64,000 bases of DNA, taken from positions 248,001 to 312,000 of the forward strand of contig WGNL01000018.1 in NCBI GenBank assembly GCA_016124585.1, written 5' to 3'. The position numbers and the translations under genes were made by a program. Shown piece by piece: positions 1 through 64,000 of this stretch (positions within the stretch are counted from its first letter, which is position 1; every line of letters starts with the position of its first letter). The stretch is from Bacteroidota bacterium (lineage in GTDB: Bacteria > Bacteroidota > Bacteroidia > Chitinophagales > Saprospiraceae). Below the pieces are notes generated by a model. The model searched no databases and was not told where the DNA came from. It saw nothing but the letters and a program-made list of their open reading frames with translations.

Positions 1-194
1 ATCGCCCGTATTTGATTTGGGAACAGGGTACAAACAGCAACTGTTTCTCCGAGTAGTGTGGCAAATTCCACCTCGAAACCTTTGCCCTTGTCATATACAT
101 GCACCACGGTTCCAATATCGCCGACTTTCAAGCCAGCCTTTTCTATGTTTTCGGTCAGTATGACCCGGTCTAATTCTTTTATGGTTACTTTCAT
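1..194 (-). CDS. DUF4926-like small protein, C-terminus cut by window edge
   Basis: The frame opens at an ATG complementary to 192-194 and stays open to the left edge, so the end of the protein is missing. About 64 residues are visible, with the motifs LDRVILTENI, GDIGTVVHVY and GKGFEVEF. This layout is typical of DUF4926 proteins, small SH3-like beta proteins often encoded beside DUF6883 genes. The start overlaps the stop of the upstream DUF6883 gene in an ATGA, which implies translational coupling. By analogy with toxin/antitoxin and effector/immunity pairs it could be the neutralising partner, but nothing in the sequence proves that. The frame is not in the ORF track because it has no stop in the window. 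Confidence 0.7.
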   Translation of the reverse strand, partial: MKVTIKELDRVILTENIEKAGLKVGDIGTVVHVYDKGKGFEVEFATLLGETVAVCTLFPNQIRA

Positions 195-523
195 GACGGA
201 TACGCTGTTACAAGTTCAGGAATATCTTTTCCATTTTCAATTATCCAAATGGAGCACAGGTTAGGTTTTGTTCCATTTGGACATTTTAAGAATCCCTTTA
301 GGACATATTTCATTCCAAATGGATTTTGAATTTCTTCCACCACTTTCCCTTCTTTTGCATGCTCAAGCAAGGCAAGTCTTAAATTATTTGCGGATTCGGT
401 GGAAAAGCCCCTTTGCATGAAAAACCTTGCCTTGCTTGCCCCATCCGGATGGGAGATATTCAAGAGGTATTTTTCCAATTTCTCCTCTCGAATAGTCGCA
501 TGTTCAAAGTTAGGAAGTTTCAT
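191..523 (-). CDS. DUF6883-like protein, possible toxin-type partner of DUF4926
   Basis: This is a 110-residue soluble protein without a signal peptide or membrane segment. It starts MKLPNFEHATI, then HPDGASKARFF, a central helix (SANNLRLALLEHA) and a C-terminal beta region with LKGFLKCPNG and LCSIWII. This order is what I recall for DUF6883, a domain found both as a stand-alone protein and at the C-terminus of larger secreted or phage proteins, frequently next to DUF4926. The ATGA overlap with the next gene marks a two-gene operon, DUF6883 first. A toxin-like role is inference from the pairing; no catalytic residues are established. The upstream region holds a 36-nt iterated repeat shared with the leader of the divergent ATPase gene. 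Confidence 0.65.
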   Translation of the reverse strand: MKLPNFEHATIREEKLEKYLLNISHPDGASKARFFMQRGFSTESANNLRLALLEHAKEGKVVEEIQNPFGMKYVLKGFLKCPNGTKPNLCSIWIIENGKDIPELVTAYPS

Positions 524-582
524 TTGGTAAATTTAGCCGATTTTTCAATTAGTCGTCATACCTCGGAAAACCCTTCCCCAAT

Positions 583-618
583 CTTTTTACTTTCGCCTTT
601 CCACTTTTTACTTTCACC
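583..618. repeat. Imperfect pyrimidine-rich iterated repeat upstream of the MoxR-type ATPase
   Basis: CTTTTTACTTTC occurs twice, 21 nt apart (three 7-nt units), with a related CTTTCCA unit between, immediately before the ATPase start. It belongs to the same class of 7-nt-period arrays found elsewhere in the window. Confidence 0.5.
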
Positions 619-621
619 ATC

Positions 622-1704
622 ATGACCGACCAAATCCTACGCCCCCACGCCGAGCAAGTCTATGCCCACGAAATCCAGGCGCTCATCGCCACGGACGAGC
701 ACCTGCGCCCCACCAACTGGCAAATGTCGCCTTGGGCCGTGGTGACCTACCTGCTCGGCGGCAAGCTGCCGGATGGAACGGAAGTGGAGCCGAAGTATTT
801 CGGGCAACGCCGCCTCATCGAGATAGCCGTGGCTACGCTCGCCACCGACCGGGCACTGCTGCTCATCGGCATACCCGGCACGGCGAAGACTTGGGTAGCC
901 GAGCACCTCGCCGCTGCCATCTCCGGCGACAGTACCCGCTTGGTACAGGGTACGGCGGGCATGAGCGAGGAAGCACTGCGCTACGGCTGGAACTATGCCC
1001 GACTTTTGGCCGAAGGCCCCAGCGAAAATGCCCTTGTACCAAGCCCCATTTTGAATGCCATGCGGGAGGGCAAGCTCGCCCGCATCGAGGAGCTGACCCG
1101 CATACCCTCTGATGTACAGGACACGCTCATCACTCTGCTCAGCGAAAAGACCCTGCCCGTGCCGGAGCTGAACACGGAGGTGCAGGCCATCCGTGGCTTC
1201 AACGTCATCGCCACCGCCAACGACCGTGACCGGGGTATCAATGAGCTGTCGAGCGCCCTCCGCCGCCGCTTCAACACGGTGGTAATGCCGCTGCCTGCCA
1301 CGCTGGCCGAGGAGGTGAACATCGTTCAGACGAGGGTAGAAAAAATCGGCACGACACTGGAACTGCCTGCTGGCTCCGCTCCAGTGAAGGAAATCGAGCG
1401 ACTGGTGACCATCTTCCGGGAATTGCGAAGCGGAAAAACGGAGGATGGCCGCACGAAACTGAAATCGCCGGGTGCGACACTCAGCACCGCCGAGGCCATT
1501 TCGGTGGTACACAGCGGTCAGGCATTGGCCGTACATTTCGGCGACGGTACCCTGCGGGCGCATGACCTAGCGGCGGGCATCACCGGGGCCATCGTGAAAG
1601 ACCCTGTGCAGGACAAAAACATCTGGCTGGAATACCTCGAAACAGTTGTGAAGGAACGGAAGGAGTGGGGGGATATTTATCGGGCGTGTAAAGAGTTGGG
1701 TTGA
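622..1704 (+). CDS. MoxR-type AAA+ ATPase of the AAA/VWA family (YehL-like)
   Basis: This is a 360-residue AAA+ ATPase. The Walker A motif GIPGTAKT lies near residue 84, a sensor/arginine-finger region includes ATANDRDRGINELSSALRRRF around 192-212, and a C-terminal lid domain follows. The N-terminal segment MSPWAVVTYLLGG is characteristic of the MoxR branch whose gene normally sits in clusters with a SWIM-domain protein, DUF5691 and DUF5682 proteins and a VWA protein. Such ATPases are thought to act as chaperone-like remodelers together with the VWA partner. Here the gene is alone, with neighbours on the opposite strand. The only cluster member recognised in the window is the VWA gene at 53632, about 52 kb away. 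The GC content is high compared with the right half of the window. The substrate is unknown. Confidence 0.85.
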   Translation: MTDQILRPHAEQVYAHEIQALIATDEHLRPTNWQMSPWAVVTYLLGGKLPDGTEVEPKYFGQRRLIEIAVATLATDRALLLIGIPGTAKTWVAEHLAAAISGDSTRLVQGTAGMSEEALRYGWNYARLLAEGPSENALVPSPILNAMREGKLARIEELTRIPSDVQDTLITLLSEKTLPVPELNTEVQAIRGFNVIATANDRDRGINELSSALRRRFNTVVMPLPATLAEEVNIVQTRVEKIGTTLELPAGSAPVKEIERLVTIFRELRSGKTEDGRTKLKSPGATLSTAEAISVVHSGQALAVHFGDGTLRAHDLAAGITGAIVKDPVQDKNIWLEYLETVVKERKEWGDIYRACKELG

Positions 1705-1707
1705 TGG

Positions 1708-1756
1708 CTGAATTGTTGAATTGTTAGGCATCACGAAAAAAATATAACAATTCAGC
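1708..1756. repeat. Inverted repeat of TTGAATTG units with GCATCACGAAAA loop
   Basis: GCTGAATTGTT (1708-1718) is matched by AACAATTCAGC (1746-1756). The unit AATTGTTG is iterated and the loop contains GCATCACGAAAA. It lies between convergent genes and could act as a bidirectional terminator. The same loop word occurs in the inverted repeat at 16627-16700. Confidence 0.75.
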
Positions 1757-1766
1757 AATACAACAA

Positions 1767-2531
1767 TTATTCAACAACCTCTTCCAAAAAAGTCTCCAAA
1801 TACTGATTGAACACCTCCGGATGCTCCATCATTGGGGCGTGGCCGCATTTATCCAACATAAAAAGCTGGGAGTTTTGGATGCGCTCGTGAAACTCTTCGC
1901 CGACAAAGGCGGGGGTCACTTGGTCGTCCTTGCCCCAAATGAGGAGGGTGGGGGCCGTGATGGTCTGTAGGCGTTCCCGAAGATTGTGGCGGATGGCAGA
2001 TTTGGCGGTAGCGACCACTCGAATGGCCTTGTTGCGGTCATTGACGGTATCGAAGATTTCGTCCACCAGTTCCTTGGTCGCTGTGGCGGGGTCGTAAAAC
2101 GTATCTTCTGCTTTCTTTTTGATGTAATCGTAGTCGCCCCGTTTTGGAAAGGTGGAACCCATCGCACTTTCGAAAAGACCCGAGCTGCCAGTGAGGGTGA
2201 TGGAAGCGATCCGTTCCGGGTGCGCCAGTGCGTAGAGCAAGGCAATATGTCCACCAAGGGAATTGCCGAGTACGTGTACCTTGGCGTAGCCTTTTTTCTT
2301 CACAAACGCCGTGACGTGATCCACCAGACCAGAGACGCCGAGTTTTCGGAACGGCATGTCGAAAATGGGGAGGATGGGCACGACCACATTGTACTGCTGG
2401 CCGAAGTGCTGGAGGATGGAAGCGAAATTGCTCAATGCGCCAAACAGACCGTGCAGTAGGAGCAGGTTTTGCTCCCCGCCCTTGGTTTCAATGTATTTGA
2501 AGCCGCCTTCCTCAGTGATAGGATAGTCCAT
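1767..2531 (-). CDS. Alpha/beta-hydrolase fold protein
   Basis: This 254-residue cytoplasmic hydrolase has the standard alpha/beta-hydrolase order. LLLLHGLFG forms the oxyanion loop near residue 25, GNSLGGH is the nucleophile elbow (catalytic Ser near 91), WGKDDQVTP carries the acidic residue and DKCGHAPMMEHP carries the catalytic His. The length fits the family. The exact substrate cannot be read from sequence; relatives include esterases and C-C bond hydrolases of the MhpC/BphD type. It is transcribed toward the AAA ATPase gene and ends in the 1708-1756 repeat region. Its upstream side is the gene-free stretch with DnaA-box-like words, so its promoter would lie there. Confidence 0.85.
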   Translation of the reverse strand: MDYPITEEGGFKYIETKGGEQNLLLLHGLFGALSNFASILQHFGQQYNVVVPILPIFDMPFRKLGVSGLVDHVTAFVKKKGYAKVHVLGNSLGGHIALLYALAHPERIASITLTGSSGLFESAMGSTFPKRGDYDYIKKKAEDTFYDPATATKELVDEIFDTVNDRNKAIRVVATAKSAIRHNLRERLQTITAPTLLIWGKDDQVTPAFVGEEFHERIQNSQLFMLDKCGHAPMMEHPEVFNQYLETFLEEVVE

Positions 2532-2979
2532 CTAGCTTTTGAGTTGTTAGCTGATGCGGCAAAAATAGTTTTTTTAAACACTAAAGGATAATTTGTTTTC
2601 CGTGCCGAAACCTTGTCCTTTTGTCCACGTTAAATCCGTGAAACTGATATATATTTTAGACAGACACCAGAACATTCTTGTGGACCAGCAGTTCTCCACA
2701 GGCTTTTCCACAATTGTTGATACTCACAAGAGTTTTTATTTTAATCCGTAAATCTTATTCCAATCAATATTTTACCCACCTAAATAAAACATAAGGTAAA
2801 AAACAGGTTAAGAAACTGTAAACCGAGAAGGTTATCAACAAGTTTTTCAACAAAATCGCAATCTAGGTCGGCGACTCCATTACTCTCCAAGTAGCTGTTT
2901 TTCAACTTCTTACAGAATTATAAAAAAACACTATACTTTTAAAATCAGTTACCAACAGTTTTTTCAACAGTTTTTTGGA
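2532..2979. other. Gene-free AT-rich stretch with DnaA-box-like words (candidate origin part 1)
   Basis: No plausible ORF is seen in 448 nt. It contains TTCTCCACA (2692-2700), TTTTCCACA (2704-2712, an exact match to the relaxed box TTWTNCACA), TTATCAACA (2832-2840, one mismatch to TTATCCACA) and two TTTTCAACA words, plus long A/T runs near 2920-2990. It could be half of a bipartite origin split by ctaA, or simply an AT-rich promoter region. Confidence 0.4.
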
Positions 2980-4056
2980 TTAACTTTTTGAAAATTGGTA
3001 CTTGACGTGCAAAAGCACCGCCAGCAGCACCAAAGCACCCGCCTGATGAATCGCTCCCCAAGTGATGGGAACCCGCCCGATGCAGTTGATAATCGTCATG
3101 ACGCCAAGTAGAAATTGGACTACAAGCATGCCCATCAACATATTTCCCCCCATTTTGAGCTGGGCAGATGTTTCACGCTTTATGATTTTGATAAAAAGCA
3201 AAACGGTCAGCAAGGTGACCACCCAAGCCATGCCTCGGTGCAGCAATTGCACCACCGCTTTGATACTTTGCTGAGGCTCGTAATCCAGCATTTGTTCCGT
3301 GCCGACGGAACCCGCAGTGAGCACTTGCTGAAACCGCTCCCATTCCACGAAAACCGGAAAATGAGGGTGGATAAGTCCCGCCCGCATGCCAGCCATGAGT
3401 CCACCAAATACGATTTGAATGCAGAGTGCGACTGCAGTCCACCAACCCAATTTGCGAAGCGAAACAAAATGGCTGTCAGAAGTACCGGGCTGCGAAGCCC
3501 GCTTCCAAGTCCAAAAAAGATAGCCGAAAACGGCGGTGCCGATGCTCAAGTGAATGGCCAGTTTGTAAGCACTGACCCAAGTGCGGTTGTCGTTGTTCAG
3601 GCCGCTTTTCACCATAATCCAACCAAAGACCGCTTCTAACATCGCCAGTCCGACCACAATGCCAAGGCCCTTCACCAACCAACCTGGCAACTGCTTTTTC
3701 AACAAAAACCAAAGAAACGGAACGAGGAAAACAACGGCAATCAGCCTGGCCCAGAGGCGGTGGAAATATTCCCAGAAGAAGATGAACTTGAATTCCCCGA
3801 GCGTCATATCGGCGTGTAGCGCCTCAAACTGCTTTTTGGCGGCTACCTTGTACTTGTCGAAGGCTACTGTCCATTCGGCCTCGTTGAGCGGCGGTATGGC
3901 ACCTTGGATGGGCTTCCACTCGGTGATGGAAAGCCCCGAATCGGAAAGCCGGGTGACGCCGCCGATGACCACCTGGAGGAAAACCATGAGCACGCCTGCC
4001 AGCAGCCAAACTTGAACGGATTTTGAAACAGGGGTCGGTGTAGTGCTTGTATTCAT
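2980..4056 (-). CDS. ctaA: Heme A synthase, COX15/CtaA family
   Basis: Heme A synthase oxidises the C8 methyl of heme O to a formyl group, giving heme A for aa3-type terminal oxidases. The 358-residue protein is strongly hydrophobic with about eight membrane segments. Visible family motifs are GGVTRLSDSGLSITEWKPI near residue 32 and the heme-ligand histidines in EYFHRLWAR, LLHRGMAWV and AIHQAGALVLLAVLLH. The long form resembles the mitochondrial/alphaproteobacterial COX15 type more than the short Bacillus type. No cytochrome oxidase genes are adjacent. It is flanked on both sides by gene-free stretches rich in DnaA-box-like words, an unusual setting for a biosynthetic gene. Confidence 0.93.
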   Translation of the reverse strand: MNTSTTPTPVSKSVQVWLLAGVLMVFLQVVIGGVTRLSDSGLSITEWKPIQGAIPPLNEAEWTVAFDKYKVAAKKQFEALHADMTLGEFKFIFFWEYFHRLWARLIAVVFLVPFLWFLLKKQLPGWLVKGLGIVVGLAMLEAVFGWIMVKSGLNNDNRTWVSAYKLAIHLSIGTAVFGYLFWTWKRASQPGTSDSHFVSLRKLGWWTAVALCIQIVFGGLMAGMRAGLIHPHFPVFVEWERFQQVLTAGSVGTEQMLDYEPQQSIKAVVQLLHRGMAWVVTLLTVLLFIKIIKRETSAQLKMGGNMLMGMLVVQFLLGVMTIINCIGRVPITWGAIHQAGALVLLAVLLHVKYQFSKS

Positions 4057-4836
4057 CGATCTGAAAATTTTGGGTAAAACTAAATTGTTTTGTTTCCCCG
4101 AAAATCATCCGACTGTCACTTCCAATAGTATTGGTTAGTTTCTTTTTAAAAAATTCATTTGCCAGCTTATTATTAAGGGTGTTGGTACGTGGATAAAAAG
4201 GGGATATTTTTTTGTGAAAAATCCAAATATGGATAACTGCGATTTACGTCCACAGTCCGCCAACATGGTTTGGTGTTCAGCATCAAGGTTTTGCGTCCTT
4301 TTTTCACAGGATGTTGGGAAGCGGCGTGCTGAAAAATTTACATTTCCCCACTTGGAATAACTTTCGGTTAACATTCCCGAAACATGGGATTCCCCACAGG
4401 AACAAGTACTCATGTGTACCTCAGAGAGCGTAAAGCTACACGCTTCAACTGGATGGATGTTGGCAATCTGCTTTGACATCCACAGCCTTCCCCACAAAAA
4501 CTGTGAACAACGCATTTTGCTAAAAGCCTGATTTTAATACCTTTATGAAGAGGGAAAATTAGTAGTGTTGAAAAGGAGAAATTGCGCTTCCCAACGATTT
4601 GTTTTTACGCTCAAAATCTTGTTGTGGAAAGCTCGGTTTGTGTTGTGAATTACTGTGGAAGGAGGGGCCTTTTTTGTGAAGAAAAAATATGTCAAAACAG
4701 CCTGTTTGACCAACCTGAAAAGCGCTTGAATTGTTTCTTTTAATCCTCTAGAATGCCTGTAAATACTGGGCTTTCAAATAGAAAGCAATTGTGTTTGATT
4801 AGTTCATTGGCTTCGAAAAAATTATAAAACATACTT
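4057..4836. other. 780-nt gene-free region with clustered DnaA-box-like sites (candidate origin part 2)
   Basis: No convincing coding frame is seen. TTTTTCACA matching TTWTNCACA occurs at 4300-4308 (+) and 4213-4221 (-). One-mismatch boxes are TTATCCACG (4188-4196, -) and TTATCCATA (4228-4236, -). Weaker copies are TTCCCCACA (4390-4398 and 4488-4496), ACATCCACA (4476-4484), CTTTCCACA (4623-4631, -) and CCTTCCACA (4654-4662, -). An A/T-only run, TTTTTAAAAAATT, sits at 4143-4155. The density is far above what I notice elsewhere in the window. It is a candidate oriC; a GC-skew switch and DnaA binding would be decisive. Confidence 0.45.
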
Positions 4837-5517
4837 ATGTGCGGACGATTCTCATTGGCTACTTCCAAAGAAAAATTGCAGCAACAACTTCCCTTTGTGG
4901 AAGTGCCGGAAACGCTGCGACTCAGCTACAATATTGCCCCTACCCAACATGCCTACGTGGTGACCGACGATGACCCCGAGCGCCTGCAATACATCGCTTG
5001 GGGCCTTGTGCCGCATTGGTCTGAAGATGGCAAAAATGCAGGCCGGCTCATCAACGCACGTCGGGAGGGCATCGAAGCCAAACCTTCATTTCGGGTGCCC
5101 ATCCGCAAGCGCCGCTGCCTCGTGCCTGCCGATAGTTTTTATGAGTGGCGAAAAGAAGGGACGGGCAAAATTCCCTACCGTATTTTACTGAAGGACAATG
5201 AGTTGATGTTCTTTGCCGGAGTGTGGGACATCTGGTACAAAGGCGATTATGGCCTCAAGACTTTCTCCATCATCACCACCGATGCCAACGACGATATGTC
5301 CGACCTGCACAACAGGATGCCCGTGCTGCTCACCACGCCCGAACAACAGAAGCGCTGGTTGGAATCCGACGACCTCGACGAAATCCTGATGCTGCTCCAA
5401 ACGCCGCCAGACCATTTAATAAAGAAGTACCGGGTGTCGGAAAAAGTAAATGCCGTCACCAATGACTCGCCCGACATGCATTTGGAGGTGCCGGAGCCGC
5501 CTACCTTGTTTGGATAA
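4837..5517 (+). CDS. yedK: SOS response-associated peptidase / abasic-site DNA-protein crosslink protein (HMCES/YedK family)
   Basis: Members of this family covalently trap abasic sites in single-stranded DNA through Cys2. All key parts are visible in the 226 residues: Met-Cys-Gly start with Cys2 exposed after Met removal, SYNIAPTQ with the conserved Asn, the GLVPHW turn, INARREG, the glutamate in FYEWRK and the histidine in HNRMPVLL. The length is normal for bacterial members. The gene stands alone next to the candidate origin region. No LexA-type operator was recognised upstream, so SOS control is not shown by the sequence. Confidence 0.93.
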   Translation: MCGRFSLATSKEKLQQQLPFVEVPETLRLSYNIAPTQHAYVVTDDDPERLQYIAWGLVPHWSEDGKNAGRLINARREGIEAKPSFRVPIRKRRCLVPADSFYEWRKEGTGKIPYRILLKDNELMFFAGVWDIWYKGDYGLKTFSIITTDANDDMSDLHNRMPVLLTTPEQQKRWLESDDLDEILMLLQTPPDHLIKKYRVSEKVNAVTNDSPDMHLEVPEPPTLFG

Positions 5518-5652
5518 AAAGTCTTTGTGAATTTTAATGTTAGCGAGCTGTGCAATATCAGGTATTTGAAAGATATTTGGTGTTTCTGAAAAAGCCCATT
5601 TTTTGAAAGGAAAAACAAACAAACACTTTGGTTGATGGTATGGTGACGAGGT

Positions 5653-5688
5653 ATTCAATCCTTCAATCCTTTTCTCCTTCAATCCTTA
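5653..5688. repeat. Iterated TCAATCCT repeat before the ComM-like gene
   Basis: ATTCAATCCTTCAATCCT is followed by CTCCTTCAATCCTT, an 8-nt-period array just upstream of the yifB start. The same unit builds the inverted repeat at 61622-61706 between crtB and crtZ. Confidence 0.7.
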
Positions 5689-5705
5689 AAAAATGAGAAA
5701 ACCCA

Positions 5706-7262
5706 ATGCTCGTAAAAACCTACGCCAGCGCCGTCCATGGCGTTGATGCCCAAACCATCACCGTAGAAGTCAGTGCAGGCGGTCAGCCTCCCCCAACAGG
5801 GCCTTGGTACCACATGGTTGGTCTGCCCGACAACGTGGTGAAGGAAAGTTTTCCCCGCATCGAGACGGCCATCAAGAGCATCAAATACCAGATGATGCGC
5901 ATGAAAATGGTCATCAACCTCGCCCCTGCCGACATCCGAAAAGAGGGGTCTTCCTACGACCTGCCCATCGCCATTGGTATTCTTGCTGCGCAAGAGCAGA
6001 TCAGCCACGTCGAACTGGATAATTACATTATTATGGGCGAGCTGTCGCTCGATGGAAGCCTACGCCCCATCAAGGGAGCATTGCCCATTGCCATCCAAGC
6101 GAGGGCGGAGAAGTACCGGGGCATTATTTTACCAAAACAAAATGCAAGGGAGGCTGCCATCGTCAACAACCTAGAAGTGTATGGTGTGACCACGCTCCTC
6201 GAAGCAGTGGATTTTCTGAATGGCCGCATCCAATTAGAACCGACGGTGGTGGACACCCGTGAGGAATTCGCCGCGAATCAAGAAGTTTTTCTCGTCGATT
6301 TCTCCGATGTGAAAGGTCAGGACAATGTGAAACGTGCCCTCGAAATTGCCGCCGCAGGCGGGCACAATGCCATCCTCATTGGGCCACCAGGTGCGGGTAA
6401 AACGATGCTCGCCCGCCGAATGCCGACCATCCTGCCGCCACTCTCACTGATGGAAGCGCTCGAAACCACCAAGATTCACTCAGTTTCTGGGGTGCTGCCA
6501 GCAGAGTCCTCATTGATTTCCAATCGACCTTTCCGAGCGCCGCACCATACGATTAGCGATGTAGCGTTGGTGGGCGGTGGCTCCAATCCGATGCCTGGTG
6601 AGATTTCCTTGGCGCACAATGGTGTGTTGTTTTTGGATGAATTGCCGGAGTTCAAGCGCTCCGTGCTGGAAGTGATGCGGCAACCGATGGAGGAGCGGCG
6701 GGTCACCATTTCAAGGGCAAAAGTGAGCATTGACTACCCCGCCAATTTCATGCTGGTGGCTTCGATGAATCCCTGTCCTTGCGGTTTTTACAATCACCCA
6801 ACCAAGGAATGCGTCTGCGGCCCCGGCGTGGTGAAGCGGTATTTGAGTAAAATCAGCGGCCCGCTGCTCGACCGCATTGACCTACATGTAGAGGTGACGC
6901 CAGTTTCCTACGATGAACTGGCCAAGTACGATGCCCCCGCCCGCACCAGCAAGGAGATTGTCGCAGGCGTCATCAAGGCCCGGGAGATTCAGGCGGAGCG
7001 TTTCAAGGAATACAAAGGTGTTTTTTGCAATGCACAAATGCCTAGCCGCCTTGTGCGGGAAGTTTGCCAACTAAATGCCGCAGGCACGGCGCTGCTGAAA
7101 AAAGCGATGGAAGTGCAAAAACTCTCGGCCCGAGCCTACGACCGCATCCTGAAAGTAGCCCGCACCAGCGCCGACCTCGTGGCCAGTCCTGATATCAAGA
7201 TTGAGCATATTGCGGAAGCGATACAATACCGTAGCTTGGATAGGGAAGGATGGGCGGGTTAA
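5706..7262 (+). CDS. comM: YifB/ComM family Mg-chelatase-like AAA+ ATPase
   Basis: ComM is a hexameric helicase that promotes branch migration during natural transformation; YifB is the general family name. The 518-residue protein has the N-terminal Lon-S5-like domain (DIRKEGSSYDLPIAIGIL near residue 76), the Walker A GPPGAGKT near 226, Walker B LFLDELPEF, the cysteine-rich NPCPCGFYNHPTKECVC insert and the C-terminal domain with SARAYDRILKVARTSADL. The length matches the family. With DprA at 45841 this gives two competence-related genes in the window. The start at 5706 gives the expected MLVKTYASAV N-terminus. It ends immediately before a strong bidirectional hairpin. Confidence 0.94.
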   Translation: MLVKTYASAVHGVDAQTITVEVSAGGQPPPTGPWYHMVGLPDNVVKESFPRIETAIKSIKYQMMRMKMVINLAPADIRKEGSSYDLPIAIGILAAQEQISHVELDNYIIMGELSLDGSLRPIKGALPIAIQARAEKYRGIILPKQNAREAAIVNNLEVYGVTTLLEAVDFLNGRIQLEPTVVDTREEFAANQEVFLVDFSDVKGQDNVKRALEIAAAGGHNAILIGPPGAGKTMLARRMPTILPPLSLMEALETTKIHSVSGVLPAESSLISNRPFRAPHHTISDVALVGGGSNPMPGEISLAHNGVLFLDELPEFKRSVLEVMRQPMEERRVTISRAKVSIDYPANFMLVASMNPCPCGFYNHPTKECVCGPGVVKRYLSKISGPLLDRIDLHVEVTPVSYDELAKYDAPARTSKEIVAGVIKAREIQAERFKEYKGVFCNAQMPSRLVREVCQLNAAGTALLKKAMEVQKLSARAYDRILKVARTSADLVASPDIKIEHIAEAIQYRSLDREGWAG

Positions 7263-7264
7263 TT

Positions 7265-7297
7265 AACGTCGGCGAGGTTCAAAACCTCGCCGACGTT
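7265..7297. terminator. Perfect 15-bp hairpin between convergent genes
   Basis: AACGTCGGCGAGGTT and AACCTCGCCGACGTT form perfect 15-bp arms around a CAA loop. It begins just after the comM stop and the opposing gene ends at 7315. Its GAGGTTCAAAACCTC core resembles the centre of the 65-nt palindrome at 9221-9285, suggesting one hairpin family. Confidence 0.85.
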
Positions 7298-7314
7298 TGC
7301 CCATTTTTTAAAAT

Positions 7315-8010
7315 TCATTTCTCAAATTTTGTCAAAACCGTGGAGCTTTCCACATTTCCTTTCTCGTCCAGGTTCTCGGATTTCACCATGCCGACGCCGA
7401 TGGCAAACCACGAGACTGTTTTAAACTTCCTTTTGATGATGGCTTTCATCTCGGTTTCCTGACTGATTTTCACGCACTCGAAAGTACCCGCTGGGGTGGT
7501 CACTACCTCGGCAGCTTCCACTTTTCGGTTCGTCACTTCCAAGGTCATGGTCATAAGCGTCATGCCGCCGCTGCTGGCTTTCATGGTAATATTGCCATCG
7601 GGCAATGTCTGACCGGGAATGAGTTTGGCGGGAAACTCCAGCGCCGAACCTGCCATTTCCATTTCCATGTCCTTGAATCCTGCCATCGAACGAGGGTCGA
7701 ACATGCCGGACATATCCATATACAGCCCACCGTCCTTGCATTCAATCCCATAATTCCCTTCCGATAGGTTTTTGCCTTTTTCGTTGGTGACTTCTAGGCT
7801 CACATTGGCCTTGAAGCCATCACCGTCAGCCTCCACACTGTTGATTTTTTGGTGCTGGATGCTGGATACTTTTCCCTTTTTGTCGTAGTTGGTCAGCTCA
7901 AAACTGATGCCCTGCCGGAAGGCGGGGTAACCGGATTCACATACATTTTGCGCCCGTAGCCCAAAGCTGGCCACCAGCAAAAGCAGACTGCTCAGAAATA
8001 GATTTTTCAT
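7315..8010 (-). CDS. Secreted TapB/DUF3108-like protein
   Basis: This is an exported protein of about 231 residues. A signal peptide (MKNLFLSSLLLLVASFGLRAQ) precedes a beta-rich body with the family-type motifs TPAGTFECVKISQ and GVGMVKSEN near the C-terminus. TapB/DUF3108-like proteins of Bacteroidota have this arrangement and probably adopt a lipocalin-like or beta-clam fold in the periplasm; their biochemical role is unknown. I prefer the internal ATG at 8010 over the track start at 8019 because it begins the signal peptide. The gene is a single unit divergent from the Rieske oxygenase gene. Confidence 0.8.
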   Translation of the reverse strand: MKNLFLSSLLLLVASFGLRAQNVCESGYPAFRQGISFELTNYDKKGKVSSIQHQKINSVEADGDGFKANVSLEVTNEKGKNLSEGNYGIECKDGGLYMDMSGMFDPRSMAGFKDMEMEMAGSALEFPAKLIPGQTLPDGNITMKASSGGMTLMTMTLEVTNRKVEAAEVVTTPAGTFECVKISQETEMKAIIKRKFKTVSWFAIGVGMVKSENLDEKGNVESSTVLTKFEK

Positions 8011-8158
8011 GATAATCAATTTGGTTGGAGATGATGGAATGAAACGGGGTCTCAGGTGAGTAGGTGAGCAAAGGTATTGAATAAATGTCTTGATAAAAAC
8101 TTGTGTTTTGAAAACTTGGACATTGCTTCCTCCTAATTTTACCCCAAATCAAGCTTTT

Positions 8159-9247
8159 ATGAAAATCAACGAGAACATTAAGGAAGCTTCCACCCTGCCC
8201 GCCAGCTTCTACCGTGAACGGGCGGTTTTTGATGAAGTCAAGGAGAAAATCTTTGCTGCCTCGTGGCTCTACGTGGCCGATGTTTCGGTGGTGAAAAATG
8301 CTGGCGAGGTCTATCCGTTCACGCTGCTGCCGGGGGTGCTGGATGAGCCGCTAGTGTTGGTTCGTGACCGGGAAGGGGTTCTGCGCTGCCTGTCCAATGT
8401 CTGTACGCACCGGGGCAAGGTCATCGTGGAGGAGGCGGGCACGGTGGGCACAATGCTGCGCTGCGGCTATCACGGTCGCTGCTTCCGGTTGGATGGTTCG
8501 TTCAAGTCTATGCCGGAGTTTGGGCAGGCGGAGGGCTTCCCCACGGCTGCCGATGACCTGCATCAAGTGCCTGTGCGGGAATGGCTGGGGATGGTGTTTG
8601 TGTCGCTGAGCCCTGCTTTTGATTTTGAGGAGGCGACCCAGCCGATTCGGGAGCGGGTCGGTTTTTTGCCAATGGATACGCTGGTTTTTGAAGAAGAAGG
8701 CACGAAGGACTATTTCGTGAATGCCAATTGGGCGCTTTACTGCGACAATTTTCTGGAGGGGTTTCATATCCCGTTTGTGCATCCTGCGCTGAATCAAGCC
8801 TTGGATTTTGGGCAGTATGACTACGAGCTTTTCCCTTATTGCAACCTCCAAATCGGCATTGCCGACGAGGGGCAACTGCATTTTGAGGTGCCAAAGGGTC
8901 ATCCTGATTTTGGAAAGAAAATCTACGCATGGTACTATTGGCTCTTCCCGAATCTGATGCTCAATTTTTACCCTTGGGGACTTTCGCTGAATGTCGTCGA
9001 ACCGCTCAGCCATGAGCGCACGAAGGTGCGTTTCCGAACCTATCGGTTTGAAAACCAGCCATTTAACCGCAGTGATAATCAGTTGGAAAAAACGGAATTC
9101 GAGGACGAGGCTGTGGTGGAGTCGGTGCAGCGGGGCATCCAGTCGAGGTTCTACCAGCAGGGCCGCTTTTCACCGACGATGGAGAAAGGGGTGCATCATT
9201 TTCATCGGTTGGTGGCCGACTTTCTTAATGAAAAACAACCCTGTTAG
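8159..9247 (+). CDS. Rieske [2Fe-2S] non-heme iron oxygenase, alpha subunit
   Basis: This is a ring-hydroxylating-type oxygenase of 362 residues. The Rieske cluster ligands are in CTHRGK and CGYHGRCF (CxH...CxxH), and the catalytic mononuclear iron motif is in NWALYCDNFLEGFHIPFVH around residues 182-200. Single-component relatives include choline/carnitine-type monooxygenases, so the substrate may be a small amine or aromatic acid; sequence does not decide. No ferredoxin or reductase gene is adjacent. I chose ATG 8159 rather than the track start 8090, since homologous sequence begins there. The last codons (FLNEKQPC and stop) lie inside a 65-nt perfect palindrome, so the C-terminus has probably been set by that element. 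Confidence 0.9.
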   Translation: MKINENIKEASTLPASFYRERAVFDEVKEKIFAASWLYVADVSVVKNAGEVYPFTLLPGVLDEPLVLVRDREGVLRCLSNVCTHRGKVIVEEAGTVGTMLRCGYHGRCFRLDGSFKSMPEFGQAEGFPTAADDLHQVPVREWLGMVFVSLSPAFDFEEATQPIRERVGFLPMDTLVFEEEGTKDYFVNANWALYCDNFLEGFHIPFVHPALNQALDFGQYDYELFPYCNLQIGIADEGQLHFEVPKGHPDFGKKIYAWYYWLFPNLMLNFYPWGLSLNVVEPLSHERTKVRFRTYRFENQPFNRSDNQLEKTEFEDEAVVESVQRGIQSRFYQQGRFSPTMEKGVHHFHRLVADFLNEKQPC

Positions 9248-9285
9248 GGTTCTGAACCCTAACAGGGTTGTTTTTCATTAAGAAA
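9221..9285. repeat. 65-nt perfect palindrome (31-bp arms, 3-nt loop) overlapping a gene end
   Basis: The left arm 9221-9251 and right arm 9255-9285 are perfect reverse complements around a CTG loop, with core AGGGTTCTGAACCCT. It includes the last codons of the Rieske gene and stops three bases before the gcvT stop. It probably serves as a terminator for both convergent genes. Confidence 0.95.
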
Positions 9286-9287
9286 AG

Positions 9288-10394
9288 CTATGCTTTATAA
9301 AAAGGCAGCTTCACCACCTTCGCAGCCAGTTTTTTACTGCCCACTGCTATCTGAATGTCATTGCCTTCCTTCGCAAATGGTGTTGTCACGTATCCCATGC
9401 CGATGGGCTTGTCCAGCGAAGGAGACTGCGTGCCGGAGGTCACTTTGCCGATGGTGTTGCCGTCCATGTCCTCGATAAGGTAATCGTGGCGGGGCACCCG
9501 GCGGTCGAGTACTTCGAAAGCGACGAGCTTGCGGCTGAGGCCTTCGGCTTTTTGTTGGCGAAGAAAATCGGCGTCGTTGAAGTCGCCTTTGTTCAGTTTG
9601 GTAATCCAACCAAGGCCAGCTTCCAATGGGGAAGTGGTGTCGTCGATGTCGTTGCCGTAGAGCGCAAAGCCCATTTCGAGGCGGAGCGTGTCCCGTGCAC
9701 CGAGGCCGATGGGCTTGATGCCGTAGCTTTCGCCAGCGGCAAAAACGGCGTCCCACAGCTTTTCCAAATCTTCATTTTTTACGTAAATCTCAAATCCCCC
9801 GGAGCCAGTGTAGCCGGTGGCGCTTACCAGCACATTGTCAATGCCTGCGAATTTGCCCTTGGCGAACGTGTAATATTTCATGCTGTGCAGGTCAATGTCC
9901 GTGAGGGATTGCAGCGCATCGGCAGCTTTAGGGCCTTGCACGGCGAGGAGGCCGGTTTCGTCAGAAATGTTGATCATGCGGGCCTCGAAGTTGTTGTGCT
10001 TCGAAATCCAGTCCCAGTCTTTGTCAATATTGCTAGCATTGACGACGAGCATGAAAGCCTGTTCGCCTTCGGCGCACATATCCTGTGGCAAGCGGTACAC
10101 GAGCAGGTCGTCCACGATGCCGCCTTTGCCGTTGGGCAGGCAGGAGTACTGCACGTCGCCGATTTCGAGTTTGGAGGCGTCGTTGGAAGTCACTTTCTGA
10201 ACAAGGTCAAGCGCCTGTTTGCCCCGGACGATGAACTCGCCCATGTGGGACACGTCGAAAACTCCGACGCCCTTGCGCACGGTCTCATGCTCCTCTCGGA
10301 TGCCCGCATAGCTGATGGGCATGTTGTAGCCAGCGAACTCAGCCATTTTTGCGCCGAGGGCAGTGTGCTTGTCTGTTAGTGGTGTATTTTTCAT
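9288..10394 (-). CDS. gcvT: Glycine cleavage system aminomethyltransferase (T protein)
   Basis: GcvT transfers the methylene group from the aminomethyl-lipoyl H protein to tetrahydrofolate, releasing ammonia. The 368-residue protein starts [29 protein letters not shown], followed by [12 protein letters not shown] near residue 42, [26 protein letters not shown] near 195 and [18 protein letters not shown] near 234, with the C-terminal barrel carrying [12 protein letters not shown] and IGMGYV. These are standard family landmarks and the length is normal. gcvH and gcvP are not in the window. The upstream region contains a large inverted repeat (10428-10564). Confidence 0.96.
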
Positions 10395-10427
10395 AATGCT
10401 TTGATTGTTAAATGGTTAGGTTTATAA

Positions 10428-10564
10428 AGTTGGCAGTTTGACAGTTGGCGGTAGGCAGTCAGTTTGCCAGATATTTAGTTCCTTAGTCAATAAAATGGCG
10501 TTTGACTAATAAACTAATGGACTTCAAGATTGACTGCCAACTGCTAACTGACGAACTGCCAACT
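10428..10564. repeat. Large imperfect inverted repeat of AGTTGGC heptamers between gcvT and the HEAT-cyclophilin gene
   Basis: The 34-nt arms 10428-10461 and 10531-10564 are reverse complements with about five mismatches. They are built from AGTTGGC/AGTTTGAC-type 7-nt units. Inside lies a second inverted repeat, TTAGTCAA...TTGACTAA. The right arm runs into the stop codon of the HEAT-cyclophilin gene. The same units occur inside mobA (26751-26785) and the 1201-aa gene (40082-40113). Confidence 0.85.
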
Positions 10565-12572
10565 ATGACTTTGGTTCCACGAGGTTCACTTCATCCATCA
10601 CGTCGCCGACTTCCAGTTTTGCTACTACATCCATGCCTTCCCGCACTTTTGCGAAGATGGTGTAGTTGCCGTCGAGGTGTGGCGTCGGACTGTAGGTGAT
10701 GAAAAATTGGGCTGATTCGGTGTTGTTTCCAGCGGAAGCCATACCTACGTAACCCTCTTGGTCGTAATGCAGGTAGGGCAGTTCGGAGCGGATGGCATAG
10801 CTGGGGCCACCGTAACCATCGCCACGGGAGCAGCCGCCTTGTGCCACGAAATTGGGCACGATGCGGTGGAAGTTTTTACCGTTGTAATATTTGTCCTTGA
10901 TGAGTTCCAAAAAATTGGAAACTGTACCTGGCGCTTGGTCAGCAAGCAGGTCGAGCGTGATATTTCCTTTGGCAGTTTTTATGAGTACAGTGGAACCCGG
11001 CTTGAGGTCAGTGATGATTTTCCAATCAATTTTATGGGTAAACTTGGGCTTCATGGGCACAAATGCCTCCCCTTTGAAATAATCAAGTGTGTGCTTTACC
11101 TCGTTGTAGGTTTCGATTTCTTGCGGCAAGCGCAGTTTTTTTAGTGCATTTTCCAGAACTGGCAAACTGTCAAAAACAGTCTTGAATTTGGCTGTAGAGT
11201 CCCGAAGCACATCTGCCGCTACGGCCATCATACCCACATCGCCAGTGGTGATAGCATCCTGAAAGCACTCTGCCAGTTCCCTTCGGGCCGTGATGCCACC
11301 CCCAAAAAAGGAACTGAAATTGGGCATTCTGGCAATGTTGGCCAATGCCTCCACACTGGCCGTGCGAACTACTACAAACTCTGATGGATAAGCGGCATCC
11401 CGAATGTACCGATAGTTCCAGCCGTATTGACCTAGTGCTTTCAATGCAGCTGCTTTCTCATAAGGTGAGTCAGCGTTTTCAAATCGGCGCTTGATTTCCC
11501 AGTTTAGGTATTTTCGGCTTTCCTCAAAACCATAGGGCAGGTACTTGGAGGCCGCTGCGTACATAGTCATCGCAATTTCCCATTTCCGGTTTGGCTGCTT
11601 CGCAATTTCCCAGTAAGTACTGGCTTCAGTTGGTACGCCGTGTTCCACAAAAAACTCGGCAGCCGTGATGGCGACTGGCAGGCTTTGGTCGGAAATAGCA
11701 CCGTAAACCGTGGCTTTCACCGTTTCATAATCGCAATTGCCAAATGCTCTCAGGATATTACATTTCACCCGATAGTCACGCTCCACGTTATACTGTAACA
11801 ATAGTGCGTTAGCAGCACGTTCGGTCTTGGTTTTGCCGAGGGCAATGGCAAGGCACATGCGGATGCGATAATCCTCTTCCCTTGCCAACGCTGGCGCCAG
11901 CAAGCTGTCGGCTTTTTCCCAATCTTTTATTTTTATCCTTGAAAGATAGTTGGCTCCGATAAAACGGACACTGTTCGGGTATTTAGAGCTGGTGGCAAAA
12001 TCCATCATTTTTGCCGTGCCAGCTGCCGTAGTAGAGTCTCGCAGTCCGAAACGGTAGATACCCCAGGCTTGGCCTTCCATCAGCGTAGTATCGGTAAGCT
12101 TGTAGGTGCCAATGCTGACGAGGTTGTCCAGCATTTTTTTGGTACCGCATTTTCCGATGGCCTCCATGATAGCAGCATTGATATTCTTTGAAATTCCTAC
12201 CGTATCACCCCTGTCGAAGCCCTTTATAAGCAGTGGTTCAGCTCTTTTATCCCCAATTTGGCCCAAGGCATAGGCTGCCGCTATGCGGATTTCCTCCTCT
12301 GGGTCACTAAGCATATAGGCTAGGCTGTCAATGGCGGCATTATCCTTAATGGAAGCAAAAGCGATGACTGCCATGTAGCGCAATGTGGCATCCTTGCTTT
12401 TGAAATAGGCGAGTAAGCTGTCAGTTTGGCCACGATCTTTCAGGTCGTAAACTTCCTGGTAGGTTGGGTTGGTAAAGTCAAGGTGTACACCCATTGCTTT
12501 TTCCTCCGACGGCGGCACGCATTGTGTGAAGAGGCCAATACAAACTATCAGTAAGGGTAAATATTTGCTCAT
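10563..12572 (-). CDS. Lipoprotein with HEAT repeats fused to a cyclophilin peptidyl-prolyl isomerase
   Basis: This is a 669-residue exported protein. The lipobox LFTQC at residues 14-18 follows a short signal sequence. Residues about 35-480 are helical with HEAT-type repeats (AAYALGQIGDKRAEPLL, AIALGKTKTERAANALLL). The C-terminal 180 residues are a cyclophilin domain: GNITLDLLADQAP, the catalytic FHRIVPNFVAQGG and MASAGNNTESAQFFITY. The role is probably prolyl isomerisation of periplasmic or outer-membrane proteins, with HEAT repeats as scaffold. The start overlaps the stop of the upstream NlpC-like gene in an ATGA, so the two are translationally coupled. The HEAT-cyclophilin combination is known in Bacteroidota but poorly studied. 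Confidence 0.9.
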   Translation of the reverse strand: MSKYLPLLIVCIGLFTQCVPPSEEKAMGVHLDFTNPTYQEVYDLKDRGQTDSLLAYFKSKDATLRYMAVIAFASIKDNAAIDSLAYMLSDPEEEIRIAAAYALGQIGDKRAEPLLIKGFDRGDTVGISKNINAAIMEAIGKCGTKKMLDNLVSIGTYKLTDTTLMEGQAWGIYRFGLRDSTTAAGTAKMMDFATSSKYPNSVRFIGANYLSRIKIKDWEKADSLLAPALAREEDYRIRMCLAIALGKTKTERAANALLLQYNVERDYRVKCNILRAFGNCDYETVKATVYGAISDQSLPVAITAAEFFVEHGVPTEASTYWEIAKQPNRKWEIAMTMYAAASKYLPYGFEESRKYLNWEIKRRFENADSPYEKAAALKALGQYGWNYRYIRDAAYPSEFVVVRTASVEALANIARMPNFSSFFGGGITARRELAECFQDAITTGDVGMMAVAADVLRDSTAKFKTVFDSLPVLENALKKLRLPQEIETYNEVKHTLDYFKGEAFVPMKPKFTHKIDWKIITDLKPGSTVLIKTAKGNITLDLLADQAPGTVSNFLELIKDKYYNGKNFHRIVPNFVAQGGCSRGDGYGGPSYAIRSELPYLHYDQEGYVGMASAGNNTESAQFFITYSPTPHLDGNYTIFAKVREGMDVVAKLEVGDVMDEVNLVEPKS

Positions 12573-13363
12573 TTATCTTTGATTACTTCAATTTTTTTGT
12601 TGTTCAACCAACGCTTCAAAAATACTTTGTTGTTGGAAAGCTCCACGATGTAATAATGGCTGTAGGCGCAAAAAACTGGTGATTTTGAAGCTAGCTCCAC
12701 TGTCACAGTTCCAGGCGTAAAGTAACTGGAATGTATAAAGAAAAGCTCATTTTTTCTTTTCAATAAATAACCTACGTGGCTTTGACCTAAGCCTACAAAA
12801 TAAATTCCATCAGAGGTTTTGGATTTAATCTGTGCAATGTTCTCGGCACTATTGGCTCCTTCCATTTCGATAATTTTAGTGCCAACAGCTAAAGATTTAG
12901 CTTCATTTTCAGGTTTTTGCTGTGCAAGTTGAAAGCGGTTCACATTTAAACCCACTTGCTGCAAGGTTGTAGAAACGAAGTAGCCACAAGCGATTTCGCC
13001 CTGCTGTGGCTGGTCGGTGTGCCCATCGAAGCTCCAAGTAGTACCGTACCAATGCGGGATGATTTCGTCCACTAAAAGCTGTTCGAACTGCATTCCTATT
13101 TCGTTGAACTCCATTGAATTCAGCGATTTTTTAATGGCTTTTACCTTTGAGCATGTCTGTGTATAGTTGCTTCGTTGGGGCTTAAGTTTTATTCCAAAAT
13201 CAGCCCAATTGATTGTATCGTTTTCAAGTAGGCCTTCGGCTTCTTTGGCAACCACTTTGGCATAAAACGCTGGTTTAGAGGTCCAAAATTTATTTACCAA
13301 AATCAAATATGCAACAACGATGGCAAGCGTTACTAAGCTGAATAGGATAGCGGCCTTTTTCAT
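12569..13363 (-). CDS. Membrane-anchored NlpC/P60-like (papain-fold) protein, function unknown
   Basis: The 264 residues begin with one membrane segment (AAILFSLVTLAIVVAYLILV). The body contains GEIACGYFVSTTLQQVG near residue 125 and GLGQSHVGYLL near 193, an arrangement like the Cys and His of NlpC/P60 or CHAP amidases. FFIHSSYFTPG may hold a third polar residue. This reading is by pattern only; the overall similarity is weak and it could be another papain-fold hydrolase. The position between a class A PBP (26 nt upstream) and the coupled HEAT-cyclophilin lipoprotein fits an envelope role. All three genes run in the same direction and may form one operon. Confidence 0.6.
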   Translation of the reverse strand: MKKAAILFSLVTLAIVVAYLILVNKFWTSKPAFYAKVVAKEAEGLLENDTINWADFGIKLKPQRSNYTQTCSKVKAIKKSLNSMEFNEIGMQFEQLLVDEIIPHWYGTTWSFDGHTDQPQQGEIACGYFVSTTLQQVGLNVNRFQLAQQKPENEAKSLAVGTKIIEMEGANSAENIAQIKSKTSDGIYFVGLGQSHVGYLLKRKNELFFIHSSYFTPGTVTVELASKSPVFCAYSHYYIVELSNNKVFLKRWLNNKKIEVIKDK

Positions 13364-13389
13364 GATTTTTGATTTTCAACACAAAAACA

Positions 13390-15978
13390 TCATCCACCAT
13401 TAAAGCCGTCATCTATTGGTTTTTTCTTTGTGGAGGTGTCCCGTTTCAACACCTTGCCGGTGCCGAATGGGTCTTCGTAAAAATCATCTCCACCTGCCGG
13501 AGGGGTTGATTCATCATCGGTGCCTGCACCTTCCTCGTCAGAGCCGCCTCGGTTATCATAGTCGTTACAATCAAGTCCTATGCTGAGATCGCCGCCGGGT
13601 TTTTGGAAGTGGGCTTTTGTATTATAACCAGTCGCCTTTGGGTCTTTTTCCAAACTCAAAATGAACTCCCTGCAAAAAGGTTTGGCCATTCTACTGCCTT
13701 GTCCTTCGCCTATGGAGAGGAAGCGTATCCAACGATCTTCGCCGCCCACCCAAGTGCCTACCACGAGGCTTGGCGTGATACCCATGAACCATCCGTCCAC
13801 ATAGTCATTGGTTGTACCCGTTTTGCCACCAATTTCGCTACTTGTAGCACCCATAGTGCCTCTCACAGCATACTTGAGCATTTCTACCATTACGTAGTTG
13901 GGTTCTTCCTGAAGTGCCTGTTTATCTTGTTCCTCCTGTGAATAAATGGTACGCCCGTTTTTATCTTCGATTCTGGTGATGTAAATCGGCTTGCTGTAAT
14001 AGCCATTATTGGCAAAAGTGGTGTATGCGCCGGTCATGTCCATCACGCTCATGTCGGCAGCACCGAGGCAAATGGAGGGCTGTTTTGGGATTTTTTTCGT
14101 GTCAACGCCCATGTTGTCCAGTAGTTCGATAACGGGTTCTGTACTTCCCAACTGTTGCATGAGAAAGACCGAGACCGAGTTCACAGATTTTTGAAGCGCC
14201 GTGCGCAAGCGCATTTTGCGATAACTGAACTTTCCCTCTGTGTTCTGTGGTGTCCAATCCTTCAGTAATTTAAAATTACCGGTATTGGCATAGATGGTGC
14301 GCGGCACATCGTCCACCTCCATGCAGGGTGAAACACCTTGCAGTGCAATTGCGGTAGCATAAATAAAAGGCTTGAAAGTAGAGCCGACCTGACGGTTGGA
14401 GCGGGTATGGTCGTAGGCAAAGTATTTATGGTTGATACCCCCAATCCATGCTTTCACATGTCCAGTTTTTGGTTCTATGGAAAGCGAACCGATTTGCAGC
14501 ATCATGTGGTGGTATTTCAGTGAATCGAGCGGTGACATCACAGTATCCTTTTCCATGTTTGGATTATAATCGAACACCGTCATCTTCACTTTTTTATTAA
14601 ACTCGACCTCTACGTTTTTCTGGAAAGCCTCCCATTTGCGTTTCAGTTCGTTCCATTTATCCAGTTCCATGGCTTTACGCTGGGGGCCACTCAAGTCTTT
14701 TCCCTTCAGCATTTTCTCAATCACAGCATCGTTGAGTCGCAAGCCTTCTACATCGGCTTCGAGGTCAGCCTCTAAGGAGCCAATGGCTTGGTCTCGCATG
14801 GTAATATAACGGTCGGAGGTGCGTACCATTTGCGAAAGCTTGCGCTTGCGATAAGCCAATTCAGCTTCCGTGGTTTTGGAGTCCTTGTAGTCCCAAGGTG
14901 ATTTTTTCATGCTTTTGTTCCACAGGTTCCAAAACTTGTTTTGCTCTTTGGCCATGTGTTTTATCATTTCCTCCTCGGCGTGCTGCTGGATGATGGGGTC
15001 GATGGTCGTATAAATTTTCAAGCCATCTTTCCAGATATTGTAAGGCGAGCCATCGGGTTTCTTTCGGGCCTCGTCGCTCACAAGTATTACCTTCATCAAT
15101 TCTTCGGCAAGGGAAGAGCGGAAGTAAGTGGCCAGGCCCTGCGTATGCGTCTTGCGGCGGAACCGGGATAAGTCAACGGGTAGCACTTTCAATGAATCGT
15201 ACGCTGCCTGTTTGATGATACCGTTTTTGCGCATTTGATCCAGCACCACCGAGCGTCGCTGCGTTGCTTTTTCCAGTTTTCTTTTCGGGTTAAACAGCGA
15301 AGGGTTTTTCAACATGCCCACCAGCATGGCTGCTTCTTGGATATTTAGGGAGTCTTGTCCTTTACCAAAGTAGGTCTCTGAGGCAGATTTAATACCATAG
15401 CTATCGTAAAGGAAGTCAAATTTATTGAGGTACATCGCCATGATTTCCTCCTTGGTGTACTTGCTTTCGAGGCGCACGGCAATGATCCACTCCTTTAGTT
15501 TTTGTGGGATGCGACCTATGAGGCTGGTAGCTCTTTGTCCCGTAAAAAGCAATTTTGCCAACTGCTGCGTGATGGTACTTGCCCCGCCACTGCTTTTGTC
15601 GCCGAGCATGAATGTCTTGACCATTGAACGCCCTAGTGCCCGGAAATCTATGCCGGAATGCTTGTAAAAACGTTCGTCTTCAGTGGCTACCAGTGCCTGC
15701 TCCACGTAAGGGGAAAGCTCGCTAAAATCAACGGGTACCCGATTTTCGATAAAATATCGGCCCATGACCGTTCCGTCGTCGGCAATTATTTGAGAGGCAA
15801 GTTCACTCTTCGGGTTTTCGAGTTCCTCCGTATCGGGCAGGTCGGAGAAGGAGAGGAGAAACATTGTCAGGAAGATGCCGACAATGCCCAAGACAAGCAG
15901 TCGCCACATCCAACGGATGATGCGGTGGTATACCGGAAGCCTCATTTCTCGTAGTCGTTGCGGGGTGATGTCGGACAT
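13390..15978 (-). CDS. Class A penicillin-binding protein (bifunctional transglycosylase/transpeptidase)
   Basis: This enzyme polymerises and crosslinks peptidoglycan at the inner membrane. The 862 residues include a membrane anchor (LLVLGIVGIFLTMFLLSF), the GT51 transglycosylase domain with ATEDERFYKHSGID near 96 and GASTITQQLAKLL near 132, a long linker, and the transpeptidase with the active serine in GSTFKPF (SxxK), the SVN triad in KSVNSVSVFL and the KTGTT box. The C-terminus is a low-complexity acidic/glycine tail (SDEEGAGTDDESTPPAGG). It is a PBP1a/MrcA-type protein of ordinary length for Bacteroidota. It leads a probable three-gene envelope operon. Confidence 0.95.
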   Translation of the reverse strand: MSDITPQRLREMRLPVYHRIIRWMWRLLVLGIVGIFLTMFLLSFSDLPDTEELENPKSELASQIIADDGTVMGRYFIENRVPVDFSELSPYVEQALVATEDERFYKHSGIDFRALGRSMVKTFMLGDKSSGGASTITQQLAKLLFTGQRATSLIGRIPQKLKEWIIAVRLESKYTKEEIMAMYLNKFDFLYDSYGIKSASETYFGKGQDSLNIQEAAMLVGMLKNPSLFNPKRKLEKATQRRSVVLDQMRKNGIIKQAAYDSLKVLPVDLSRFRRKTHTQGLATYFRSSLAEELMKVILVSDEARKKPDGSPYNIWKDGLKIYTTIDPIIQQHAEEEMIKHMAKEQNKFWNLWNKSMKKSPWDYKDSKTTEAELAYRKRKLSQMVRTSDRYITMRDQAIGSLEADLEADVEGLRLNDAVIEKMLKGKDLSGPQRKAMELDKWNELKRKWEAFQKNVEVEFNKKVKMTVFDYNPNMEKDTVMSPLDSLKYHHMMLQIGSLSIEPKTGHVKAWIGGINHKYFAYDHTRSNRQVGSTFKPFIYATAIALQGVSPCMEVDDVPRTIYANTGNFKLLKDWTPQNTEGKFSYRKMRLRTALQKSVNSVSVFLMQQLGSTEPVIELLDNMGVDTKKIPKQPSICLGAADMSVMDMTGAYTTFANNGYYSKPIYITRIEDKNGRTIYSQEEQDKQALQEEPNYVMVEMLKYAVRGTMGATSSEIGGKTGTTNDYVDGWFMGITPSLVVGTWVGGEDRWIRFLSIGEGQGSRMAKPFCREFILSLEKDPKATGYNTKAHFQKPGGDLSIGLDCNDYDNRGGSDEEGAGTDDESTPPAGGDDFYEDPFGTGKVLKRDTSTKKKPIDDGFNGG

Positions 15979-16169
15979 CTTTTAATTTTGGTTTTCCGGC
16001 TATAGACCGTTTTATTAGAACGGCCTCCCTCGCCGGTTTTGGCGCAAAACTACGAAAGGAAGTTGGGATGTTTTCAGTAAATGGGTTTCTTCCTTTTTAA
16101 GCATAAGCAGTGAAACTCACCGCCGCAATGCTTATGATTGCACCAATTTTTTAAAAAACATTTTGACCT

Positions 16170-16622
16170 ATGCGAGCAGTCATCCAAAGGGTTACCCAAG
16201 CTTCCGTCACGATTGAGGGTCATCTCAAATCCCAAATCGGTGCTGGCCTGCTTATCCTGCTCGGCGTAGAAGACGCCGATGGTGTGGAAGATATTGAGTG
16301 GCTCACTAAAAAAATTGCGCAGCTAAGGATTTTTGGTGACGCTGGAGGGTTGATGAACCTTTCGGTACAGGACATTGGGGGGCAAATTATTGTTGTCAGC
16401 CAGTTTACGCTACATGCAAGCACCAAAAAAGGCAACCGCCCTTCTTTTATTCGTGCGGCCAGGCCAGAAGTGGCCATTCCCATTTATGAAAAATTTGTCG
16501 CTACCCTTAGGGAAACCGCTGGGCTAGAGGTACTCACTGGCGAGTTTGGCGCTGATATGAAAGTTTCACTCCTCAATGATGGCCCAGTAACGATTGTAAT
16601 GGACACGAAGGCGAAGGAGTGA
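16170..16622 (+). CDS. dtd: D-aminoacyl-tRNA deacylase
   Basis: Dtd hydrolyses D-aminoacyl-tRNAs and mischarged glycyl-tRNA, preventing misincorporation. The 150-residue protein starts [17 protein letters not shown], has the catalytic-region motif VSQFTLHAS near residue 77 and the cross-subunit Gly-Pro motif in [12 protein letters not shown] near 137. Length and all landmarks match the DTD1 family. It is a lone gene between PBP1 (divergent) and a cupin gene (convergent). Its 3' side carries a perfect 20-bp inverted repeat. Confidence 0.97.
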
Positions 16623-16626
16623 TAGC

Positions 16627-16700
16627 ATTGTTGAATTGTTTCATTGCTGAACTGTTGCCCGCATCACGAAAACAATTCAACAATGAAACAATTCAACAAT
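16627..16700. repeat. Perfect 20-bp inverted repeat of TTGAATTG units with GCATCACGAAAA loop
   Basis: ATTGTTGAATTGTTTCATTG (16627-16646) is the exact reverse complement of 16681-16700. The loop contains GCATCACGAAAA (16661-16672), the same 12-mer found in the loop at 1708-1756. It sits between convergent genes, so it may double as a terminator. Confidence 0.9.
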
Positions 16701-16705
16701 ATAAA

Positions 16706-17197
16706 TCACCTCCCAAAATCATCCTGCACCCGTACGATATCGTCTTCATCGGAAGGGTGGGCAGGGTCGGTATGTTGCCAGATTTCGGCAAGTACGCCCC
16801 AGTCGTCCAAGCCAATGAGGCGGTGGCGCTCGCCACATTCTAAATGCACAATTTCACCAAGCGCCAAGGATTTTGTGCCTTGTTGCTCATCAGTGAGGCT
16901 AGTGGCCACACCAGCTACTCCATCAATGAGCCTCCAGATTTCGGAACGGCGATGATGATATTGCCACGACAAGCGTTTGTCGGGGGCCACTACGAGGAAC
17001 TTTGGGCTTAACTTTTCGAAACCTTCAAAATCGGAAAGCGGAACTCCTGGAAAATAGGTTTGGATAAAGCGGTGCGCCTGCGCCTCGTCAATGACAAAAA
17101 AACCGCCCCAAGGTCTTGAATCATCTTTTTTTACAATGGTAAAACCCTCGCTTTCAAGGCGTTGGGCCACTTTTTTGAGGAACTCGTTTTTTGTCAT
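16706..17197 (-). CDS. Cupin protein related to type II phosphomannose isomerase C-terminal domain
   Basis: This is a 163-residue single-cupin protein. SRPWGGFF near residue 27 and WQYHHRRSEIWRLIDG near 79 carry the first metal-binding cluster; GEIVHLECGERHRLIG near 114 carries the second. These match the cupin of bifunctional mannose-1-phosphate guanylyltransferase/phosphomannose isomerases and the small phosphoheptose-isomerase-annotated proteins of Bacteroidota. Sugar-phosphate isomerisation is the likely role, but the substrate is not determined. The gene is convergent with dtd and divergent from the glycosyltransferase gene, whose envelope-sugar function would fit. Confidence 0.8.
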   Translation of the reverse strand: MTKNEFLKKVAQRLESEGFTIVKKDDSRPWGGFFVIDEAQAHRFIQTYFPGVPLSDFEGFEKLSPKFLVVAPDKRLSWQYHHRRSEIWRLIDGVAGVATSLTDEQQGTKSLALGEIVHLECGERHRLIGLDDWGVLAEIWQHTDPAHPSDEDDIVRVQDDFGR

Positions 17198-17290
17198 AAA
17201 TCGCTGATTTTAAGATTTTTCGAAAGCAGGGAGCAAAAATAAGGCTTCTTTCGATTGGTCAAAACGACCTAGTGGGCACTTTCGTTTGAT

Positions 17291-17298
17291 TAACTTTG
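17291..17298 (+). promoter_or_regulatory. Bacteroidota -7 element (TAACTTTG) upstream of glycosyltransferase gene
   Basis: TAACTTTG matches the Bacteroidota -7 consensus TAnnTTTG exactly and lies 36 nt before the start codon. No convincing -33 TTG at the right spacing was found. Confidence 0.45.
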
Positions 17299-17333
17299 CC
17301 GGAGGCGAGCAAAAAATTACCGCCAGTTAGGCC

Positions 17334-18473
17334 ATGCTTGAATCCATTTTGCTTTTCGGTTTCGTGGCCGCCACGGCGGTACAGCTTTTTTTCTGGATTT
17401 TCATCTTTGGGAAACTGGCGAGGCACCCAGTGGAAAAAATTTCAAAAAGCCCAGCCCAATCCCCAGTTCTTCCTACTTCCACATCCGCCCCAAGTGTATC
17501 CCTCATTATCTGTGCGCACAACGAAGAAGAAAATTTATCGCGCTTTTTCGACCGTTTCGTAAATCAAACCTACCGTTCCCTCGAAATTCTGGTCGTCTTA
17601 CACAATTCATGTGACAATTCTTTAAATGTATTATCATCTTTGCAACGCAGATTCAGCCACTTACGCATTATCGTTTGCGATGATGGAAAGATAGGGAAAA
17701 AATTTGCCCTTGCGAAGGGGATTGAGCAGGCTAAACACCAAGTTCTTTTACTTACGGATGCCGACTGCGTGCCAGCAAGCCAAGATTGGGTTCAGGGAAT
17801 GGTAGCTGGCATGGATGAAAATACCCACATCGTGCTCGGCGTGGCGCCTTACGACGAGGCTCCTGGTCCCCTGAACAAATTTGTCAGGTACGAGGCATGC
17901 TACACTGCGATGCAGTATTTGTCCCTCGCACTGGCCGGGCATCCCTACATGGGGGTCGGTCGGAACCTGGCTTACCGAAGGGAGCTTTACGAGCGTACGG
18001 GCGGCTTTCGCAGTCACGAGCACCTTGCGTCAGGCGATGACGACTTGTTCGTTAACGCAGCGGCTCGGCGTGGGAAAGTTGGCATCCGGCTCAACCCCCG
18101 AACCTTTGTTTACTCTAAACCCAAATTGACCTGGCGGGCTTATTATCGCCAAAAGACAAGGCATTTTTCGACCGGTTCAGAATATAAATTTAAAGATAAA
18201 TTTATCCTTAGTTTGCTCACTATGAGCCACTTACTACACTTTTTTTTGGGAGGCTTGTTACTGATATTCAAAATTAGCATAATGTTTGCTCTATTGGGAT
18301 ATGCGGTGAGAATGGGTGTAGTAATGGCCGTAGGCAGCGTTATCTTGAGCAAGTTGCAGCACCGTTCGTTGCGGATTTGGCTCCCAGTTTTAGATACCTT
18401 GCTGATACTTTACTATCTCGTGTTCGCACCGTCAGTTCTCATGAACAACGACGACACCCAGCGATGGAATTAA
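17334..18473 (+). CDS. Membrane-associated family 2 glycosyltransferase
   Basis: This is an inverting GT-A glycosyltransferase of 379 residues. An N-terminal membrane helix (residues about 3-24) is followed by VSLIICAHNEEENL, the metal-binding DADCVP motif near 142, the acceptor-site GDDDLFVNAA near 233 and the QKTRHFSTG (Q/RxxRW-like) region. Two C-terminal hydrophobic segments follow. This is the topology of processive or envelope-associated GT2 enzymes with a cytosolic catalytic domain. The sugar and acceptor cannot be told. Its last codons overlap the start of an ECF sigma factor gene (ATGGAATTAA), so the two are translationally linked. Confidence 0.9.
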   Translation: MLESILLFGFVAATAVQLFFWIFIFGKLARHPVEKISKSPAQSPVLPTSTSAPSVSLIICAHNEEENLSRFFDRFVNQTYRSLEILVVLHNSCDNSLNVLSSLQRRFSHLRIIVCDDGKIGKKFALAKGIEQAKHQVLLLTDADCVPASQDWVQGMVAGMDENTHIVLGVAPYDEAPGPLNKFVRYEACYTAMQYLSLALAGHPYMGVGRNLAYRRELYERTGGFRSHEHLASGDDDLFVNAAARRGKVGIRLNPRTFVYSKPKLTWRAYYRQKTRHFSTGSEYKFKDKFILSLLTMSHLLHFFLGGLLLIFKISIMFALLGYAVRMGVVMAVGSVILSKLQHRSLRIWLPVLDTLLILYYLVFAPSVLMNNDDTQRWN

Positions 18474-19135
18474 CACTAACGAAGCACCCAGTAAGCGCAA
18501 CAACTGCGACCTCCACAAGGCTTTCACCCAAGGCATCCGAAGACTACCAACTTGTCAAGGCAGCCATCACCGGTAATCAGCAAGCCTACTCCACACTATT
18601 AGACCGTTACCGTGCCAGCGTGTACAACCACCTTTTCAAGATGGTTCGCAACCACGACGATGCGGAAGACCTGACCCTCGAAGCATTTGGCAAGGCCTTC
18701 AACAAGCTTTCGACCTATGCACCGCACTACGCATTTTCTACATGGCTTTTCAAAATTGCCGTAAACAACTGCATTGATCATATCCGGAAAAAAAGGTTGA
18801 ACTTCCTGTCCATCGACCAGCCTATGGAGGTAAATGGCGACAAGGATTTCACCGGCACCCTCCGCAACTACGCCCGCAACCCAGAGGAAGAGTTTATTCG
18901 CCAGCAGCGTCTTCAGATGGTGCGCTCGGTGCTAGGCCAACTCAGCAGCAAGTACCGGCTCATGATTGAGCTGCGCTACTACGAGGAACTGAGCTACGAG
19001 GAAATCGCTACCGAATTGGAAATCCCACTCGGCACCGTGAAGGCACAGCTCTTCCGGGCTAAGGAAATGCTCTACACGATGATGCAGAATCCCGGAGCGA
19101 TGGCATACCTAGATAGCAACCACCGGGCGAATTGA
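18464..19135 (+). CDS. RNA polymerase sigma factor, ECF/sigma-70 family
   Basis: This is a 223-residue sigma factor. Region 2 spans NQQAYSTLLDRYRASVYNHLFKMVRNHDDAEDLTLEAFGKAF with the core-binding DDAED motif; region 4 spans LGQLSSKYRLMIELRYYEELSYEEIATELEIPLGTVKAQLFRAKE. No anti-sigma factor follows; the next gene is asnS after a terminator hairpin. I chose ATG 18464, which shares ten nucleotides with the end of the glycosyltransferase gene. The track start at 18377 would extend far into that gene. The overlap is unusual for a regulator and suggests co-expression with an envelope enzyme. Confidence 0.92.
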   Translation: MELTLTKHPVSATTATSTRLSPKASEDYQLVKAAITGNQQAYSTLLDRYRASVYNHLFKMVRNHDDAEDLTLEAFGKAFNKLSTYAPHYAFSTWLFKIAVNNCIDHIRKKRLNFLSIDQPMEVNGDKDFTGTLRNYARNPEEEFIRQQRLQMVRSVLGQLSSKYRLMIELRYYEELSYEEIATELEIPLGTVKAQLFRAKEMLYTMMQNPGAMAYLDSNHRAN

Positions 19136-19183
19136 CTTTGCCCAAGCATTTTTAGAAAAAGGTATTGGAAAATTATGATGGAT

Positions 19184-19215
19184 AAAAAGGCTTCGGCAGT
19201 ACCGAGGCCTTTTTC
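19184..19215 (+). terminator. Rho-independent terminator after the sigma factor gene
   Basis: AAAAAGGCTTCGG pairs with CCGAGGCCTTTTT, with one G-T wobble and a CAGTA loop, followed by T-rich sequence. Confidence 0.85.
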
Positions 19216-19336
19216 GTTGAAACCAATTTTACAGTACTTGCGTTTTTTCCAATTCTTATCCCCAACTCCATTCCACGCCAGTTTTTTGGCTTACTTTCGC
19301 ACCCCAATTTCCCATAAATTTTGAATCAAACCGAAC

Positions 19337-20779
19337 ATGAAAAGAACTGAAATTGCTGAAATATTGCGCCAGCCCCAGATTGGCGAAGAAGTGAAAGTCT
19401 CCGGTTGGGTACGCTCCTTCCGCTCCAACCGCTTCATCGCACTCTACGATGGCTCTTCCTTCAACACGCTGCAAGTCGTGGTTGATTTTGAAAAATTCGA
19501 TGAAGAGTTTTTAAAAAAAATCCAGTTCCATGCCTGTATTTCCGCCACGGGCAAGTTGGTCGAGTCGCAAGGCGCTGGCCAAGCCGTGGAGTTGATAGCC
19601 GAAAACATCGAACTGCTCGGCGAGTGCATCCCAGAAGATTACCACCTCCAGCCGAAGAACATGACGATGGAGTACCTTCGGGAAAAAGCGCATTTTCGGA
19701 TGCGCACGCAGACGTTCAGCGCCGTGTTCCGCATCCGCCATGCGGTGGCCTACGCTGTCCACAAATATTTCAACGACCGTGGCTACTACTACATGCACAC
19801 GCCCATCGTGACGGGCAGCGATGCAGAGGGCGCTGGCGAAATGTTCCGGGTGACGACGCTCGACTTCGACAACCCACCCCGCACCGAGTCTGGTGAGGTG
19901 GATTTCAAGCAGGATTTCTTCGGGAAAAGCACGAACCTGACCGTGTCCGGCCAGTTGCAGGGCGAGATAGCGGCTTTGGCCTTGGGCAAGATTTACACTT
20001 TCGGCCCCACGTTCCGGGCAGAGCAGTCATTCACGACCCGCCACTTGGCCGAGTTCTGGATGATTGAGCCAGAGGTTGCCTTCAACGATATTTTCGACAA
20101 CATGGACTTGGCCGAGGACTTTGTGAAATTCCTCATCCGCCACATCCTCGACAACTACGCCGACGACCTCACTTTCCTTGATAAGCGCATCAAGGACGAG
20201 GAGAAAAACATGAAGCAGGACGACCGCCGCCCGATGGGCCTCGTCGACATGCTCCGCTTCGTGGTGGACAACGATTTCGAGCGCATCACCTACACCGAGG
20301 CGATTGACATCCTGCGCAATTCCAACACCTACAAAAAAGGCAAATTCAAGTTCAACGTGCAGTGGGGCAAAGACCTCCAGAGCGAGCACGAGCGCTACCT
20401 CGTTGAGAAGCATTTTCAAAAACCCGTCTTCGTGCGGGATTATCCGAAGGCCATCAAGGCATTTTATATGCGGGAAAACGATGGCACTGAGCCGGGCAAA
20501 GAGACCGTTGCTGCGATGGATTGCCTATTCCCTTACATCGGAGAAGTCATCGGCGGCTCACAGCGGGAGGAACGTCACGGCAAACTGCTTGACCGCATCC
20601 ATGCTCAAGGTATTCACGAGGAGGAGCTTTGGTGGTACTTGGAGCTTCGCAAATTTGGCGGCTGCCCTCACGCTGGCTTCGGCCTTGGCTTCGAAAGAAT
20701 GGTGCAGTTCATCACAGGCATGGGCAATATCCGTGACGTGATTGCCTTCCCACGGGCAGCTGGGCAGGCGGAGTTTTAA
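19337..20779 (+). CDS. asnS: Asparaginyl-tRNA synthetase
   Basis: AsnS is a class IIb synthetase that charges tRNA-Asn. The 480 residues begin with the OB-fold anticodon domain (VKVSGWVRSFRSNRFIALYDGS). Motif 1 lies around VTGSDAEGAGEMF, motif 2 in FRAEQSFTTRHLAEFWMIEPE and motif 3 in GFGLGFERMVQF followed by IRDVIAFPRAAGQAEF. The C-terminal ending distinguishes AsnS from AspS/AspRS. The length fits. It is a single-gene unit bounded by terminators on both sides. Codon use is rich in C/G-ending codons compared with genes around 46-58 kb. Confidence 0.97.
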   Translation: MKRTEIAEILRQPQIGEEVKVSGWVRSFRSNRFIALYDGSSFNTLQVVVDFEKFDEEFLKKIQFHACISATGKLVESQGAGQAVELIAENIELLGECIPEDYHLQPKNMTMEYLREKAHFRMRTQTFSAVFRIRHAVAYAVHKYFNDRGYYYMHTPIVTGSDAEGAGEMFRVTTLDFDNPPRTESGEVDFKQDFFGKSTNLTVSGQLQGEIAALALGKIYTFGPTFRAEQSFTTRHLAEFWMIEPEVAFNDIFDNMDLAEDFVKFLIRHILDNYADDLTFLDKRIKDEEKNMKQDDRRPMGLVDMLRFVVDNDFERITYTEAIDILRNSNTYKKGKFKFNVQWGKDLQSEHERYLVEKHFQKPVFVRDYPKAIKAFYMRENDGTEPGKETVAAMDCLFPYIGEVIGGSQREERHGKLLDRIHAQGIHEEELWWYLELRKFGGCPHAGFGLGFERMVQFITGMGNIRDVIAFPRAAGQAEF

Positions 20780-20862
20780 GAGAAGTTTCGAGCTACGAGC
20801 CATGTGTTTCGAGTCAGTTCGTAGCTTTGGAAAGTGTGAAACTTTGCGCAGCAAATACTCCC

Positions 20863-20910
20863 AAAGGGGCTTCGAGCAGTTTGAACAAAAGCACTCGAAG
20901 CCCCTTTTTT
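20863..20910 (+). terminator. Terminator downstream of asnS
   Basis: AAAGGGGCTTCGAG and CTCGAAGCCCCTTTT form a 14-bp perfect stem with a 17-nt loop and T tail. Confidence 0.85.
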
Positions 20911-20978
20911 ATTTGCCAAGCCTTATTTTCATCAAAAAATAGCAACACGAAATGCAAAACATTGACATTCAAAGCCTT

Positions 20979-22313
20979 ATGCGCTCCAAATTCATCATTC
21001 ATCATTTACCATTCATCATTTTACTATTCTTCGTTTCGCAAATAAGTGCCCAACAGGAACTTGGCTTGCATTTCATGCCCCATGTTTGGCAGTCGAATAC
21101 GACCAATCCTGCCTTCGTTCAAGATAAAAAACTGACCATCGGCTTGCCTGGCATCTACAGCGCCATTGCCTTTGATGGACCAACTTACAACCAGACCGTT
21201 TCAAAGCAGGATGGCAAAACCGTGGTAGACATTGACAAACTCATTGGGCATTTGGACAACGAAAACACTATTCGGAACGAACTGGGAATTCCCTCCCTAA
21301 GCCTGAGTTACAAGATGAACAACCTGCACTTGAGCATTGGCCACACTGTCAAGTACACTTCCTTTTTGAAATACCCGAAAACGCTGCCACAGCTCGTTTG
21401 GCAGGGTAATGTGCAGTTTATTGACCAAACTATACAACTGGGTAATGAGTTGGAACTGGCTGGTTATCATGAACTTATGACAGGTGTCGCCTACGAGCTT
21501 GGCCCGGTAACGCTCGGCGCAAACTTCAAATTCCTAAGCGGTATCGCAGGGGCAGCTACAGATAAAAACCACCACGATGCCAGTCTCTACACCGACCCCG
21601 ATGTTTACCAAATCACTTTGAACGGCGACTATATTTTGCACTCTGCCAATACGATTGACTACCAAGAATTTGAAGATGTGAACGTGAATTTTAAATATGC
21701 AAAACTCACTGCCAAAAAGTTTTTCAGCAAAAACACGGGTATGGCGCTTGACTTCGGCCTTCGTGCCGAACTCGGTAAGCTTGACCTTGCAGCCAGCGTA
21801 CTCGACCTTGGTAAAATCAATTGGGATGACAACGTAACCAATTACGAAGCCACCCAATCTTACCAATATGATGGCCTTGATTTCTCGGGTGCGTTGACGG
21901 GTGATTCCATCAGTTTTGGTGATGCATTGGACACGTTGAAAGCAATTTTCAAAGTGAAAGAGACAAGCGGCAGCTACACAACTACCCTGACCCGCAAGAT
22001 TTATCTGAGCGCCCGATACAAACTGAATGAAAAATGGACTGTGAGCGGCCTTTATTACAATGAAAATTATCGTGATAAACCCTATTCCTCCTTCGCTGCT
22101 GGTGTCAATTTTAGCCCAGTGGAACAGTTGAATGTTGGACTCAGCTATGCATTTAAGCAACCGGACAGTTACAATAACATTGGTTTAAACTTGGTGTTGA
22201 ACCTTGGCCCAGTGCAAATTTTTGGCGTGACGGATAATTTGTTTTCATTGATAAATCCAGGGGACTCCCAGAGTTTTTCTGCACGGGCAGGGGCGTCTGT
22301 ATTTATCAAATAA
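20979..22313 (+). CDS. DUF5723-type secreted beta-barrel protein
   Basis: This is an exported protein of about 444 residues. The signal peptide MRSKFIIHHLPFIILLFFVSQISAQ precedes a beta-rich body beginning QQELGLHFMPHVWQSNTTNPAF, the typical opening of DUF5723 proteins, which resemble PorP/SprF-type outer-membrane barrels. The C-terminal part has alternating strands (ISARYKLNEKW, SSFAAGVNFSPVEQLNVGLSYAF). A surface or type IX secretion-related role is possible but not shown. I prefer the second ATG (20979) because it starts the signal peptide; 20952 is the track start. The signal peptide coding region is built from TTCATCA heptamers, i.e. the repeat family has supplied part of the leader. Confidence 0.82.
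   Translation: MRSKFIIHHLPFIILLFFVSQISAQQELGLHFMPHVWQSNTTNPAFVQDKKLTIGLPGIYSAIAFDGPTYNQTVSKQDGKTVVDIDKLIGHLDNENTIRNELGIPSLSLSYKMNNLHLSIGHTVKYTSFLKYPKTLPQLVWQGNVQFIDQTIQLGNELELAGYHELMTGVAYELGPVTLGANFKFLSGIAGAATDKNHHDASLYTDPDVYQITLNGDYILHSANTIDYQEFEDVNVNFKYAKLTAKKFFSKNTGMALDFGLRAELGKLDLAASVLDLGKINWDDNVTNYEATQSYQYDGLDFSGALTGDSISFGDALDTLKAIFKVKETSGSYTTTLTRKIYLSARYKLNEKWTVSGLYYNENYRDKPYSSFAAGVNFSPVEQLNVGLSYAFKQPDSYNNIGLNLVLNLGPVQIFGVTDNLFSLINPGDSQSFSARAGASVFIK
20991..21020. repeat. TTCATCA heptamer array inside a signal-peptide coding region
   Basis: TTCATCA TTCATCA TTTACCA TTCATCA reads as four consecutive 7-nt units with two substitutions. It encodes FIIHHLPFII of the DUF5723 protein's leader. 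Confidence 0.8.
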
Positions 22314-22409
22314 TTCTTTTTGAAACAAGAAAATAACAGCCTCGGCGGACATCCAAAACCCGTCGGGGCTGTTTCGTTGGTGCAAATCTGGATTGTCAAA
22401 GTTTAAAAC

Positions 22410-22417
22410 TACTTTTG
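22410..22417 (+). promoter_or_regulatory. Bacteroidota -7 element (TACTTTTG) upstream of polyprenyl synthase
   Basis: TACTTTTG matches TAnnTTTG and lies 15 nt before the chosen ATG 22432, downstream of the alternative TTG start at 22393. This supports the ATG. Confidence 0.45.
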
Positions 22418-22431
22418 CTCCCAATTTCACT

Positions 22432-23403
22432 ATGTCAAGTATAGATACGATAAAACGGCCCATTGAGAAGGAACTCGACCGGTTCGAGCAACACTTCCGG
22501 GGAGCCATGCGAAGCCACGTGCCGCTGCTGGATCGTATCATGTACTATATCGTACGGCGTAAGGGCAAACAGGTGCGGCCGATGTTCGTCTTCCTCAGTG
22601 CTCAAATTTGTGGCGGGGTGACGGATGCGACCTACACCGCTGCTTCAATGGTAGAGTTGTTGCACACCGCCACGCTCGTTCATGACGACGTGGTAGACGA
22701 GTCCGAGGAGCGTCGAGGTTTTTTCTCCATCAATGCACTTTGGAAAAACAAAGTTGCGGTACTGGTGGGCGATTATCTTTTCGCACAAGGTCTTTTGTTG
22801 GCGCTGAAAAACAAGGAATTCCGGCTGCTGGAAATCATTTCTGAAGCCGTTAAGGCAATGAGCGAGGGCGAGTTGCTCCAGCTTGAAAAAGCCCGTCGGC
22901 TGGACATAAAGGAGTCGGTTTATTACGAAGTTATTCGTCAGAAAACGGCGTCGCTCATTGCGGCGGCGTGTAGTGTTGGTGCAGCCTCCACCACCAAAGA
23001 CGAAGTGGTGATTGAACAGATGCGGTTGTTTGGCGAGAACCTTGGCATTGCCTTCCAAATTAAAGATGACCTGTTTGACTTTGGTACCGATGATGTGGGT
23101 AAGCCACTAGGCATTGACATTCAAGAAAAAAAACTGACACTTCCCTTAATTTATGCCCTTGAAAATGCTTCCCGCAGCGATAAAAGCCGTGTCATAAATC
23201 TGATAAAACGACATGGTGATAAACCTGAAAAGGTGAAAGAGGTCATCAGTTTTGTACAAGCGAGCGGCGGCTTGAACTATGCGAAAGCGGCTATGGAGCG
23301 ATACAGTGCCGCCGCTTTTGATATTCTCGACAAAATGCCCGACTCACCCGCACGCTCAGCGATGCGGGAACTGGTGGTATATGTTACTGAGCGAAAAAAA
23401 TGA
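22432..23403 (+). CDS. ispB: Polyprenyl diphosphate synthase
   Basis: This trans-prenyltransferase elongates allylic diphosphates with isopentenyl diphosphate, probably giving the side chain of menaquinone. The 323 residues have the first aspartate-rich motif in LVHDDVVDESEERRG, GDYLFAQGL, the basic KGKQVRPMF region and the second aspartate-rich motif AFQIKDDLFDF. I chose ATG 22432 (MSSIDTIKRPIEKEL) over the track's TTG at 22393; it gives the usual Bacteroidota N-terminus and follows a -7 element. The chain-length product is not certain. A terminator follows at 23441. Mevalonate kinase at 29560 indicates isoprenoid precursors come from the mevalonate route. Confidence 0.9.
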   Translation: MSSIDTIKRPIEKELDRFEQHFRGAMRSHVPLLDRIMYYIVRRKGKQVRPMFVFLSAQICGGVTDATYTAASMVELLHTATLVHDDVVDESEERRGFFSINALWKNKVAVLVGDYLFAQGLLLALKNKEFRLLEIISEAVKAMSEGELLQLEKARRLDIKESVYYEVIRQKTASLIAAACSVGAASTTKDEVVIEQMRLFGENLGIAFQIKDDLFDFGTDDVGKPLGIDIQEKKLTLPLIYALENASRSDKSRVINLIKRHGDKPEKVKEVISFVQASGGLNYAKAAMERYSAAAFDILDKMPDSPARSAMRELVVYVTERKK

Positions 23404-23440
23404 AATACAGTGGCAATAGCTGTGAAAATGTCATTAAAAT

Positions 23441-23473
23441 AAAAAGCCCCGTGTGATGGCACAGGGCTTTTTT
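23441..23473 (+). terminator. Terminator after the polyprenyl synthase gene
   Basis: AAAAAGCCC(C)GTG...CAC(A)GGGCTTTTT forms a hairpin with a U tail. It lies between convergent genes and may serve both. Confidence 0.85.
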
Positions 23474-23496
23474 ATGTAAATAAGGGCGAAGCCGAC

Positions 23497-24957
23497 TTAT
23501 TCTTCTTCGTCTGATTTTATAGTTGTTGAAGCTTCTGCAACTGTTTCAGTAGTAGCTTCAGCTTCGGTAGGTGCTTCCGAATCGGGGGTAGTGGCCTCGT
23601 GAACGCTTTCTTTCACTTCATCAATGGCGTCTTCAATTTTATCGCCAATGACGGAAGCTACAGCCTTCACGGTATCAACTACATCTTCCAACGACTCACT
23701 TACTAAAGTGCCAACTGCGCCCAAAATGGATTCCTTCGAGGCAGCCGCCTTGGGTTCAGCTTTTGGCTTAGTCTTGGCAGTACTGATTTCCTCAGCAGCT
23801 TTATCCAGTTTTTCGGCTACATCCTCACGGGCTTCCGCAGCCGCTTTCATCTCCTCCACAATTTTCTCCTTCACTGCATCCTGTGCTGCACGGCGAGCTT
23901 CTTTTTCTTTCAAAGAGGCAAGGCGCTTTTCGAGGTCCAGTTTAGTGGCGTTCATCTCTGTGAGCTTTTCCTCCTTGGAGTGTATCCGCTCTTCAATCAT
24001 TTTCAGTTTAGCTTGGCGAAGCTGCGCCTCCAATTGACCTTCAGTAGTGTTTATTTTATGATTTTGGAAATCAAGGTCGTTGCGGTCGCGCCGAATCGAT
24101 TGCTCCATTTTGTCAATGGCCGTAAGCAGACCATCGTAACGACGTTGAGTGCCTTGAAGCATTGAGCCACCTTCGCCACCTCCACCTGGCTTTGAGCCAA
24201 AGCGTTTTTCCTTTACAGCTTTGAAAGTGCCATCCAGTTTTTCCCAAATCTTATTGCGGTGATCACGGGTAAGTGTTTTTGACTCCCGGAACATACTTTG
24301 CAGTTTTTTCAATTCATCGAAGAGAACGGGCACACGTGCGCCACTTTCCATTTTGCGTTCAACTTCTGCAAGAGCTGCGAAGAACTTGTCATGTGCTTCT
24401 TTGGAAAGTTTTTCAAACTCCTCATCCAACTTTGAGCGCAGGGTTTTCATTTGCCCGAAAAGCTCGTTGGTATGTGCCCGGAGGCGGTCGGCATGGTCGC
24501 GGAATAGGTTGCGTTCCCGTACCTGCTCCTGTACTTTGTCCCAAAACTCCTTGAGACTGTCCCAAGTAGATTGGTCAAAGGCTTCGAGCTTGCCTACTCG
24601 TTCTTTCAGTTCAGCCAATTGATTTTCATAGGCTTGGTGCAGCTTGGAGGAAAGCACCACGAATTGCCATTCGGTTTGTGCCCGTAGCACCACATCGGTG
24701 CGCTCAACCTTCAAGTCATCGGGAAGGAGACTGTCAGTGACAGATAGGTCGCGCTCTAAGTGAGTTTTAGGGTCGGGCAATTCCATGCCTTCACCGTCGC
24801 GCCAGTCCTTCATCATTTGCTGGTAAAAATCTTCAGTGGCCACCGATTCCGGGAAAGTCCAGATGTCAACTTTGTTGTCTGCTGCTCTCAATGAAACGGC
24901 AATCAAGCATTTTTCGTCCTGGGCGTTGCTGCCCCAAAGTACAAGTTTCGACTTCAT
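23497..24957 (-). CDS. Coiled-coil protein with acidic alanine-rich tail, function unknown
   Basis: This is a 486-residue soluble protein without a signal peptide. Residues 1-110 are globular (KLVLWGSNAQDEKCLIAVSLRAADNKVDIWTFP), followed by long predicted coiled coils from about 110 to 380 with many EK and LR heptads (LEAQLRQAKLKMIEERIHSKEEKL). The tail from about 390 is alanine/lysine then acidic (TTPDSEAPTEAEATTE). Similar large coiled-coil proteins are found in Saprospiraceae-type genomes, but I do not recognise a named family. The acidic tail is reminiscent of chaperone or nucleoid-associated proteins; this is only a resemblance. It is monocistronic between convergent ispB and the purQ promoter area. 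Confidence 0.8.
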   Translation of the reverse strand: MKSKLVLWGSNAQDEKCLIAVSLRAADNKVDIWTFPESVATEDFYQQMMKDWRDGEGMELPDPKTHLERDLSVTDSLLPDDLKVERTDVVLRAQTEWQFVVLSSKLHQAYENQLAELKERVGKLEAFDQSTWDSLKEFWDKVQEQVRERNLFRDHADRLRAHTNELFGQMKTLRSKLDEEFEKLSKEAHDKFFAALAEVERKMESGARVPVLFDELKKLQSMFRESKTLTRDHRNKIWEKLDGTFKAVKEKRFGSKPGGGGEGGSMLQGTQRRYDGLLTAIDKMEQSIRRDRNDLDFQNHKINTTEGQLEAQLRQAKLKMIEERIHSKEEKLTEMNATKLDLEKRLASLKEKEARRAAQDAVKEKIVEEMKAAAEAREDVAEKLDKAAEEISTAKTKPKAEPKAAASKESILGAVGTLVSESLEDVVDTVKAVASVIGDKIEDAIDEVKESVHEATTPDSEAPTEAEATTETVAEASTTIKSDEEE

Positions 24958-25149
24958 GTTTCAGTTGCGTTTAAGTTGTTGTCAGTAAAAAATCAGTCAG
25001 TGTAAATCGTTCGTGTTCAACAATTTGAATGGTAGATTTGTAGATTCGTTCGTTAAGCCAAGTTCAGGCCAAAAGCGCTGAACAGATTATAATTTTTTCA
25101 AAATTACAGTAAAGTTGGTTTTACCAACAAATTTTGTTCAAAACTAATA

Positions 25150-25851
25150 TCAAACTGCGACTTCAATGGCTTGCACCAGCGAGTCGAATAGCACCCTTCC
25201 ATCGTCGTTACCCAGTACTGTTTCTGAAGCCCGTTCTGGATGGGGCATCATCCCAAACACATTCCGCCCCTTGTTGCAAATCCCAGCAATGTTCAGAAGT
25301 GCACCATTAGGGTTGGCATCCTGAGTGATAGCACCAGCGGGCGTACAGTATTTGAAAAGTATCTGGTCGTTTGCTTCTAGTTCCGCCAAAGTAGCCTCAT
25401 CGGCATAATAACGGCCCTCAGCATGGGCAATCGGGATTTTCAAAACTGCTTGAAAATCAATGCGCGACGTGATAGCCGAATTGCGGGTAGTCGGACGGAG
25501 CCAGATATTTTTGCAGATGAATTTTTGACCCATGTTGCGAAGTAAAACACCTGGTAGTAGGCCAGCTTCACAAAGTATTTGGAAGCCGTTACAAACGCCG
25601 AACACGTAGCCACCGTTGTTTGCGAAGTCAACCACCGCTTCCATCAGCGGAGAAAATCGGGCAATGGCACCGCACCGCAAGTAGTCTCCATATGAAAAGC
25701 CGCCTGGCAATATCAGGCAGTCCAGATTATCAGGCAGTTGACTGTCCTTGTGCCAGAGTGTCACCACTTCTTGCTGCATCACGTTGCCAAGTACATGGAG
25801 CATGTCGTGATCACAGTTTGAGCCAGGAAAAACTACAACACCAAATTTCAT
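25150..25851 (-). CDS. purQ: Phosphoribosylformylglycinamidine synthase subunit PurQ (glutaminase)
   Basis: PurQ is the class I glutamine amidotransferase subunit that feeds ammonia to PurL in the fourth step of purine synthesis. The 233-residue protein has the N-terminal [34 protein letters not shown] near residue 49, the nucleophile Cys in GVCNGFQIL near 84 and the catalytic His-x-Glu in MMPHPERAS near 209. I use ATG 25851; the track start at 25974 adds 41 unrelated residues. Its presence as a separate small subunit implies a PurL of the short type with PurS elsewhere. It is not in a purine operon here. Confidence 0.95.
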
Positions 25852-26034
25852 GTAGTTGCTTTTGAGACTGTAGATGATAAATTTTAGACAATAGAAATTT
25901 CCAGAAACGGTCAACCTAATGCCTAAAACCTCTTGTCTAGCGGCTTTTCGAGGCGCAAAAATAGGTAAAAACAAGGCGCAATGAGCGCAAACTTTGCCGC
26001 TAAATACTTGAGTTTATAATGATTTTTGGCATAA

Positions 26035-26061
26035 TTGCCGCCAAAACTGTTGCTAACTTTG
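26035..26061 (+). promoter_or_regulatory. Candidate Bacteroidota promoter for moaC (TTG ... TAACTTTG)
   Basis: A -33-like TTG (26035-26037) and an exact -7 element TAACTTTG (26054-26061) are separated by 16 nt and end 27 nt before the moaC ATG. It lies inside the longer track ORF, which argues for the ATG at 26089. Confidence 0.5.
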
Positions 26062-26088
26062 CCCAACGACCCAATTTCGCCAGATTTT

Positions 26089-26571
26089 ATGTCAAAAAAT
26101 TTTACCCATCTCGATGCCGCTGGCAACCCTTCCATGGTGGATGTTGGGGAAAAAATACCCACCCGACGTACCGCCAAAGCTCGTAGCATCGTAGTGCTGG
26201 ACGAAGCAATTTTGCAGCATTTTACCTCTGATGATATTCATACAAAGAAGGGCCCAGTGTTCCAAACTGCAATCATCGCAGGGGTGATGGCTGCCAAACG
26301 CACAGGCGAACTTATTCCGCTTTGCCACCCACTTGGCTTGGAAAACTGCCAGGTTCGCATCGCCTTGAACGAACAGCGGGAGGTCGTCATTGAGTGCGAG
26401 GCCAGCCTGACGGGGAAGACGGGTGTGGAAATGGAAGCCCTCACTGGAGCCACCGTCGCGGCACTTACTATTTACGATATGTGCAAGGCGATGTCGCACA
26501 ACATTGTCATTCGGGAAACGATGCTGATGGAAAAAACGGGCGGGAAAAAGGATTTCAAACGGACAAACTGA
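26089..26571 (+). CDS. moaC: Cyclic pyranopterin monophosphate synthase MoaC
   Basis: MoaC converts the MoaA product to cyclic pyranopterin monophosphate in molybdenum cofactor synthesis. The 160 residues start MSKNFTHLDAAGNPSMVDV and contain RTAKARSIV, IAGVMAAKRTGELIPLCHPL near residue 62 with the active-site region, VEMEALTGATVAALTIYDMCKAM near 116 and the MEKTGGK ending. All are hallmark segments of the family. The start at 26089 is chosen because it begins the homologous region and follows a -7 element. It is followed after 6 nt by a MobA-type gene, giving a two-gene molybdenum cofactor operon. moaA, moaD/E and moeA are not in the window. Confidence 0.96.
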   Translation: MSKNFTHLDAAGNPSMVDVGEKIPTRRTAKARSIVVLDEAILQHFTSDDIHTKKGPVFQTAIIAGVMAAKRTGELIPLCHPLGLENCQVRIALNEQREVVIECEASLTGKTGVEMEALTGATVAALTIYDMCKAMSHNIVIRETMLMEKTGGKKDFKRTN

Positions 26572-26577
26572 GAAAAG

Positions 26578-27735
26578 ATGAAGCACAAAAAGCACGACGA
26601 TATTGCAAGGCCCTCGCTGGGTCAATTTGGCCGGAACGAATGGGCCATACTCGGCACGAACTGTGGTGAAATAAAGCAATTGGCCGGAAAACTGAATGCC
26701 GCTTTTTCATCAAAATACAAAATCGGCTACGTGGATGCTGACCATCAGGAAGTTGGCAGTTCGACAGTTGGCAGTTTGCAGTTGGAGAAAGGAACTACAA
26801 TCGAATTCACGGACAAAATCGCCTACAACCGCCTCGATTTCATGGGCAAACCGACCCAGTGGCAGTTCCGCCCTTTGTTCAACGAAATGGACCTGGTGCT
26901 GGTAAATGGCAACCATTTTACAGCTAAAAAACAAGTCGTCGTCATTGACCCGAAAAAACAGGATTCCTTAAAGCGTAAACTCGACCGTTTGACGGACGTT
27001 CATTTGATTTTACTCACCGACCCAGCCATGCAACCGTTTGATTTTTTGAAAGAAAATTTGCCAGATTTTAAAAAAATACCTGTGTTGCAACTCGCTGATT
27101 TTCAGAAAATTAAGTCATTTTTTGAAGAAAAATTAACCGACGCCTTGCCGCCACTGAATGGCCTCGTGCTGGTAGGAGGTAAGAGCCGCCGCATGGGTAC
27201 GGACAAGAGCATTCTGCAATACCACGACAAGCCACAGCGGGATGTGATGATTGAAGTTTTGGATAAATTTTGCCAAAAAACGAAAGTCTCCTGCCGCCCT
27301 GAACAGGCCGGTGAATTGGTGTACACGCACGATGTGCTGCCCGATACTTTTCTAGGTCTCGGCCCCATGGGTGCCATCCTTTCCGCCTTCCGGCAGGAGC
27401 CGGATACTGCTTGGCTGGTAGTGGCCTGCGACCTGCCACTGCTGGATGAAGCTGCGATTCGTTTTTTGGTGGAAAACCGTAATCCATCGGCCATTGCGAC
27501 GGCATTTCGAAGCCCAGTAAGCGGTTTCCCGGAACCACTGGTGGCTATTTGGGAACCGAAGAGCTATCCCGTGCTGCTGCAATTTTTGGCGCAAGGCTAC
27601 TCCTGTCCTCGTAAGGTTTTGATTAATTCCCCGGTGGAAGTGTTGGAAGCTCCAAACCCGGATGTGCTTATGAATGTCAACACACCAGACGAGGTGGATG
27701 TGGTGCTGAAAAAATTGGGAGTGGAAGGTTTTTGA
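26578..27735 (+). CDS. mobA: MobA-type molybdenum cofactor guanylyltransferase with N-terminal MobB-like extension
   Basis: The 385-residue protein has two parts. Residues about 200-385 are a MobA nucleotidyltransferase with LNGLVLVGGKSRRMGTDKS, LGLGPMGAILSAF and WLVVACDLPLLDE, which transfers GMP to molybdopterin. Residues 1-195 resemble a P-loop MobB-like domain (WAILGTNCGEIKQLAGKL, YKIGYVDADHQ), but the Walker A glycine-lysine pattern is not intact, so nucleotide binding there is doubtful. The segment EVGSSTVGSLQLEK is encoded by AGTTGGC-type heptamers (26751-26785), an apparent repeat insertion. It is translated just after moaC and belongs to the same operon. Confidence 0.88.
   Translation: MKHKKHDDIARPSLGQFGRNEWAILGTNCGEIKQLAGKLNAAFSSKYKIGYVDADHQEVGSSTVGSLQLEKGTTIEFTDKIAYNRLDFMGKPTQWQFRPLFNEMDLVLVNGNHFTAKKQVVVIDPKKQDSLKRKLDRLTDVHLILLTDPAMQPFDFLKENLPDFKKIPVLQLADFQKIKSFFEEKLTDALPPLNGLVLVGGKSRRMGTDKSILQYHDKPQRDVMIEVLDKFCQKTKVSCRPEQAGELVYTHDVLPDTFLGLGPMGAILSAFRQEPDTAWLVVACDLPLLDEAAIRFLVENRNPSAIATAFRSPVSGFPEPLVAIWEPKSYPVLLQFLAQGYSCPRKVLINSPVEVLEAPNPDVLMNVNTPDEVDVVLKKLGVEGF
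26751..26785. repeat. AGTTGGCAGT heptamer array inside mobA
   Basis: AGTTGGCAGTTCGACAGTTGGCAGTTTGCAGTTGG is built from 7-8-nt units and is nearly identical to the left arm of the intergenic inverted repeat at 10428-10461. It remains in frame in mobA. Confidence 0.85.
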
Positions 27736-27743
27736 GGTGAAAA

Positions 27744-28190
27744 TCAACGAACCATCGGCAGGTGCGGAATATCGTCCTCCAAATACTCATCTCCACTGAC
27801 GACAAAACCGAAGCTTTCGTAAAAATTCCGCAGGTAGCTCTGTCCACTTATTTTGATGCTTTCGCCCGGGAATATTAAGTCCATGCTACTTAAACATTCC
27901 TTCATTAGCTGCTGACCAGCACCTGTGCCACGAATGGCAGGTGAGGTGGCAATTCTTCCAATGGACACAAAATTTTCATAGGAGACTCCTTTTGGTAAAA
28001 GCCTTGCGTAGGCCACCAGCTTACCATCGTCATCATAGCCAGTGAGGTGGTAGCCTTTGAGGTCTTTCCCATCGGCGTCGAGGTAGGCGCAGTTTTGCTC
28101 CACCACGAAAACCTCTTGGCGAAGCGCCATGATGCTGTAAAGTTGTGGGGCAGTTAGCTCGTAAAAAGGCTTGCAGCGAAAGGAAATCAT
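27744..28190 (-). CDS. elaA: GNAT acetyltransferase of the ElaA family
   Basis: This is a 148-residue GNAT-fold protein. It follows E. coli ElaA closely in pattern: LTAPQLYSIMALRQEVFVVEQNCAYLDADGKDL at residues 12-44, YARLLPKG near 62, then the acetyl-CoA-binding motif IGRIATSPAIRGTGAGQQLMKE near 75-96 and the C-terminal YLRNFYESFGFVVSGDEYLEDDIPH. The natural acceptor of ElaA proteins is not known. The start overlaps the stop of the upstream 82-residue gene by ATGA, so the pair is coupled. It is convergent with mobA with only 8 nt between stops. Confidence 0.92.
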   Translation of the reverse strand: MISFRCKPFYELTAPQLYSIMALRQEVFVVEQNCAYLDADGKDLKGYHLTGYDDDGKLVAYARLLPKGVSYENFVSIGRIATSPAIRGTGAGQQLMKECLSSMDLIFPGESIKISGQSYLRNFYESFGFVVSGDEYLEDDIPHLPMVR

Positions 28191-28435
28191 GGATTTTTCT
28201 GTTTGAAAATCAAAATTACGCCAGTTGTAAGTGAGTACGGGTAGGTGCTCGAATAAACTTTGGAGGATGTTACGGGCATTGAGCTGAGGAGTTCGAATCC
28301 GTCCAAATCATTTTCTAAAATGGTAGCTTGAATGTCCCGGGCGAGCTGATCACCGTTCGCTTCTTCCAAGGTCATTCCAAAGGTAGCCTTGAGTTTGGAC
28401 GTGGCAGAATCCACGAAAATCGTTTTGTATTTCAT
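28187..28435 (-). CDS. Small conserved-type protein, DUF4177-like
   Basis: This is an 82-residue soluble protein. It begins MKYKTIFVDSATSKLKATFG and ends with a beta segment TTGVILIFKQKNP. The layout, a short helix (EEANGDQLARDIQATILEN) followed by GFELLSSMPVTS and a terminal strand, resembles DUF4177 proteins, whose core reads like GWELVSV...YYFKR. The similarity is weak. It is translationally coupled (ATGA) to the elaA gene and lies 6 nt from the oxidoreductase gene on the same strand, so all three are probably one operon. No function can be assigned. Confidence 0.75.
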   Translation of the reverse strand: MKYKTIFVDSATSKLKATFGMTLEEANGDQLARDIQATILENDLDGFELLSSMPVTSSKVYSSTYPYSLTTGVILIFKQKNP

Positions 28436-28441
28436 TGATTA

Positions 28442-29455
28442 TTAAAGTTTTACAACAACCTTCCCCATTGTTTTGCCAGACTGTAAAAGCCGAACCGCAT
28501 CGGGTAAGTTTTCAAAAGTCAGCACATGGCCCACCTTTGGCTTGCCGATATTCAGTTCCTTAATTTCCTGCACGAATTGATGTAGCAGTTGCGATTTTTC
28601 ATACAAATAAATAAGGTTGAAACCCAACATGCCCCGGTTGCCGTCCGTAAGTTTAAGCGGGTCAATCATCGGTCGGCGCAGGAATTTCCAAATGATTTTG
28701 AAAAGATTCGGGCGGTTGCCGTGGGTGATGAAATCGGCGGCGCTGTACACAATGCTCCTTCCCATCGGAGACAGTCGCTTGAAATCCTCCATCAGCATTT
28801 TGCCATTGTTTGTTTCCAAAATCAAGTTTAACTCTCTGTCTTTCAGTACCTTATCGAGATTTTGGAAAAAAAGCTCATCTCGCACGATGGGGAAATCCAC
28901 GCCTTCCTGGCGGAGCAAATCGAGCTTGGCCGTACTACCTACCGTACCGATGGTGGTGGCGCCCATTTTCTTCGCAAGTCTGTTTGCAAAAATGCCCGTA
29001 CCTCCAGCAGCGCTGTGGATGAGTACCGTTTGACCAGCCTGCAAGTTGCCGAGTGGACGTAGGGCGTAGTAGGCTGTGAGCACCTGCACCAAATAAGCTG
29101 CTCCCTCCTCAAACGACCAGTCGTCAGGCATAGGAATTGCGTACTGCTCGCCCATGTTCAGGTGGGTGGAATAACCACCGAAGCGGCTGACAGCCATCAC
29201 CCGTTCGCCGAGTTTCACATTTTCCACGTCCTTGCCCACTCTTACTACCACCCCTGAAACCTCTAATCCAGGCGTGAATTGACCCTTCGGCGTGGCGCTG
29301 TACAGGCCTAAAATAACGGATACATCAGCGAAGTTGAGGCCGATAGCTTTTACTTCCACTGTCACTTCGGAAGGGCCGGGTTCGGCGAGTTCCTCGGTGA
29401 TGAGTTTCAAGTTGTTGATGTTGCCGGCCTTGAGACGGTAGGCTTTTCGTTGCAT
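28442..29455 (-). CDS. Zinc-independent medium-chain reductase, quinone oxidoreductase-like
   Basis: This 337-residue MDR-family protein has the N-terminal GroES-like fold (GPSEVTVEVKAIGLNFADVSVILG and GLEVSGVVVRVGKDV) followed by the NADPH-binding Rossmann domain with VLIHSAAGGTGIFANRLAKKMGATTIGTVGS near residue 145. The cysteine/histidine zinc ligands of alcohol dehydrogenases are absent, which places it with quinone oxidoreductases and VAT-1-like proteins. These enzymes reduce quinones or alpha,beta-unsaturated carbonyls with NADPH; the substrate is unknown. It is first in a probable operon with the DUF4177-like gene and elaA. Confidence 0.9.
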   Translation of the reverse strand: MQRKAYRLKAGNINNLKLITEELAEPGPSEVTVEVKAIGLNFADVSVILGLYSATPKGQFTPGLEVSGVVVRVGKDVENVKLGERVMAVSRFGGYSTHLNMGEQYAIPMPDDWSFEEGAAYLVQVLTAYYALRPLGNLQAGQTVLIHSAAGGTGIFANRLAKKMGATTIGTVGSTAKLDLLRQEGVDFPIVRDELFFQNLDKVLKDRELNLILETNNGKMLMEDFKRLSPMGRSIVYSAADFITHGNRPNLFKIIWKFLRRPMIDPLKLTDGNRGMLGFNLIYLYEKSQLLHQFVQEIKELNIGKPKVGHVLTFENLPDAVRLLQSGKTMGKVVVKL

Positions 29456-29531
29456 TTTTTTAATATTGAAAAGCGTTTGAGCTAAAGTGATTTTGCCAAA
29501 AAAGCAAAAGTAGTAGAACCCGCCAGACTTT

Positions 29532-29539
29532 TACCTTTG
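29532..29539 (+). promoter_or_regulatory. Bacteroidota -7 element (TACCTTTG) upstream of mevalonate kinase
   Basis: TACCTTTG is an exact TAnnTTTG match ending 20 nt before the ATG at 29560. No well-spaced -33 TTG was identified. Confidence 0.45.
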
Positions 29540-29559
29540 CTTTTTTCAGTTTTTGTTCC

Positions 29560-30477
29560 ATGCAAAACTATCCCGCCAAACTTCTGCTTTTCGGTGAGCA
29601 TACCGTCAACCTCGGTTCGCAAGCGCTGGCCGTGCCGCTGCCTTTGTTTTCGGGGAAATGGACTTTTGTGGAGCACCTAAGTCCCAGTGAACTTGCGGCG
29701 AAGCAGATGCAATTGCCGCAATTGGCCGATTTCCTCGACCGCCTACAGCAGCAGGGTGAACTGCTCGCTGAACTTGATGTGGCAGCATTCCGACAGTCAC
29801 TCTACGAAGGGTTGGTTTTTGAGTCGAATATCCCAACTGGGTACGGGGCTGGGAGTTCGGGGGCGCTCGTGGCGGGGATACTTGGAAATTGGAAATTGGA
29901 AATTGGGAAATTGGGAGACAGGCCGCTTTCAGAACTGAAAAAGGCGCTGGCCCAGATGGAGGCATTTTTTCATGGCACGAGCAGCGGCACGGATCCGCTG
30001 GTTTGTTTTTTGCGAAAACCAGTGCTGCTTGGTGGCGTTGCTGGCGCAAAAATCGTGGAACTGCCAAGCCATTTTCCCACCCATCAAATCTTTCTGTTGG
30101 ATACTGGAATGCCGAGACAAGCCACGCCGTACATTTCATATTTTTTGGAGAAAATGCAGGACGAAGCTTTTGCTGCGTTTTGCAAACAAGCGTTTTTACC
30201 CTCCGTCGATGCTGCGATTAGGGCGTTTCTGGATGGTAATGGACAGTCGGTTTTTGAAGAAATACATCGCATTGGCGAATTTCAGCTTCGCAATTTGGAA
30301 CTGCTCATTCCGGAAAAATTTCGTCCCATCTGGCAGCAAGGCTTGGATGGCGATTTATTTAAGCTAAAAGTCTGCGGAGCGGGCGGCGGTGGGTTTTTGC
30401 TGGGTATTACCACAGACTTTGAAAGGACAAAGACTGTTTTAGCTACCCACCAACTTTTGCCTGTGATGAAAGTCTGA
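29560..30477 (+). CDS. mvk: GHMP kinase, probable mevalonate kinase
   Basis: The 305-residue GHMP-family kinase carries KLLLFGEHTV near residue 7, the phosphate-binding loop in IPTGYGAGSSGALVAGIL near 91, the HGTSSGTDPLVC segment near 138 typical of mevalonate kinases, and the C-terminal CGAGGGGFLLGI. It would phosphorylate mevalonate in the isoprenoid pathway, which feeds the polyprenyl synthase and carotenoid genes in this window. The stretch GNWKLEIGKLGD directly after the P-loop helix is encoded by GGAAATT heptamers and looks like an inserted surface loop. That position is close to the active site, so an effect on activity is possible. Other GHMP kinases (phosphomevalonate type) are less likely. 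Confidence 0.85.
   Translation: MQNYPAKLLLFGEHTVNLGSQALAVPLPLFSGKWTFVEHLSPSELAAKQMQLPQLADFLDRLQQQGELLAELDVAAFRQSLYEGLVFESNIPTGYGAGSSGALVAGILGNWKLEIGKLGDRPLSELKKALAQMEAFFHGTSSGTDPLVCFLRKPVLLGGVAGAKIVELPSHFPTHQIFLLDTGMPRQATPYISYFLEKMQDEAFAAFCKQAFLPSVDAAIRAFLDGNGQSVFEEIHRIGEFQLRNLELLIPEKFRPIWQQGLDGDLFKLKVCGAGGGGFLLGITTDFERTKTVLATHQLLPVMKV
29884..29914. repeat. GGAAATT heptamer array inside the mevalonate kinase gene
   Basis: GGAAATT occurs three times in direct succession, followed by GGGAAATT and GGGA. It encodes NWKLEIGKLG and keeps the frame open. Confidence 0.9.
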
Positions 30478-30521
30478 TGCTCATGATTTGTGGAAATGGT
30501 ATTTTCGCATCAAAAATATCC

Positions 30522-31040
30522 ATGAAAAAATTAGGCATCTGTGTACTAGCCTCCCTCCTTTTTTTCGCATGCCAGCCGGGACAAGACCCAACTCAGGTCA
30601 AAATGCGCAGTGAAATAAAAATGCTGGAATCGCAATTGATGAAAGTAAAAGATGTTACAAAAGACAAAGCCACTGCCCAGCAACTTATAGAAAAAACGAC
30701 TGAATATGCCAAGCAATATCCGCAGGACACGCTTACCCCAACTTTGCTGTTTCAGGCAGGTGATGTGGCCAAAGAAGTGAAGAATTATAGCAAGGCAATG
30801 GAGCTTTGGGAGCAGGTTTGGCGAGGTTACAAAACCCATCGAAGTGCATCGATGGCCTTGTTCTTGCAGGGTTTCACCTTTGACAGTGAGCTACACGACC
30901 CAACAATGGCGACTAAATACTACAAAAAATTCTTGACTACTTTCCCCCACGATTCAGTACTAGTGCCTCAAGTCAAGCAATTGCTCAGCGTCATCAACGT
31001 TAAACCTGAGGAATTGATAAAAAAATACGAGACCGAGTAA
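30522..31040 (+). CDS. TPR-type outer-membrane lipoprotein
   Basis: This is a lipoprotein of about 172 residues. The signal sequence MKKLGICVLASLLFFAC has a lipobox LFFAC, so Cys17 is the predicted lipidated residue. The body is helical with TPR-like repeats (TLLFQAGDVAKEVKNYSKAMELWEQVW and SMALFLQGFTFDSELHDPTMATKYYKKFLTTFP), resembling the repeat style of BamD/YfiO-type proteins but shorter. ATG 30522 is preferred to the track start 30477 because it begins the signal peptide. It is followed by two thioredoxin-like exported proteins on the same strand and may be part of an envelope stress or folding group. The precise role is unknown. Confidence 0.82.
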   Translation: MKKLGICVLASLLFFACQPGQDPTQVKMRSEIKMLESQLMKVKDVTKDKATAQQLIEKTTEYAKQYPQDTLTPTLLFQAGDVAKEVKNYSKAMELWEQVWRGYKTHRSASMALFLQGFTFDSELHDPTMATKYYKKFLTTFPHDSVLVPQVKQLLSVINVKPEELIKKYETE

Positions 31041-31139
31041 GTTAAAAAAATGTTGAAATACGGCAGGATAGCCTGTCTTTTGGGCATCTCAGTTGTTAAA
31101 CCTGTTAATTTGCACTTCCAAAATCAAATCCATTTTCAT

Positions 31140-32312
31140 ATGAAATCTGTACTTTCATTGTTTATAGCCATTACTGTGTCGCTACAATTAAGTGCGCAGG
31201 GTATTGAGTTCTTCCACGGCAGTTTCAAGGAAGCACTGGAGGAATCCCACAAATTGGGCAAGCCTATTTTCATGGATGCCTATGCAAAATGGTGTGGCCC
31301 ATGTAAGCATATGGCTGCCACCACCTTTAAGGATCAGTCTGTGGGAGAATATTTCAACCAAAATTTTATCAACCTTAAGGTTGATTGGGAGGAAAGCGAG
31401 GGTATTTCGCTGCGGAGCAAATATGCCGTTAGTGCCTTTCCAACCTTGTTTTTTATTGGAAGCGATGGGGAAGTTATTCAGAAAGTAGTAGGCGGACAAG
31501 ACGTGAAAGGCCTGCTCCGGCAAGGAGAAATGGCGCTTGGCAAGGTGGACTACAGCCGTGAATACGCCGCATTGTATGAAAAAGGCGACCGCAGTCCTGA
31601 ATTGATTTACAACTACGTAAAAGCGCTAAATAAATCCAACAAGTCTAGTCTAGGTATCTCCAATGAGTACCTACGCTCACAGGAGGACCTTTCCACAGAA
31701 TTCAACAAGAAATTCATTCTAGAGGCTGCCGTGGAGGCCGATTCCCGCATTTTCGATTTGTTGGTGAAAAATCAAAAAGAAATCGGCATGCAGGAAGGGT
31801 TGCAACCACTTCGTGACCGGATTGAATTGGCGTGTACGAACACCTTGAAAAAGGCCATTGAGTTCCAATCGCCAGAACTATTGGAAGAAGCAAAGGCCAA
31901 GATGAAGGCCAATTATGCCGAGAAATCGGACGAGTTTTCTGCCATGGCTGACTACGATTACCATAAAGCAGCGAAAGACCCAAAAAAATTTGGTAAGTCT
32001 TGCGCTGCATATGCCAAGAACGTGGCCAAAGATCCAAAAGGACTTGCCAAGCTAGCTACTGACATTGCCAACAGTTTCAATTCGGACAAAGATTGCATGA
32101 AGCTCGCCGAAAAATACGCCAAGGAAGCTGCTGAAAAAGGAAACGATTTCCATTTTTATACTTCTTACGCCGAGATTCTGCATGCCAACGGTAAGAAAAA
32201 GCAAGCCCTCGAAGCAGCTAACAAAGCCTTGGAAATGGTCAAAAAAGGAGAGACCATTGACAGCGGTGATGTACGCTCGGTGGAAGGCTTGATTAAAATA
32301 ATCGAAAGCTGA
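31140..32312 (+). CDS. Secreted thioredoxin-like protein, paralog 1
   Basis: This is an exported protein of 390 residues. After the signal peptide (MKSVLSLFIAITVSLQLSAQ) comes a thioredoxin-fold domain (residues about 21-140) starting GIEFFHGSFKEALEESHKLGKPIFMDAYAKWCGPCKHMA, with the redox motif WCGPCK and the cis-Pro region AFPTLFFI. The C-terminal 250 residues are helical with TPR-like character (KYAKEAAEKGNDFHFYTSYAEILHANGKKKQALEAANKAL). It is probably a periplasmic thiol oxidoreductase with a helical partner-binding domain. ATG 31140 is chosen over the track start 31050. The next gene is a clear paralog of the same layout, so a tandem duplication has occurred. Confidence 0.9.
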   Translation: MKSVLSLFIAITVSLQLSAQGIEFFHGSFKEALEESHKLGKPIFMDAYAKWCGPCKHMAATTFKDQSVGEYFNQNFINLKVDWEESEGISLRSKYAVSAFPTLFFIGSDGEVIQKVVGGQDVKGLLRQGEMALGKVDYSREYAALYEKGDRSPELIYNYVKALNKSNKSSLGISNEYLRSQEDLSTEFNKKFILEAAVEADSRIFDLLVKNQKEIGMQEGLQPLRDRIELACTNTLKKAIEFQSPELLEEAKAKMKANYAEKSDEFSAMADYDYHKAAKDPKKFGKSCAAYAKNVAKDPKGLAKLATDIANSFNSDKDCMKLAEKYAKEAAEKGNDFHFYTSYAEILHANGKKKQALEAANKALEMVKKGETIDSGDVRSVEGLIKIIES

Positions 32313-32387
32313 ACTGATGTTTGAATGCTGGTACGATATTTTAACAACCTAGTAATTCAACAATCTAGCAATCACAGTCATTTTACC

Positions 32388-33545
32388 ATGAAAAAATACC
32401 TGATTTTGCTCGCATTTGCGCTGTTTATTGGAAGCAACAGTTACGCACAGGGCATTGAGTTTACGCACGGTACTTGGAAAGAAATCAAGGCAAAAGCTGC
32501 CAAGGAAGATAAGCTTATTTTTATGGATGCCTACGCTGAATGGTGCGGGCCTTGCAAGAAAATGGCCCGTGACGTTTTTTCCCAAAAAGAAGTTGGGGAT
32601 TATTTCAACGCCCATTTTGTCAATGTGAAAATGGACATGGAAAAAGGTGAAGGCATTGGTCTTTCCAGTGATTTTGGCATCCAAGCTTACCCAACCTTGC
32701 TGTTCATCAATTCAGACGGTAAAGTGGTTCACCGAGCGGTTGGCTACCACACAACCGATCTGCTTATTGATCTGGCAGGTGCTGCTAAAGATCCCAACAG
32801 AAACGAAGGCTCTATCACGGCTCGTTATGACGCTGGTGACCGCTCGCCAGAGTTGCTTCGCAATCTTGCAACTGCCCGTTATGATGCAATGGACGGCACT
32901 TATGTGAGGGTTGCCGATGAATATTTGGCTACACAGGCGGATTGGAGTACGCCGGACAACCTTTCTTTCATAATGAAGATGACGGATGACCTCAATTCTA
33001 AAATGGCCGATTACTTACTGAACAATCGTCAATTGTTTGAGGATAAATTTGGCAAAGAAACCGTGATTGGCAAGGTGGACGAGCTGGTGCAAAATACCAT
33101 CTCACATGCCGAATCGGAGGCTGATTTGACAAAAGTAGAGGCACTTTATGCTAAAACTTATCCAGAGCGGGCTGAAGAAATGTCTGGCCAATTGAAGATG
33201 GGCTTTTATGCTCAACGGGAAGATTGGAAGAATTTTGCAAAAGTTGCTGACAAGCATTTCAAGAAATTCCCACCCGAAGATTGGACGGTGCTGAACGATA
33301 TAGCTTGGTTATACTATGATGCCGTAGATAGCAAAAAGGAACTGAAATGTGCGCTTGGGTGGGCCAAGCAGTCCGTTAAATTGGATAAGAACTACGCCAA
33401 TACTGATACGGTGGCATCACTGTATTACAAACTTGGGAAAAAAGGCAAGGCACTTAAATCTGCCAATGAAGCAATTGCTTTGGCTAAAGCCAGTGAAGAG
33501 GATTATTCTGAAACTGAGCTGCTCATCCAGAAGATAAAAGGCTAG
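32388..33545 (+). CDS. Secreted thioredoxin-like protein, paralog 2
   Basis: The 385-residue product has the same plan as its neighbour: signal peptide (MKKYLILLAFALFIGSNSYAQ), GIEFTHGTWKEIKAKAAKEDKLIFMDAYAEWCGPCKKMA with the WCGPCK active site, AYPTLLFINSDGKVVHRAVGYHTT, then a helical TPR-like C-terminal half ending KKGKALKSANEAIALAK. The thioredoxin domains are much more alike than the C-terminal halves, which suggests different partners. It sits 75 nt after paralog 1; that spacer includes ATTCAACAATC-type repeats. ATG 32388 begins the signal peptide. A strong terminator follows. Confidence 0.9.
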   Translation: MKKYLILLAFALFIGSNSYAQGIEFTHGTWKEIKAKAAKEDKLIFMDAYAEWCGPCKKMARDVFSQKEVGDYFNAHFVNVKMDMEKGEGIGLSSDFGIQAYPTLLFINSDGKVVHRAVGYHTTDLLIDLAGAAKDPNRNEGSITARYDAGDRSPELLRNLATARYDAMDGTYVRVADEYLATQADWSTPDNLSFIMKMTDDLNSKMADYLLNNRQLFEDKFGKETVIGKVDELVQNTISHAESEADLTKVEALYAKTYPERAEEMSGQLKMGFYAQREDWKNFAKVADKHFKKFPPEDWTVLNDIAWLYYDAVDSKKELKCALGWAKQSVKLDKNYANTDTVASLYYKLGKKGKALKSANEAIALAKASEEDYSETELLIQKIKG

Positions 33546-33587
33546 AGTTTACAGACACGTGTTGTGTAGGGGCTACACGGTCAAAAC

Positions 33588-33626
33588 AAAAGCGCAACCA
33601 CAGGCATTTCCGTGGTTGCGCTTTTT
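33588..33626 (+). terminator. Terminator after the thioredoxin-like pair
   Basis: AAAAGCGCAACCAC pairs perfectly with GTGGTTGCGCTTTT around a 10-nt loop, followed by T residues. AGCAGTTTAGCAGTTGG heptamer sequence follows at 33631-33648. Confidence 0.9.
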
Positions 33627-33658
33627 CGTTAGCAGTTTAGCAGTTGGCCGTCTCAAAC

Positions 33659-34180
33659 TTATTCAACACTCCCTTTCTGCTTTTCGTAGCGCTTGATGTA
33701 TTCTTCTACAATATCGCCTAAAATATCCTTCAGGTAAGCCTTCTCCATCCGGGCTATGACCTTTAGCTTGTTCAATTTAGCTTTGTCAAAGCTTACAGTT
33801 AGGCGGCGTGTGCCGGTCACTTGGTCTTCCTCCACATCACCCCGCTCTACAGTACGGCGGATGAGCATGTCGAGACCGCTGAGTGGTTTGCGGCGATGTG
33901 TTTGTTGGTGAAAAGGCTGTGCCTTGCTTCCAGCTGCGTTTGCCTCTTTTTCTTGAATTTGTTCTTCAAAGGACTCCTGCATGGCTTCTTGCAGCAAAGA
34001 ATCGAGATCGGTAGTGAAATTTTTGCGGGAAGGACTTTTGTTCACAGCGGGTTTGCCAACACCGGGCTTCATCTCGTCGGGGTTGGATCCCTCCAGGAAG
34101 GTAGTTCCCTGACCGCTCTCCTTGTTGTGGTCAATGGAAAAGAGGCTTTCAAGTCCGTCTGTGAATTTCTTTTTGCTCAA
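33659..34180 (-). CDS. Ribbon-helix-helix protein with three ParB-N-terminus-like motifs, ParA partner candidate
   Basis: The 173 residues have no signal peptide. Residues 125-167 (RRLTVSF strand, then KAKLNKLKVIARMEKAYLKDILGDIVEEYIKRY) fit a ribbon-helix-helix DNA-binding fold. The remainder is low in predicted structure but repeats one motif three times: KFTDGLESLF (5-14), KNFTTDLDSLL (53-63) and KPLSGLDMLI (98-107). This resembles the short N-terminal motif (LGRGLxALL type) with which ParB contacts ParA. It is encoded directly after parA in the same direction, 75 nt apart. I infer a ParA adaptor or centromere-binding protein of the type Ib style. No ParB nuclease-like domain is present. 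Confidence 0.75.
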   Translation of the reverse strand: MSKKKFTDGLESLFSIDHNKESGQGTTFLEGSNPDEMKPGVGKPAVNKSPSRKNFTTDLDSLLQEAMQESFEEQIQEKEANAAGSKAQPFHQQTHRRKPLSGLDMLIRRTVERGDVEEDQVTGTRRLTVSFDKAKLNKLKVIARMEKAYLKDILGDIVEEYIKRYEKQKGSVE

Positions 34181-34255
34181 AATACTGCATCAAATTAATG
34201 GTCGTTGGAATGGGAATTTGTTTTAAACACAAATTGCAACGAATGCCAATGACCG

Positions 34256-35017
34256 TTATTTTTCGTCTGCGTCTATCCTTGCCAAAATCTCAGTGCATAG
34301 GCTCATATAATCCTGTGCGCCAATACTGTTCCGGTTGTAGTTGAAAATATCAGTGCGCTGTGAAGGTGCCTCGGCCAGCGAAACGTTATCGCGGATGAGG
34401 GTTTCAAAGACTTTTTCACCAAAATATTTCTTGATGGTTTCCACCACATCCCGGTTCAAAATCTTACGGGAGTCATACATAGTGGCAATGACCCCGCCAA
34501 TTTCGAGGTTTTTGTTCAATCGAAACTTCACCTTGTCAATTACCTGCTTGATTTTCGCTAATCCCTGCAAGGCCAAAAACTGTGTTTGCAATGGAATATA
34601 CACATAGTCGCTTGCTCCAAGTGCGTTCAAGGTGAGCAGCCCAAGTGAGGGCGGGCAGTCAATGATGATGAAATCGTATTCATCCTTGATAGGCTCAAAA
34701 AGTTCCTTCAGAATGTATTCCCTGCCAGCTTCGTTGATGAGTTCCATCTCCGCACCGGAGAGGTCAAGGGTGGACATTACCACGTCAAAATTTTCCCGAA
34801 CTGAATATGGTTCCAACTCTGACTCACCACGGAGGGCCTCATAAATAGTGTTGGGTTGCCGGGGTATGCCTAAGGATAGGGATAGGTTAGCTTGAGGGTC
34901 AAGGTCAATAAGCAACACCTTTTTGCCCAATTCGACCAACCCAGCGCCAATATTAATGGTACTTGTAGTCTTTCCAACGCCACCTTTATGGTTTAATAGC
35001 GAGATGATTTTTCCCAT
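34256..35017 (-). CDS. parA: ParA/Soj-type chromosome partitioning ATPase
   Basis: This is a 253-residue deviant Walker ATPase. The deviant Walker A is NHKGGVGKTT (residues about 9-18), followed by LLIDLDPQANLSLSLG (Walker A' region) and FIIIDCPPSLGLLTLNAL (Walker B, near 117). Length and motifs fit short chromosomal ParA/Soj proteins rather than the longer plasmid ParA with an HTH domain. It would form dynamic DNA-bound dimers that move ParB- or adaptor-bound cargo. The downstream gene is a ribbon-helix-helix protein instead of ParB. Two parS-like palindromes are 16 kb away at 51.1-51.5 kb. Confidence 0.95.
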   Translation of the reverse strand: MGKIISLLNHKGGVGKTTSTINIGAGLVELGKKVLLIDLDPQANLSLSLGIPRQPNTIYEALRGESELEPYSVRENFDVVMSTLDLSGAEMELINEAGREYILKELFEPIKDEYDFIIIDCPPSLGLLTLNALGASDYVYIPLQTQFLALQGLAKIKQVIDKVKFRLNKNLEIGGVIATMYDSRKILNRDVVETIKKYFGEKVFETLIRDNVSLAEAPSQRTDIFNYNRNSIGAQDYMSLCTEILARIDADEK

Positions 35018-35285
35018 ATTGCTCGTTTACCAGTTAGCTCCTCCTTTTTTGTTTTGTGAGTGGAGGTCGGGCAAAAATAGACAAATAATCCTAGCGGAGA
35101 ACCTGATTTTTCAACACTTGTTCTGCTCGACAAATATTTTTAGGCCAAAAACCGGACAAATCATTTTCGAAAGATTGTATTTCCGATTTTTACAAACCAA
35201 ACCCGAATTACATCGTTTTACTTTGTTCTGGTTCTGAGTTTTGATATTCGAACAAAGCGATTTTACCATAAAAATTAATTGCAAC

Positions 35286-35819
35286 ATGATGATTTCTAAA
35301 AAAATGGAAGCGGCCCTAAACCAACAAATCGAGTTTGAAGGTTATGCTTCGTTCCTCTACCTTAGCATGGCCACTTGGTGCGATAGCCAGGGTCTTAACG
35401 GTTGTGCCGAATTTCTCAAACGCCAATCGGAAGAAGAGCGGATGCACATGCTCAAGATTTTCGAGTACCTCTCCGACGTGGATGGCTTCGCCCTAACGCC
35501 GGGCATCAAAGAGCCACCTCGCCAGTTCGAAAAGGTACAGTCTCTTTTCAAGGAAGTGTACGAACATGAGCAAAAAGTGACGCAGAGCATCAACAAGCTC
35601 ATCACCCTTGCAAACAAGGAAGATGACTATGCCACACTGACTTTCCTGCAATGGTATGTCAATGAGCAGCGGGAGGAAGAGGCACTCATGCGTACGGTGC
35701 TCGACCGCATCCGTCTCATTGGCGATGGGCCACAAAGCCTTTATTTTATCGACAAAGAAATGGAAGCCCTCAATCAAGCTGCCATCGCTGCCGAGGGAGC
35801 TGGAGGTGAAGTCGCCTAA
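35286..35819 (+). CDS. ftnA: Ferritin (non-heme iron storage protein)
   Basis: This 177-residue bacterial ferritin is expected to form a 24-mer that oxidises Fe(II) and stores Fe(III). Ferroxidase ligands are visible in NQQIEFEGYASFLYLSMATWCD (Glu and Tyr), SEEERMHMLKIFEY (ExxH) and NEQREEEALMRTVLDR. ATG 35286 is used (MMISKKMEAALN); ATG 35289 is equally possible, while the track start 35241 lies in the leader. The stop is followed within 3 nt by the next gene's start, so the two are co-transcribed. No Fur-type operator was recognised upstream. Confidence 0.95.
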   Translation: MMISKKMEAALNQQIEFEGYASFLYLSMATWCDSQGLNGCAEFLKRQSEEERMHMLKIFEYLSDVDGFALTPGIKEPPRQFEKVQSLFKEVYEHEQKVTQSINKLITLANKEDDYATLTFLQWYVNEQREEEALMRTVLDRIRLIGDGPQSLYFIDKEMEALNQAAIAAEGAGGEVA

Positions 35820-35821
35820 AC

Positions 35822-36418
35822 ATGACCAACATCTGGGATTATTTTAAAAACTTTTTCCGGGAAGCGGAGCAGAGCTCTGCCTCCCGCCCAATTTTCAGGG
35901 AACAATTGGTGCGCAGTCCTGAAGAAAAAAAAGCTTTTGAAAACTGGGAGGGTAATTTGGCCAATCGGCGCATCATTGGATTTTTGGCGGAAGGGTATGC
36001 CACTTACCAGTCTTCACCAGCCGAAGTTGATAGAGCCTTGACCTTTCTAGATACCCCTTCCTCCAAAGGTTTTGCCATCCATTTTTCCCAAACGGACTAT
36101 TCCCTCCAAGATGCCCGCCACCTTCTTGACTTGCTCAAGCTAAAAGTGCAAACGCTCAACTACCGCTTACAACATTCTGATACCCGGACTTGGTCTGAAA
36201 AAGACTGGGCGCAAACCGTGGAACGCTACTACCTCAAGCCCCGCCAAACTTGGGCCGAAGGCCAAAAAATTGACCAGCGCTATGGCAATATCACCATTGA
36301 ATTGACGCTCCGTAACGATCAACCTTACTTGTTAACCTTCAGAGCTACAAGCTACTCCGACCGGCTTTATGCCGAGGCTGCCAATTTCTACGAATTGATG
36401 CAGGCAATTTTGAATTGA
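35822..36418 (+). CDS. Conserved-type hypothetical protein co-transcribed with ferritin
   Basis: This is a 198-residue soluble protein with no signal peptide. It begins MTNIWDYFKNFFREAEQSSAS and has RRIIGFLAEGYATY, a central region IHFSQTDYSLQDARHLLDLLKLKVQTLNYRLQHSDTRTW and a C-terminal beta part ERYYLKPR...GNITIELTLRNDQPYLLTFRATSY. I recognise this as a type found in Bacteroidota but no named domain. The start codon lies two bases beyond the ferritin stop, a strong hint of an operon. The lgt promoter region follows. It could be an iron-linked accessory protein, but that rests on position alone. Confidence 0.8.
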   Translation: MTNIWDYFKNFFREAEQSSASRPIFREQLVRSPEEKKAFENWEGNLANRRIIGFLAEGYATYQSSPAEVDRALTFLDTPSSKGFAIHFSQTDYSLQDARHLLDLLKLKVQTLNYRLQHSDTRTWSEKDWAQTVERYYLKPRQTWAEGQKIDQRYGNITIELTLRNDQPYLLTFRATSYSDRLYAEAANFYELMQAILN

Positions 36419-36462
36419 ATTTTTGGGAAAAACTCAAAATTTTAAACTCCCGTCCCACTGCC

Positions 36463-36470
36463 TATCTTTG
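36463..36470 (+). promoter_or_regulatory. Bacteroidota -7 element (TATCTTTG) upstream of lgt
   Basis: TATCTTTG matches TAnnTTTG and lies 40 nt before ATG 36510. Because it falls inside the longer track ORF (36423), it supports the later start. Confidence 0.5.
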
Positions 36471-36509
36471 CCCCAACCCGTTGCCGTATGGCAACCAAAA
36501 CAAGCCTTT

Positions 36510-37664
36510 ATGTACCCGGACCTTTCTTATCTTTTTCATGACATCTTCGGCACGCAGCCCGATAATTGGACTTCTGTCTTCAAAACATTCGGGGTCATGC
36601 TCGTAATTTCCATACTTGCCGCAGCCCTGTTTTTTTACCTTGAATTGAAGCGAAAGGCAGCGGAAGGTGTATACCAACCTACCGTGGTAAAAACCACTAT
36701 CGGTGAGCCAGCAACCATCTGGGATATTGCCTCCAATGCATTGTTCGGCTTTCTCATTGGCTTCAAGTTCGTGTACATCTTCCAAAACTTCCCAACGTTT
36801 CAGAAAGATGCCGCTGCCGTTCTGCTCTCCCTGAAAGGCAACTGGTTGGCTGGCATTGGACTAGCTGCTGTGTTCGGTGTACTCCGCTGGTGGGAGCGCA
36901 AAAAACAAGCACTGCCCAAGCCCCAAGAAGTTACTAGCAACTTGTATCCACATGACCGCATTGGTGACATGACCATCATTGCTGCCGTGACCGGCATACT
37001 TGGAGCCAAGATTTTTGCCATCTTGGAAGCTCCGGCTGGCTTTTTCAACGACCCTATCGGCATTTTCTTTTCTGGCAGCGGCCTTGCGATTTATGGGGGC
37101 CTAATTTGTGGTTACCTCGGTGTTACTTGGTACCTGCGTAAGCACAAAATCCCGTTCTGGCCTACGGCCGATGCCATTGCGCCAGCGCTTATCATCGCCT
37201 ACGGCGTGGGTCGTATCGGCTGCCAACTTGCTGGTGATGGTGATTGGGGGATTGATGCCGCCGCCCAACCCGACTGGTGGTTTCTGCCCGATTGGTTTTG
37301 GGCCTACGATTACCCACACAACGTCAACAAGGCGGGCATCGCAATCGAGGGTTGCCAATGGCTTCATTGCACACATTTAGCAAACCCTGTTTATCCAACA
37401 CCCCTTTACGAACTGATTGCTTCCCTTAGCATCGGTGCCTTCCTCTGGGCTATTCGCAAACGGGTGAAAATTCCAGGCATGTTATTTTTCATTTATCTGA
37501 TACTCAATGGGTTCGAGCGTTTTTGGATTGAAAAAATTAGGGTAAACGAAGTGTACCACATCGCTGGTTTTCAACCAACACAAGCTGAAATCATTTCAAC
37601 AATTTTCTTTTTGGTAGGCGTTGCAGGCGTTATTTGGCGAAAAAAGACCTACACCACTACCTAA
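36510..37664 (+). CDS. lgt: Prolipoprotein diacylglyceryl transferase
   Basis: Lgt transfers a diacylglyceryl group to the lipobox cysteine of prolipoproteins in the inner membrane. The 384-residue protein has about seven membrane segments. The family signature is in YGVGRIGCQLAGDGDWG near residue 230, and the C-terminal helix carries NGFERFWIEKIRVN. It is longer than the E. coli enzyme because of insertions, as is usual in Bacteroidota. ATG 36510 (MYPDLSYLFHDIFG) begins the homologous region. Lipoproteins with lipoboxes occur in this window (10563, 30522, 47025, 50495), so its substrates are local. Confidence 0.92.
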   Translation: MYPDLSYLFHDIFGTQPDNWTSVFKTFGVMLVISILAAALFFYLELKRKAAEGVYQPTVVKTTIGEPATIWDIASNALFGFLIGFKFVYIFQNFPTFQKDAAAVLLSLKGNWLAGIGLAAVFGVLRWWERKKQALPKPQEVTSNLYPHDRIGDMTIIAAVTGILGAKIFAILEAPAGFFNDPIGIFFSGSGLAIYGGLICGYLGVTWYLRKHKIPFWPTADAIAPALIIAYGVGRIGCQLAGDGDWGIDAAAQPDWWFLPDWFWAYDYPHNVNKAGIAIEGCQWLHCTHLANPVYPTPLYELIASLSIGAFLWAIRKRVKIPGMLFFIYLILNGFERFWIEKIRVNEVYHIAGFQPTQAEIISTIFFLVGVAGVIWRKKTYTTT

Positions 37665-37752
37665 TTTTTCCTTCGGCAAATAGGGGAGTGGAATGAATTC
37701 AAGCATCATGTTTAGGCAATACTTCCACTATTAAAAAAACTCCTTTGTTTCG

Positions 37753-38187
37753 ATGAAAATCAACTTGCTAATTTCATTATTCACGGCACTGCTTTTTGCC
37801 GTTTCCATGCCTACCCTTTCGGCTGCTTCCAGTGTTACGAATGCTACCGCCCACCCTGTTTCGGCCACGCAAGCTGAAAGCAAAAACACTGTTTCAAAAC
37901 ACATTAAAAAACAAAAGCACCAAAGCAAACTGCGAAAATGGTGGGGAAAGCAAACGGCTAAATTTAATCGGTTGGTTCAACGAATCAGCCTCGGGTTCGT
38001 CGGGTTCATCGTCACATTGATAGGAGCCATGTTCATCGTGTTAGGGTTGGTGATTCCGGCGGTAGGCATCGTATTTTTGGTACTTGGCATCATCATCGCC
38101 TTTGTAGGCTTGCTGCTTTGGGTTTTGCTCAGCAAAATCGGGGTTCGGGTTTCGACGAGCAATGGGCGGGATCCTCGGGCGAATTGA
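37753..38187 (+). CDS. Small exported membrane protein, function unknown
   Basis: This is a 144-residue protein. It has an N-terminal signal sequence (MKINLLISLFTALLFAVSMPTLSA), a basic linker rich in Lys/His/Gln (KHIKKQKHQSKLRKWWGKQ) and two closely spaced hydrophobic helices (FVGFIVTLIGAMFIVLGLVI and VGIVFLVLGIIIAFVGLLLWVLL), then a short tail GVRVSTSNGRDPRAN. Similar small proteins are common in Bacteroidota envelopes. No domain is recognised. It converges on the very large outer-membrane protein gene with only 5 nt between the stops. Confidence 0.75.
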   Translation: MKINLLISLFTALLFAVSMPTLSAASSVTNATAHPVSATQAESKNTVSKHIKKQKHQSKLRKWWGKQTAKFNRLVQRISLGFVGFIVTLIGAMFIVLGLVIPAVGIVFLVLGIIIAFVGLLLWVLLSKIGVRVSTSNGRDPRAN

Positions 38188-38192
38188 TTAGC

Positions 38193-41100
38193 CTAAAACA
38201 CCGCCCCCACCTGCGCCCTCCCCACATGCACCAAGTTCGCCTCCCCTGTTTCCCGGCCTTCGTAGGTGATGCCGATGCGGATGTTTTTCGCTACTTGCCG
38301 ATCCAGCGTGAGACTCCAGATGAAGTTCTTTCCGTTTTGCAGACCCTGCAAAAAAGCGAAGCCCACTGGGGAATTTGGCTGCCCCGTGAAGTCAATTTTT
38401 ACAAAGGAAAACTCCGACCGGATGCTCGTCGTGGCGCTTTGGTTGTAGGTCATTTCCCATTTCAGGTCGTTGGTTTTAGCGTTTTCGCCCAGTGTGTCGA
38501 GGCGGTTTTCGGCAAATTTATGCCGCCAAGTAGCGCCCATCCTGAAGCTGTTCGATGGCTGCCAAGTCAGTTGCGGCTTCGTTTCCCACGACTCGATCCG
38601 GTAGCGCTTGCTCTCAAATTGCTCCGAGCCTTGCGCATCTGTCCCAAGGTTGAATTCCGTCTGAAAACTGATGGATTTCGATATATTCCACCGGGTTTTC
38701 ACAAATTGCGTTTGCTGCCTCCGGCTCTCGAATCCCGTCGTTTGCACCAGCTTGTTCTGGTTATCGGACATGCCGAGCTGGATGTCGTACTTCGGGTCGG
38801 CTCGGTTGAAAAACAGCGTGTTGTAAATTGAGGAACGGGTGCTCACCAGCGCTGTGTCTGCCACATTCAACTGAAACGGATTCCAAGCGCTCACCCCATC
38901 CAATTGGCGCACCTTGCGGGTGATTTGCAGACTGCTTTGCGTCGAAAATTTGCTCAAAAACTTCTTGCCGCCCTTCGCATTGAACCAAATGCCCTTCGGC
39001 TCCAGCCGCAGGCTTTGGTTGAAAGTCACATTGTTCGTTCGGATAAAATCATCCGTGAAAACCGTCACCCGCACCGCATTGGCCACATCCTGAAACGGGG
39101 CAATTTCCACTTCGTCAAGCTGAACTTTTCCGTCGCCGTTGCGGTCAGTCCATTGGTGGGTGCCTTCCCCGGCGGGCACTTGCAAGTAGGTAAATTCCAA
39201 TTTTCGCTCCTGGCCAGAGCCGATTTCGTAGCTCGTGTTGCTTTGGGCAACGCCTTTTAAAATATTCAGCGAATAGTCGAGCCGACCGAGGTAGGTATCC
39301 GAAGGGTCAAGTTTTGATAGGGTCGTGTCCTGAATGAGAAGTTGCCGCCAAGTGAAATTCCAGCCGAGTTGGGAGTTGCGGCTTTGTTGCCAGTTACCGT
39401 TCAGGTTCAGTTCGTTGGCGAGGGTAGAGGCGCCGAACTCCTTGCTAGCCGGGGCATAATCGTAGCGGCGGGTGTAATTGGTGTTGAAGCTAATCTTCTC
39501 ATTTTCAGGGCTTTCCATGTATATTTTAAACAAATCATAGTAAAAGCTGGCCGCATTCAGCGTGTCCTGTCCCACCCCTATTTGGCTTTTGGTGAAGCGG
39601 CTGTTCCGTTCCCGCTCACCATAAATTCCCGCTTTCCAAAATTTGGTACCCGTACTGTCCCGCAGAAACGGCATGGCAAAATTGGCTTTTGGCCTAAAAA
39701 ATTCACTCCGTTCCGTCGTGCTTTTGGTGGTCAAAAAATCGCCCTGCGCCCAAAGATCCCAGCCATTTTTCTGGTAGGCATACCTGCCGAAATGCTTTAA
39801 GCCCGTGTAAATCGTGTCCCGTAGAAAGCCACCGATAGTGTACTGCAAGCTGCCCAACTTGGGTGTTTTCAGCGTCGCACCACCGTTGAACAGGTGCTCA
39901 TCACTCGGCCTCACCACAATCCCCACGTCATTCACCGTGCGGTTCACGTTCCAGTCCCTGGTAAATTCGGCAGGTCGGTACGGGTTCAGTTCCTTGAATT
40001 TTTGCTGCGCAAATTCGTAGTTGACCTCCAGTTCGATTTCGGATTTCGGATTTCGGATTTCGGATTGGCTCCCTGGTTGCGGACTGCCAACTGCCAACTG
40101 CCGACTGCCAACTTCAATAACCTGTTTCACCCCTACCGTCCCAGCCAAGCCCACATTGTCGCCGTCATCAAAACCAGACAGGCGGTTTTGATCAAAATTG
40201 CTCAGCGCTACTTCCGCCCGCACCTTCGTCTTTGCCGAAGGCGAAAATTCCCCACCAGCCGTATAGAGCTGCTGCCGATTCGGTGCCACCAGCCGTCGGA
40301 TGGGTTCGTACTGCCCCTGTGGTTGCCCAGTGATGGAATCGGGCGCCACCCAGCGATAGACCCGACCGTTGGCGGCAGTTTCGGTATCGAGGATGTAATT
40401 TCCATTGCCTTGCCCGACGAGCGAGAAGCCCGCAGCGTACTTCGCCAATTGCTGGTTTGTACTGAAAATCAACACGTTAGGGAAGGTTTCGCCGTACACG
40501 ATAGTATCCCGCAGTTCGTACAGCACTCGAAATGCACTGTACTCCTCTACCGTGTCAATCGCACTGACGACGGCATTGAGGGAGCTATCGCCAGCATTGC
40601 GCAGCACCTCCAATTCGGATTGGGAGAAATCTCCATCAATGGGTTGCCGACCGTCCTGTTCGGAGTAGGTGTTCAGATAAAGGCGGTAGTTTTTGCCCTG
40701 CCACTCCGAATTGAAAGCGTACAAGGAGCGCTGATAATCCTGTGTGTTGTAGTCAAATTCGACGACGATGCGGCTATCTTTCGTAATCAATCGGCGATTG
40801 GTGAAGGTGACATGCCCAGCGTTGTAGTCAATCACGTAGTCGGCGTCGAGGCCCCGCTGTTGCAGTTTTCCATCCACAAAAACCTTCTCCGTACCACTCA
40901 AAACGATGATGAAGCGTTCGCCTTCCGCACCTTCGAGGCGGTAGGGACCTTGGTTTCCCTCCTGTGCAGCGATGGTGTTTCTGGCAAATTTTCCCCGTGC
41001 AATGGCGGCACTGGCCTTGGTTTCAAGTGTTGAGTTTCGAGTTTCGAGTTTTGAGCCGCCTGCCTTCCGTCCGCCGTCCATTGTCCACCGTTTCGACACC

Positions 41101-41798
41101 GTCGCTCCCTGCAATTTTTTAAAATAATTCATGAAATAGCTGTTCGGTCGGGCCAGTTCGTAGTCGCCAGCGATGAGTTTAGTTCGGTCTTTCGAAACTT
41201 GAATGAAAATCTTATCGAACTCCCGCAGCTGTTGGGTATTGCCCTCAGGCTGGAGCGGGATATTATTGTCGGTTATGGCAGCAAGGATTTCGAGGTCGCC
41301 GAGCGTGCCCGCCATTTGCAGGTTGAACTGGGAATTGAGCACCAGGTTCTGGTTGTTGCCGAAAGAAAGCCCACGGGTGTAATTGCCGTTGTAATCAAGC
41401 CCACGTTGCGGCAGCAAAGGCCGTTGCTCATCGGCGTAGGGATCGTAGGCATAGCCGATGAGGCGGTCGCCGGGTTTTTTCAAAACCGAAGTATCCAAGC
41501 GGACGACGGGAGCGGTGAGGTTGAAGGGCAACACTCGGTATTTTACAATTGATAATTGATAATTGATAATTGAAGTGTCGAAGCTGATTTGGTTGTTTTT
41601 CAGAGTAAAAAACTGGGGAGAAATGCGCTCGCCAGTGGCGGCGTCGGCTACTTCGACCGAGTTGGGAACGACCGTCAGCGTATCGAGCAATTGGGGAACA
41701 ACCAGCACAGGCAAGACCTTGCTACGCAAATTCGAGATTTGCGCAACGGCGAGCGTAGGCAGCATTGCCAACAGGAAAATGTAGAAGATTCTGCTCAT
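38193..41798 (-). CDS. Very large outer-membrane beta-barrel-like protein, function unknown
   Basis: This is a 1201-residue protein. It has a signal peptide (MSRIFYIFLLAMLPTLAVAQ), then GLDYNGNYTRGLSFGNNQNLVLNSQFNLQMAG, IFIQVSKDRTKLIAGDYELARPNSYFMNYFKKLQGA and DYVIDYNAGHVTFTNRRLITKDSRIVVEFDY, followed by hundreds of residues of amphipathic strands. The terminal residue is Phe, as expected of outer-membrane barrels. This type occurs across Bacteroidota, but I know no assigned role; it shares style but not clear identity with large T9SS barrels such as SprA. At least four heptamer arrays (40031-40066, 40082-40113, 41021-41055, 41545-41573) lie in frame and encode segments such as SKLETRNSTLETK and SEIRNPKSEIE. 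Confidence 0.8.
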   Translation of the reverse strand: MSRIFYIFLLAMLPTLAVAQISNLRSKVLPVLVVPQLLDTLTVVPNSVEVADAATGERISPQFFTLKNNQISFDTSIINYQLSIVKYRVLPFNLTAPVVRLDTSVLKKPGDRLIGYAYDPYADEQRPLLPQRGLDYNGNYTRGLSFGNNQNLVLNSQFNLQMAGTLGDLEILAAITDNNIPLQPEGNTQQLREFDKIFIQVSKDRTKLIAGDYELARPNSYFMNYFKKLQGATVSKRWTMDGGRKAGGSKLETRNSTLETKASAAIARGKFARNTIAAQEGNQGPYRLEGAEGERFIIVLSGTEKVFVDGKLQQRGLDADYVIDYNAGHVTFTNRRLITKDSRIVVEFDYNTQDYQRSLYAFNSEWQGKNYRLYLNTYSEQDGRQPIDGDFSQSELEVLRNAGDSSLNAVVSAIDTVEEYSAFRVLYELRDTIVYGETFPNVLIFSTNQQLAKYAAGFSLVGQGNGNYILDTETAANGRVYRWVAPDSITGQPQGQYEPIRRLVAPNRQQLYTAGGEFSPSAKTKVRAEVALSNFDQNRLSGFDDGDNVGLAGTVGVKQVIEVGSRQLAVGSPQPGSQSEIRNPKSEIELEVNYEFAQQKFKELNPYRPAEFTRDWNVNRTVNDVGIVVRPSDEHLFNGGATLKTPKLGSLQYTIGGFLRDTIYTGLKHFGRYAYQKNGWDLWAQGDFLTTKSTTERSEFFRPKANFAMPFLRDSTGTKFWKAGIYGERERNSRFTKSQIGVGQDTLNAASFYYDLFKIYMESPENEKISFNTNYTRRYDYAPASKEFGASTLANELNLNGNWQQSRNSQLGWNFTWRQLLIQDTTLSKLDPSDTYLGRLDYSLNILKGVAQSNTSYEIGSGQERKLEFTYLQVPAGEGTHQWTDRNGDGKVQLDEVEIAPFQDVANAVRVTVFTDDFIRTNNVTFNQSLRLEPKGIWFNAKGGKKFLSKFSTQSSLQITRKVRQLDGVSAWNPFQLNVADTALVSTRSSIYNTLFFNRADPKYDIQLGMSDNQNKLVQTTGFESRRQQTQFVKTRWNISKSISFQTEFNLGTDAQGSEQFESKRYRIESWETKPQLTWQPSNSFRMGATWRHKFAENRLDTLGENAKTNDLKWEMTYNQSATTSIRSEFSFVKIDFTGQPNSPVGFAFLQGLQNGKNFIWSLTLDRQVAKNIRIGITYEGRETGEANLVHVGRAQVGAVF
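40031..40113. repeat. Two adjacent heptamer arrays (TTTCGGA and ACTGCCA) inside the 1201-aa gene
   Basis: GGATTTC is repeated from 40034 to 40066, then after 15 nt ACTGCCA is repeated from 40082 to 40113. Together they encode an insertion of about 25 residues (SRQLAVGSPQPGSQSEIRNP region) that interrupts the beta pattern. Confidence 0.88.
41021..41055. repeat. GAGTTTC heptamer array inside the 1201-aa gene
   Basis: GAGTTTC is iterated (GTTGAGTTTCGAGTTTCGAGTTTTGAG). On the coding strand it gives KLETRNSTLETK. Confidence 0.85.
41545..41573. repeat. GATAATT heptamer array near the 5' end of the 1201-aa gene
   Basis: GATAATT occurs three times in a row (ACAATTGATAATTGATAATTGATAATTGA), encoding SIINYQLSIVK in the periplasmic N-terminal region. 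Confidence 0.88.
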
Positions 41799-41924
41799 TC
41801 AGCCGATGGTCGGGTTTGGGTAACAAACGTAATTTAACTTACTTTATGGCCTTGTAAAAGTTTCTATGCTGACCATTTTTGAAACCCAATACTTCACTGG
41901 ATGAATATTTGTGGTAAAATTTTA

Positions 41925-42749
41925 CTACCACTCAAACACCACCGGATTGATAGCCGTGTCAATCTGCTCACCAATCACAGCGCCGGGACACCAAGTATTC
42001 CAATCATTCTGCTGGTTTGGGTTCTCCGGTGCCTTCAATTTCATATCCTTGTCCATGTAGATGACGGTCATCACCTGCCGCATCTGGTCGGTTTGATTGG
42101 CGCCTGCCCGATGGAAAATCCAGCCGCTGTGGAAGCTCACCTCACCCAATTCGAACGGCTCTACGACATGCGGAAAATCATTGATTCTCAAGGCTTTGGA
42201 AATATAGGCTTCGCTGTCGTCGCTGATTTTTAGGTTGCGGCCAAGGGGGATGTGCTGGCTGCCAGCGCTGAATTCCAATGGCCCCATCTCCAGCGGAACA
42301 GGCTGCATGGGAACCCAAGCAGTCACGGTATTGTCATTGGCGAGCGGCCAGTAGTATTGGTCGGCATGCCAAGGGGTGAAGCCGCCGCCCGGTTCCTTAA
42401 ACAGCGCTTGGTCGTGGTACATACGTACACCCCGTACCCCCATTAGCTCGGTGGCGATGCGGGCCAGCCGTTTTCCAAAAACGAATTGGCGAACGGCTTC
42501 GCTTTTTGTCCAGATGTTCATGATTTGGAGGAAAGCCTTTCCGTAGGTGTCACGTTCGGCCATGGGCAGGTGTTGGGTGTTGAGTTCCTGCACGCTTTCG
42601 GAAATGACTTGGCCAAAATGTTCAAGCAAATTAGGTGGGAATACCTGCTTTAATTTGATGAAATTATGTTCCCGGTAAAAATCAATTTGCTCAGGGTTGA
42701 GTATGAATGGTTCATCAAGGATGGCAAGGTCAATTGCTGTTTCCGTCAT
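41925..42749 (-). CDS. Phytanoyl-CoA dioxygenase (PhyH) family protein
   Basis: This is a 274-residue Fe(II)/2-oxoglutarate-dependent dioxygenase. The iron-binding His-x-Asp is in FTPWHADQYYWPL near residue 140, and the distal His and 2-oxoglutarate-binding Arg are in VSFHSGWIFHRAGANQTDQMRQVMTVIY near 205-232. The N-terminal EQIDFYREHNFIKLKQVFPP is the standard PhyH opening. Substrates of bacterial PhyH proteins vary from small osmolytes to secondary metabolites, so none is assigned. It is monocistronic, with a 126-nt gap to the OMP gene downstream. Confidence 0.9.
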   Translation of the reverse strand: MTETAIDLAILDEPFILNPEQIDFYREHNFIKLKQVFPPNLLEHFGQVISESVQELNTQHLPMAERDTYGKAFLQIMNIWTKSEAVRQFVFGKRLARIATELMGVRGVRMYHDQALFKEPGGGFTPWHADQYYWPLANDNTVTAWVPMQPVPLEMGPLEFSAGSQHIPLGRNLKISDDSEAYISKALRINDFPHVVEPFELGEVSFHSGWIFHRAGANQTDQMRQVMTVIYMDKDMKLKAPENPNQQNDWNTWCPGAVIGEQIDTAINPVVFEW

Positions 42750-42832
42750 AGTATTTTGTTTTAATTCAGGCGAAAGATAAAGTTTTGGTACTGAGGTTTT
42801 AGTTTAGCAAGCCCATTTTTTACTTAATACCT

Positions 42833-43636
42833 ATGTTTGCCAATAAAATGAAACCTATGCCGACCACTATCATATCCTACAATGTCAATGGCTTTCGAGC
42901 TGCCGTAAAAAAAGGCCTTTTCGATTGGCTCAAGCAGGAAAACCCTGACATCGTCTGTTTTCAGGAAACAAAAATGCAGCCTGACCAGGTAGAGGCTGAG
43001 CCATTTGAAGCGCTGGGTTATAAATTTCATTTTTGGCATTCTGCCGAAAAAAAGGGGTATAGTAGTGTAGCCACGTTTTCCAAAAAAGAACCAGACAAAG
43101 TGGTGGTGGGTTGTGGCATGGAAAGATATGATAGGGAGGGCCGCATCCTCCGCACCGATTTTGGCAACGTGACTTTGCTCAATTGTTATTTCCCTTCGGG
43201 AACGAGCGGGGAGGAGCGCCAGGGTTTCAAGTATGAATTTCTGGATGATTTCTTCAACTACATTGCGGAGCTGAAAAAAGAACGCCCCAAGCTCATCATC
43301 GTCGGCGACTACAATATTGCTCACACCGATATTGACATCCACAGCCCAAAGACCAACCAGAAATCCTCCGGCTTCCTGCCCGAAGAGCGGGCTTGGATGA
43401 CGAAGTGGTTAGAAAGTGGCTTCACGGATGCTTTCCGTCACATCAATCCCAATAAAAAAGACGACTACACTTGGTGGAGCGTCCGCTTCAATTCACGGGC
43501 TTCCAACAAAGGCTGGCGCATTGATTATCAATCTGTTAGCAACAATATGAAGGATAAGATATTGGAGGCCCGCAACCTGCAAGATGCCGTCCACAGCGAC
43601 CACTGCCCCGTTTACATGAAAATCGAACTTCAATAA
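42833..43636 (+). CDS. xth: Exodeoxyribonuclease III (AP endonuclease)
   Basis: This enzyme cleaves DNA at abasic sites and degrades 3' ends in base-excision repair. The 267-residue protein has ISYNVNGFRAAVKKG near residue 13, CFQETKMQ near 42 (metal-binding Glu), VGDYNIAHTDID near 160 (catalytic Asp/Asn), WRIDYQSVS near 226 and the active-site SDHCPVYM near 254. Three in-frame ATGs (42833, 42848, 42857) are close together; MPTTIISYNVNG from 42857 would give the typical N-terminus, so the start is uncertain by up to eight residues. It is a single gene, divergent from the PhyH gene. With the YedK protein it covers abasic-site handling. Confidence 0.95.
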   Translation: MFANKMKPMPTTIISYNVNGFRAAVKKGLFDWLKQENPDIVCFQETKMQPDQVEAEPFEALGYKFHFWHSAEKKGYSSVATFSKKEPDKVVVGCGMERYDREGRILRTDFGNVTLLNCYFPSGTSGEERQGFKYEFLDDFFNYIAELKKERPKLIIVGDYNIAHTDIDIHSPKTNQKSSGFLPEERAWMTKWLESGFTDAFRHINPNKKDDYTWWSVRFNSRASNKGWRIDYQSVSNNMKDKILEARNLQDAVHSDHCPVYMKIELQ

Positions 43637-43705
43637 TTGAAAGTTGAAAATGGAGAATTGATAATTAGCAAGGGACACATTTTCAATTTTTAATTTTCAA
43701 TTATC
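43636..43705. repeat. AT-rich inverted/iterated repeat between xth and ribA
   Basis: AATTGAAAGTTGAAAA and GAATTGATAATT on the left face TTTTCAATTTTTAATTTTCAATTAT on the right. The GATAATT-type unit is the one also found at 41545-41573. It may be a bidirectional terminator between convergent genes. Confidence 0.65.
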
Positions 43706-44282
43706 GCAACAGGTGTCCCATCAGTTCCCGCTTCGTTCGGAGGTAGGCGGCGTTTTCCTTTTTGGGTTCAATGATGATGGGTTCCCGGCTAACTACTTCG
43801 ATACCCAACCTTTCCAATTCATTGATTTTCAGTGGGTTATTGGTGAGAAGTCTAATTTGTTGGATGCCTAAATCCTGTAGGATTTCCACGGCAAGGTCGT
43901 AGTGACGGGAATCCACCTCGAATCCGAGGTGGGTATTGGCGGAGGCGGTATCGAAACCTTTGTCCTGGAGATTGTAAGCTTTGAGTTTGTTAATGAGGCC
44001 AATGCCACGGCCTTCTTGCCGAAGGTAAATCACAACGCCGCCCTGCTCGGCAGCGAGGTCGAGCGCACGGTCGAGCTGCTCGCCACAGTCGCAGCGGCGG
44101 GAGTGGAACACATCGCCGGTCATGCACTCGGAGTGGATGCGGACGAGGACGGGCTGGCTGGTATCCATTTTTTCATGCACCAAAACTAGGTGCGGCGTCA
44201 GTTCGTCCGGTGAATTGGCGTAGGCGAGAATGTTAAAATTTCCCCAATCAGTTGGCAAAAAAGCCTGTACTTGTCGTTGCAT
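43701..44282 (-). CDS. ribA: GTP cyclohydrolase II
   Basis: RibA opens the imidazole ring of GTP as the first step of riboflavin synthesis. The 193-residue protein has the zinc-binding segment HSECMTGDVFHSRRCDCGEQL (three cysteines) near residue 50, the catalytic YLRQEGRGIGLINKL near 86 and GFEVDSRHYDLAVEIL with LLTNNPLK near 150. I use ATG 44282 (MQRQVQAFLPT); the track start 44330 adds 16 residues of poor character. It stands alone, not as the RibBA fusion, and no other riboflavin gene is nearby. Confidence 0.95.
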   Translation of the reverse strand: MQRQVQAFLPTDWGNFNILAYANSPDELTPHLVLVHEKMDTSQPVLVRIHSECMTGDVFHSRRCDCGEQLDRALDLAAEQGGVVIYLRQEGRGIGLINKLKAYNLQDKGFDTASANTHLGFEVDSRHYDLAVEILQDLGIQQIRLLTNNPLKINELERLGIEVVSREPIIIEPKKENAAYLRTKRELMGHLLR

Positions 44283-44400
44283 AAAAAGCCAGTTGGCGCT
44301 TTGAGCATTTCGCCTTCGGCAAATTTTCAAAAGCGCTCAATGAACACCCACTTGGGGTTTAAGTTCGCAAAAGTACGCACCACAGTTCAACCCATTGCCA

Positions 44401-45108
44401 ATGACACCTAAAATACTCTTGGTCGAAGACGATGAAACACTGGGATTCCTGCTCGGTGAATTTCTGCGCAGCCGTGATTTTGAAATCACTTGGGCGAAAG
44501 ATGGCGTGGAGGGTCTTCGCCAATTCAATGCCGAGCATTTCGACCTTTGTCTCTTGGATGTGATGATGCCCGCCCTCGACGGCTTCACGGTGGCGGAACT
44601 TTTGCGCCAGCGAAGGCAAGATTTGCCCATCATTTTCCTCACCGCCAAATCATTACATGCCGATGTGGTGCGGGGCTTCAAGGTTGGCGCCGATGATTAC
44701 ATCAAAAAACCGGTGAATGAGGAGGAACTGGTGGTGAGGATTCAAGCAGTGCTGAAACGAACAGCGCCGGGGCAGGAGGGTGCATCCGAGCAAGAAACTC
44801 GCACGGTTTTTCAACTTGGCGAGTATATTTTTGACAGTGAAAAATACCGACTGCAACTCGGTGGCCAAGTGCAAAACCTGACGGAAATGGAGGCCCGCCT
44901 GCTCAAAATGCTTTGCGAAAAAACTGGCCAACTTGTGCAGCGGGAATGGGTATTGGAAAAAATATGGGGCCGCAACGACTTCCTCGCCCGCAAAAGCATG
45001 GACGTTTTTATTTCACGGCTTCGCAAATATTTGGCAGAAGACCCCAAGGTGAGCATCACGAATCTGCATGGGAGCGGGTTCGTGCTGGAAGTTTCAAGCA
45101 GCTTGTAG
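44401..45108 (+). CDS. OmpR-family DNA-binding response regulator
   Basis: This is a 235-residue two-domain regulator. The receiver domain has ILLVEDDETLG (acidic pocket), the phospho-acceptor Asp in LLDVMMPALDG near residue 52, the Thr in FLTAKS and the Lys in IKKPVNEEEL. The winged-helix output domain spans LTEMEARLLKMLCEKTGQLVQREWVLEKIWGRNDFLARKSMDVFISRLRKYL. No sensor kinase is adjacent, so its input is unknown. ATG 44401 is used; the track start at 44395 is a TTG. It is convergent with the SH3-domain gene. Confidence 0.93.
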   Translation: MTPKILLVEDDETLGFLLGEFLRSRDFEITWAKDGVEGLRQFNAEHFDLCLLDVMMPALDGFTVAELLRQRRQDLPIIFLTAKSLHADVVRGFKVGADDYIKKPVNEEELVVRIQAVLKRTAPGQEGASEQETRTVFQLGEYIFDSEKYRLQLGGQVQNLTEMEARLLKMLCEKTGQLVQREWVLEKIWGRNDFLARKSMDVFISRLRKYLAEDPKVSITNLHGSGFVLEVSSSL

Positions 45109-45121
45109 CCGTGTATAAACT

Positions 45122-45724
45122 TCACTCAAGAACTCCACTCCGTTTCTTTTTCACATAGTGAACGCCTGCACCATACACCCAGCCTACCGTACCACGCTTC
45201 GTTTTCACCTTCACGTAAGGCTCATTTGCTTTTTCCTTTCCAAGATTTACCTCATAGGTCGAGTCTGTGACTTCATTCATGTAGTACACCTCATCGAATA
45301 GTTTGAGTTCGCCGAGGAGTTCGCCTTTTAGGCCAGGAGTTTTACGTAGTTTCAGTTTGTCAATGGTGACGTAGAGTCTGGAGCCACTACTGCTGGATTC
45401 TTTCGGAGTGGTCGTTTCTGCAGAAGTTGCAGGTTGTGCAGATGTGTTTTGCGAACTGGGAGTTGTGGCAGGTTCGCCATTGATGGGCGTGTAAGTGCCA
45501 GGATTAGAAGCCACTGCTGGCTGCGGGGTTTGTTGCACAATAGGAGGGGGCGCATTCTTGGCTTTATCAGCAGCTTGCGTAAGGCTGTCCTCCTGTGCTT
45601 CAATGGCTTCGGTGCTCTGGGCCTGCTCCTTGTGGGCATTGCATTTGGAGGCAGTCCACATTAGGAAAATGAGTGCTAGTACACCAATGACGATATATTC
45701 AACTTTAGATAAAAGTCCTTTCAT
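45122..45724 (-). CDS. Membrane-anchored protein with Pro/Thr-rich linker and SH3-like domain
   Basis: This is a protein of about 200 residues. An N-terminal membrane helix (VEYIVIGVLALIFLMWTASK) is followed by a low-complexity linker rich in Pro, Thr, Ser and Gln (about residues 45-115). The C-terminal domain has LYVTIDKLKLRKTPGLKGELLGELKLFDEVYYMNEV, a bacterial SH3 pattern, and closes with VKVKTKRGTVGWVYGAGVHYV. Such SH3 domains usually bind peptidoglycan. ATG 45724 is chosen, which starts just before the membrane helix; the track start 45883 extends over the divergent dprA leader. Function is unknown beyond likely cell-wall association. Confidence 0.82.
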   Translation of the reverse strand: MKGLLSKVEYIVIGVLALIFLMWTASKCNAHKEQAQSTEAIEAQEDSLTQAADKAKNAPPPIVQQTPQPAVASNPGTYTPINGEPATTPSSQNTSAQPATSAETTTPKESSSSGSRLYVTIDKLKLRKTPGLKGELLGELKLFDEVYYMNEVTDSTYEVNLGKEKANEPYVKVKTKRGTVGWVYGAGVHYVKKKRSGVLE

Positions 45725-45840
45725 TTTAATTTGAGGGTTTGAATTAAGTTTGCAGTCCGTCGTTAGCGTTGCTTTTTGCTTTTTTTGCTTTGCAAAAAAG
45801 TAACCAAAACTATGATAAACACAAATTCCTCGCAAAAGTA

Positions 45841-46944
45841 ATGAATGACCTGCTTTACAAAGTAGCATTGACCAAAATCCCAATGGTGGGCGCAGTGACG
45901 GCCAAGCTGCTGGTTAGTTATTGTGGTGGGGCAAGGGAAGTGTTTGAGGCAAAAAAGTCAGAACTGCTCAAAATCCCAAATATCGGCGAGGTCATTGCCA
46001 GCAATATTGCCGATAAAATGGTCTTGGTAGCGGCCGAAAAAGAATTGGCATTCATCGAATCACAAAGCATCACACCACTTTTTTATCTACATAAAAATTT
46101 CCCGCAACGGCTCCGTAATCTTCACGACTCACCAGTCATGCTTTACTACCGAGGCAATGCAGACCTTAACCATTACCGAACAGTGGGCATCGTTGGTACA
46201 CGCACCCCAACACCTAATGGGCTTGGCATTTGCGAAGAACTGGTAGACGGTCTTAAAGCTTTCAAACCATTGATAATCAGTGGTCTGGCATATGGAATTG
46301 ATATTACTGCACATAAAAAAAGCCTAGACTTTGGGCTTGAAACAGTAGCCGTTTTGGGACATGGCCTCGCCAATATTTATCCTGCACAGCATCGAAAAAT
46401 TGCTACGGACATGGCCGAAAACGGTGGCTTGCTTACAGAGTTTGCTAGCCATGTAGGACCTGACCGGGAGAATTTCCCGATGCGAAATCGTATTGTTGCT
46501 GGCTTGTGCGATGCACTCGTGGTTGTTGAATCAGCGCAGCGGGGTGGCTCCATCATCACTGTGCAACAAGCAATTGGGTATGGCAGAGATGTATTTGCTG
46601 TGCCTGGCAGGGTGAAGGACAAGTTTTCGCAAGGGTGCAATTTTTTGATTAAAAAGAACATGGCTAACCTTCTTGAATCTGCGGAAGACTTGGCGGCCAC
46701 CTTGCGTTGGGCGGCAGAAGGTGATAGCATTGTGCCCCAAGCAACTCAAGGCCGACTTTTTGAAGAACTGACTGACCAAGAGAAAATGGTGGTTGACTTA
46801 ATTCAAAAAGAAGAGGAAGCTGGTGTTGACCAATTGAGCTATGCTTCCAAAATTGCGCAAGGTGATTTGGCTTCACTGCTGCTGAACTTAGAGTTCAAAG
46901 GTTTGGTCAGGTCACTGCCCGGCAAGCGATATGTGCTTTGTTAG
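45841..46944 (+). CDS. dprA: DNA-processing protein DprA
   Basis: DprA binds incoming single-stranded DNA during transformation and loads RecA. The 367-residue protein has an N-terminal helix-hairpin-like region (SELLKIPNIGEVIASNIAD), the Rossmann-like core with VGTRTPTPNGLGICEELVDG near residue 117, ISGLAYGIDITAHKKSL near 142, AVLGHGLANIYPAQHRKIA and ENFPMRNRIVAGLCDALVVVESAQRGGSIITV, then a C-terminal winged-helix segment. All key pieces of DprA/Smf are present and the length fits. ATG 45841 is used; the track start 45769 is in the leader. With ComM at 5706 this suggests a transformation-capable ancestor, though both proteins also occur in non-transformable species. Confidence 0.96.
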   Translation: MNDLLYKVALTKIPMVGAVTAKLLVSYCGGAREVFEAKKSELLKIPNIGEVIASNIADKMVLVAAEKELAFIESQSITPLFYLHKNFPQRLRNLHDSPVMLYYRGNADLNHYRTVGIVGTRTPTPNGLGICEELVDGLKAFKPLIISGLAYGIDITAHKKSLDFGLETVAVLGHGLANIYPAQHRKIATDMAENGGLLTEFASHVGPDRENFPMRNRIVAGLCDALVVVESAQRGGSIITVQQAIGYGRDVFAVPGRVKDKFSQGCNFLIKKNMANLLESAEDLAATLRWAAEGDSIVPQATQGRLFEELTDQEKMVVDLIQKEEEAGVDQLSYASKIAQGDLASLLLNLEFKGLVRSLPGKRYVLC

Positions 46945-47024
46945 ACTTTGAGTTCATCCAAGCTATGAAACCAAGTTGAAGTATGAGGTCTTTTTATGAA
47001 TTCTATTGTTTCAATAAAATATGC

Positions 47025-48164
47025 ATGAAAAAAATTATCTTTTTTTCACTTTTCTTATTGGTGATTTCCTGCAATCCTAAAACAACAGGGGTTGGGACAC
47101 AGAAACCAGATACGATTACAGCGGATGATACCATCAAGTTTACGCCACCCAAGAATATCATTTTGATGATAGGCGATGGGATGGGCATCACACAAATTAC
47201 GGCTGGCATGTACCTCAACGGCAACAAGCTGAACCTAGAACAGTTCGAGTATATCGGCCTTCACAAGTCTTATTCAGCAAGCAACCTTGTGACGGATTCA
47301 GGTGCTGCGGCCACTGCTTTTGCATGCGGAAAAAAAACATATAACGGTGCTATTGGTGTTGACAGGAAAGGGCGTGCACTGACAAATATTTTTGAAGAGG
47401 CAAAGCAGAATGGACTATCCATTGGTTTCGTTGTCACATCTTCCGTAACTCACGCTACGCCAGCTAGTTTTTATGCCCATCAGAAAAGCAGGGAAATGCT
47501 AGAAGATATCGCATTGGATTTGTCGAATGCTGGCGTTGATTATTTTGTAGGAGGCGGGAAAAAATATTTTGACCACCGGGAAGACCAGCAAAATCTTTTG
47601 GAGCTTTTAACCCAAAAAGGCTACTTCGTTTCGAGTTATCTTGACAAAGACTTCAAAACGCTATCAAACATTGAACTTGGTAAAAAATTTGGCTATTTCA
47701 CTGCTGATGCTGAACCTTTGCCTTTTTCTCAAGGACGTGATTACCTAGTGCCAGCTAGTCGCTCAGCAGTTGATTATTTGTCTGAGCAACAAGACAAGGG
47801 CTTTTTCCTTATGATAGAAGGTTCACAAATTGACTGGGGGGGGCATGCCAATGATTCGAAATATATAACCAGTGAAATGATTGAGTTTGACAATGCAATC
47901 GGTGCTGTACTTGACTTTGCGAAACAAGATGGTCAAACACTTGTCATCGTCACAGCCGATCATGAGACTGGGGGGTATGCTATCAATCCAACGTCAACGA
48001 TGGATACCATTGTAGCTGCCTTCACGACGAAAGACCATACGGCTTCTCTTATCCCAGTCTTTGCTTGGGGCCCTGGGGAGGAGCTTTTTGCTGGCGTTTA
48101 TGAAAACACTGCCATTTATGATAAAATGCGAAGAGCCTTAGGTTTTGAAAAAAAGTTACCCTAG
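47025..48164 (+). CDS. phoA: Alkaline phosphatase, lipoprotein form
   Basis: This is an exported phosphomonoesterase of 379 residues. The signal peptide MKKIIFFSLFLLVISC ends in a lipobox (VISC), so it is a predicted lipoprotein. The catalytic centre is in IILMIGDGMG (metal-binding Asp) and LVTDSGAAATAFACG (nucleophilic Ser near residue 90), with further zinc ligands in EGSQIDWGGHAND and TADHETGGY. ATG 47025 is preferred over the track start 46983. The neighbourhood does not hold a pho regulon and no PHO box was identified, so control by phosphate is not shown. A strong hairpin follows. Confidence 0.94.
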   Translation: MKKIIFFSLFLLVISCNPKTTGVGTQKPDTITADDTIKFTPPKNIILMIGDGMGITQITAGMYLNGNKLNLEQFEYIGLHKSYSASNLVTDSGAAATAFACGKKTYNGAIGVDRKGRALTNIFEEAKQNGLSIGFVVTSSVTHATPASFYAHQKSREMLEDIALDLSNAGVDYFVGGGKKYFDHREDQQNLLELLTQKGYFVSSYLDKDFKTLSNIELGKKFGYFTADAEPLPFSQGRDYLVPASRSAVDYLSEQQDKGFFLMIEGSQIDWGGHANDSKYITSEMIEFDNAIGAVLDFAKQDGQTLVIVTADHETGGYAINPTSTMDTIVAAFTTKDHTASLIPVFAWGPGEELFAGVYENTAIYDKMRRALGFEKKLP

Positions 48165-48171
48165 AAATTAA

Positions 48172-48206
48172 AAAAGAAAGGCGGCCATTTTGGCCGCCTT
48201 TCTTTT
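48172..48206. terminator. Bidirectional terminator between phoA-type gene and DUF4783 gene
   Basis: AAAGAAAGGCGGCC pairs with GGCCGCCTTTCTTT around a short loop, with A and T tracts on both sides. It serves convergent genes. Confidence 0.92.
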
Positions 48207-48227
48207 TATAAAAATTTTTAAGTGAAT

Positions 48228-48617
48228 TTATTCTTTGTCAAATCTCAGTTCTTGAATGACTTGTTTGGCACTGCTTACTTTCATGTAAATATACACCCGA
48301 TACGTGCCAGATGTGGCAACCATATTTCCGATGCAATATTGAGAGTCTTGGCCCTTAGACGCACCTTGGTGTACTTGCTTGAAAGAAGATGGCTTGTTCT
48401 TGGAGAAAAAATCTTTTACCACTTGTATGGCCTGAGCCTTGGCATAAGTCTCCTCCTTGTCCATGACAGCAATTTCTACGGTTGTATCGAAGTACTGACC
48501 GAGAGCGTCGGCGTTGCCGCTGCTAATGGCCTTCGAGATAGCGTCGAGGTTCAGCTCCTCCGAATCAACAAAAGCAATGGAAGGAACTAGGAGAAGGACA
48601 AACAAGAAATTTTTCAT
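48228..48617 (-). CDS. Secreted DUF4783 protein
   Basis: This 129-residue exported protein has a signal peptide (MKNFLFVLLLVPSIAFVDS) and an NTF2-like body: LDAISKAISSGNADALGQYFDTTVEIAVMDKEETYAKAQAIQVVKDFFSKNKPSSF, then HQGASKGQDSQYCIGNMVATSGTYRVYIYMK. This matches the DUF4783 pattern of Bacteroidota, small periplasmic proteins of unknown role. Length and layout fit well. It is a single gene; the upstream 350 nt are gene-free and contain a 7-bp inverted repeat. Confidence 0.9.
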   Translation of the reverse strand: MKNFLFVLLLVPSIAFVDSEELNLDAISKAISSGNADALGQYFDTTVEIAVMDKEETYAKAQAIQVVKDFFSKNKPSSFKQVHQGASKGQDSQYCIGNMVATSGTYRVYIYMKVSSAKQVIQELRFDKE

Positions 48618-48971
48618 GGTTTAAAAATTTATGAACGCAATTTTTCAAAATTGAAAGAAATGCATTCTGTTTAATGAGCTTGCAAATTTTCTTATTTCAT
48701 ACTTAAACGAACAAATGTTTTTATATGTTCGTATGGTCGGGATTTTTGACGTGGATGTCGAGGAGAGGGTAACAATTTGGAAAGTTAAAATTCTCAAAAT
48801 TATTTCAGTAAATTAAGTGCCAACTTTAACGCTGAAAACATTACCATTCGTACTTTCCGATTTGATATTCTTCTTTTTAATCAAAAGTTATAATGACTGA
48901 CTTTTCAAAAGTGACATCTAAGTGGTTTTTATTTTTGCTTTAAAAGTCAATTTACAATTAAAATATTGAAC
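48618..48971. other. Gene-free interval between DUF4783 gene and gpmI
   Basis: This is AT-rich sequence without a plausible ORF. ACGAACA (48707-48713) and TGTTCGT (48726-48732) form a 7-bp inverted repeat with a 12-nt spacer, a possible operator for either divergent promoter. Nothing else was recognised. Confidence 0.5.
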
Positions 48972-50495
48972 GTGAAAACAAAACATGTAATGCTCATCAT
49001 CCTTGATGGGTGGGGCAAAGGGCAAAAGCTATCCGCCGATGCCATCGCTCAAGCTAACACTCCAGTGATGGATGAACTTCTCAAAACCTGCCCTAATTCA
49101 GAGTTAGTAACTTTCGGCGAAAAGGTTGGATTGCCTGAAGGGCAAATGGGTAACTCTGAGGTTGGGCATCTTAACATCGGAGCTGGCCGTATCGTCTACC
49201 AAGAACTCGCTCGTATAAACAAGTCTATTCGAGATGGGGAATTGCAGCAGCACCCAGTTCTTCTAAAAGCACTGAAATATGCGAAAGATAACAGTAAAGC
49301 GGTCCATTTTATTGGTCTACTTTCAGATGGTGGCGTGCATTCACATACCAGCCACCTACGTGCGCTTTGCGATGCAACTGAACAACAGGGCCTAAATAGG
49401 GTATTTGTACATGCTTTCATGGATGGGAGAGACACAGACCCAAAATCTGGTTACGGATATTTGGAGAAATTGATGCAAGGGATTGAAAATCAGCAAGTTA
49501 GGTTGGCTTCTGTGATTGGCCGTTACTATGCGATGGATCGTGATAAGCGCTGGGAGCGGGTAAAACTTGCTTATGACTTATTGGTGAACGGAATTGGTGA
49601 AAAAACAACAAATCCATTAGCTGTGGTTGAAAAAAGCTATGAAGCAGGGGTGACCGACGAGTTTTTGAAACCTATTGTTTGTATAGATAATGATGGCCGG
49701 CCTGTGGCTACAATTCAACAAGATGATGTTGTTGTTTGCTTTAACTTCCGAACCGACCGCCCCCGGGAAATTACAACTGTGCTTTCGCAAAAAGACATGC
49801 CAGAATTTGGCATGGAAAAGAGAAGTCTGTACTACGTCACTATGACCCGTTACGATGAGAGTTTTCAAGGCATACACGTAATTTTTGAAAAAGACAACTT
49901 GAATAATACGCTTGGAGAAGTATTGGCTGATGCGGGGTTGACTCAAGTGCGTATTGCTGAGACGGAAAAATACCCTCACGTTACATTCTTTTTCTCAGGT
50001 GGCCGTGAAGCTACTTTTAATGGCGAACGTCGCTTGATGATACCTTCTCCCAAAGTTGCGACCTATGACCTGCAACCTGAAATGAGCGCCGTCGAGATAA
50101 CAGAAACAATAATTAAGGATATTGAAAAAAACAAGCCCAATTTCATTTGCCTAAATTTTGCAAATACTGATATGGTCGGCCACACAGGTGACTTTAAGGC
50201 TGCCATGAAAGCTGCAGAAACGGTTGATAGTTGTCTTGGAAAGTTACTGCAATGTGGCAAACAATATGGTTATGATGCCATTGTGATTGCTGATCACGGT
50301 AATTCAGATTATATGATTAACGAAGACGGCACACCGAATACAGCTCATACCATGAATCCTGTACCATGTGTTTATGTTGGTTCGGAAGGCGTTAAAATTG
50401 CTGATGGGAAGTTAGCTGATGTTGCTCCAACAATTCTTAACTTATTAGGTGTTGATTTACCAAGTGAAATGAATGGCAAAAACTTGCTTTCTTGA
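48972..50495 (+). CDS. gpmI: 2,3-bisphosphoglycerate-independent phosphoglycerate mutase
   Basis: GpmI interconverts 3- and 2-phosphoglycerate in glycolysis and gluconeogenesis using two Mn ions. The protein of about 507 residues has VMLIILDGWGKG (metal Asp), the phospho-serine in QMGNSEVGHLNIGAGR near residue 60, HAFMDGRDTDPKSG near 150, FNFRTDRPRE near 257 and the C-terminal metal cluster IVIADHGNSDYMI. No ATG gives a full N-terminus; the likely start is the GTG at 48972 (track uses TTG 48966). The stop overlaps the next gene's ATG (TGATG), so a lipoprotein is coupled to it. Codon use is clearly AT-rich. Confidence 0.94.
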   Translation: MKTKHVMLIILDGWGKGQKLSADAIAQANTPVMDELLKTCPNSELVTFGEKVGLPEGQMGNSEVGHLNIGAGRIVYQELARINKSIRDGELQQHPVLLKALKYAKDNSKAVHFIGLLSDGGVHSHTSHLRALCDATEQQGLNRVFVHAFMDGRDTDPKSGYGYLEKLMQGIENQQVRLASVIGRYYAMDRDKRWERVKLAYDLLVNGIGEKTTNPLAVVEKSYEAGVTDEFLKPIVCIDNDGRPVATIQQDDVVVCFNFRTDRPREITTVLSQKDMPEFGMEKRSLYYVTMTRYDESFQGIHVIFEKDNLNNTLGEVLADAGLTQVRIAETEKYPHVTFFFSGGREATFNGERRLMIPSPKVATYDLQPEMSAVEITETIIKDIEKNKPNFICLNFANTDMVGHTGDFKAAMKAAETVDSCLGKLLQCGKQYGYDAIVIADHGNSDYMINEDGTPNTAHTMNPVPCVYVGSEGVKIADGKLADVAPTILNLLGVDLPSEMNGKNLLS

Positions 50496-51067
50496 TGAAT
50501 AAAATAATGCTAAAATTAAGCTTCCTAGTTATTGTAGTGCTATTTGTAGTATCAGTTTTCGCTTGCAAACAAGTAGCATCAGGTAATACCCCAAATACTA
50601 CCGCTGTATTACAGTTTTTCGATTTAAAGGGCTACTTTACTGATGAGGCTCATCGGCTGAACGTACGCCCTAATGCCACTAAAATTGTAACAGTCAATGG
50701 AAAGGTTGAGGAGAAGTTTATTGAAGACGTTGATTTTACTAAAGAGTTAAGTTTTTTTCTAGATTCTGATATCAATCGTCCAGCCTGGTCAGACAAATAT
50801 GCGATTGATACTACATTCAACGAACAGCATGGTGTCAAGCAAATGGCTTATAAATGTCTAGATGACAAACTTGAGACTCGCAGGATTATTCTTGATTTTG
50901 AAAAAGGGGTAGTAACCAATGTGTTAATTGAAAGCAGCACTTTCAATTCAATCGCTACTTTCAATCAAATTTTATCTTACAAGCCCGATATTGGTTATAG
51001 TATAGAAAGCCTCCAGAAGATGACCTTTGGTGAGGATAGTTATTTCAAAATTGAAGTAAGAATTTGA
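50495..51067 (+). CDS. Lipoprotein of unknown function coupled to gpmI
   Basis: The 190-residue product starts at the ATG sharing one base with the gpmI stop. The signal sequence (LSFLVIVVLFVVSVFAC) ends with a lipobox VFAC. The body has LQFFDLKGYFTDEAHRLNVRPNATKIVTVNGKVEE, then LSFFLDSDINRPAWSDKYAID and a C-terminal beta segment. It resembles small lipoproteins with a repeated beta fold found in Bacteroidota, but no domain name is justified. Coupling to a glycolytic gene is probably incidental to function. A terminator follows. Confidence 0.82.
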   Translation: MNKIMLKLSFLVIVVLFVVSVFACKQVASGNTPNTTAVLQFFDLKGYFTDEAHRLNVRPNATKIVTVNGKVEEKFIEDVDFTKELSFFLDSDINRPAWSDKYAIDTTFNEQHGVKQMAYKCLDDKLETRRIILDFEKGVVTNVLIESSTFNSIATFNQILSYKPDIGYSIESLQKMTFGEDSYFKIEVRI

Positions 51068-51080
51068 TTCAATCATATCA

Positions 51081-51120
51081 AAAAAAGCAGGTCATAAAAT
51101 CATCATGGCCTGCTTTTTTT
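51081..51120 (+). terminator. Terminator downstream of the gpmI-lipoprotein operon
   Basis: AAAAAAGCAGGTCAT pairs with ATGGCCTGCTTTTTT (one G-T wobble) and is followed by T residues. It ends two bases before the first parS-like palindrome. Confidence 0.85.
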
Positions 51121-51122
51121 AC

Positions 51123-51140
51123 TTGTTCCACGTGGAACAA
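51123..51140. promoter_or_regulatory. parS-like centromere site 1 (intergenic)
   Basis: TTGTTCCACGTGGAACAA is a perfect 18-bp palindrome. The inner 16-mer TGTTCCACGTGGAACA (51124-51139) fits the bacterial parS consensus TGTTNCACGTGAAACA with one symmetric change. It lies between a terminator and the thrC stop. Confidence 0.88.
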
Positions 51141-51147
51141 ATAAAAA

Positions 51148-52452
51148 TTAGTATAAGCGTAAAAGCCAATCCTTGAATTGGTCGAATTGAGCACTCATTT
51201 TTACTGTATGCTTTTGCCGCCCAGAAAGTGTGGCAAGTCTTTCAGGCACTTCAATTTTTTTATTTAAGATGCGCTCTACGTCAGGTAGGAATTTTGACGG
51301 ATGTGCAGTTTCGAGTACTATGCCCTTGGTTCTAAAGTTAGTTTTTTGGTATTCTGAAAGTGCAAGGTATCCAACTGCGCCATGTGGGTCAATTAAATAC
51401 CCATACCTGTCAAATACTTTGCGCATAACTGTTTCTGTCTCGGTGTCTGTAAATGAGTAGCCTTTAATGTCTTTTTGGATGGTGTTCCACGTGGAACAAT
51501 ACAGGTCCATCATTCTCGCAAAATTAGAAGGGTTGCCCACATCCATAGCGTTGGACAATGTTGGCACAGATGAGAGAGGGGTATATACCCCTGAGTCAAG
51601 ATAGGATGGCACCACGTTATTTGCATTAGTCGCTGCGATGAACTGCTGAATTGGTAGTCCCATTCTTTTTGCAAACAACCCTGCTGTTAAATTGCCAAAG
51701 TTTCCGCTAGGGACACTGAAGACCACTGACTCTCCATTTAAAAAAAGTTGCTTGTAGGCTTCGAAATAGTAGAAGGATTGTGGTATCAGGCGTGCTATAT
51801 TGATAGAATTGGCAGAGCTCAATCGAATGCTTGAGGTCAAATCTTTGTCTAAGAATGCCTGTTTTACTAGAGCTTGACAATCATCAAAAGTGCCTTCCAC
51901 TTCAATAGCTGCCACATTCTCGCCGAGCGTTGTCAACTGCTTTTCCTGTAAAAAGCTGACCTTCCCTGAAGGGTAGAGTATCACTACCTGAATCCCAGGG
52001 GTTTTATAAAAGCCAGCGGCAACTGCTCCGCCTGTGTCGCCTGAAGTGGCGACTAAGATGACCAATTCGCTATCATTTCCACGGTTAAAATAACTCATTA
52101 GTTGTGCCATGAATCTTGCCCCAAAATCTTTAAAGGCTAATGATGGCCCATGGAATAGTTCTAATATATACTTCTCATCATCAAGCCTCACAATTGGGGC
52201 TGGGAAGGTGATTGCCTTTTCAATGATGGTTCGGATATCTGGCTCTGGTATAGTAGCCCCTTTGAAAAGCTGTTTGCAAATCTCGAACCCAATCTCCTGA
52301 AAAGAATAGTCTTTTAAATTTTTGATAAATATCTCAGACAATTGGGGTATAAATTCTGGCATAAAAAGCCCGTTGTCATCGGGTAAGCCCTTAAATACAG
52401 CCTCTTGTAGAGTAGTAAAATTAGTGGTATTTTTTGTGCTGTAAAGACGCAT
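51148..52452 (-). CDS. thrC: Threonine synthase
   Basis: ThrC converts O-phosphohomoserine to threonine with pyridoxal phosphate. The 434-residue protein has the long N-terminal domain of the E. coli-type enzyme, the PLP lysine in FHGPSLAFKDFGARFMAQLM near residue 110, VATSGDTGGAVAAGF near 135 and VPSGNFGNLTAGLFAKRMGLP near 245. It lies downstream of thrB, with a 72-nt gap, on the same strand; thrA is not in the window. A 16-bp parS-like palindrome is embedded in the coding region, reading as CSTWN, so the gene doubles as a centromere site. Confidence 0.95.
   Translation of the reverse strand: MRLYSTKNTTNFTTLQEAVFKGLPDDNGLFMPEFIPQLSEIFIKNLKDYSFQEIGFEICKQLFKGATIPEPDIRTIIEKAITFPAPIVRLDDEKYILELFHGPSLAFKDFGARFMAQLMSYFNRGNDSELVILVATSGDTGGAVAAGFYKTPGIQVVILYPSGKVSFLQEKQLTTLGENVAAIEVEGTFDDCQALVKQAFLDKDLTSSIRLSSANSINIARLIPQSFYYFEAYKQLFLNGESVVFSVPSGNFGNLTAGLFAKRMGLPIQQFIAATNANNVVPSYLDSGVYTPLSSVPTLSNAMDVGNPSNFARMMDLYCSTWNTIQKDIKGYSFTDTETETVMRKVFDRYGYLIDPHGAVGYLALSEYQKTNFRTKGIVLETAHPSKFLPDVERILNKKIEVPERLATLSGRQKHTVKMSAQFDQFKDWLLRLY
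51483..51498. promoter_or_regulatory. parS-like centromere site 2 (inside thrC)
   Basis: TGTTCCACGTGGAACA repeats the inner 16 bases of site 1 exactly, 359 nt away, and is a perfect palindrome. It is located in the thrC coding sequence. Confidence 0.88.
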
Positions 52453-52524
52453 TTCAGATTGACTTTTTAATGATATTCAATAGCCCAAACATTAAAATGG
52501 CAATAGTTAAAGACTATTTGGTCA

Positions 52525-53466
52525 TTATAGTTTTATCGCTCCTTCTTGGTTGATAGGTGAAGTGTATAAATCATGTTCGATACCAACTTGAGTATAAACC
52601 CGCTTCATGGCTTCACCTACTTCTTCAGCTATCAAACTGTTAGCGCTCAAGGCAAAGATAGAAGGGCCTGCACCTGAAATACTACAACCCAATGCACCTG
52701 TTTTTAATACAGCCTCTTTTACTTCATAAAAATGAGGAATCAACTTGGCACGCTGTGGCTCAATGATTACATCTTGCAAAGCACGCCCAATTAGCGCTAT
52801 ATCGGAATTGTAAAGACCAATAATGAAAGCACCCAAATTAGCATTTTGTTGTATGAATTTCTTCAATGGAACTGCGTCGCTTAAAATACTTCTAGCATCC
52901 TTTGTTAAAACTTCAACATGTGGGTAAATAACTGTAGCGTAAATGCCTCTTGGTATAGGTAAGCGATGAAAATCCATCATTTCATTGTCACGAATGAGTA
53001 GTAGCCCACCCATTAGCGAAGGAGCTACATTATCAGCATGCCAGCCACCGGAAGCAAGATATTCGCCTTGGAGTGCGAAAGGTAGCAGGTCTTTTTTCTC
53101 AAGTGGGCGCTTCAATAATTCATTTATGGCCATGACTCCTGCTACTGCGCTTGCTGCGCTACTACCAAGTCCACTCCCTATGGGCATTTTTTTGTGCAAT
53201 TCCATCTCGATGCCCCGGCCAGTTTCGCCAAGGTGTTCGAGGAGTTTATGTGCGGCAAATCCAGCTGTATTTTTCAACGGGTCATAAGGAAGTCTGCCTT
53301 TCGCTCCTGAAATGAGCGTAATTCGTATTCCTGGTGTATCACTGAATCTAACAATGACTTCGTCGCCGGGGTGTTCCAATGCGAAGCCCATTACATCAAA
53401 TCCAACAGCTGCATTTCCAACTGAAGCTGGGGCAAAAACTTTTATTCCAGGTTGCATTAACTTCAT
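52525..53466 (-). CDS. thrB: Homoserine kinase
   Basis: ThrB phosphorylates homoserine, the step before ThrC. The 313-residue GHMP kinase has VFAPASVGNAAVGFDVMGFALE near residue 10, the phosphate loop in KKMPIGSGLGSSAASAVAGVMAIN near 92, ASGGWHADNVAPSLMGGLLLI and the C-terminal GALGCSISGAGPSIFAL. These are standard ThrB landmarks. It is the promoter-proximal member of a thrB-thrC operon. The first codons (MKLMQPG) leave the start uncertain by three residues. No threonine attenuator was recognised upstream. Confidence 0.95.
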   Translation of the reverse strand: MKLMQPGIKVFAPASVGNAAVGFDVMGFALEHPGDEVIVRFSDTPGIRITLISGAKGRLPYDPLKNTAGFAAHKLLEHLGETGRGIEMELHKKMPIGSGLGSSAASAVAGVMAINELLKRPLEKKDLLPFALQGEYLASGGWHADNVAPSLMGGLLLIRDNEMMDFHRLPIPRGIYATVIYPHVEVLTKDARSILSDAVPLKKFIQQNANLGAFIIGLYNSDIALIGRALQDVIIEPQRAKLIPHFYEVKEAVLKTGALGCSISGAGPSIFALSANSLIAEEVGEAMKRVYTQVGIEHDLYTSPINQEGAIKL

Positions 53467-53631
53467 CTGTTTTCAAAACAAACGCCAAAAGCAAAATTTG
53501 TGGAAAAATAGTTGCTATTGCTACTTGCTGTGAAGTGATTAAAATTATATTCAAAATAATTTTAATTAAATATTTTTATCAGTGCAAAGCTACACTTCGC
53601 AGGCGCAATGAAGTTTGTTTAACTTTACCTT

Positions 53632-54753
53632 ATGGAGGATTTTCGCTTAAAAAAATGGCGGCTCATACTAGGCAAGCAGTCCGATCCGAAGGTAGGGATT
53701 GGCCTCGAAGGTGAAGTCGCTGGCATGGATGACGTATTGGAAGCACTTTATAATAATGAACGAAAGGGAGGGCTTGGAGCCTCTTCGCCAAAATTAAACC
53801 GTTGGCTCGGAGACATAAGGCTTTATTTTCCAACTTCTGTGGTACAGGTAATGCAAAAAGACGCCGTAGAGCGACTAGAGCTTCATCGCTTATTGCTGGA
53901 ACCAGAATTGCTGGAAATGGTAGAACCTGACGTTAGCTTGGTAGCGACCATGATTTCACTGAACAAAGTGATGCCCAGTAAGACTCGAGAGACTGCTCGG
54001 GTGGTCATTAAGAAAGTGGTTGAGGAACTGGAGAAAAAACTCAGTAGTCCACTTCGGCAATCGATTGAAGGCGCACTTAATCGGTCGATTCGTAATCGGC
54101 GACCAAAGTTGAATGAAGTGGACTGGAATCGAACAATTCGGCTCAATTTAAAACATTATCAAGCTGATTATCAAATAGTTATACCAGAAAATATTGTTGG
54201 GCATGGTCGTAAGGGGCACTCTCTTCGATATGTAATTCTACTTGTAGACCAAAGTGGTTCCATGGCTTCATCAGTCGTATATGCCAGTATAATAGGTGCT
54301 ATCATGGCTTCCCTCAAATCGATTCGGACGCATTTCGTTGCCTTCGATACAACAGTAGCTGATTTTACTAATGTGATGAAAGACCCAGTGGATTTATTGT
54401 TCGGCATCCAACTGGGCGGAGGGACAGACATCAACAAAGCGTTGGGCTATGCACAATCGCTCATCAAAATCCCAACGGATACAATTTTGGTACTAATTAG
54501 TGATATGTTTGAAGGAGGCAACCAAAGTGAAATGCTCAAAAAGGTTGCCGCAGTTAAAGCTGCGGGTGTGAACTTCATCGTATTGCTGGCCTTGGATGAC
54601 AAGGGTGCTCCATCTTATGACAAAACTTTAACAACATCACTTGCATCTTTGAAAGTCCCTTGTTTTGCCTGTACACCTGATAAATTTCCAAAGTTAATGG
54701 AAGCGGCCATAGCTAAAAAAGATTTAATGAATTGGAATTCTCTACGAGAATAA
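53632..54753 (+). CDS. VWA-domain protein of the MoxR/YehP type
   Basis: This is a 373-residue cytosolic protein. The N-terminal half has family-type segments GGLGASSPKLNRWLGDIRLYFPTSVVQVMQKDA and LLLEPELLEMVEPDVSLVATMISLNKVMP. The C-terminal half is a von Willebrand A domain with the MIDAS motif DQSGSMASSVVYAS near residue 205, the Thr/Asp region GGGTDINKALGYAQ near 266 and ISDMFEGG. In most genomes this VWA gene neighbours a MoxR AAA ATPase and SWIM, DUF5691 and DUF5682 genes. Here it stands alone, and the matching ATPase is at 622. Metal-dependent protein binding is likely; the process is unknown. Confidence 0.9.
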   Translation: MEDFRLKKWRLILGKQSDPKVGIGLEGEVAGMDDVLEALYNNERKGGLGASSPKLNRWLGDIRLYFPTSVVQVMQKDAVERLELHRLLLEPELLEMVEPDVSLVATMISLNKVMPSKTRETARVVIKKVVEELEKKLSSPLRQSIEGALNRSIRNRRPKLNEVDWNRTIRLNLKHYQADYQIVIPENIVGHGRKGHSLRYVILLVDQSGSMASSVVYASIIGAIMASLKSIRTHFVAFDTTVADFTNVMKDPVDLLFGIQLGGGTDINKALGYAQSLIKIPTDTILVLISDMFEGGNQSEMLKKVAAVKAAGVNFIVLLALDDKGAPSYDKTLTTSLASLKVPCFACTPDKFPKLMEAAIAKKDLMNWNSLRE

Positions 54754-54820
54754 AGTATGCTTATTCACTTTCTGGAAAAAACTACAGCCAAAAGCTGTGA
54801 TGCTTTGCGCAAAGAATTTC

Positions 54821-54828
54821 TACTTTTG
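54821..54828 (+). promoter_or_regulatory. Bacteroidota -7 element (TACTTTTG) upstream of prs
   Basis: TACTTTTG matches TAnnTTTG. It would leave a leader of roughly 135 nt before prs, longer than usual in this window. TTTG at 54804-54807 could be a -33 element at short spacing. Confidence 0.4.
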
Positions 54829-54970
54829 CCTCACAAATAGACTTTGGTCGGACAGCAATTTAATTACTACATGAAGAAAACTATTCCATCAATTTAGGTG
54901 GTTCGGGGTTGATTTTTTTCAAAATTATTTTGCTGAACAACTATGATCCGAACCCCTTCCAAATTTCATT

Positions 54971-55921
54971 ATGACAAATGCTATGGTCGAAGTAAAGATT
55001 TTTTCTGGAACCAATTCTAATTACTTGGCCGATAAAATAGCCGATTATTATGGGCAGCCACTCGGTGATATTTCGGTCAATCGATTCAGCGATGGTGAAA
55101 TGCAGCCAGTCATCAATGAGTCGGTAAGGGGGGCGTATGTTTTTCTAGTCCAGTCCACCTTTGCTCCTGCCGAAAACCTAATGGAACTTCTCTTAGTGAT
55201 AGACGCTGCCAAACGTGCTTCCGCTGGTTATATTACTGCTGTTATCCCCTACTTTGGCTATGCTCGTCAAGACCGTAAGGACAAGCCGCGTGTACCCATT
55301 TCAGCAAAACTTATCGCTGAGCTATTGCAAGCCGCTGGTGCCGATAGGGTAATGACCATGGATCTTCACGCTGACCAGATTCAGGGCTTTTTTGATATTC
55401 CGGTCGATCACCTCAAGAGCGAAGCCATCTATATGCCTCATTTAGAAAAATTGGATTTGACTAACGCACTTTTTGCTTCGCCGGATGTTGGTGGTGTAAA
55501 GCGGGCGAGAACATACGCTAAGCATTTTGGTAAAAACCTAGTCATTTGTGACAAGTATCGCAAAAAGGCAAATGAAATTGCTGAAATGACTGTAATTGGG
55601 GATGTAAAAGGTGCGGATGTAATACTAGTCGACGATCTCGTAGATACTGCTGGCACACTTTGCCGGGCAGCCGATATTATAATGAAAGAAGGTGCAAACA
55701 GTGTTCGGGCCATTTGTACACACCCTGTCCTTTCAGGAAAGGCGTTTGAAAATATTGAAAAGTCAGCATTATTGGAACTGATAGTTTGTGATACCATACC
55801 AATATCACAGACTAAGCGTCCAGATAAAATTAAAGTACTATCCACTGCGAAACTTTTCGCTAGGGCAATACGCAATACGCACGAGCATCGCTCGATTTCA
55901 GCCTTATTCATCGAAGGGTAG
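54971..55921 (+). CDS. prs: Ribose-phosphate pyrophosphokinase
   Basis: Prs makes PRPP from ribose 5-phosphate and ATP for nucleotide, His and Trp synthesis. The 316-residue protein has VKIFSGTNSNYLADKIADYYG, VNRFSDGEMQPVINESVRG near residue 35, YFGYARQDRKDKPRVPISAKL near 95, the metal/flexible loop in MDLHADQIQGFFDIPVDHL near 132 and the PRPP-binding loop ILVDDLVDTAGTL near 217. It is a normal class I PRPP synthetase. The first codon could be 54971 or 54983. The leader of over 130 nt upstream contains no riboswitch that I recognise. Confidence 0.97.
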   Translation: MTNAMVEVKIFSGTNSNYLADKIADYYGQPLGDISVNRFSDGEMQPVINESVRGAYVFLVQSTFAPAENLMELLLVIDAAKRASAGYITAVIPYFGYARQDRKDKPRVPISAKLIAELLQAAGADRVMTMDLHADQIQGFFDIPVDHLKSEAIYMPHLEKLDLTNALFASPDVGGVKRARTYAKHFGKNLVICDKYRKKANEIAEMTVIGDVKGADVILVDDLVDTAGTLCRAADIIMKEGANSVRAICTHPVLSGKAFENIEKSALLELIVCDTIPISQTKRPDKIKVLSTAKLFARAIRNTHEHRSISALFIEG

Positions 55922-55981
55922 GGTAAAGTGTAATTGCAATTTTATAAACAATATCTACTTTCCCAATTTCCTTGTTACTTT

Positions 55982-56296
55982 CTACCTTTTAGAAATGCTC
56001 AAGAATGCGCCTATGGCTTTAACCGCATTAGCCAGCCTATCATAGTCAACTTTGTAATGGATGAATTTGCCGTCTCGCACTGTTTCTACTAATCCTGCGG
56101 ACCGAAGTATACGGAGGTGTTGTGAAGTGATAGACTGCTCCAACTTTAAAGTGTTGTAGATTTTGTTGACGTTAATCGTCTCGTGTTCGTCAATGAACTC
56201 TAAGATTTTCATGCGCAGTGGATGCGCTAACGCCCTGAGTATCTCCGATGACACCTGTAGCTTGTCATCATTGATGATTACCTTAGCCTTTCTCAT
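55982..56296 (-). CDS. ArsR-fold winged-helix transcription regulator 1
   Basis: This is a 104-residue protein of the ArsR/SmtB fold. The DNA-recognition region is LRALAHPLRMKILEFIDEHETINVNKIYNTLKLEQSITSQHLRILRSAGLVETVRDGKFIHYKV, near residues 18-80. It contains no cysteine, so it lacks the usual metal-thiolate sensing sites. ATG 56296 is used (MRKAKVIIND); the track start 56338 adds poor sequence. A second similar regulator lies 289 nt upstream. Its ligand and targets are not known. Confidence 0.9.
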   Translation of the reverse strand: MRKAKVIINDDKLQVSSEILRALAHPLRMKILEFIDEHETINVNKIYNTLKLEQSITSQHLRILRSAGLVETVRDGKFIHYKVDYDRLANAVKAIGAFLSISKR

Positions 56297-56377
56297 AGAA
56301 GTCAAAATTTTTTGGCGAAAAAGAAGTTGTAGAGGCAAATATGCGCTATTTATTTATCTTTTCAAAAAAGTTATAAA

Positions 56378-56415
56378 AAAAATGCTGTAAGCCCGGAAAG
56401 GTTTACAGCATTTTT
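56378..56415 (-). terminator. Terminator downstream of ArsR-fold regulator 2
   Basis: AAAAATGCTGTAA and TTACAGCATTTTT form a 13-bp perfect stem with a 12-nt loop. Read on the minus strand it ends in a T run. It lies about 170 nt past the regulator's stop. Confidence 0.8.
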
Positions 56416-56584
56416 GAAAAGCCTTAAAATAGAAATTTAAGCAAATTAAAAGTTGGCACATCCTGTGTGCAAATAAGCTTTGCCTTGGCTTAAGTCAAGC
56501 TTTTTTCATCAAGGGATTATAATTTGAGTTAGTAATTAAGAATGTGAGAACATTCCGCAAATTAATTGCAAAATCATTACTGAT

Positions 56585-56923
56585 TTAGGCAGCTAAATCT
56601 TCTACCAATTTGGAAATTTGGCCTAAACGATCCTTGTCCAATCCGTAAAAAATGAATTTGCCCTGACGTTCGGTGGCTACAACGCCAGCTCTACGTAAGA
56701 TAGCCAAGTGTTGTGAAGCTACACTTTGCTCAAGCCGCAATTTGATGTAGATGTCGGTGACGGTCATCTTTTCATTCTCCTCCAACAAGTCAATGACACG
56801 TTGGCGCAGCTTATGGTTGATGGCCCGAAGAACCAACACGGCTTTGCGCAATTCTGCGTAGTCGAGCTGGATCTCTTCTTTTCCCTTCTTGAGCACAATT
56901 GTCTCGCTCTTTTGCTTTCTCAT
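56585..56923 (-). CDS. ArsR-fold winged-helix transcription regulator 2
   Basis: This is a 112-residue ArsR-fold protein, related to regulator 1 in the recognition core: LRAINHKLRQRVIDLLEENEKMTVTDIYIKLRLEQSVASQHLAILRRAGVVATERQGKFIFYGL. Again there is no cysteine. The two share the LEQSxxSQHLxILRxAGxVxTxRxGKFIxY pattern, so they are probably paralogs. A basic 20-residue N-terminal extension (MRKQKSETIVLKKGKEE) is present. It may be autoregulatory, but the upstream region shows no clear palindrome. It is separated from regulator 1 by a terminator, so they are independent units. Confidence 0.9.
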   Translation of the reverse strand: MRKQKSETIVLKKGKEEIQLDYAELRKAVLVLRAINHKLRQRVIDLLEENEKMTVTDIYIKLRLEQSVASQHLAILRRAGVVATERQGKFIFYGLDKDRLGQISKLVEDLAA

Positions 56924-57164
56924 ATTATGTTTCTTTTTAAACTGGTTAAAAAATTGTTGAAATCAACATTTTAGTTTTCTCAAATTAATAAAATCTTCAT
57001 ACCTGCAAACCAAGAACTATACCAATCGAAGTGATAATAGTCCATCGTAATGCTTAAAGTGTGCAAAATCAATGCGAAAATAAAAGCGTATTTTTAAAAT
57101 TCAAAGAAAATAAAAAGTAATTTTTTTTCTTATATGAAATCATTTATGCCTAATAATCAGCCAA

Positions 57165-57863
57165 TTAACTAGGTTTTTTCCGTGATTTAGTGATGTTAGG
57201 AGCTTTAAGGTAGAGAGGAGATGCGTACGCAATATTTGAAAAATTCTTATTCATAAATGCTTTCATGACAAGAGGAATTAATTGCGTTGATTTACAAATT
57301 TCTACTGGACTAAAGCTTGAAAATTGATTGTTAACAATGGCTTTACACTTTTCGGCGCCATTTCCGCAGAAGATAATGTGTTGTTTTGATGAAAAATAGA
57401 CTTCAAAGCTCTCTTTTTCAACGACCATCGCTTGGGGAGGCAGTGCGAGTTCGCCTTTTGCTGTATATAATGCAGTGTAAACCTCCATTCGGCGGGCATC
57501 TATCATTGGACAGTAGAGTGCATCGGGGTTTTGTGCTTCATGATGGGCGGCTGTAGCCAAAGCAGCCAATGTATTAACAGTAATAAGTGGTTTGTCCAAT
57601 GCGTAACAAATACCTTTAGCTGTAGAAAAACCTACCCTAAGTGATGTATAGGAACCTGGGCCCTCACTTACTGCAACAGCGTCAATATCTTGCAAGCTAA
57701 GCTTTGCCTCATCCATGCACTGTTGAATTAGCAATGTGATGATGCTTGAATGCTTGTTCTCTTCGAAAGACTCATGAACAGATAAAACCTCTAAACCACT
57801 GCTCAGGCACACACTACAAATACCTGTAGCTGCTTCGATATTCAAAATGAGTGGAACTGTCAA
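57165..57863 (-). CDS. tsaB: tRNA threonylcarbamoyladenosine synthesis protein TsaB
   Basis: TsaB is the ASKHA-fold partner that dimerises with TsaD for t6A modification of tRNA. The 232 residues open with LILNIEAATGICSVCLSSG, then SIITLLIQQCMDEA, the hallmark AVSEGPGSYTSLRVGFSTAKGICYAL near residue 66, and MIDARRMEVYTALY near 120. The C-terminal part is basic (SRKKPS). It lacks the metal-binding histidines of TsaD, as expected. It is monocistronic and divergent from prfA with a 195-nt interval. Confidence 0.95.
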   Translation of the reverse strand: MTVPLILNIEAATGICSVCLSSGLEVLSVHESFEENKHSSIITLLIQQCMDEAKLSLQDIDAVAVSEGPGSYTSLRVGFSTAKGICYALDKPLITVNTLAALATAAHHEAQNPDALYCPMIDARRMEVYTALYTAKGELALPPQAMVVEKESFEVYFSSKQHIIFCGNGAEKCKAIVNNQFSSFSPVEICKSTQLIPLVMKAFMNKNFSNIAYASPLYLKAPNITKSRKKPS

Positions 57864-57894
57864 TTATAGCTTTATTTTCGGTCGTTAATTTTCC

Positions 57895-57902
57895 TATTTT
57901 TG
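57895..57902 (+). promoter_or_regulatory. Bacteroidota -7 element (TATTTTTG) upstream of prfA
   Basis: TATTTTTG matches TAnnTTTG and lies about 155 nt before the chosen prfA ATG at 58059. Confidence 0.35.
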
Positions 57903-58058
57903 CACCTGCAAATCCGTAAGAATATTATGAACTCCTTCCAGCTTCGCCGCTTTTTGTAGCTACACAAATTCTGACTCCCTTTGGCGAGGGGTAACAGCCT
58001 TTCCTTATTCCAACACTTGCTGGGCAATATTTCCGGCACAAAATTCAAAAAAAATCGC

Positions 58059-59129
58059 ATGCTAGATAAACTCGAATCCATTCGCAGCAATTTCATCAAT
58101 TTGGAAGAGCAGATGTCTGACCCAGAAATCGTTGGCGATCAGGCTCGTTATACCAAGGTCAGCAAGGAATACTTCAAGCTGAAGGAAGTTGTGGACGCCT
58201 ACCTCGATTACAAAAAAGTGCTCGAAAATATTGATGGCGCAAAAGAACTATTAAAAGAAAAAGACGAGGAAATGCGTGAAATGGCCAAGATTGAATTACA
58301 AGAATTGGAACCACGCCGTGATGAACTGGAGGAACAAATCAGAACCTTGCTCATTCCCCGTGACCCTGAAGATGCCCGTGATATTATCTTCGAAATCAGA
58401 GCAGGTACGGGTGGCGATGAGGCAAGCCTATTTGCTGGCGACCTTTATCGGATGTACATTAAATATTTCGAAACACAAGGTTGGAAAACTGAACCCCTCT
58501 ACGAAAATGAAGGAACCGTTGGCGGTTACAAAGAAGTCTCCGTTGAGGTGCGTGGCACCGATGTTTATGGTAAAATGAAGTTTGAGTCGGGCGTACACCG
58601 TGTACAAAGGGTGCCTACCACCGAAACCAAGGGCCGGGTACACACCAGTGCTGCTACTGTGGCCGTTATGCCAAAAATGGAAATGGAGGACGTAAACATC
58701 AATCGTTCCGATCTGAAAATTGACACCTTCCGCTCCAGTGGCGCAGGTGGCCAGCACGTGAACAAGACCGAATCGGGAGTTCGTCTCACACATATCCCAA
58801 CGGGCGTAGTGGTGGAATGTACCGAGGGACGCTCGCAGCACTCGAATAAGGAAATTGCAGAGCAGCGGCTCTACTCCAAGATTTATGAAATGCAGAAGGA
58901 GAAGATGAACGCTACCATTGCTGCGCAACGAAAATCACTCGTTGGTTCAGGTGACCGTTCCGAGAAAATCCGCACCTACAACTTTCCACAGAACCGCATC
59001 ACAGATCATCGCATCGAACTGACGCTCTACAACCTTGACCAAGTGCTGGAAGGTGAACTTACCAAATTTATCGAAGGACTTCAAATTGCTGAAAATGCAG
59101 AAAAGATGAAGGCAATGGAGGAGGCCTAG
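58059..59129 (+). CDS. prfA: Peptide chain release factor 1
   Basis: RF1 terminates translation at UAA and UAG. The 356-residue protein has the anticodon-like recognition region HRVQRVPTTETKGRVHTSAATVAV, where PTT is a variant of the RF1 PxT motif, and the catalytic GGQ loop in FRSSGAGGQHVNKTESGVRLTHIPTG near residue 228, followed by CTEGRSQHSNKEIAEQRL. ATG 58059 (MLDKLESIRSNF) is the natural start; the track start at 57981 adds 26 residues from the leader. No prmC methyltransferase gene is adjacent. Confidence 0.96.
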   Translation: MLDKLESIRSNFINLEEQMSDPEIVGDQARYTKVSKEYFKLKEVVDAYLDYKKVLENIDGAKELLKEKDEEMREMAKIELQELEPRRDELEEQIRTLLIPRDPEDARDIIFEIRAGTGGDEASLFAGDLYRMYIKYFETQGWKTEPLYENEGTVGGYKEVSVEVRGTDVYGKMKFESGVHRVQRVPTTETKGRVHTSAATVAVMPKMEMEDVNINRSDLKIDTFRSSGAGGQHVNKTESGVRLTHIPTGVVVECTEGRSQHSNKEIAEQRLYSKIYEMQKEKMNATIAAQRKSLVGSGDRSEKIRTYNFPQNRITDHRIELTLYNLDQVLEGELTKFIEGLQIAENAEKMKAMEEA

Positions 59130-59242
59130 CGTCTCCAACTGCCCTATTTTCATTTTTTGTTTAAATATTTAGCTAAAAAACCTAAACAAAAAAAATGAAT
59201 TCCTGTTAGGCTTTGGTTTTCACCAAAACTTAAAACAGGATA

Positions 59243-60718
59243 GTGGCAAGAAAGGTCATCGTCATCGGTTCAGGTTTCTCAGGTCTTGCAACTGCCAGTT
59301 GCTTGGCGAAGCAGGGTTTTGATGTGACCATTTTGGAGAAAAACACCGAGCCCGGTGGCCGAGCCCGCAAATTCGAAGCCGAGGGCTTCACTTTCGACAT
59401 GGGCCCAAGTTGGTATTGGATGCCCGAAGTGTTTGAAGAATATTTCAACCTGTTCGGGAAAAAGACCAGCGACTACTACCAGCTTACCCGCCTCGATCCT
59501 TCCTATCGTATTTTTTTTGGGGAAAACGACGAACTCAATGTGCCTGCCGGCGTGGAAGCTCTCTGCGAGATGTTCGAGCTGGAAGAGCCGGGTAGCAGTG
59601 TGAAGCTACGTCAATTTTTGGCAGAAGCAAAGTACAAATACGAAGTGGGCATGGGTGAGTTCGTGCGGAAGCCGAGCCTCTCCATCATGGAGTTTGCCGA
59701 CCGGCGCATACTGGCAAGCATGTTCCGGCTACAGATGTTCAGTTCGCTGTCGGCGCATGTGCGGTCGCTTTTTACCAATAAAAAACTCATCGAACTGCTC
59801 GAATTCCCAGTGCTGTTCCTCGGCGCAACACCCGAAAACACCCCCGCCATGTACAGCCTGATGAACTATGCTGACATGGCCCTAGGCACTTGGTACCCGA
59901 TGGGCGGCATGGCGAAAATCATCGAAGGAATGGTGTCCTTGGCTCAGGAACTGGGCGTGAAAATCCAACTCGGTGAGGAAGTGAAACAGATTTACGTGCC
60001 GAACGGCCATGCTACGAAAGTCATCACAACGAAAGGTGAATACGCAGCAGATGTGGTGGTAGGTGGTGCTGACTACCACCACGTCGAGCAAAACCTGTTG
60101 GACGAACGGGTGCGCCAGTATTCCAAAAAATATTGGGACAAGCGGGTTATGGCCCCGTCAAGTCTGCTTTTTTATTTAGGTGTAAACAAGCGGCTAAAGG
60201 GCTTGCTCCACCACAACCTTTTCTTCGACAAGGATTTCAAAAAACATGCGGTGGAAATCTATGACCAGCCTGCTTGGCCGACCGAGCCACTGTTCTACGT
60301 CTGTGCACCAAGCGTGACCGACCCCTCAGTAGCACCTGAGGGTTGCGAAAACCTCTTCGTGCTCATCCCGCTCGCTCCCAATTTAAAGGACACGGAAGCA
60401 TTGCGGGAGCAATATTTCAATGTCGTGATGGAGCGGCTCGAAAACCTTACTGGGCAAAACATTCGTAATTCCATAGTGTACAAGCGCTCATTTGCGCACA
60501 ATGATTTCAAGGCGGACTACCATGCCTTCAAGGGCAATGCCTATGGCTTGGCAAACACCTTGCTTCAAACGGCTTTCCTAAAACCCCGAATCAAAAGCAA
60601 AAAAGTTAATAATCTGTACTATACTGGCCAACTGACTGCCCCCGGCCCCGGCGTTCCGCCGTCGCTGATATCGGGGCAAGTGGTGGCAGAACTTATAATC
60701 AAAGAGCAGAAAAATTAG
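59243..60718 (+). CDS. crtI: Phytoene desaturase (CrtI)
   Basis: CrtI is an FAD enzyme that desaturates phytoene to lycopene or related polyenes. The 491-residue protein has the N-terminal FAD-binding motif KVIVIGSGFSGLATASCLAKQGFDVTILEKNTEPGGRA, the central MGPSWYWMPEVFEEYF and the C-terminal signature NNLYYTGQLTAPGPGVPPSLISGQVVAELI. The start is GTG 59243; no in-frame ATG gives a full Rossmann motif. It leads a crtI-crtB-crtZ series. A perfect 22-bp inverted repeat begins at its stop codon. Confidence 0.94.
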   Translation: MARKVIVIGSGFSGLATASCLAKQGFDVTILEKNTEPGGRARKFEAEGFTFDMGPSWYWMPEVFEEYFNLFGKKTSDYYQLTRLDPSYRIFFGENDELNVPAGVEALCEMFELEEPGSSVKLRQFLAEAKYKYEVGMGEFVRKPSLSIMEFADRRILASMFRLQMFSSLSAHVRSLFTNKKLIELLEFPVLFLGATPENTPAMYSLMNYADMALGTWYPMGGMAKIIEGMVSLAQELGVKIQLGEEVKQIYVPNGHATKVITTKGEYAADVVVGGADYHHVEQNLLDERVRQYSKKYWDKRVMAPSSLLFYLGVNKRLKGLLHHNLFFDKDFKKHAVEIYDQPAWPTEPLFYVCAPSVTDPSVAPEGCENLFVLIPLAPNLKDTEALREQYFNVVMERLENLTGQNIRNSIVYKRSFAHNDFKADYHAFKGNAYGLANTLLQTAFLKPRIKSKKVNNLYYTGQLTAPGPGVPPSLISGQVVAELIIKEQKN

Positions 60719-60770
60719 TTATGAGTTATGAGTTATGAGAGAAAATTGCTCATAACTCATAACTCATAAC
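60718..60770. repeat. Perfect 22-bp inverted repeat of GTTATGA heptamers between crtI and crtB
   Basis: GTTATGAGTTATGAGTTATGAG (60718-60739) is the exact reverse complement of 60749-60770, with a 9-nt loop. Both arms consist of three GTTATGA units. It would form a stable hairpin in the crt transcript. Confidence 0.95.
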
Positions 60771-60786
60771 CCATAACTAACCAATT

Positions 60787-61623
60787 ATGCTTGACCTGTT
60801 TAACACAACCTGCCAAGAGTGCAGCCGCCTCATCACCAGGCGGTACAGCACCTCTTTTTCAATGGGCATCCGAGCATTCGACCCAAAAATCAGGATGCCG
60901 ATTTATGCCATCTATGGATTTGTGCGTTTCGCCGACGAGATTGTGGATACCTTCCACGGCTTCCCGAAGGCTGAACTGCTGGAACGGTTCCGGCAGGACA
61001 CGTACACTGCCATTGCGGAGCGCATCAGCCTGAATCCTGTGCTGCACGCTTTTCAGGAAGTGGTACATCGCTACGGCATTGAACAAGAATTAATTGATGC
61101 CTTTTTGGATAGTATGGAAATGGATTTGCACCATAATTTTTACGGCAGCGATTTGTACGAAAAATACATCTACGGTTCGGCGGAGGTGGTGGGTCTAATG
61201 TGCTTGAGGGTGTTCACCGATGGCAACCGGGAGCAGTTTGAGTATCTGAAAGCACCTGCCCGCAGCCTCGGGGCAGCTTTCCAGAAAATCAATTTCCTGC
61301 GTGACCTCAAAAGTGATTTTGATGACCGTGGCCGGGTGTATTTCCCAGGCGTGGATTTTTCGAATTTCACGCCGCAGGACAAACAGCGCATTGAGCTTGA
61401 AATCAAAAAAGACTTTGACGATGCCTATCTTGGCATTGTGCAATTGCCGAAGAGCGTCCGTTTTGGCGTTTACTTGGCTTATGTTTATTATTTAAATTTG
61501 TTCAAAAAAATCCGCCGGACTGCCGCTGCCAAAGTCAAGGAGCAGCGCATCCGGGTACATGATGGCAAGAAGATTTTCCTGCTGTTCAGCTCGGCAGTGC
61601 GGATGCATTTGAACTTAATGTAG
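60787..61623 (+). CDS. crtB: Phytoene synthase (CrtB)
   Basis: CrtB condenses two geranylgeranyl diphosphates to phytoene. The 278-residue protein carries the first aspartate-rich motif in YGFVRFADEIVDTFHG near residue 43, MDLHHNFYGSDLYEKYIYGSAEVVGLMCLRVF near 110 and the second motif in NFLRDLKSDFDDRGRVYFP near 170. The length and both motifs match the bacterial phytoene/squalene synthase family; squalene synthase activity is unlikely given the neighbours. It lies between crtI and crtZ, each junction carrying a different iterated inverted repeat. Confidence 0.94.
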   Translation: MLDLFNTTCQECSRLITRRYSTSFSMGIRAFDPKIRMPIYAIYGFVRFADEIVDTFHGFPKAELLERFRQDTYTAIAERISLNPVLHAFQEVVHRYGIEQELIDAFLDSMEMDLHHNFYGSDLYEKYIYGSAEVVGLMCLRVFTDGNREQFEYLKAPARSLGAAFQKINFLRDLKSDFDDRGRVYFPGVDFSNFTPQDKQRIELEIKKDFDDAYLGIVQLPKSVRFGVYLAYVYYLNLFKKIRRTAAAKVKEQRIRVHDGKKIFLLFSSAVRMHLNLM

Positions 61624-61706
61624 GATTGAAGGATTGAATGAGAGAAGGATTGAAGGTTGTGCCGGATTCCTTCAATCCTTCAATCCTTCAATCCTCCAAT
61701 CCTTCA
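61622..61706. repeat. Inverted repeat of AGGATTGA units between crtB and crtZ
   Basis: AGGATTGAAGGATTGAA (61622-61638) and AAGGATTGAAGG (61645 on) face TTCAATCCTTCAATCCTTCAATCCT (61670 on). The 8-nt unit is the same as at 5653-5688. Confidence 0.9.
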
Positions 61707-61709
61707 AAA

Positions 61710-62216
61710 ATGAATTTGCTCATCACACTCGCCGCCGTGGGCGGCATGGAATTCGTGGCGTGGTTCGCCCATAAGTTCATCATGCACGGCTTTGGCTGGA
61801 AATGGCACGAAGACCACCATCGGCCTGACTTCAAGGAGGGGCGCTGGTTCGAGAAGAACGACCTGTTTTTCCTCGTCTTCGCAACGCCGGGCATCACCTG
61901 CATCATGCTGGGCACTTTCACGCCGCATACTTGGCTGTTCTTCGTGGGATTGGGCATCACGATTTACGGGGCTATATATTTCCTCATTCATGATGTGTAT
62001 ATCCATCAGCGGTTTTCGTGGTTCCGGCAATTGGATTCAAAATACAGCCGGGCCATCCTGCGGGCGCACGGGGCGCACCATGCCAACCAGGGTAAACACG
62101 ACTGCGAGTCGTTTGGTCTGTTGGTAGTGAACCCAAAATATTTTAAGAAAAGGAGTGAGTGGGGAAAGAAAGGTGAAAGTGCAAAGCCTGCGATGGAAGT
62201 TACTGCTTCGAAGTGA
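61710..62216 (+). CDS. crtZ: Beta-carotene hydroxylase (CrtZ type)
   Basis: CrtZ hydroxylates the rings of beta-carotene, giving zeaxanthin. The 168-residue membrane protein has the four histidine motifs of the fatty-acid hydroxylase superfamily: HKFIMH near residue 18, HEDHH near 30, HDVYIHQRF near 92 and HGAHHANQGKH near 118. About four hydrophobic segments fit the usual topology. ATG 61710 (MNLLITLAAVGG) is chosen; the track start 61638 lies in the repeat. A lycopene cyclase, expected beside it, is absent from the remaining 1.8 kb of the window. Confidence 0.93.
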   Translation: MNLLITLAAVGGMEFVAWFAHKFIMHGFGWKWHEDHHRPDFKEGRWFEKNDLFFLVFATPGITCIMLGTFTPHTWLFFVGLGITIYGAIYFLIHDVYIHQRFSWFRQLDSKYSRAILRAHGAHHANQGKHDCESFGLLVVNPKYFKKRSEWGKKGESAKPAMEVTASK

Positions 62217-62277
62217 CCAACTTCACCATAGAATAATAGGTGTGTGAGAAGCACCTTTTTTCACTATAAATGTCGTC

Positions 62278-62395
62278 ATGGTCGCCGCTGCTTTTGTCGC
62301 CGCCGAAGGCGATCCGTCCACGCCTAGCTTCACGTCATGACTACCTGTATTACTAGGACGGATTGTTTCACGATGACAAAAGCAGCGACAACCAT
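62278..62395. repeat. Imperfect 25-bp inverted repeat with 68-nt spacer
   Basis: ATGGTCGCCGCTGCTTTTG begins the left arm (62278-62302); the right arm 62371-62395 is its reverse complement with four mismatches, all transitions. It could be the ends of a small decayed mobile element or a structured RNA. Confidence 0.65.
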
Positions 62396-62471
62396 AGCGT
62401 GTAAAGGCAAAAAACTAAGAAGTTTAGGATAAAAATATTTCAATAGTGTAAATATTTGTTTCTATAAAGCC

Positions 62472-62598
62472 GATATTAAAACAAATATGCTTCCTATGCT
62501 TTCCAATATTGACAATATCAAAGATGATATTGCCAATATTTGTTTTAATAACCTTGGTGTTTGTTTTAATATCATCAATAATAATAACAATATTGGCA
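62472..62598. repeat. AT-rich nested inverted repeats with alternative pairings upstream of a small gene
   Basis: A hairpin 62505-62520/62525-62540 has 16-nt arms with one mismatch. Its outer left arm (62472-62488) can pair with 62536-62549 or with 62560-62573. The right hairpin arm can also pair with 62589-62598. It ends about 100 nt before the 62697 start codon. Confidence 0.7.
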
Positions 62599-62696
62599 TC
62601 ATTCTCAACAATGTACACTCACCTATTGACAAATTCATTCCAGTAGTAATATATTTGTTTGGTAAACCAATCTTTTAACCTTAAACATTTCTCAAA

Positions 62697-63077
62697 ATGA
62701 CAAGAACTGCAAAAGGGAGGGTCAAACTCCCGCAATGGGGCGGTGGTTTCCTCAACATCACCAAAAAAATCGCTGCAAAGCACACGGAACTCGGGGCAAA
62801 CTCCCCGCTCAAGATGCTGGAAGATTACGACTTTGATGAGATTGCTCCATTGGCCGATGCCGCACTCGTGCAGCACGACGCTGCTGAGGACTTTGCCGGA
62901 AAGGCAGAAACTGCCTACCGGGAGCGTGACAAGAACAAGCCGCTCATCAACGACGGAACCCGTGCAGCCGTGAACCTCCTCAAAGCAAAGTACGCCAAGA
63001 ACCCCAAGATGCTCATCGAATGGGGCGTGGAGGTGGACGACACCAAGATGGCAGCGCCCAAAACGCCGGGCACATAA
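62697..63077 (+). CDS. Small conserved-type hydrophilic protein
   Basis: This is a 126-residue soluble protein with no signal peptide. It begins MTRTAKGRVKLPQWGGGFLNITKKIAAKHTELGANSPLKML and then has a helical, alanine-rich body (ADAALVQHDAAEDFAGKAETAYRERDKNK) and a terminal segment KYAKNPKMLIEWGVEVDDTKMAAPKTPGT. Proteins with the opening RVKLP and the YRERDK helix are, as I recall, common in Bacteroidota, often in several copies per genome, with no known function. The upstream leader is highly structured and the gene ends in a good terminator, so it looks like an independently controlled unit. GC content is higher than the leader's. Confidence 0.78.
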   Translation: MTRTAKGRVKLPQWGGGFLNITKKIAAKHTELGANSPLKMLEDYDFDEIAPLADAALVQHDAAEDFAGKAETAYRERDKNKPLINDGTRAAVNLLKAKYAKNPKMLIEWGVEVDDTKMAAPKTPGT

Positions 63078-63102
63078 GGGATAGCGCCTTTAAGTTTAGT
63101 GG

Positions 63103-63137
63103 AAAACGCCAACCGTGTATGCGGTTGGCGTTTTTTT
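63103..63137 (+). terminator. Terminator after the 126-aa gene
   Basis: AAAACGCCAACC pairs with GGTTGGCGTTTT around an 8-nt loop, followed by seven T residues. The XRE gene ends at 63144 on the other strand. Confidence 0.92.
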
Positions 63138-63143
63138 GTGCGG

Positions 63144-63542
63144 CTAATCTGTTTTTTTGATAAGGCTTTGAAGGAATTGAATTTGCTCGTCTTTATTGGC
63201 TAGTTGCTTGTCTTTATCTGCTAATTGCAATTTATAAGGTTCGGTCAGTATTTTAGCCAATTCTTCCAAAGAGGAATTGTAAATGCTTACATAGCCAGCT
63301 TGACCGCCCTGTTGGTGACTGATATTGAAGATAGCACGGTCGTCGAAGTTTTCAATGGCTTGTGGAGTTGTGTCGAGCAATTCTGCAATTTTCTTTAGCC
63401 TGTCCACAGACAATTTCGTTTTGCCCGATTCCACATGGCCATAGCTGGTGGGGTCTATGCCGAGACCATCTGCCATGTACTTCTGGTCGTAGCCTCTCAG
63501 TTCTCTCATTTTCCTGATGTTGTACCCGATATTCTTGCCCAT
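63144..63542 (-). CDS. XRE-family helix-turn-helix regulator with C-terminal coiled coil
   Basis: This is a 132-residue protein. Residues about 6-62 are an XRE/Cro HTH: YNIRKMRELRGYDQKYMADGLGIDPTSYGHVESGKTKLSVDRLKKIAELL. The tail is a predicted coiled coil (YKLQLADKDKQLANKDEQIQFLQSLIKK) with two DKDKQLA/NKDEQI repeats, which probably mediates dimerisation. Such stand-alone XRE regulators often sit in accessory regions beside mobile or defence genes, but no toxin partner is visible in the following 450 nt. It is likely to regulate itself or a gene beyond the right edge. Confidence 0.88.
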   Translation of the reverse strand: MGKNIGYNIRKMRELRGYDQKYMADGLGIDPTSYGHVESGKTKLSVDRLKKIAELLDTTPQAIENFDDRAIFNISHQQGGQAGYVSIYNSSLEELAKILTEPYKLQLADKDKQLANKDEQIQFLQSLIKKTD

Positions 63543-64000
63543 ATTTTATGTATTTTTTGCAGGTGAAGGCAAATGTAGTGCATATTTTAAGGGTAGGCAA
63601 ATTGAATATTGGCTGTTAGTTTTGCCCCATGTAGTAGCACCTCATATTTGCGAGGTGACTTTTGTTTGCCCACCTGTATGATTTAAATAAACTCCTACCC
63701 CATGATAGATGTGAGGTAGCATTGTATCTAGTTTCTACCAAAGTTGAAGTAAATCTTGGCGTCCAATAAAACCGCACTTGCATTCGTGCGAGTGCTATAG
63801 AGCTTTGGTTGTTAATGGCAGCCCAAGTTGATGGTTTCATGGGCAAATAACCAAGTATAATTATGGATATGAAATGGACTAAGCACCCACGTCTTAAACC
63901 ACAAGTAAGCGATCCGGCTGACGGAAATACTTATATTTGACTTGTGTGCGATTTGAAAAGGAACTTGGTCCTAGACCCATATTGGCGGAAAACCCGGCCG
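63543..64000. other. Gene-free right end of the window
   Basis: No convincing ORF is seen. CACCTC/GAGGTG (63640-63656 area) forms a short inverted repeat, and the word GAGGT(G/A) recurs near 63710. A 25-codon frame at 63863 is too short to call. I recognise no promoter, tRNA or IS end here. Confidence 0.5.

Follow-up and report, generated by a model that had tools for sequence, protein, structure and literature searches.

In M. xanthus, four hydrophobic residues of ParB (L11, L15, L18 and I19) dock in a pocket at the edge of the ParA dimer (V116, L150, L152, L155, L187 and L192), and ParB R13 touches a ParA patch formed by Y81, E82, D110 and E117, by which hydrolysis is triggered (PMC12462528). 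In ParF/ParG of TP228 and ParA/ParB of pSM19035 (delta/omega), the centromere is bound by a ribbon-helix-helix (RHH) dimer, the flexible N-terminal tails of which act on ParA. ParG does so via an arginine-finger-like residue, and both systems combine centromere repeat arrays with one contact region per chain; the ATPase of pSM19035 is fully activated only with four or more contiguous parS repeats (PMC9499535). ParA+RHH pairs are also encoded by Bacteroidota plasmids, such as WP_181716112/WP_181716110 of Flavobacterium pA5BP1 and pairs from Tenacibaculum, Adhaeribacter and Bacteroides/Phocaeicola, in which the partner (~85–109 aa, annotated as 'hypothetical protein' and once as 'plasmid partition protein ParG') is encoded directly downstream of parA. 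A further described pair is PrgP/PrgO of enterococcal plasmids.

Judged from its sequence, the gene pair analysed here, found in a genome of the Saprospiraceae, represents the plasmid ParA–RHH partition design in a chromosomal form with three motifs. Like the Bacteroidota plasmid pairs, with which its ParA shares 57–65% identity and the HKGGVGKT signature, it has a partner gene directly downstream of parA, the product of which contains an N-terminal Phi-x3-L-x2-L-Phi pattern and a C-terminal RHH. However, the plasmid partners have one motif, and comparison with the pA5BP1-type pairs revealed a shared ParA clade but a partner (hereafter the adaptor) of 173 aa with three motifs, encoded on a long chromosomal contig. 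The pair resembles canonical ParABS in its Soj-type ParA, the hydrophobic spacing of the docking peptide and the pocket residues, but the adaptor has neither a ParB/Srx (ParB_N) CTPase domain nor an HTH domain and carries no R/K at the activating position. Although ParG is the best PDB profile match of the adaptor, the structures nearest to the window ParA are of the Soj type (8ray, 1wcv) and not of the small ParF type, ParF being a smaller and distant ParA (E 3.9e-12 vs 4.4e-63 for M. xanthus ParA). The tail of pSM19035 omega (MIVGNLGAQKAKRND) does not contain the motif. PrgP is the top NCBIfam match of the window ParA (2.6e-28), at 99 bits against a cut-off of 400, and PrgO matches the plasmid partners weakly (15 bits against a cut-off of 100 for a plasmid relative); the N-terminus of the E. 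faecalis partner that we examined is unlike that of the adaptor.

The gene pair and its RHH domain

In the window, i.e. the whole 64,000-nucleotide stretch of DNA analysed, the pair is located on a contig of at least 312 kb of a 6.6-Mb genome. Its surroundings, as read from the ORFs, are chromosomal and include genes for ferritin, a prolipoprotein diacylglyceryl transferase-like protein, thioredoxin-fold proteins and others, and no replication gene was found near the pair among the ORFs of the window. The features of the locus are as follows.

35099..35115, minus strand: GTTGAAAAATCAGGTTC, a candidate operator only; stretch conserved in the closest relatives, without enrichment in the genome
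35072..35079, minus strand: TATTTTTG, candidate Bacteroidota -7 promoter element upstream of parA; conserved in close relatives (alignment)
34256..35017, minus strand: parA; product a Walker-type ATPase of 253 aa (HKGGVGKTTS, R53, K162, R166, R209) that belongs to the RHH-partnered clade and is distinct from the canonical ParA of the genome
33659..34180, minus strand: adaptor gene; 173-aa ORF, RHH at the C-terminus preceded by three ParA-contact-like motifs; TTG start at 34180; 88 orthologs
34136..34174, minus strand: motif 1, residues 3–15 (KKKFTDGLESLFS); consensus K-K-x-F-[TS]-x-G-L-[ED]-S-L-F
33959..34024, minus strand: motif 2, residues 53–74 (KNFTTDLDSLLQEAMQESFEEQ); K-x-F-[TSA]-x-D-L-[DEQ]-[SA]-[LF]-[LF]
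33845..33892, minus strand: motif 3, residues 97–112 (RKPLSGLDMLIRRTVE); G-[LI]-D-x-L-I-R-x-T
33680..33808, minus strand: RHH domain, residues 125–167; PDB profile match and AF2/Foldseek

Both genes are on the minus strand, with the adaptor gene 75 nt downstream of parA in the ORF map. The assignment of TATTTTTG as a putative promoter element is based on its resemblance to known Bacteroidota promoters.

The initial annotation, which gave no strand for the adaptor ORF, stated that the gene after parA is not parB and that its product has an RHH fold at residues 125–167, and both statements were confirmed. Among PDB entries, the ortholog profile matched ParG (E 9.7e-5), CopG and ORF56, a protein of an archaeal plasmid, and 29 of 74 adaptor members weakly matched Pfam ParG. 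In the AF2 model, residues 133–146 and 150–169 form helices (pLDDT 96–98), and Foldseek aligned the model with the RHH domain of CopASO (TM 0.91 by target length) and also with ParG. This single-chain model lacks the ribbon strand, which is to be expected because the RHH fold is completed by dimerization. Two ribbon residues are conserved (R126 in 85 and T128 in 75 of 88 orthologs), and we take these, judging from CopG, to be positions of the kind that touch DNA. No ParB domain was detected in the adaptor or in 74 orthologs. An overlooked canonical parB is ruled out, as the only PF02195 match in the genome is the canonical ParB, encoded with its ParA on contig C11. No Pfam or NCBIfam family covers the adaptor; a Pfam Pro_dh match (E 0.06) was rejected as below the cut-off and unrelated.

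Conservation of the motifs and of the ParA pocket

The initial annotation had named three peptides (residues 5–14, 53–63 and 98–107) as copies of a ParB-like ParA-contact motif. The alignment of 88 distinct orthologs, which in the non-redundant set share ~23–51% identity with the window protein, contains four islands of conserved columns (residues 1–15, 53–74, 97–112 and 125–166) that coincide with the three motifs and the RHH, whereas the linkers differ in both length and sequence. All three motifs are conserved beyond chance in these orthologs. The most conserved columns are K4 (88 of 88), F6 (81), G9 (70), L10 (69), L13 (70) and F14 (78) in motif 1; K53 (84), F55 (83) and L59 (85) in motif 2; G102 (85), D104 (84), L106 (86), I107 (79), R108 (80) and T110 (88) in motif 3; and A143 (87), together with R126, in the RHH region. 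Motif 2 was the best match of the motif 1 profile in the linker in 78 of the 88 proteins, with a median shuffle p of 0.002, which is the floor of the 500 shuffles used. The strict hydrophobic pattern is in place in 86/88 (motif 1) and 84/88 (motif 2), while only 8% of shuffled linkers contain one anywhere. The motif 1 core profile also found motif 3 in register in 85/88 (median p 0.01), but this is a weaker copy: its first hydrophobic position is mostly Pro, so that three of the four hydrophobics are kept, the first anchor is missing and the strict pattern is present in 1/88. In statistical terms, motif 2 is a copy of motif 1, and motif 3 is a divergent version. The motif 3 form also occurs at the N-terminus of Bacteroidales plasmid partners. 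The N-terminal region had been described as otherwise disordered; this does not apply to residues 55–84, a confidently predicted helix in the AF2 model that begins in motif 2. In motif 1, the AF2 model has a low confidence of about 66.

Motif 1 (F6, L10, L13 and F14) and motif 2 (F55, L59, L62 and L63) have exactly the i, i+4, i+7, i+8 spacing of M. xanthus ParB. In contrast, the activating Arg/Lys at i+2 (R13 of M. xanthus ParB) is missing from all three motifs, the equivalent columns in the 88 orthologs being D/E/S (position 8), S/D/T (position 57) and S/G (position 101). Two residues ahead of the first anchor, a Lys is retained in all (K4) or nearly all (K53) orthologs. On the ParA side, the equivalents of L150, L152, L155, Y81 and E117 are invariant in 86 orthologous ParAs; L192, E82 and D110 are kept in 85, 84 and 84 of them, respectively, and V116 is replaced by M in 81. 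At the L187 position, all 86 ParAs have Lys (K162), and Ala/Ser stands in place of the M. xanthus DNA-binding R238; therefore, docking and DNA binding differ in detail from those of M. xanthus ParA. Other basic residues (R184, K185, R189 and R209) are conserved. A salt bridge between K162 and the acidic residue of the motifs is conceivable; of seven plasmid ParAs, five keep the Lys, whereas the corresponding position of the type 1 plasmid motifs is occupied by N, G or A.

These findings suggest that the motifs likely dock on ParA by homology, and the designation as a ParB-like contact motif is well supported at the sequence level by the spacing of motifs 1 and 2, the mostly retained pocket and the motif-bearing plasmid partners, even though motif 3 does not share the first anchor. 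Because pocket and spacing are kept while R13 is lost, the activation step must differ from that of ParB or use another residue, e.g. K4/K53. The lack of a ParB-type activating residue could also mean that the motifs self-associate or bind another partner, such as a membrane or an FtsZ-like or SMC-like protein, with one or none of them touching ParA. Such a role would fit the extra invariant R-x-T of motif 3 and the continuation of motif 2 into a long helix. However, the spacing equals that of the experimentally mapped ParB motif, and exactly this motif is retained by the single-motif plasmid partners of related ParAs, in which it is the only conserved N-terminal element. We therefore consider binding to another partner unlikely.

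Distribution and relationship to plasmid partition pairs

A profile search (E<=0.01) detected the adaptor in 116 of 199 family genomes and 70 of 112 genera, although a few of the weakest matches are spurious or of another type. In a phylum-wide sample searched with a seven-sequence profile, solid matches were confined to the Saprospiraceae; no match was found in phages, and among plasmids the window adaptor had a single, weak match. A same-strand parA is located directly upstream of the adaptor gene in 86 of 88 loci. In the remaining two, from one genus (G447 and G540), both genes are present but unlinked, with the ParA (74% identity) encoded elsewhere; this unlinked pair provides a useful natural test of trans function. 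Conversely, of 25 family genomes in which the adaptor had no solid match, 24 also lack this ParA type and have canonical-like ParAs at 40–48% identity, or none. The exception (G496) carries a plasmid-type pair, the partner of which has one motif (MAKKNFTGGFNKLLGE). The adaptor genomes listed tend to be larger (often 5–11 Mb) than the listed genomes without an adaptor (about 3–5 Mb), a tendency uncorrected for phylogeny.

In a maximum likelihood tree (midpoint root, bootstrap not fully settled), the orphan ParAs of the Saprospiraceae, i.e. those of the present type, form a group with 99/97 support and join the plasmid ParAs of Flavobacterium, Tenacibaculum, Adhaeribacter and Lawsonia with 99/94 support, whereas the canonical Saprospiraceae ParAs lie across a 100/99 branch. 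The plasmid ParAs that are 57–65% identical are those of Flavobacterium, Tenacibaculum, Lawsonia, Adhaeribacter and Bacteroides. In all cases examined but one, the next gene encodes a small, one-motif protein of RHH-like type (KKNFTGGLNSLLG or GLTGGLDSLIQST), the exception being Flavobacterium CBA20B-1, in which the gene after parA does not encode such a protein. The N-terminal motif of these 85–109-aa partners is of type 1 (MSKKNFTGGLNSLLG) or, in Bacteroidales, of type 3 (SAGLTGGLDSLIQST, MKSGLDGLLSST). Based on the tree position and the fitting partners, the three-motif protein appears to be a chromosomal elaboration of the plasmid-type ParA–RHH design. The initial annotation had proposed a design distinct from both ParB and ParG-type proteins. 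The first part holds, since there is no ParB domain, but an RHH with an N-terminal ParA-contact tail is the design of ParG and pSM19035 ParB, here tripled; the novelty therefore resides in the number of motifs and in the family-wide chromosomal conservation, and not in the adaptor principle.

Several related pairs were also observed. Plasmids of Bacteroides, Parabacteroides and Phocaeicola encode RHH-like partners with a GLDSLIQST-type N-terminal motif, mostly annotated as 'hypothetical protein' and once as ParG; these are likely the partition proteins of those gut plasmids. The presence of a Bacteroidota-type ParA with a one-motif RHH-like partner on plasmid pl03 of Lawsonia intracellularis (Desulfovibrionales) suggests transfer between phyla. 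The next grouping in the tree consists of the ParAs of family f24 (another class), which are the closest chromosomal ones outside the Saprospiraceae (54–60% identity). Downstream of each lies a gene for an RHH-like protein of 83–130 aa, the N-terminal motif of which is a different one (SLGHNPLAYS...FDFI), and the pair, often located just before a recC-like gene, may represent a second chromosomal ParA–RHH lineage with a different contact motif.

Possible functions of the pair

We propose, with a probability of roughly 0.7, that the two genes form a chromosomal ParA-type DNA partition or positioning module, in which the adaptor would bind ParA, stimulate its ATPase and attach it to a DNA cargo. 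The RHH domain would dimerize and should bind a specific DNA site, and by analogy with ParFG and pSM19035 (PMC7308502, PMC9499535), the contact partner of the adaptor tails would be ParA-ATP on the nucleoid. The DNA site would in this way become linked to ParA until ParA is released upon ATP hydrolysis, as in the ratchet or relay of ParABS and ParFG. Several motifs per chain could plausibly provide the valency that plasmids obtain from one-motif RHH dimers lined up on a repeat-array centromere, and a dimer with six motifs might reach such a valency on fewer sites. A more specific version, which we put forward only tentatively, is that the pair is a second dedicated chromosome-positioning system beside ParABS, with the valency borne by the adaptor (three motifs per chain, six per dimer), motifs devoid of the activating arginine of ParB, and one or few RHH sites in place of repeat arrays or spreading ParB clamps.

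The pair might alternatively be vestigial or autoregulatory, i.e. the parA–RHH operon of an integrated plasmid with the RHH protein acting mainly as a repressor of its own operon, as ParG is known to repress its operon (PMC7308502) and the nearest relatives outside the Saprospiraceae are plasmid partition pairs. The source genome, in which we surveyed ParA-type loci on contigs C11, C7, C35, C1 and C15, contains, in addition to the canonical ParAB, three further small ParA+RHH pairs (C7, C1 and C15). Two of these (C7 and C15) adjoin replication-initiator-like ORFs, and the small pairs are probably integrated or binned plasmids. The window pair has no such neighbour, however, and the three-motif pair is kept in over half of the 199 family genomes in differing gene neighbourhoods, and its motifs are strongly constrained whereas the linkers are free to change, all of which renders a vestigial or autoregulatory role improbable.

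It is equally improbable that ParA moves a protein complex via the adaptor, with the RHH serving for dimerization only, although ParA/MinD ATPases move other cargos elsewhere, e.g. in McdAB and PomXYZ (PMC12204374, PMC7993993). Consistent with a non-DNA cargo, the search for an operator or centromere repeat was negative, both in the sequences preceding parA at 78 non-redundant loci, where k-mer enrichment yielded only promoter and translation-start words and no repeated site, and in a genome-wide count of a candidate: TGTGGAAAA is present upstream in nine loci, four of which are close relatives of the window, and GTKGAAAAATCRGGTTC (<=2 mismatches) occurs 17 times in the genome compared with 15 times for the reversed control and is thus not enriched. 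On the other hand, the conserved ribbon residues are of the DNA-contacting kind, and plasmid relatives within this ParA clade carry the same RHH, their cargo presumably being the plasmid. Moreover, neighbouring genes provide no conserved cargo candidate, parA being common to 59 of 62 loci and the next family to 15.

A DNA partition or positioning module of this kind would mean that the plasmid-type ParA–RHH design is a standing chromosomal system in at least half of the family, beside canonical ParABS, and would assign a function to a widespread 'hypothetical protein' outside Pfam and NCBIfam. With a natural protein that is itself multivalent, the contribution of valency can be tested directly, motif by motif, and hydrophobic anchors that occur without the ParB arginine would make binding and activation separable.

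Two minor features of the locus were also noted. The adaptor start codon is TTG or GTG in 55 of 88 orthologs, and that of parA is ATG in 84 of 86; the weak start codon may keep the adaptor level low relative to ParA. In addition, two adjoining thioredoxin-fold genes at 31050–33545 of the window have similar N-terminal halves (TWKEIKAKAAKEDKLIFMDAYAEWCGPCKKMA...) and have apparently arisen by tandem duplication.
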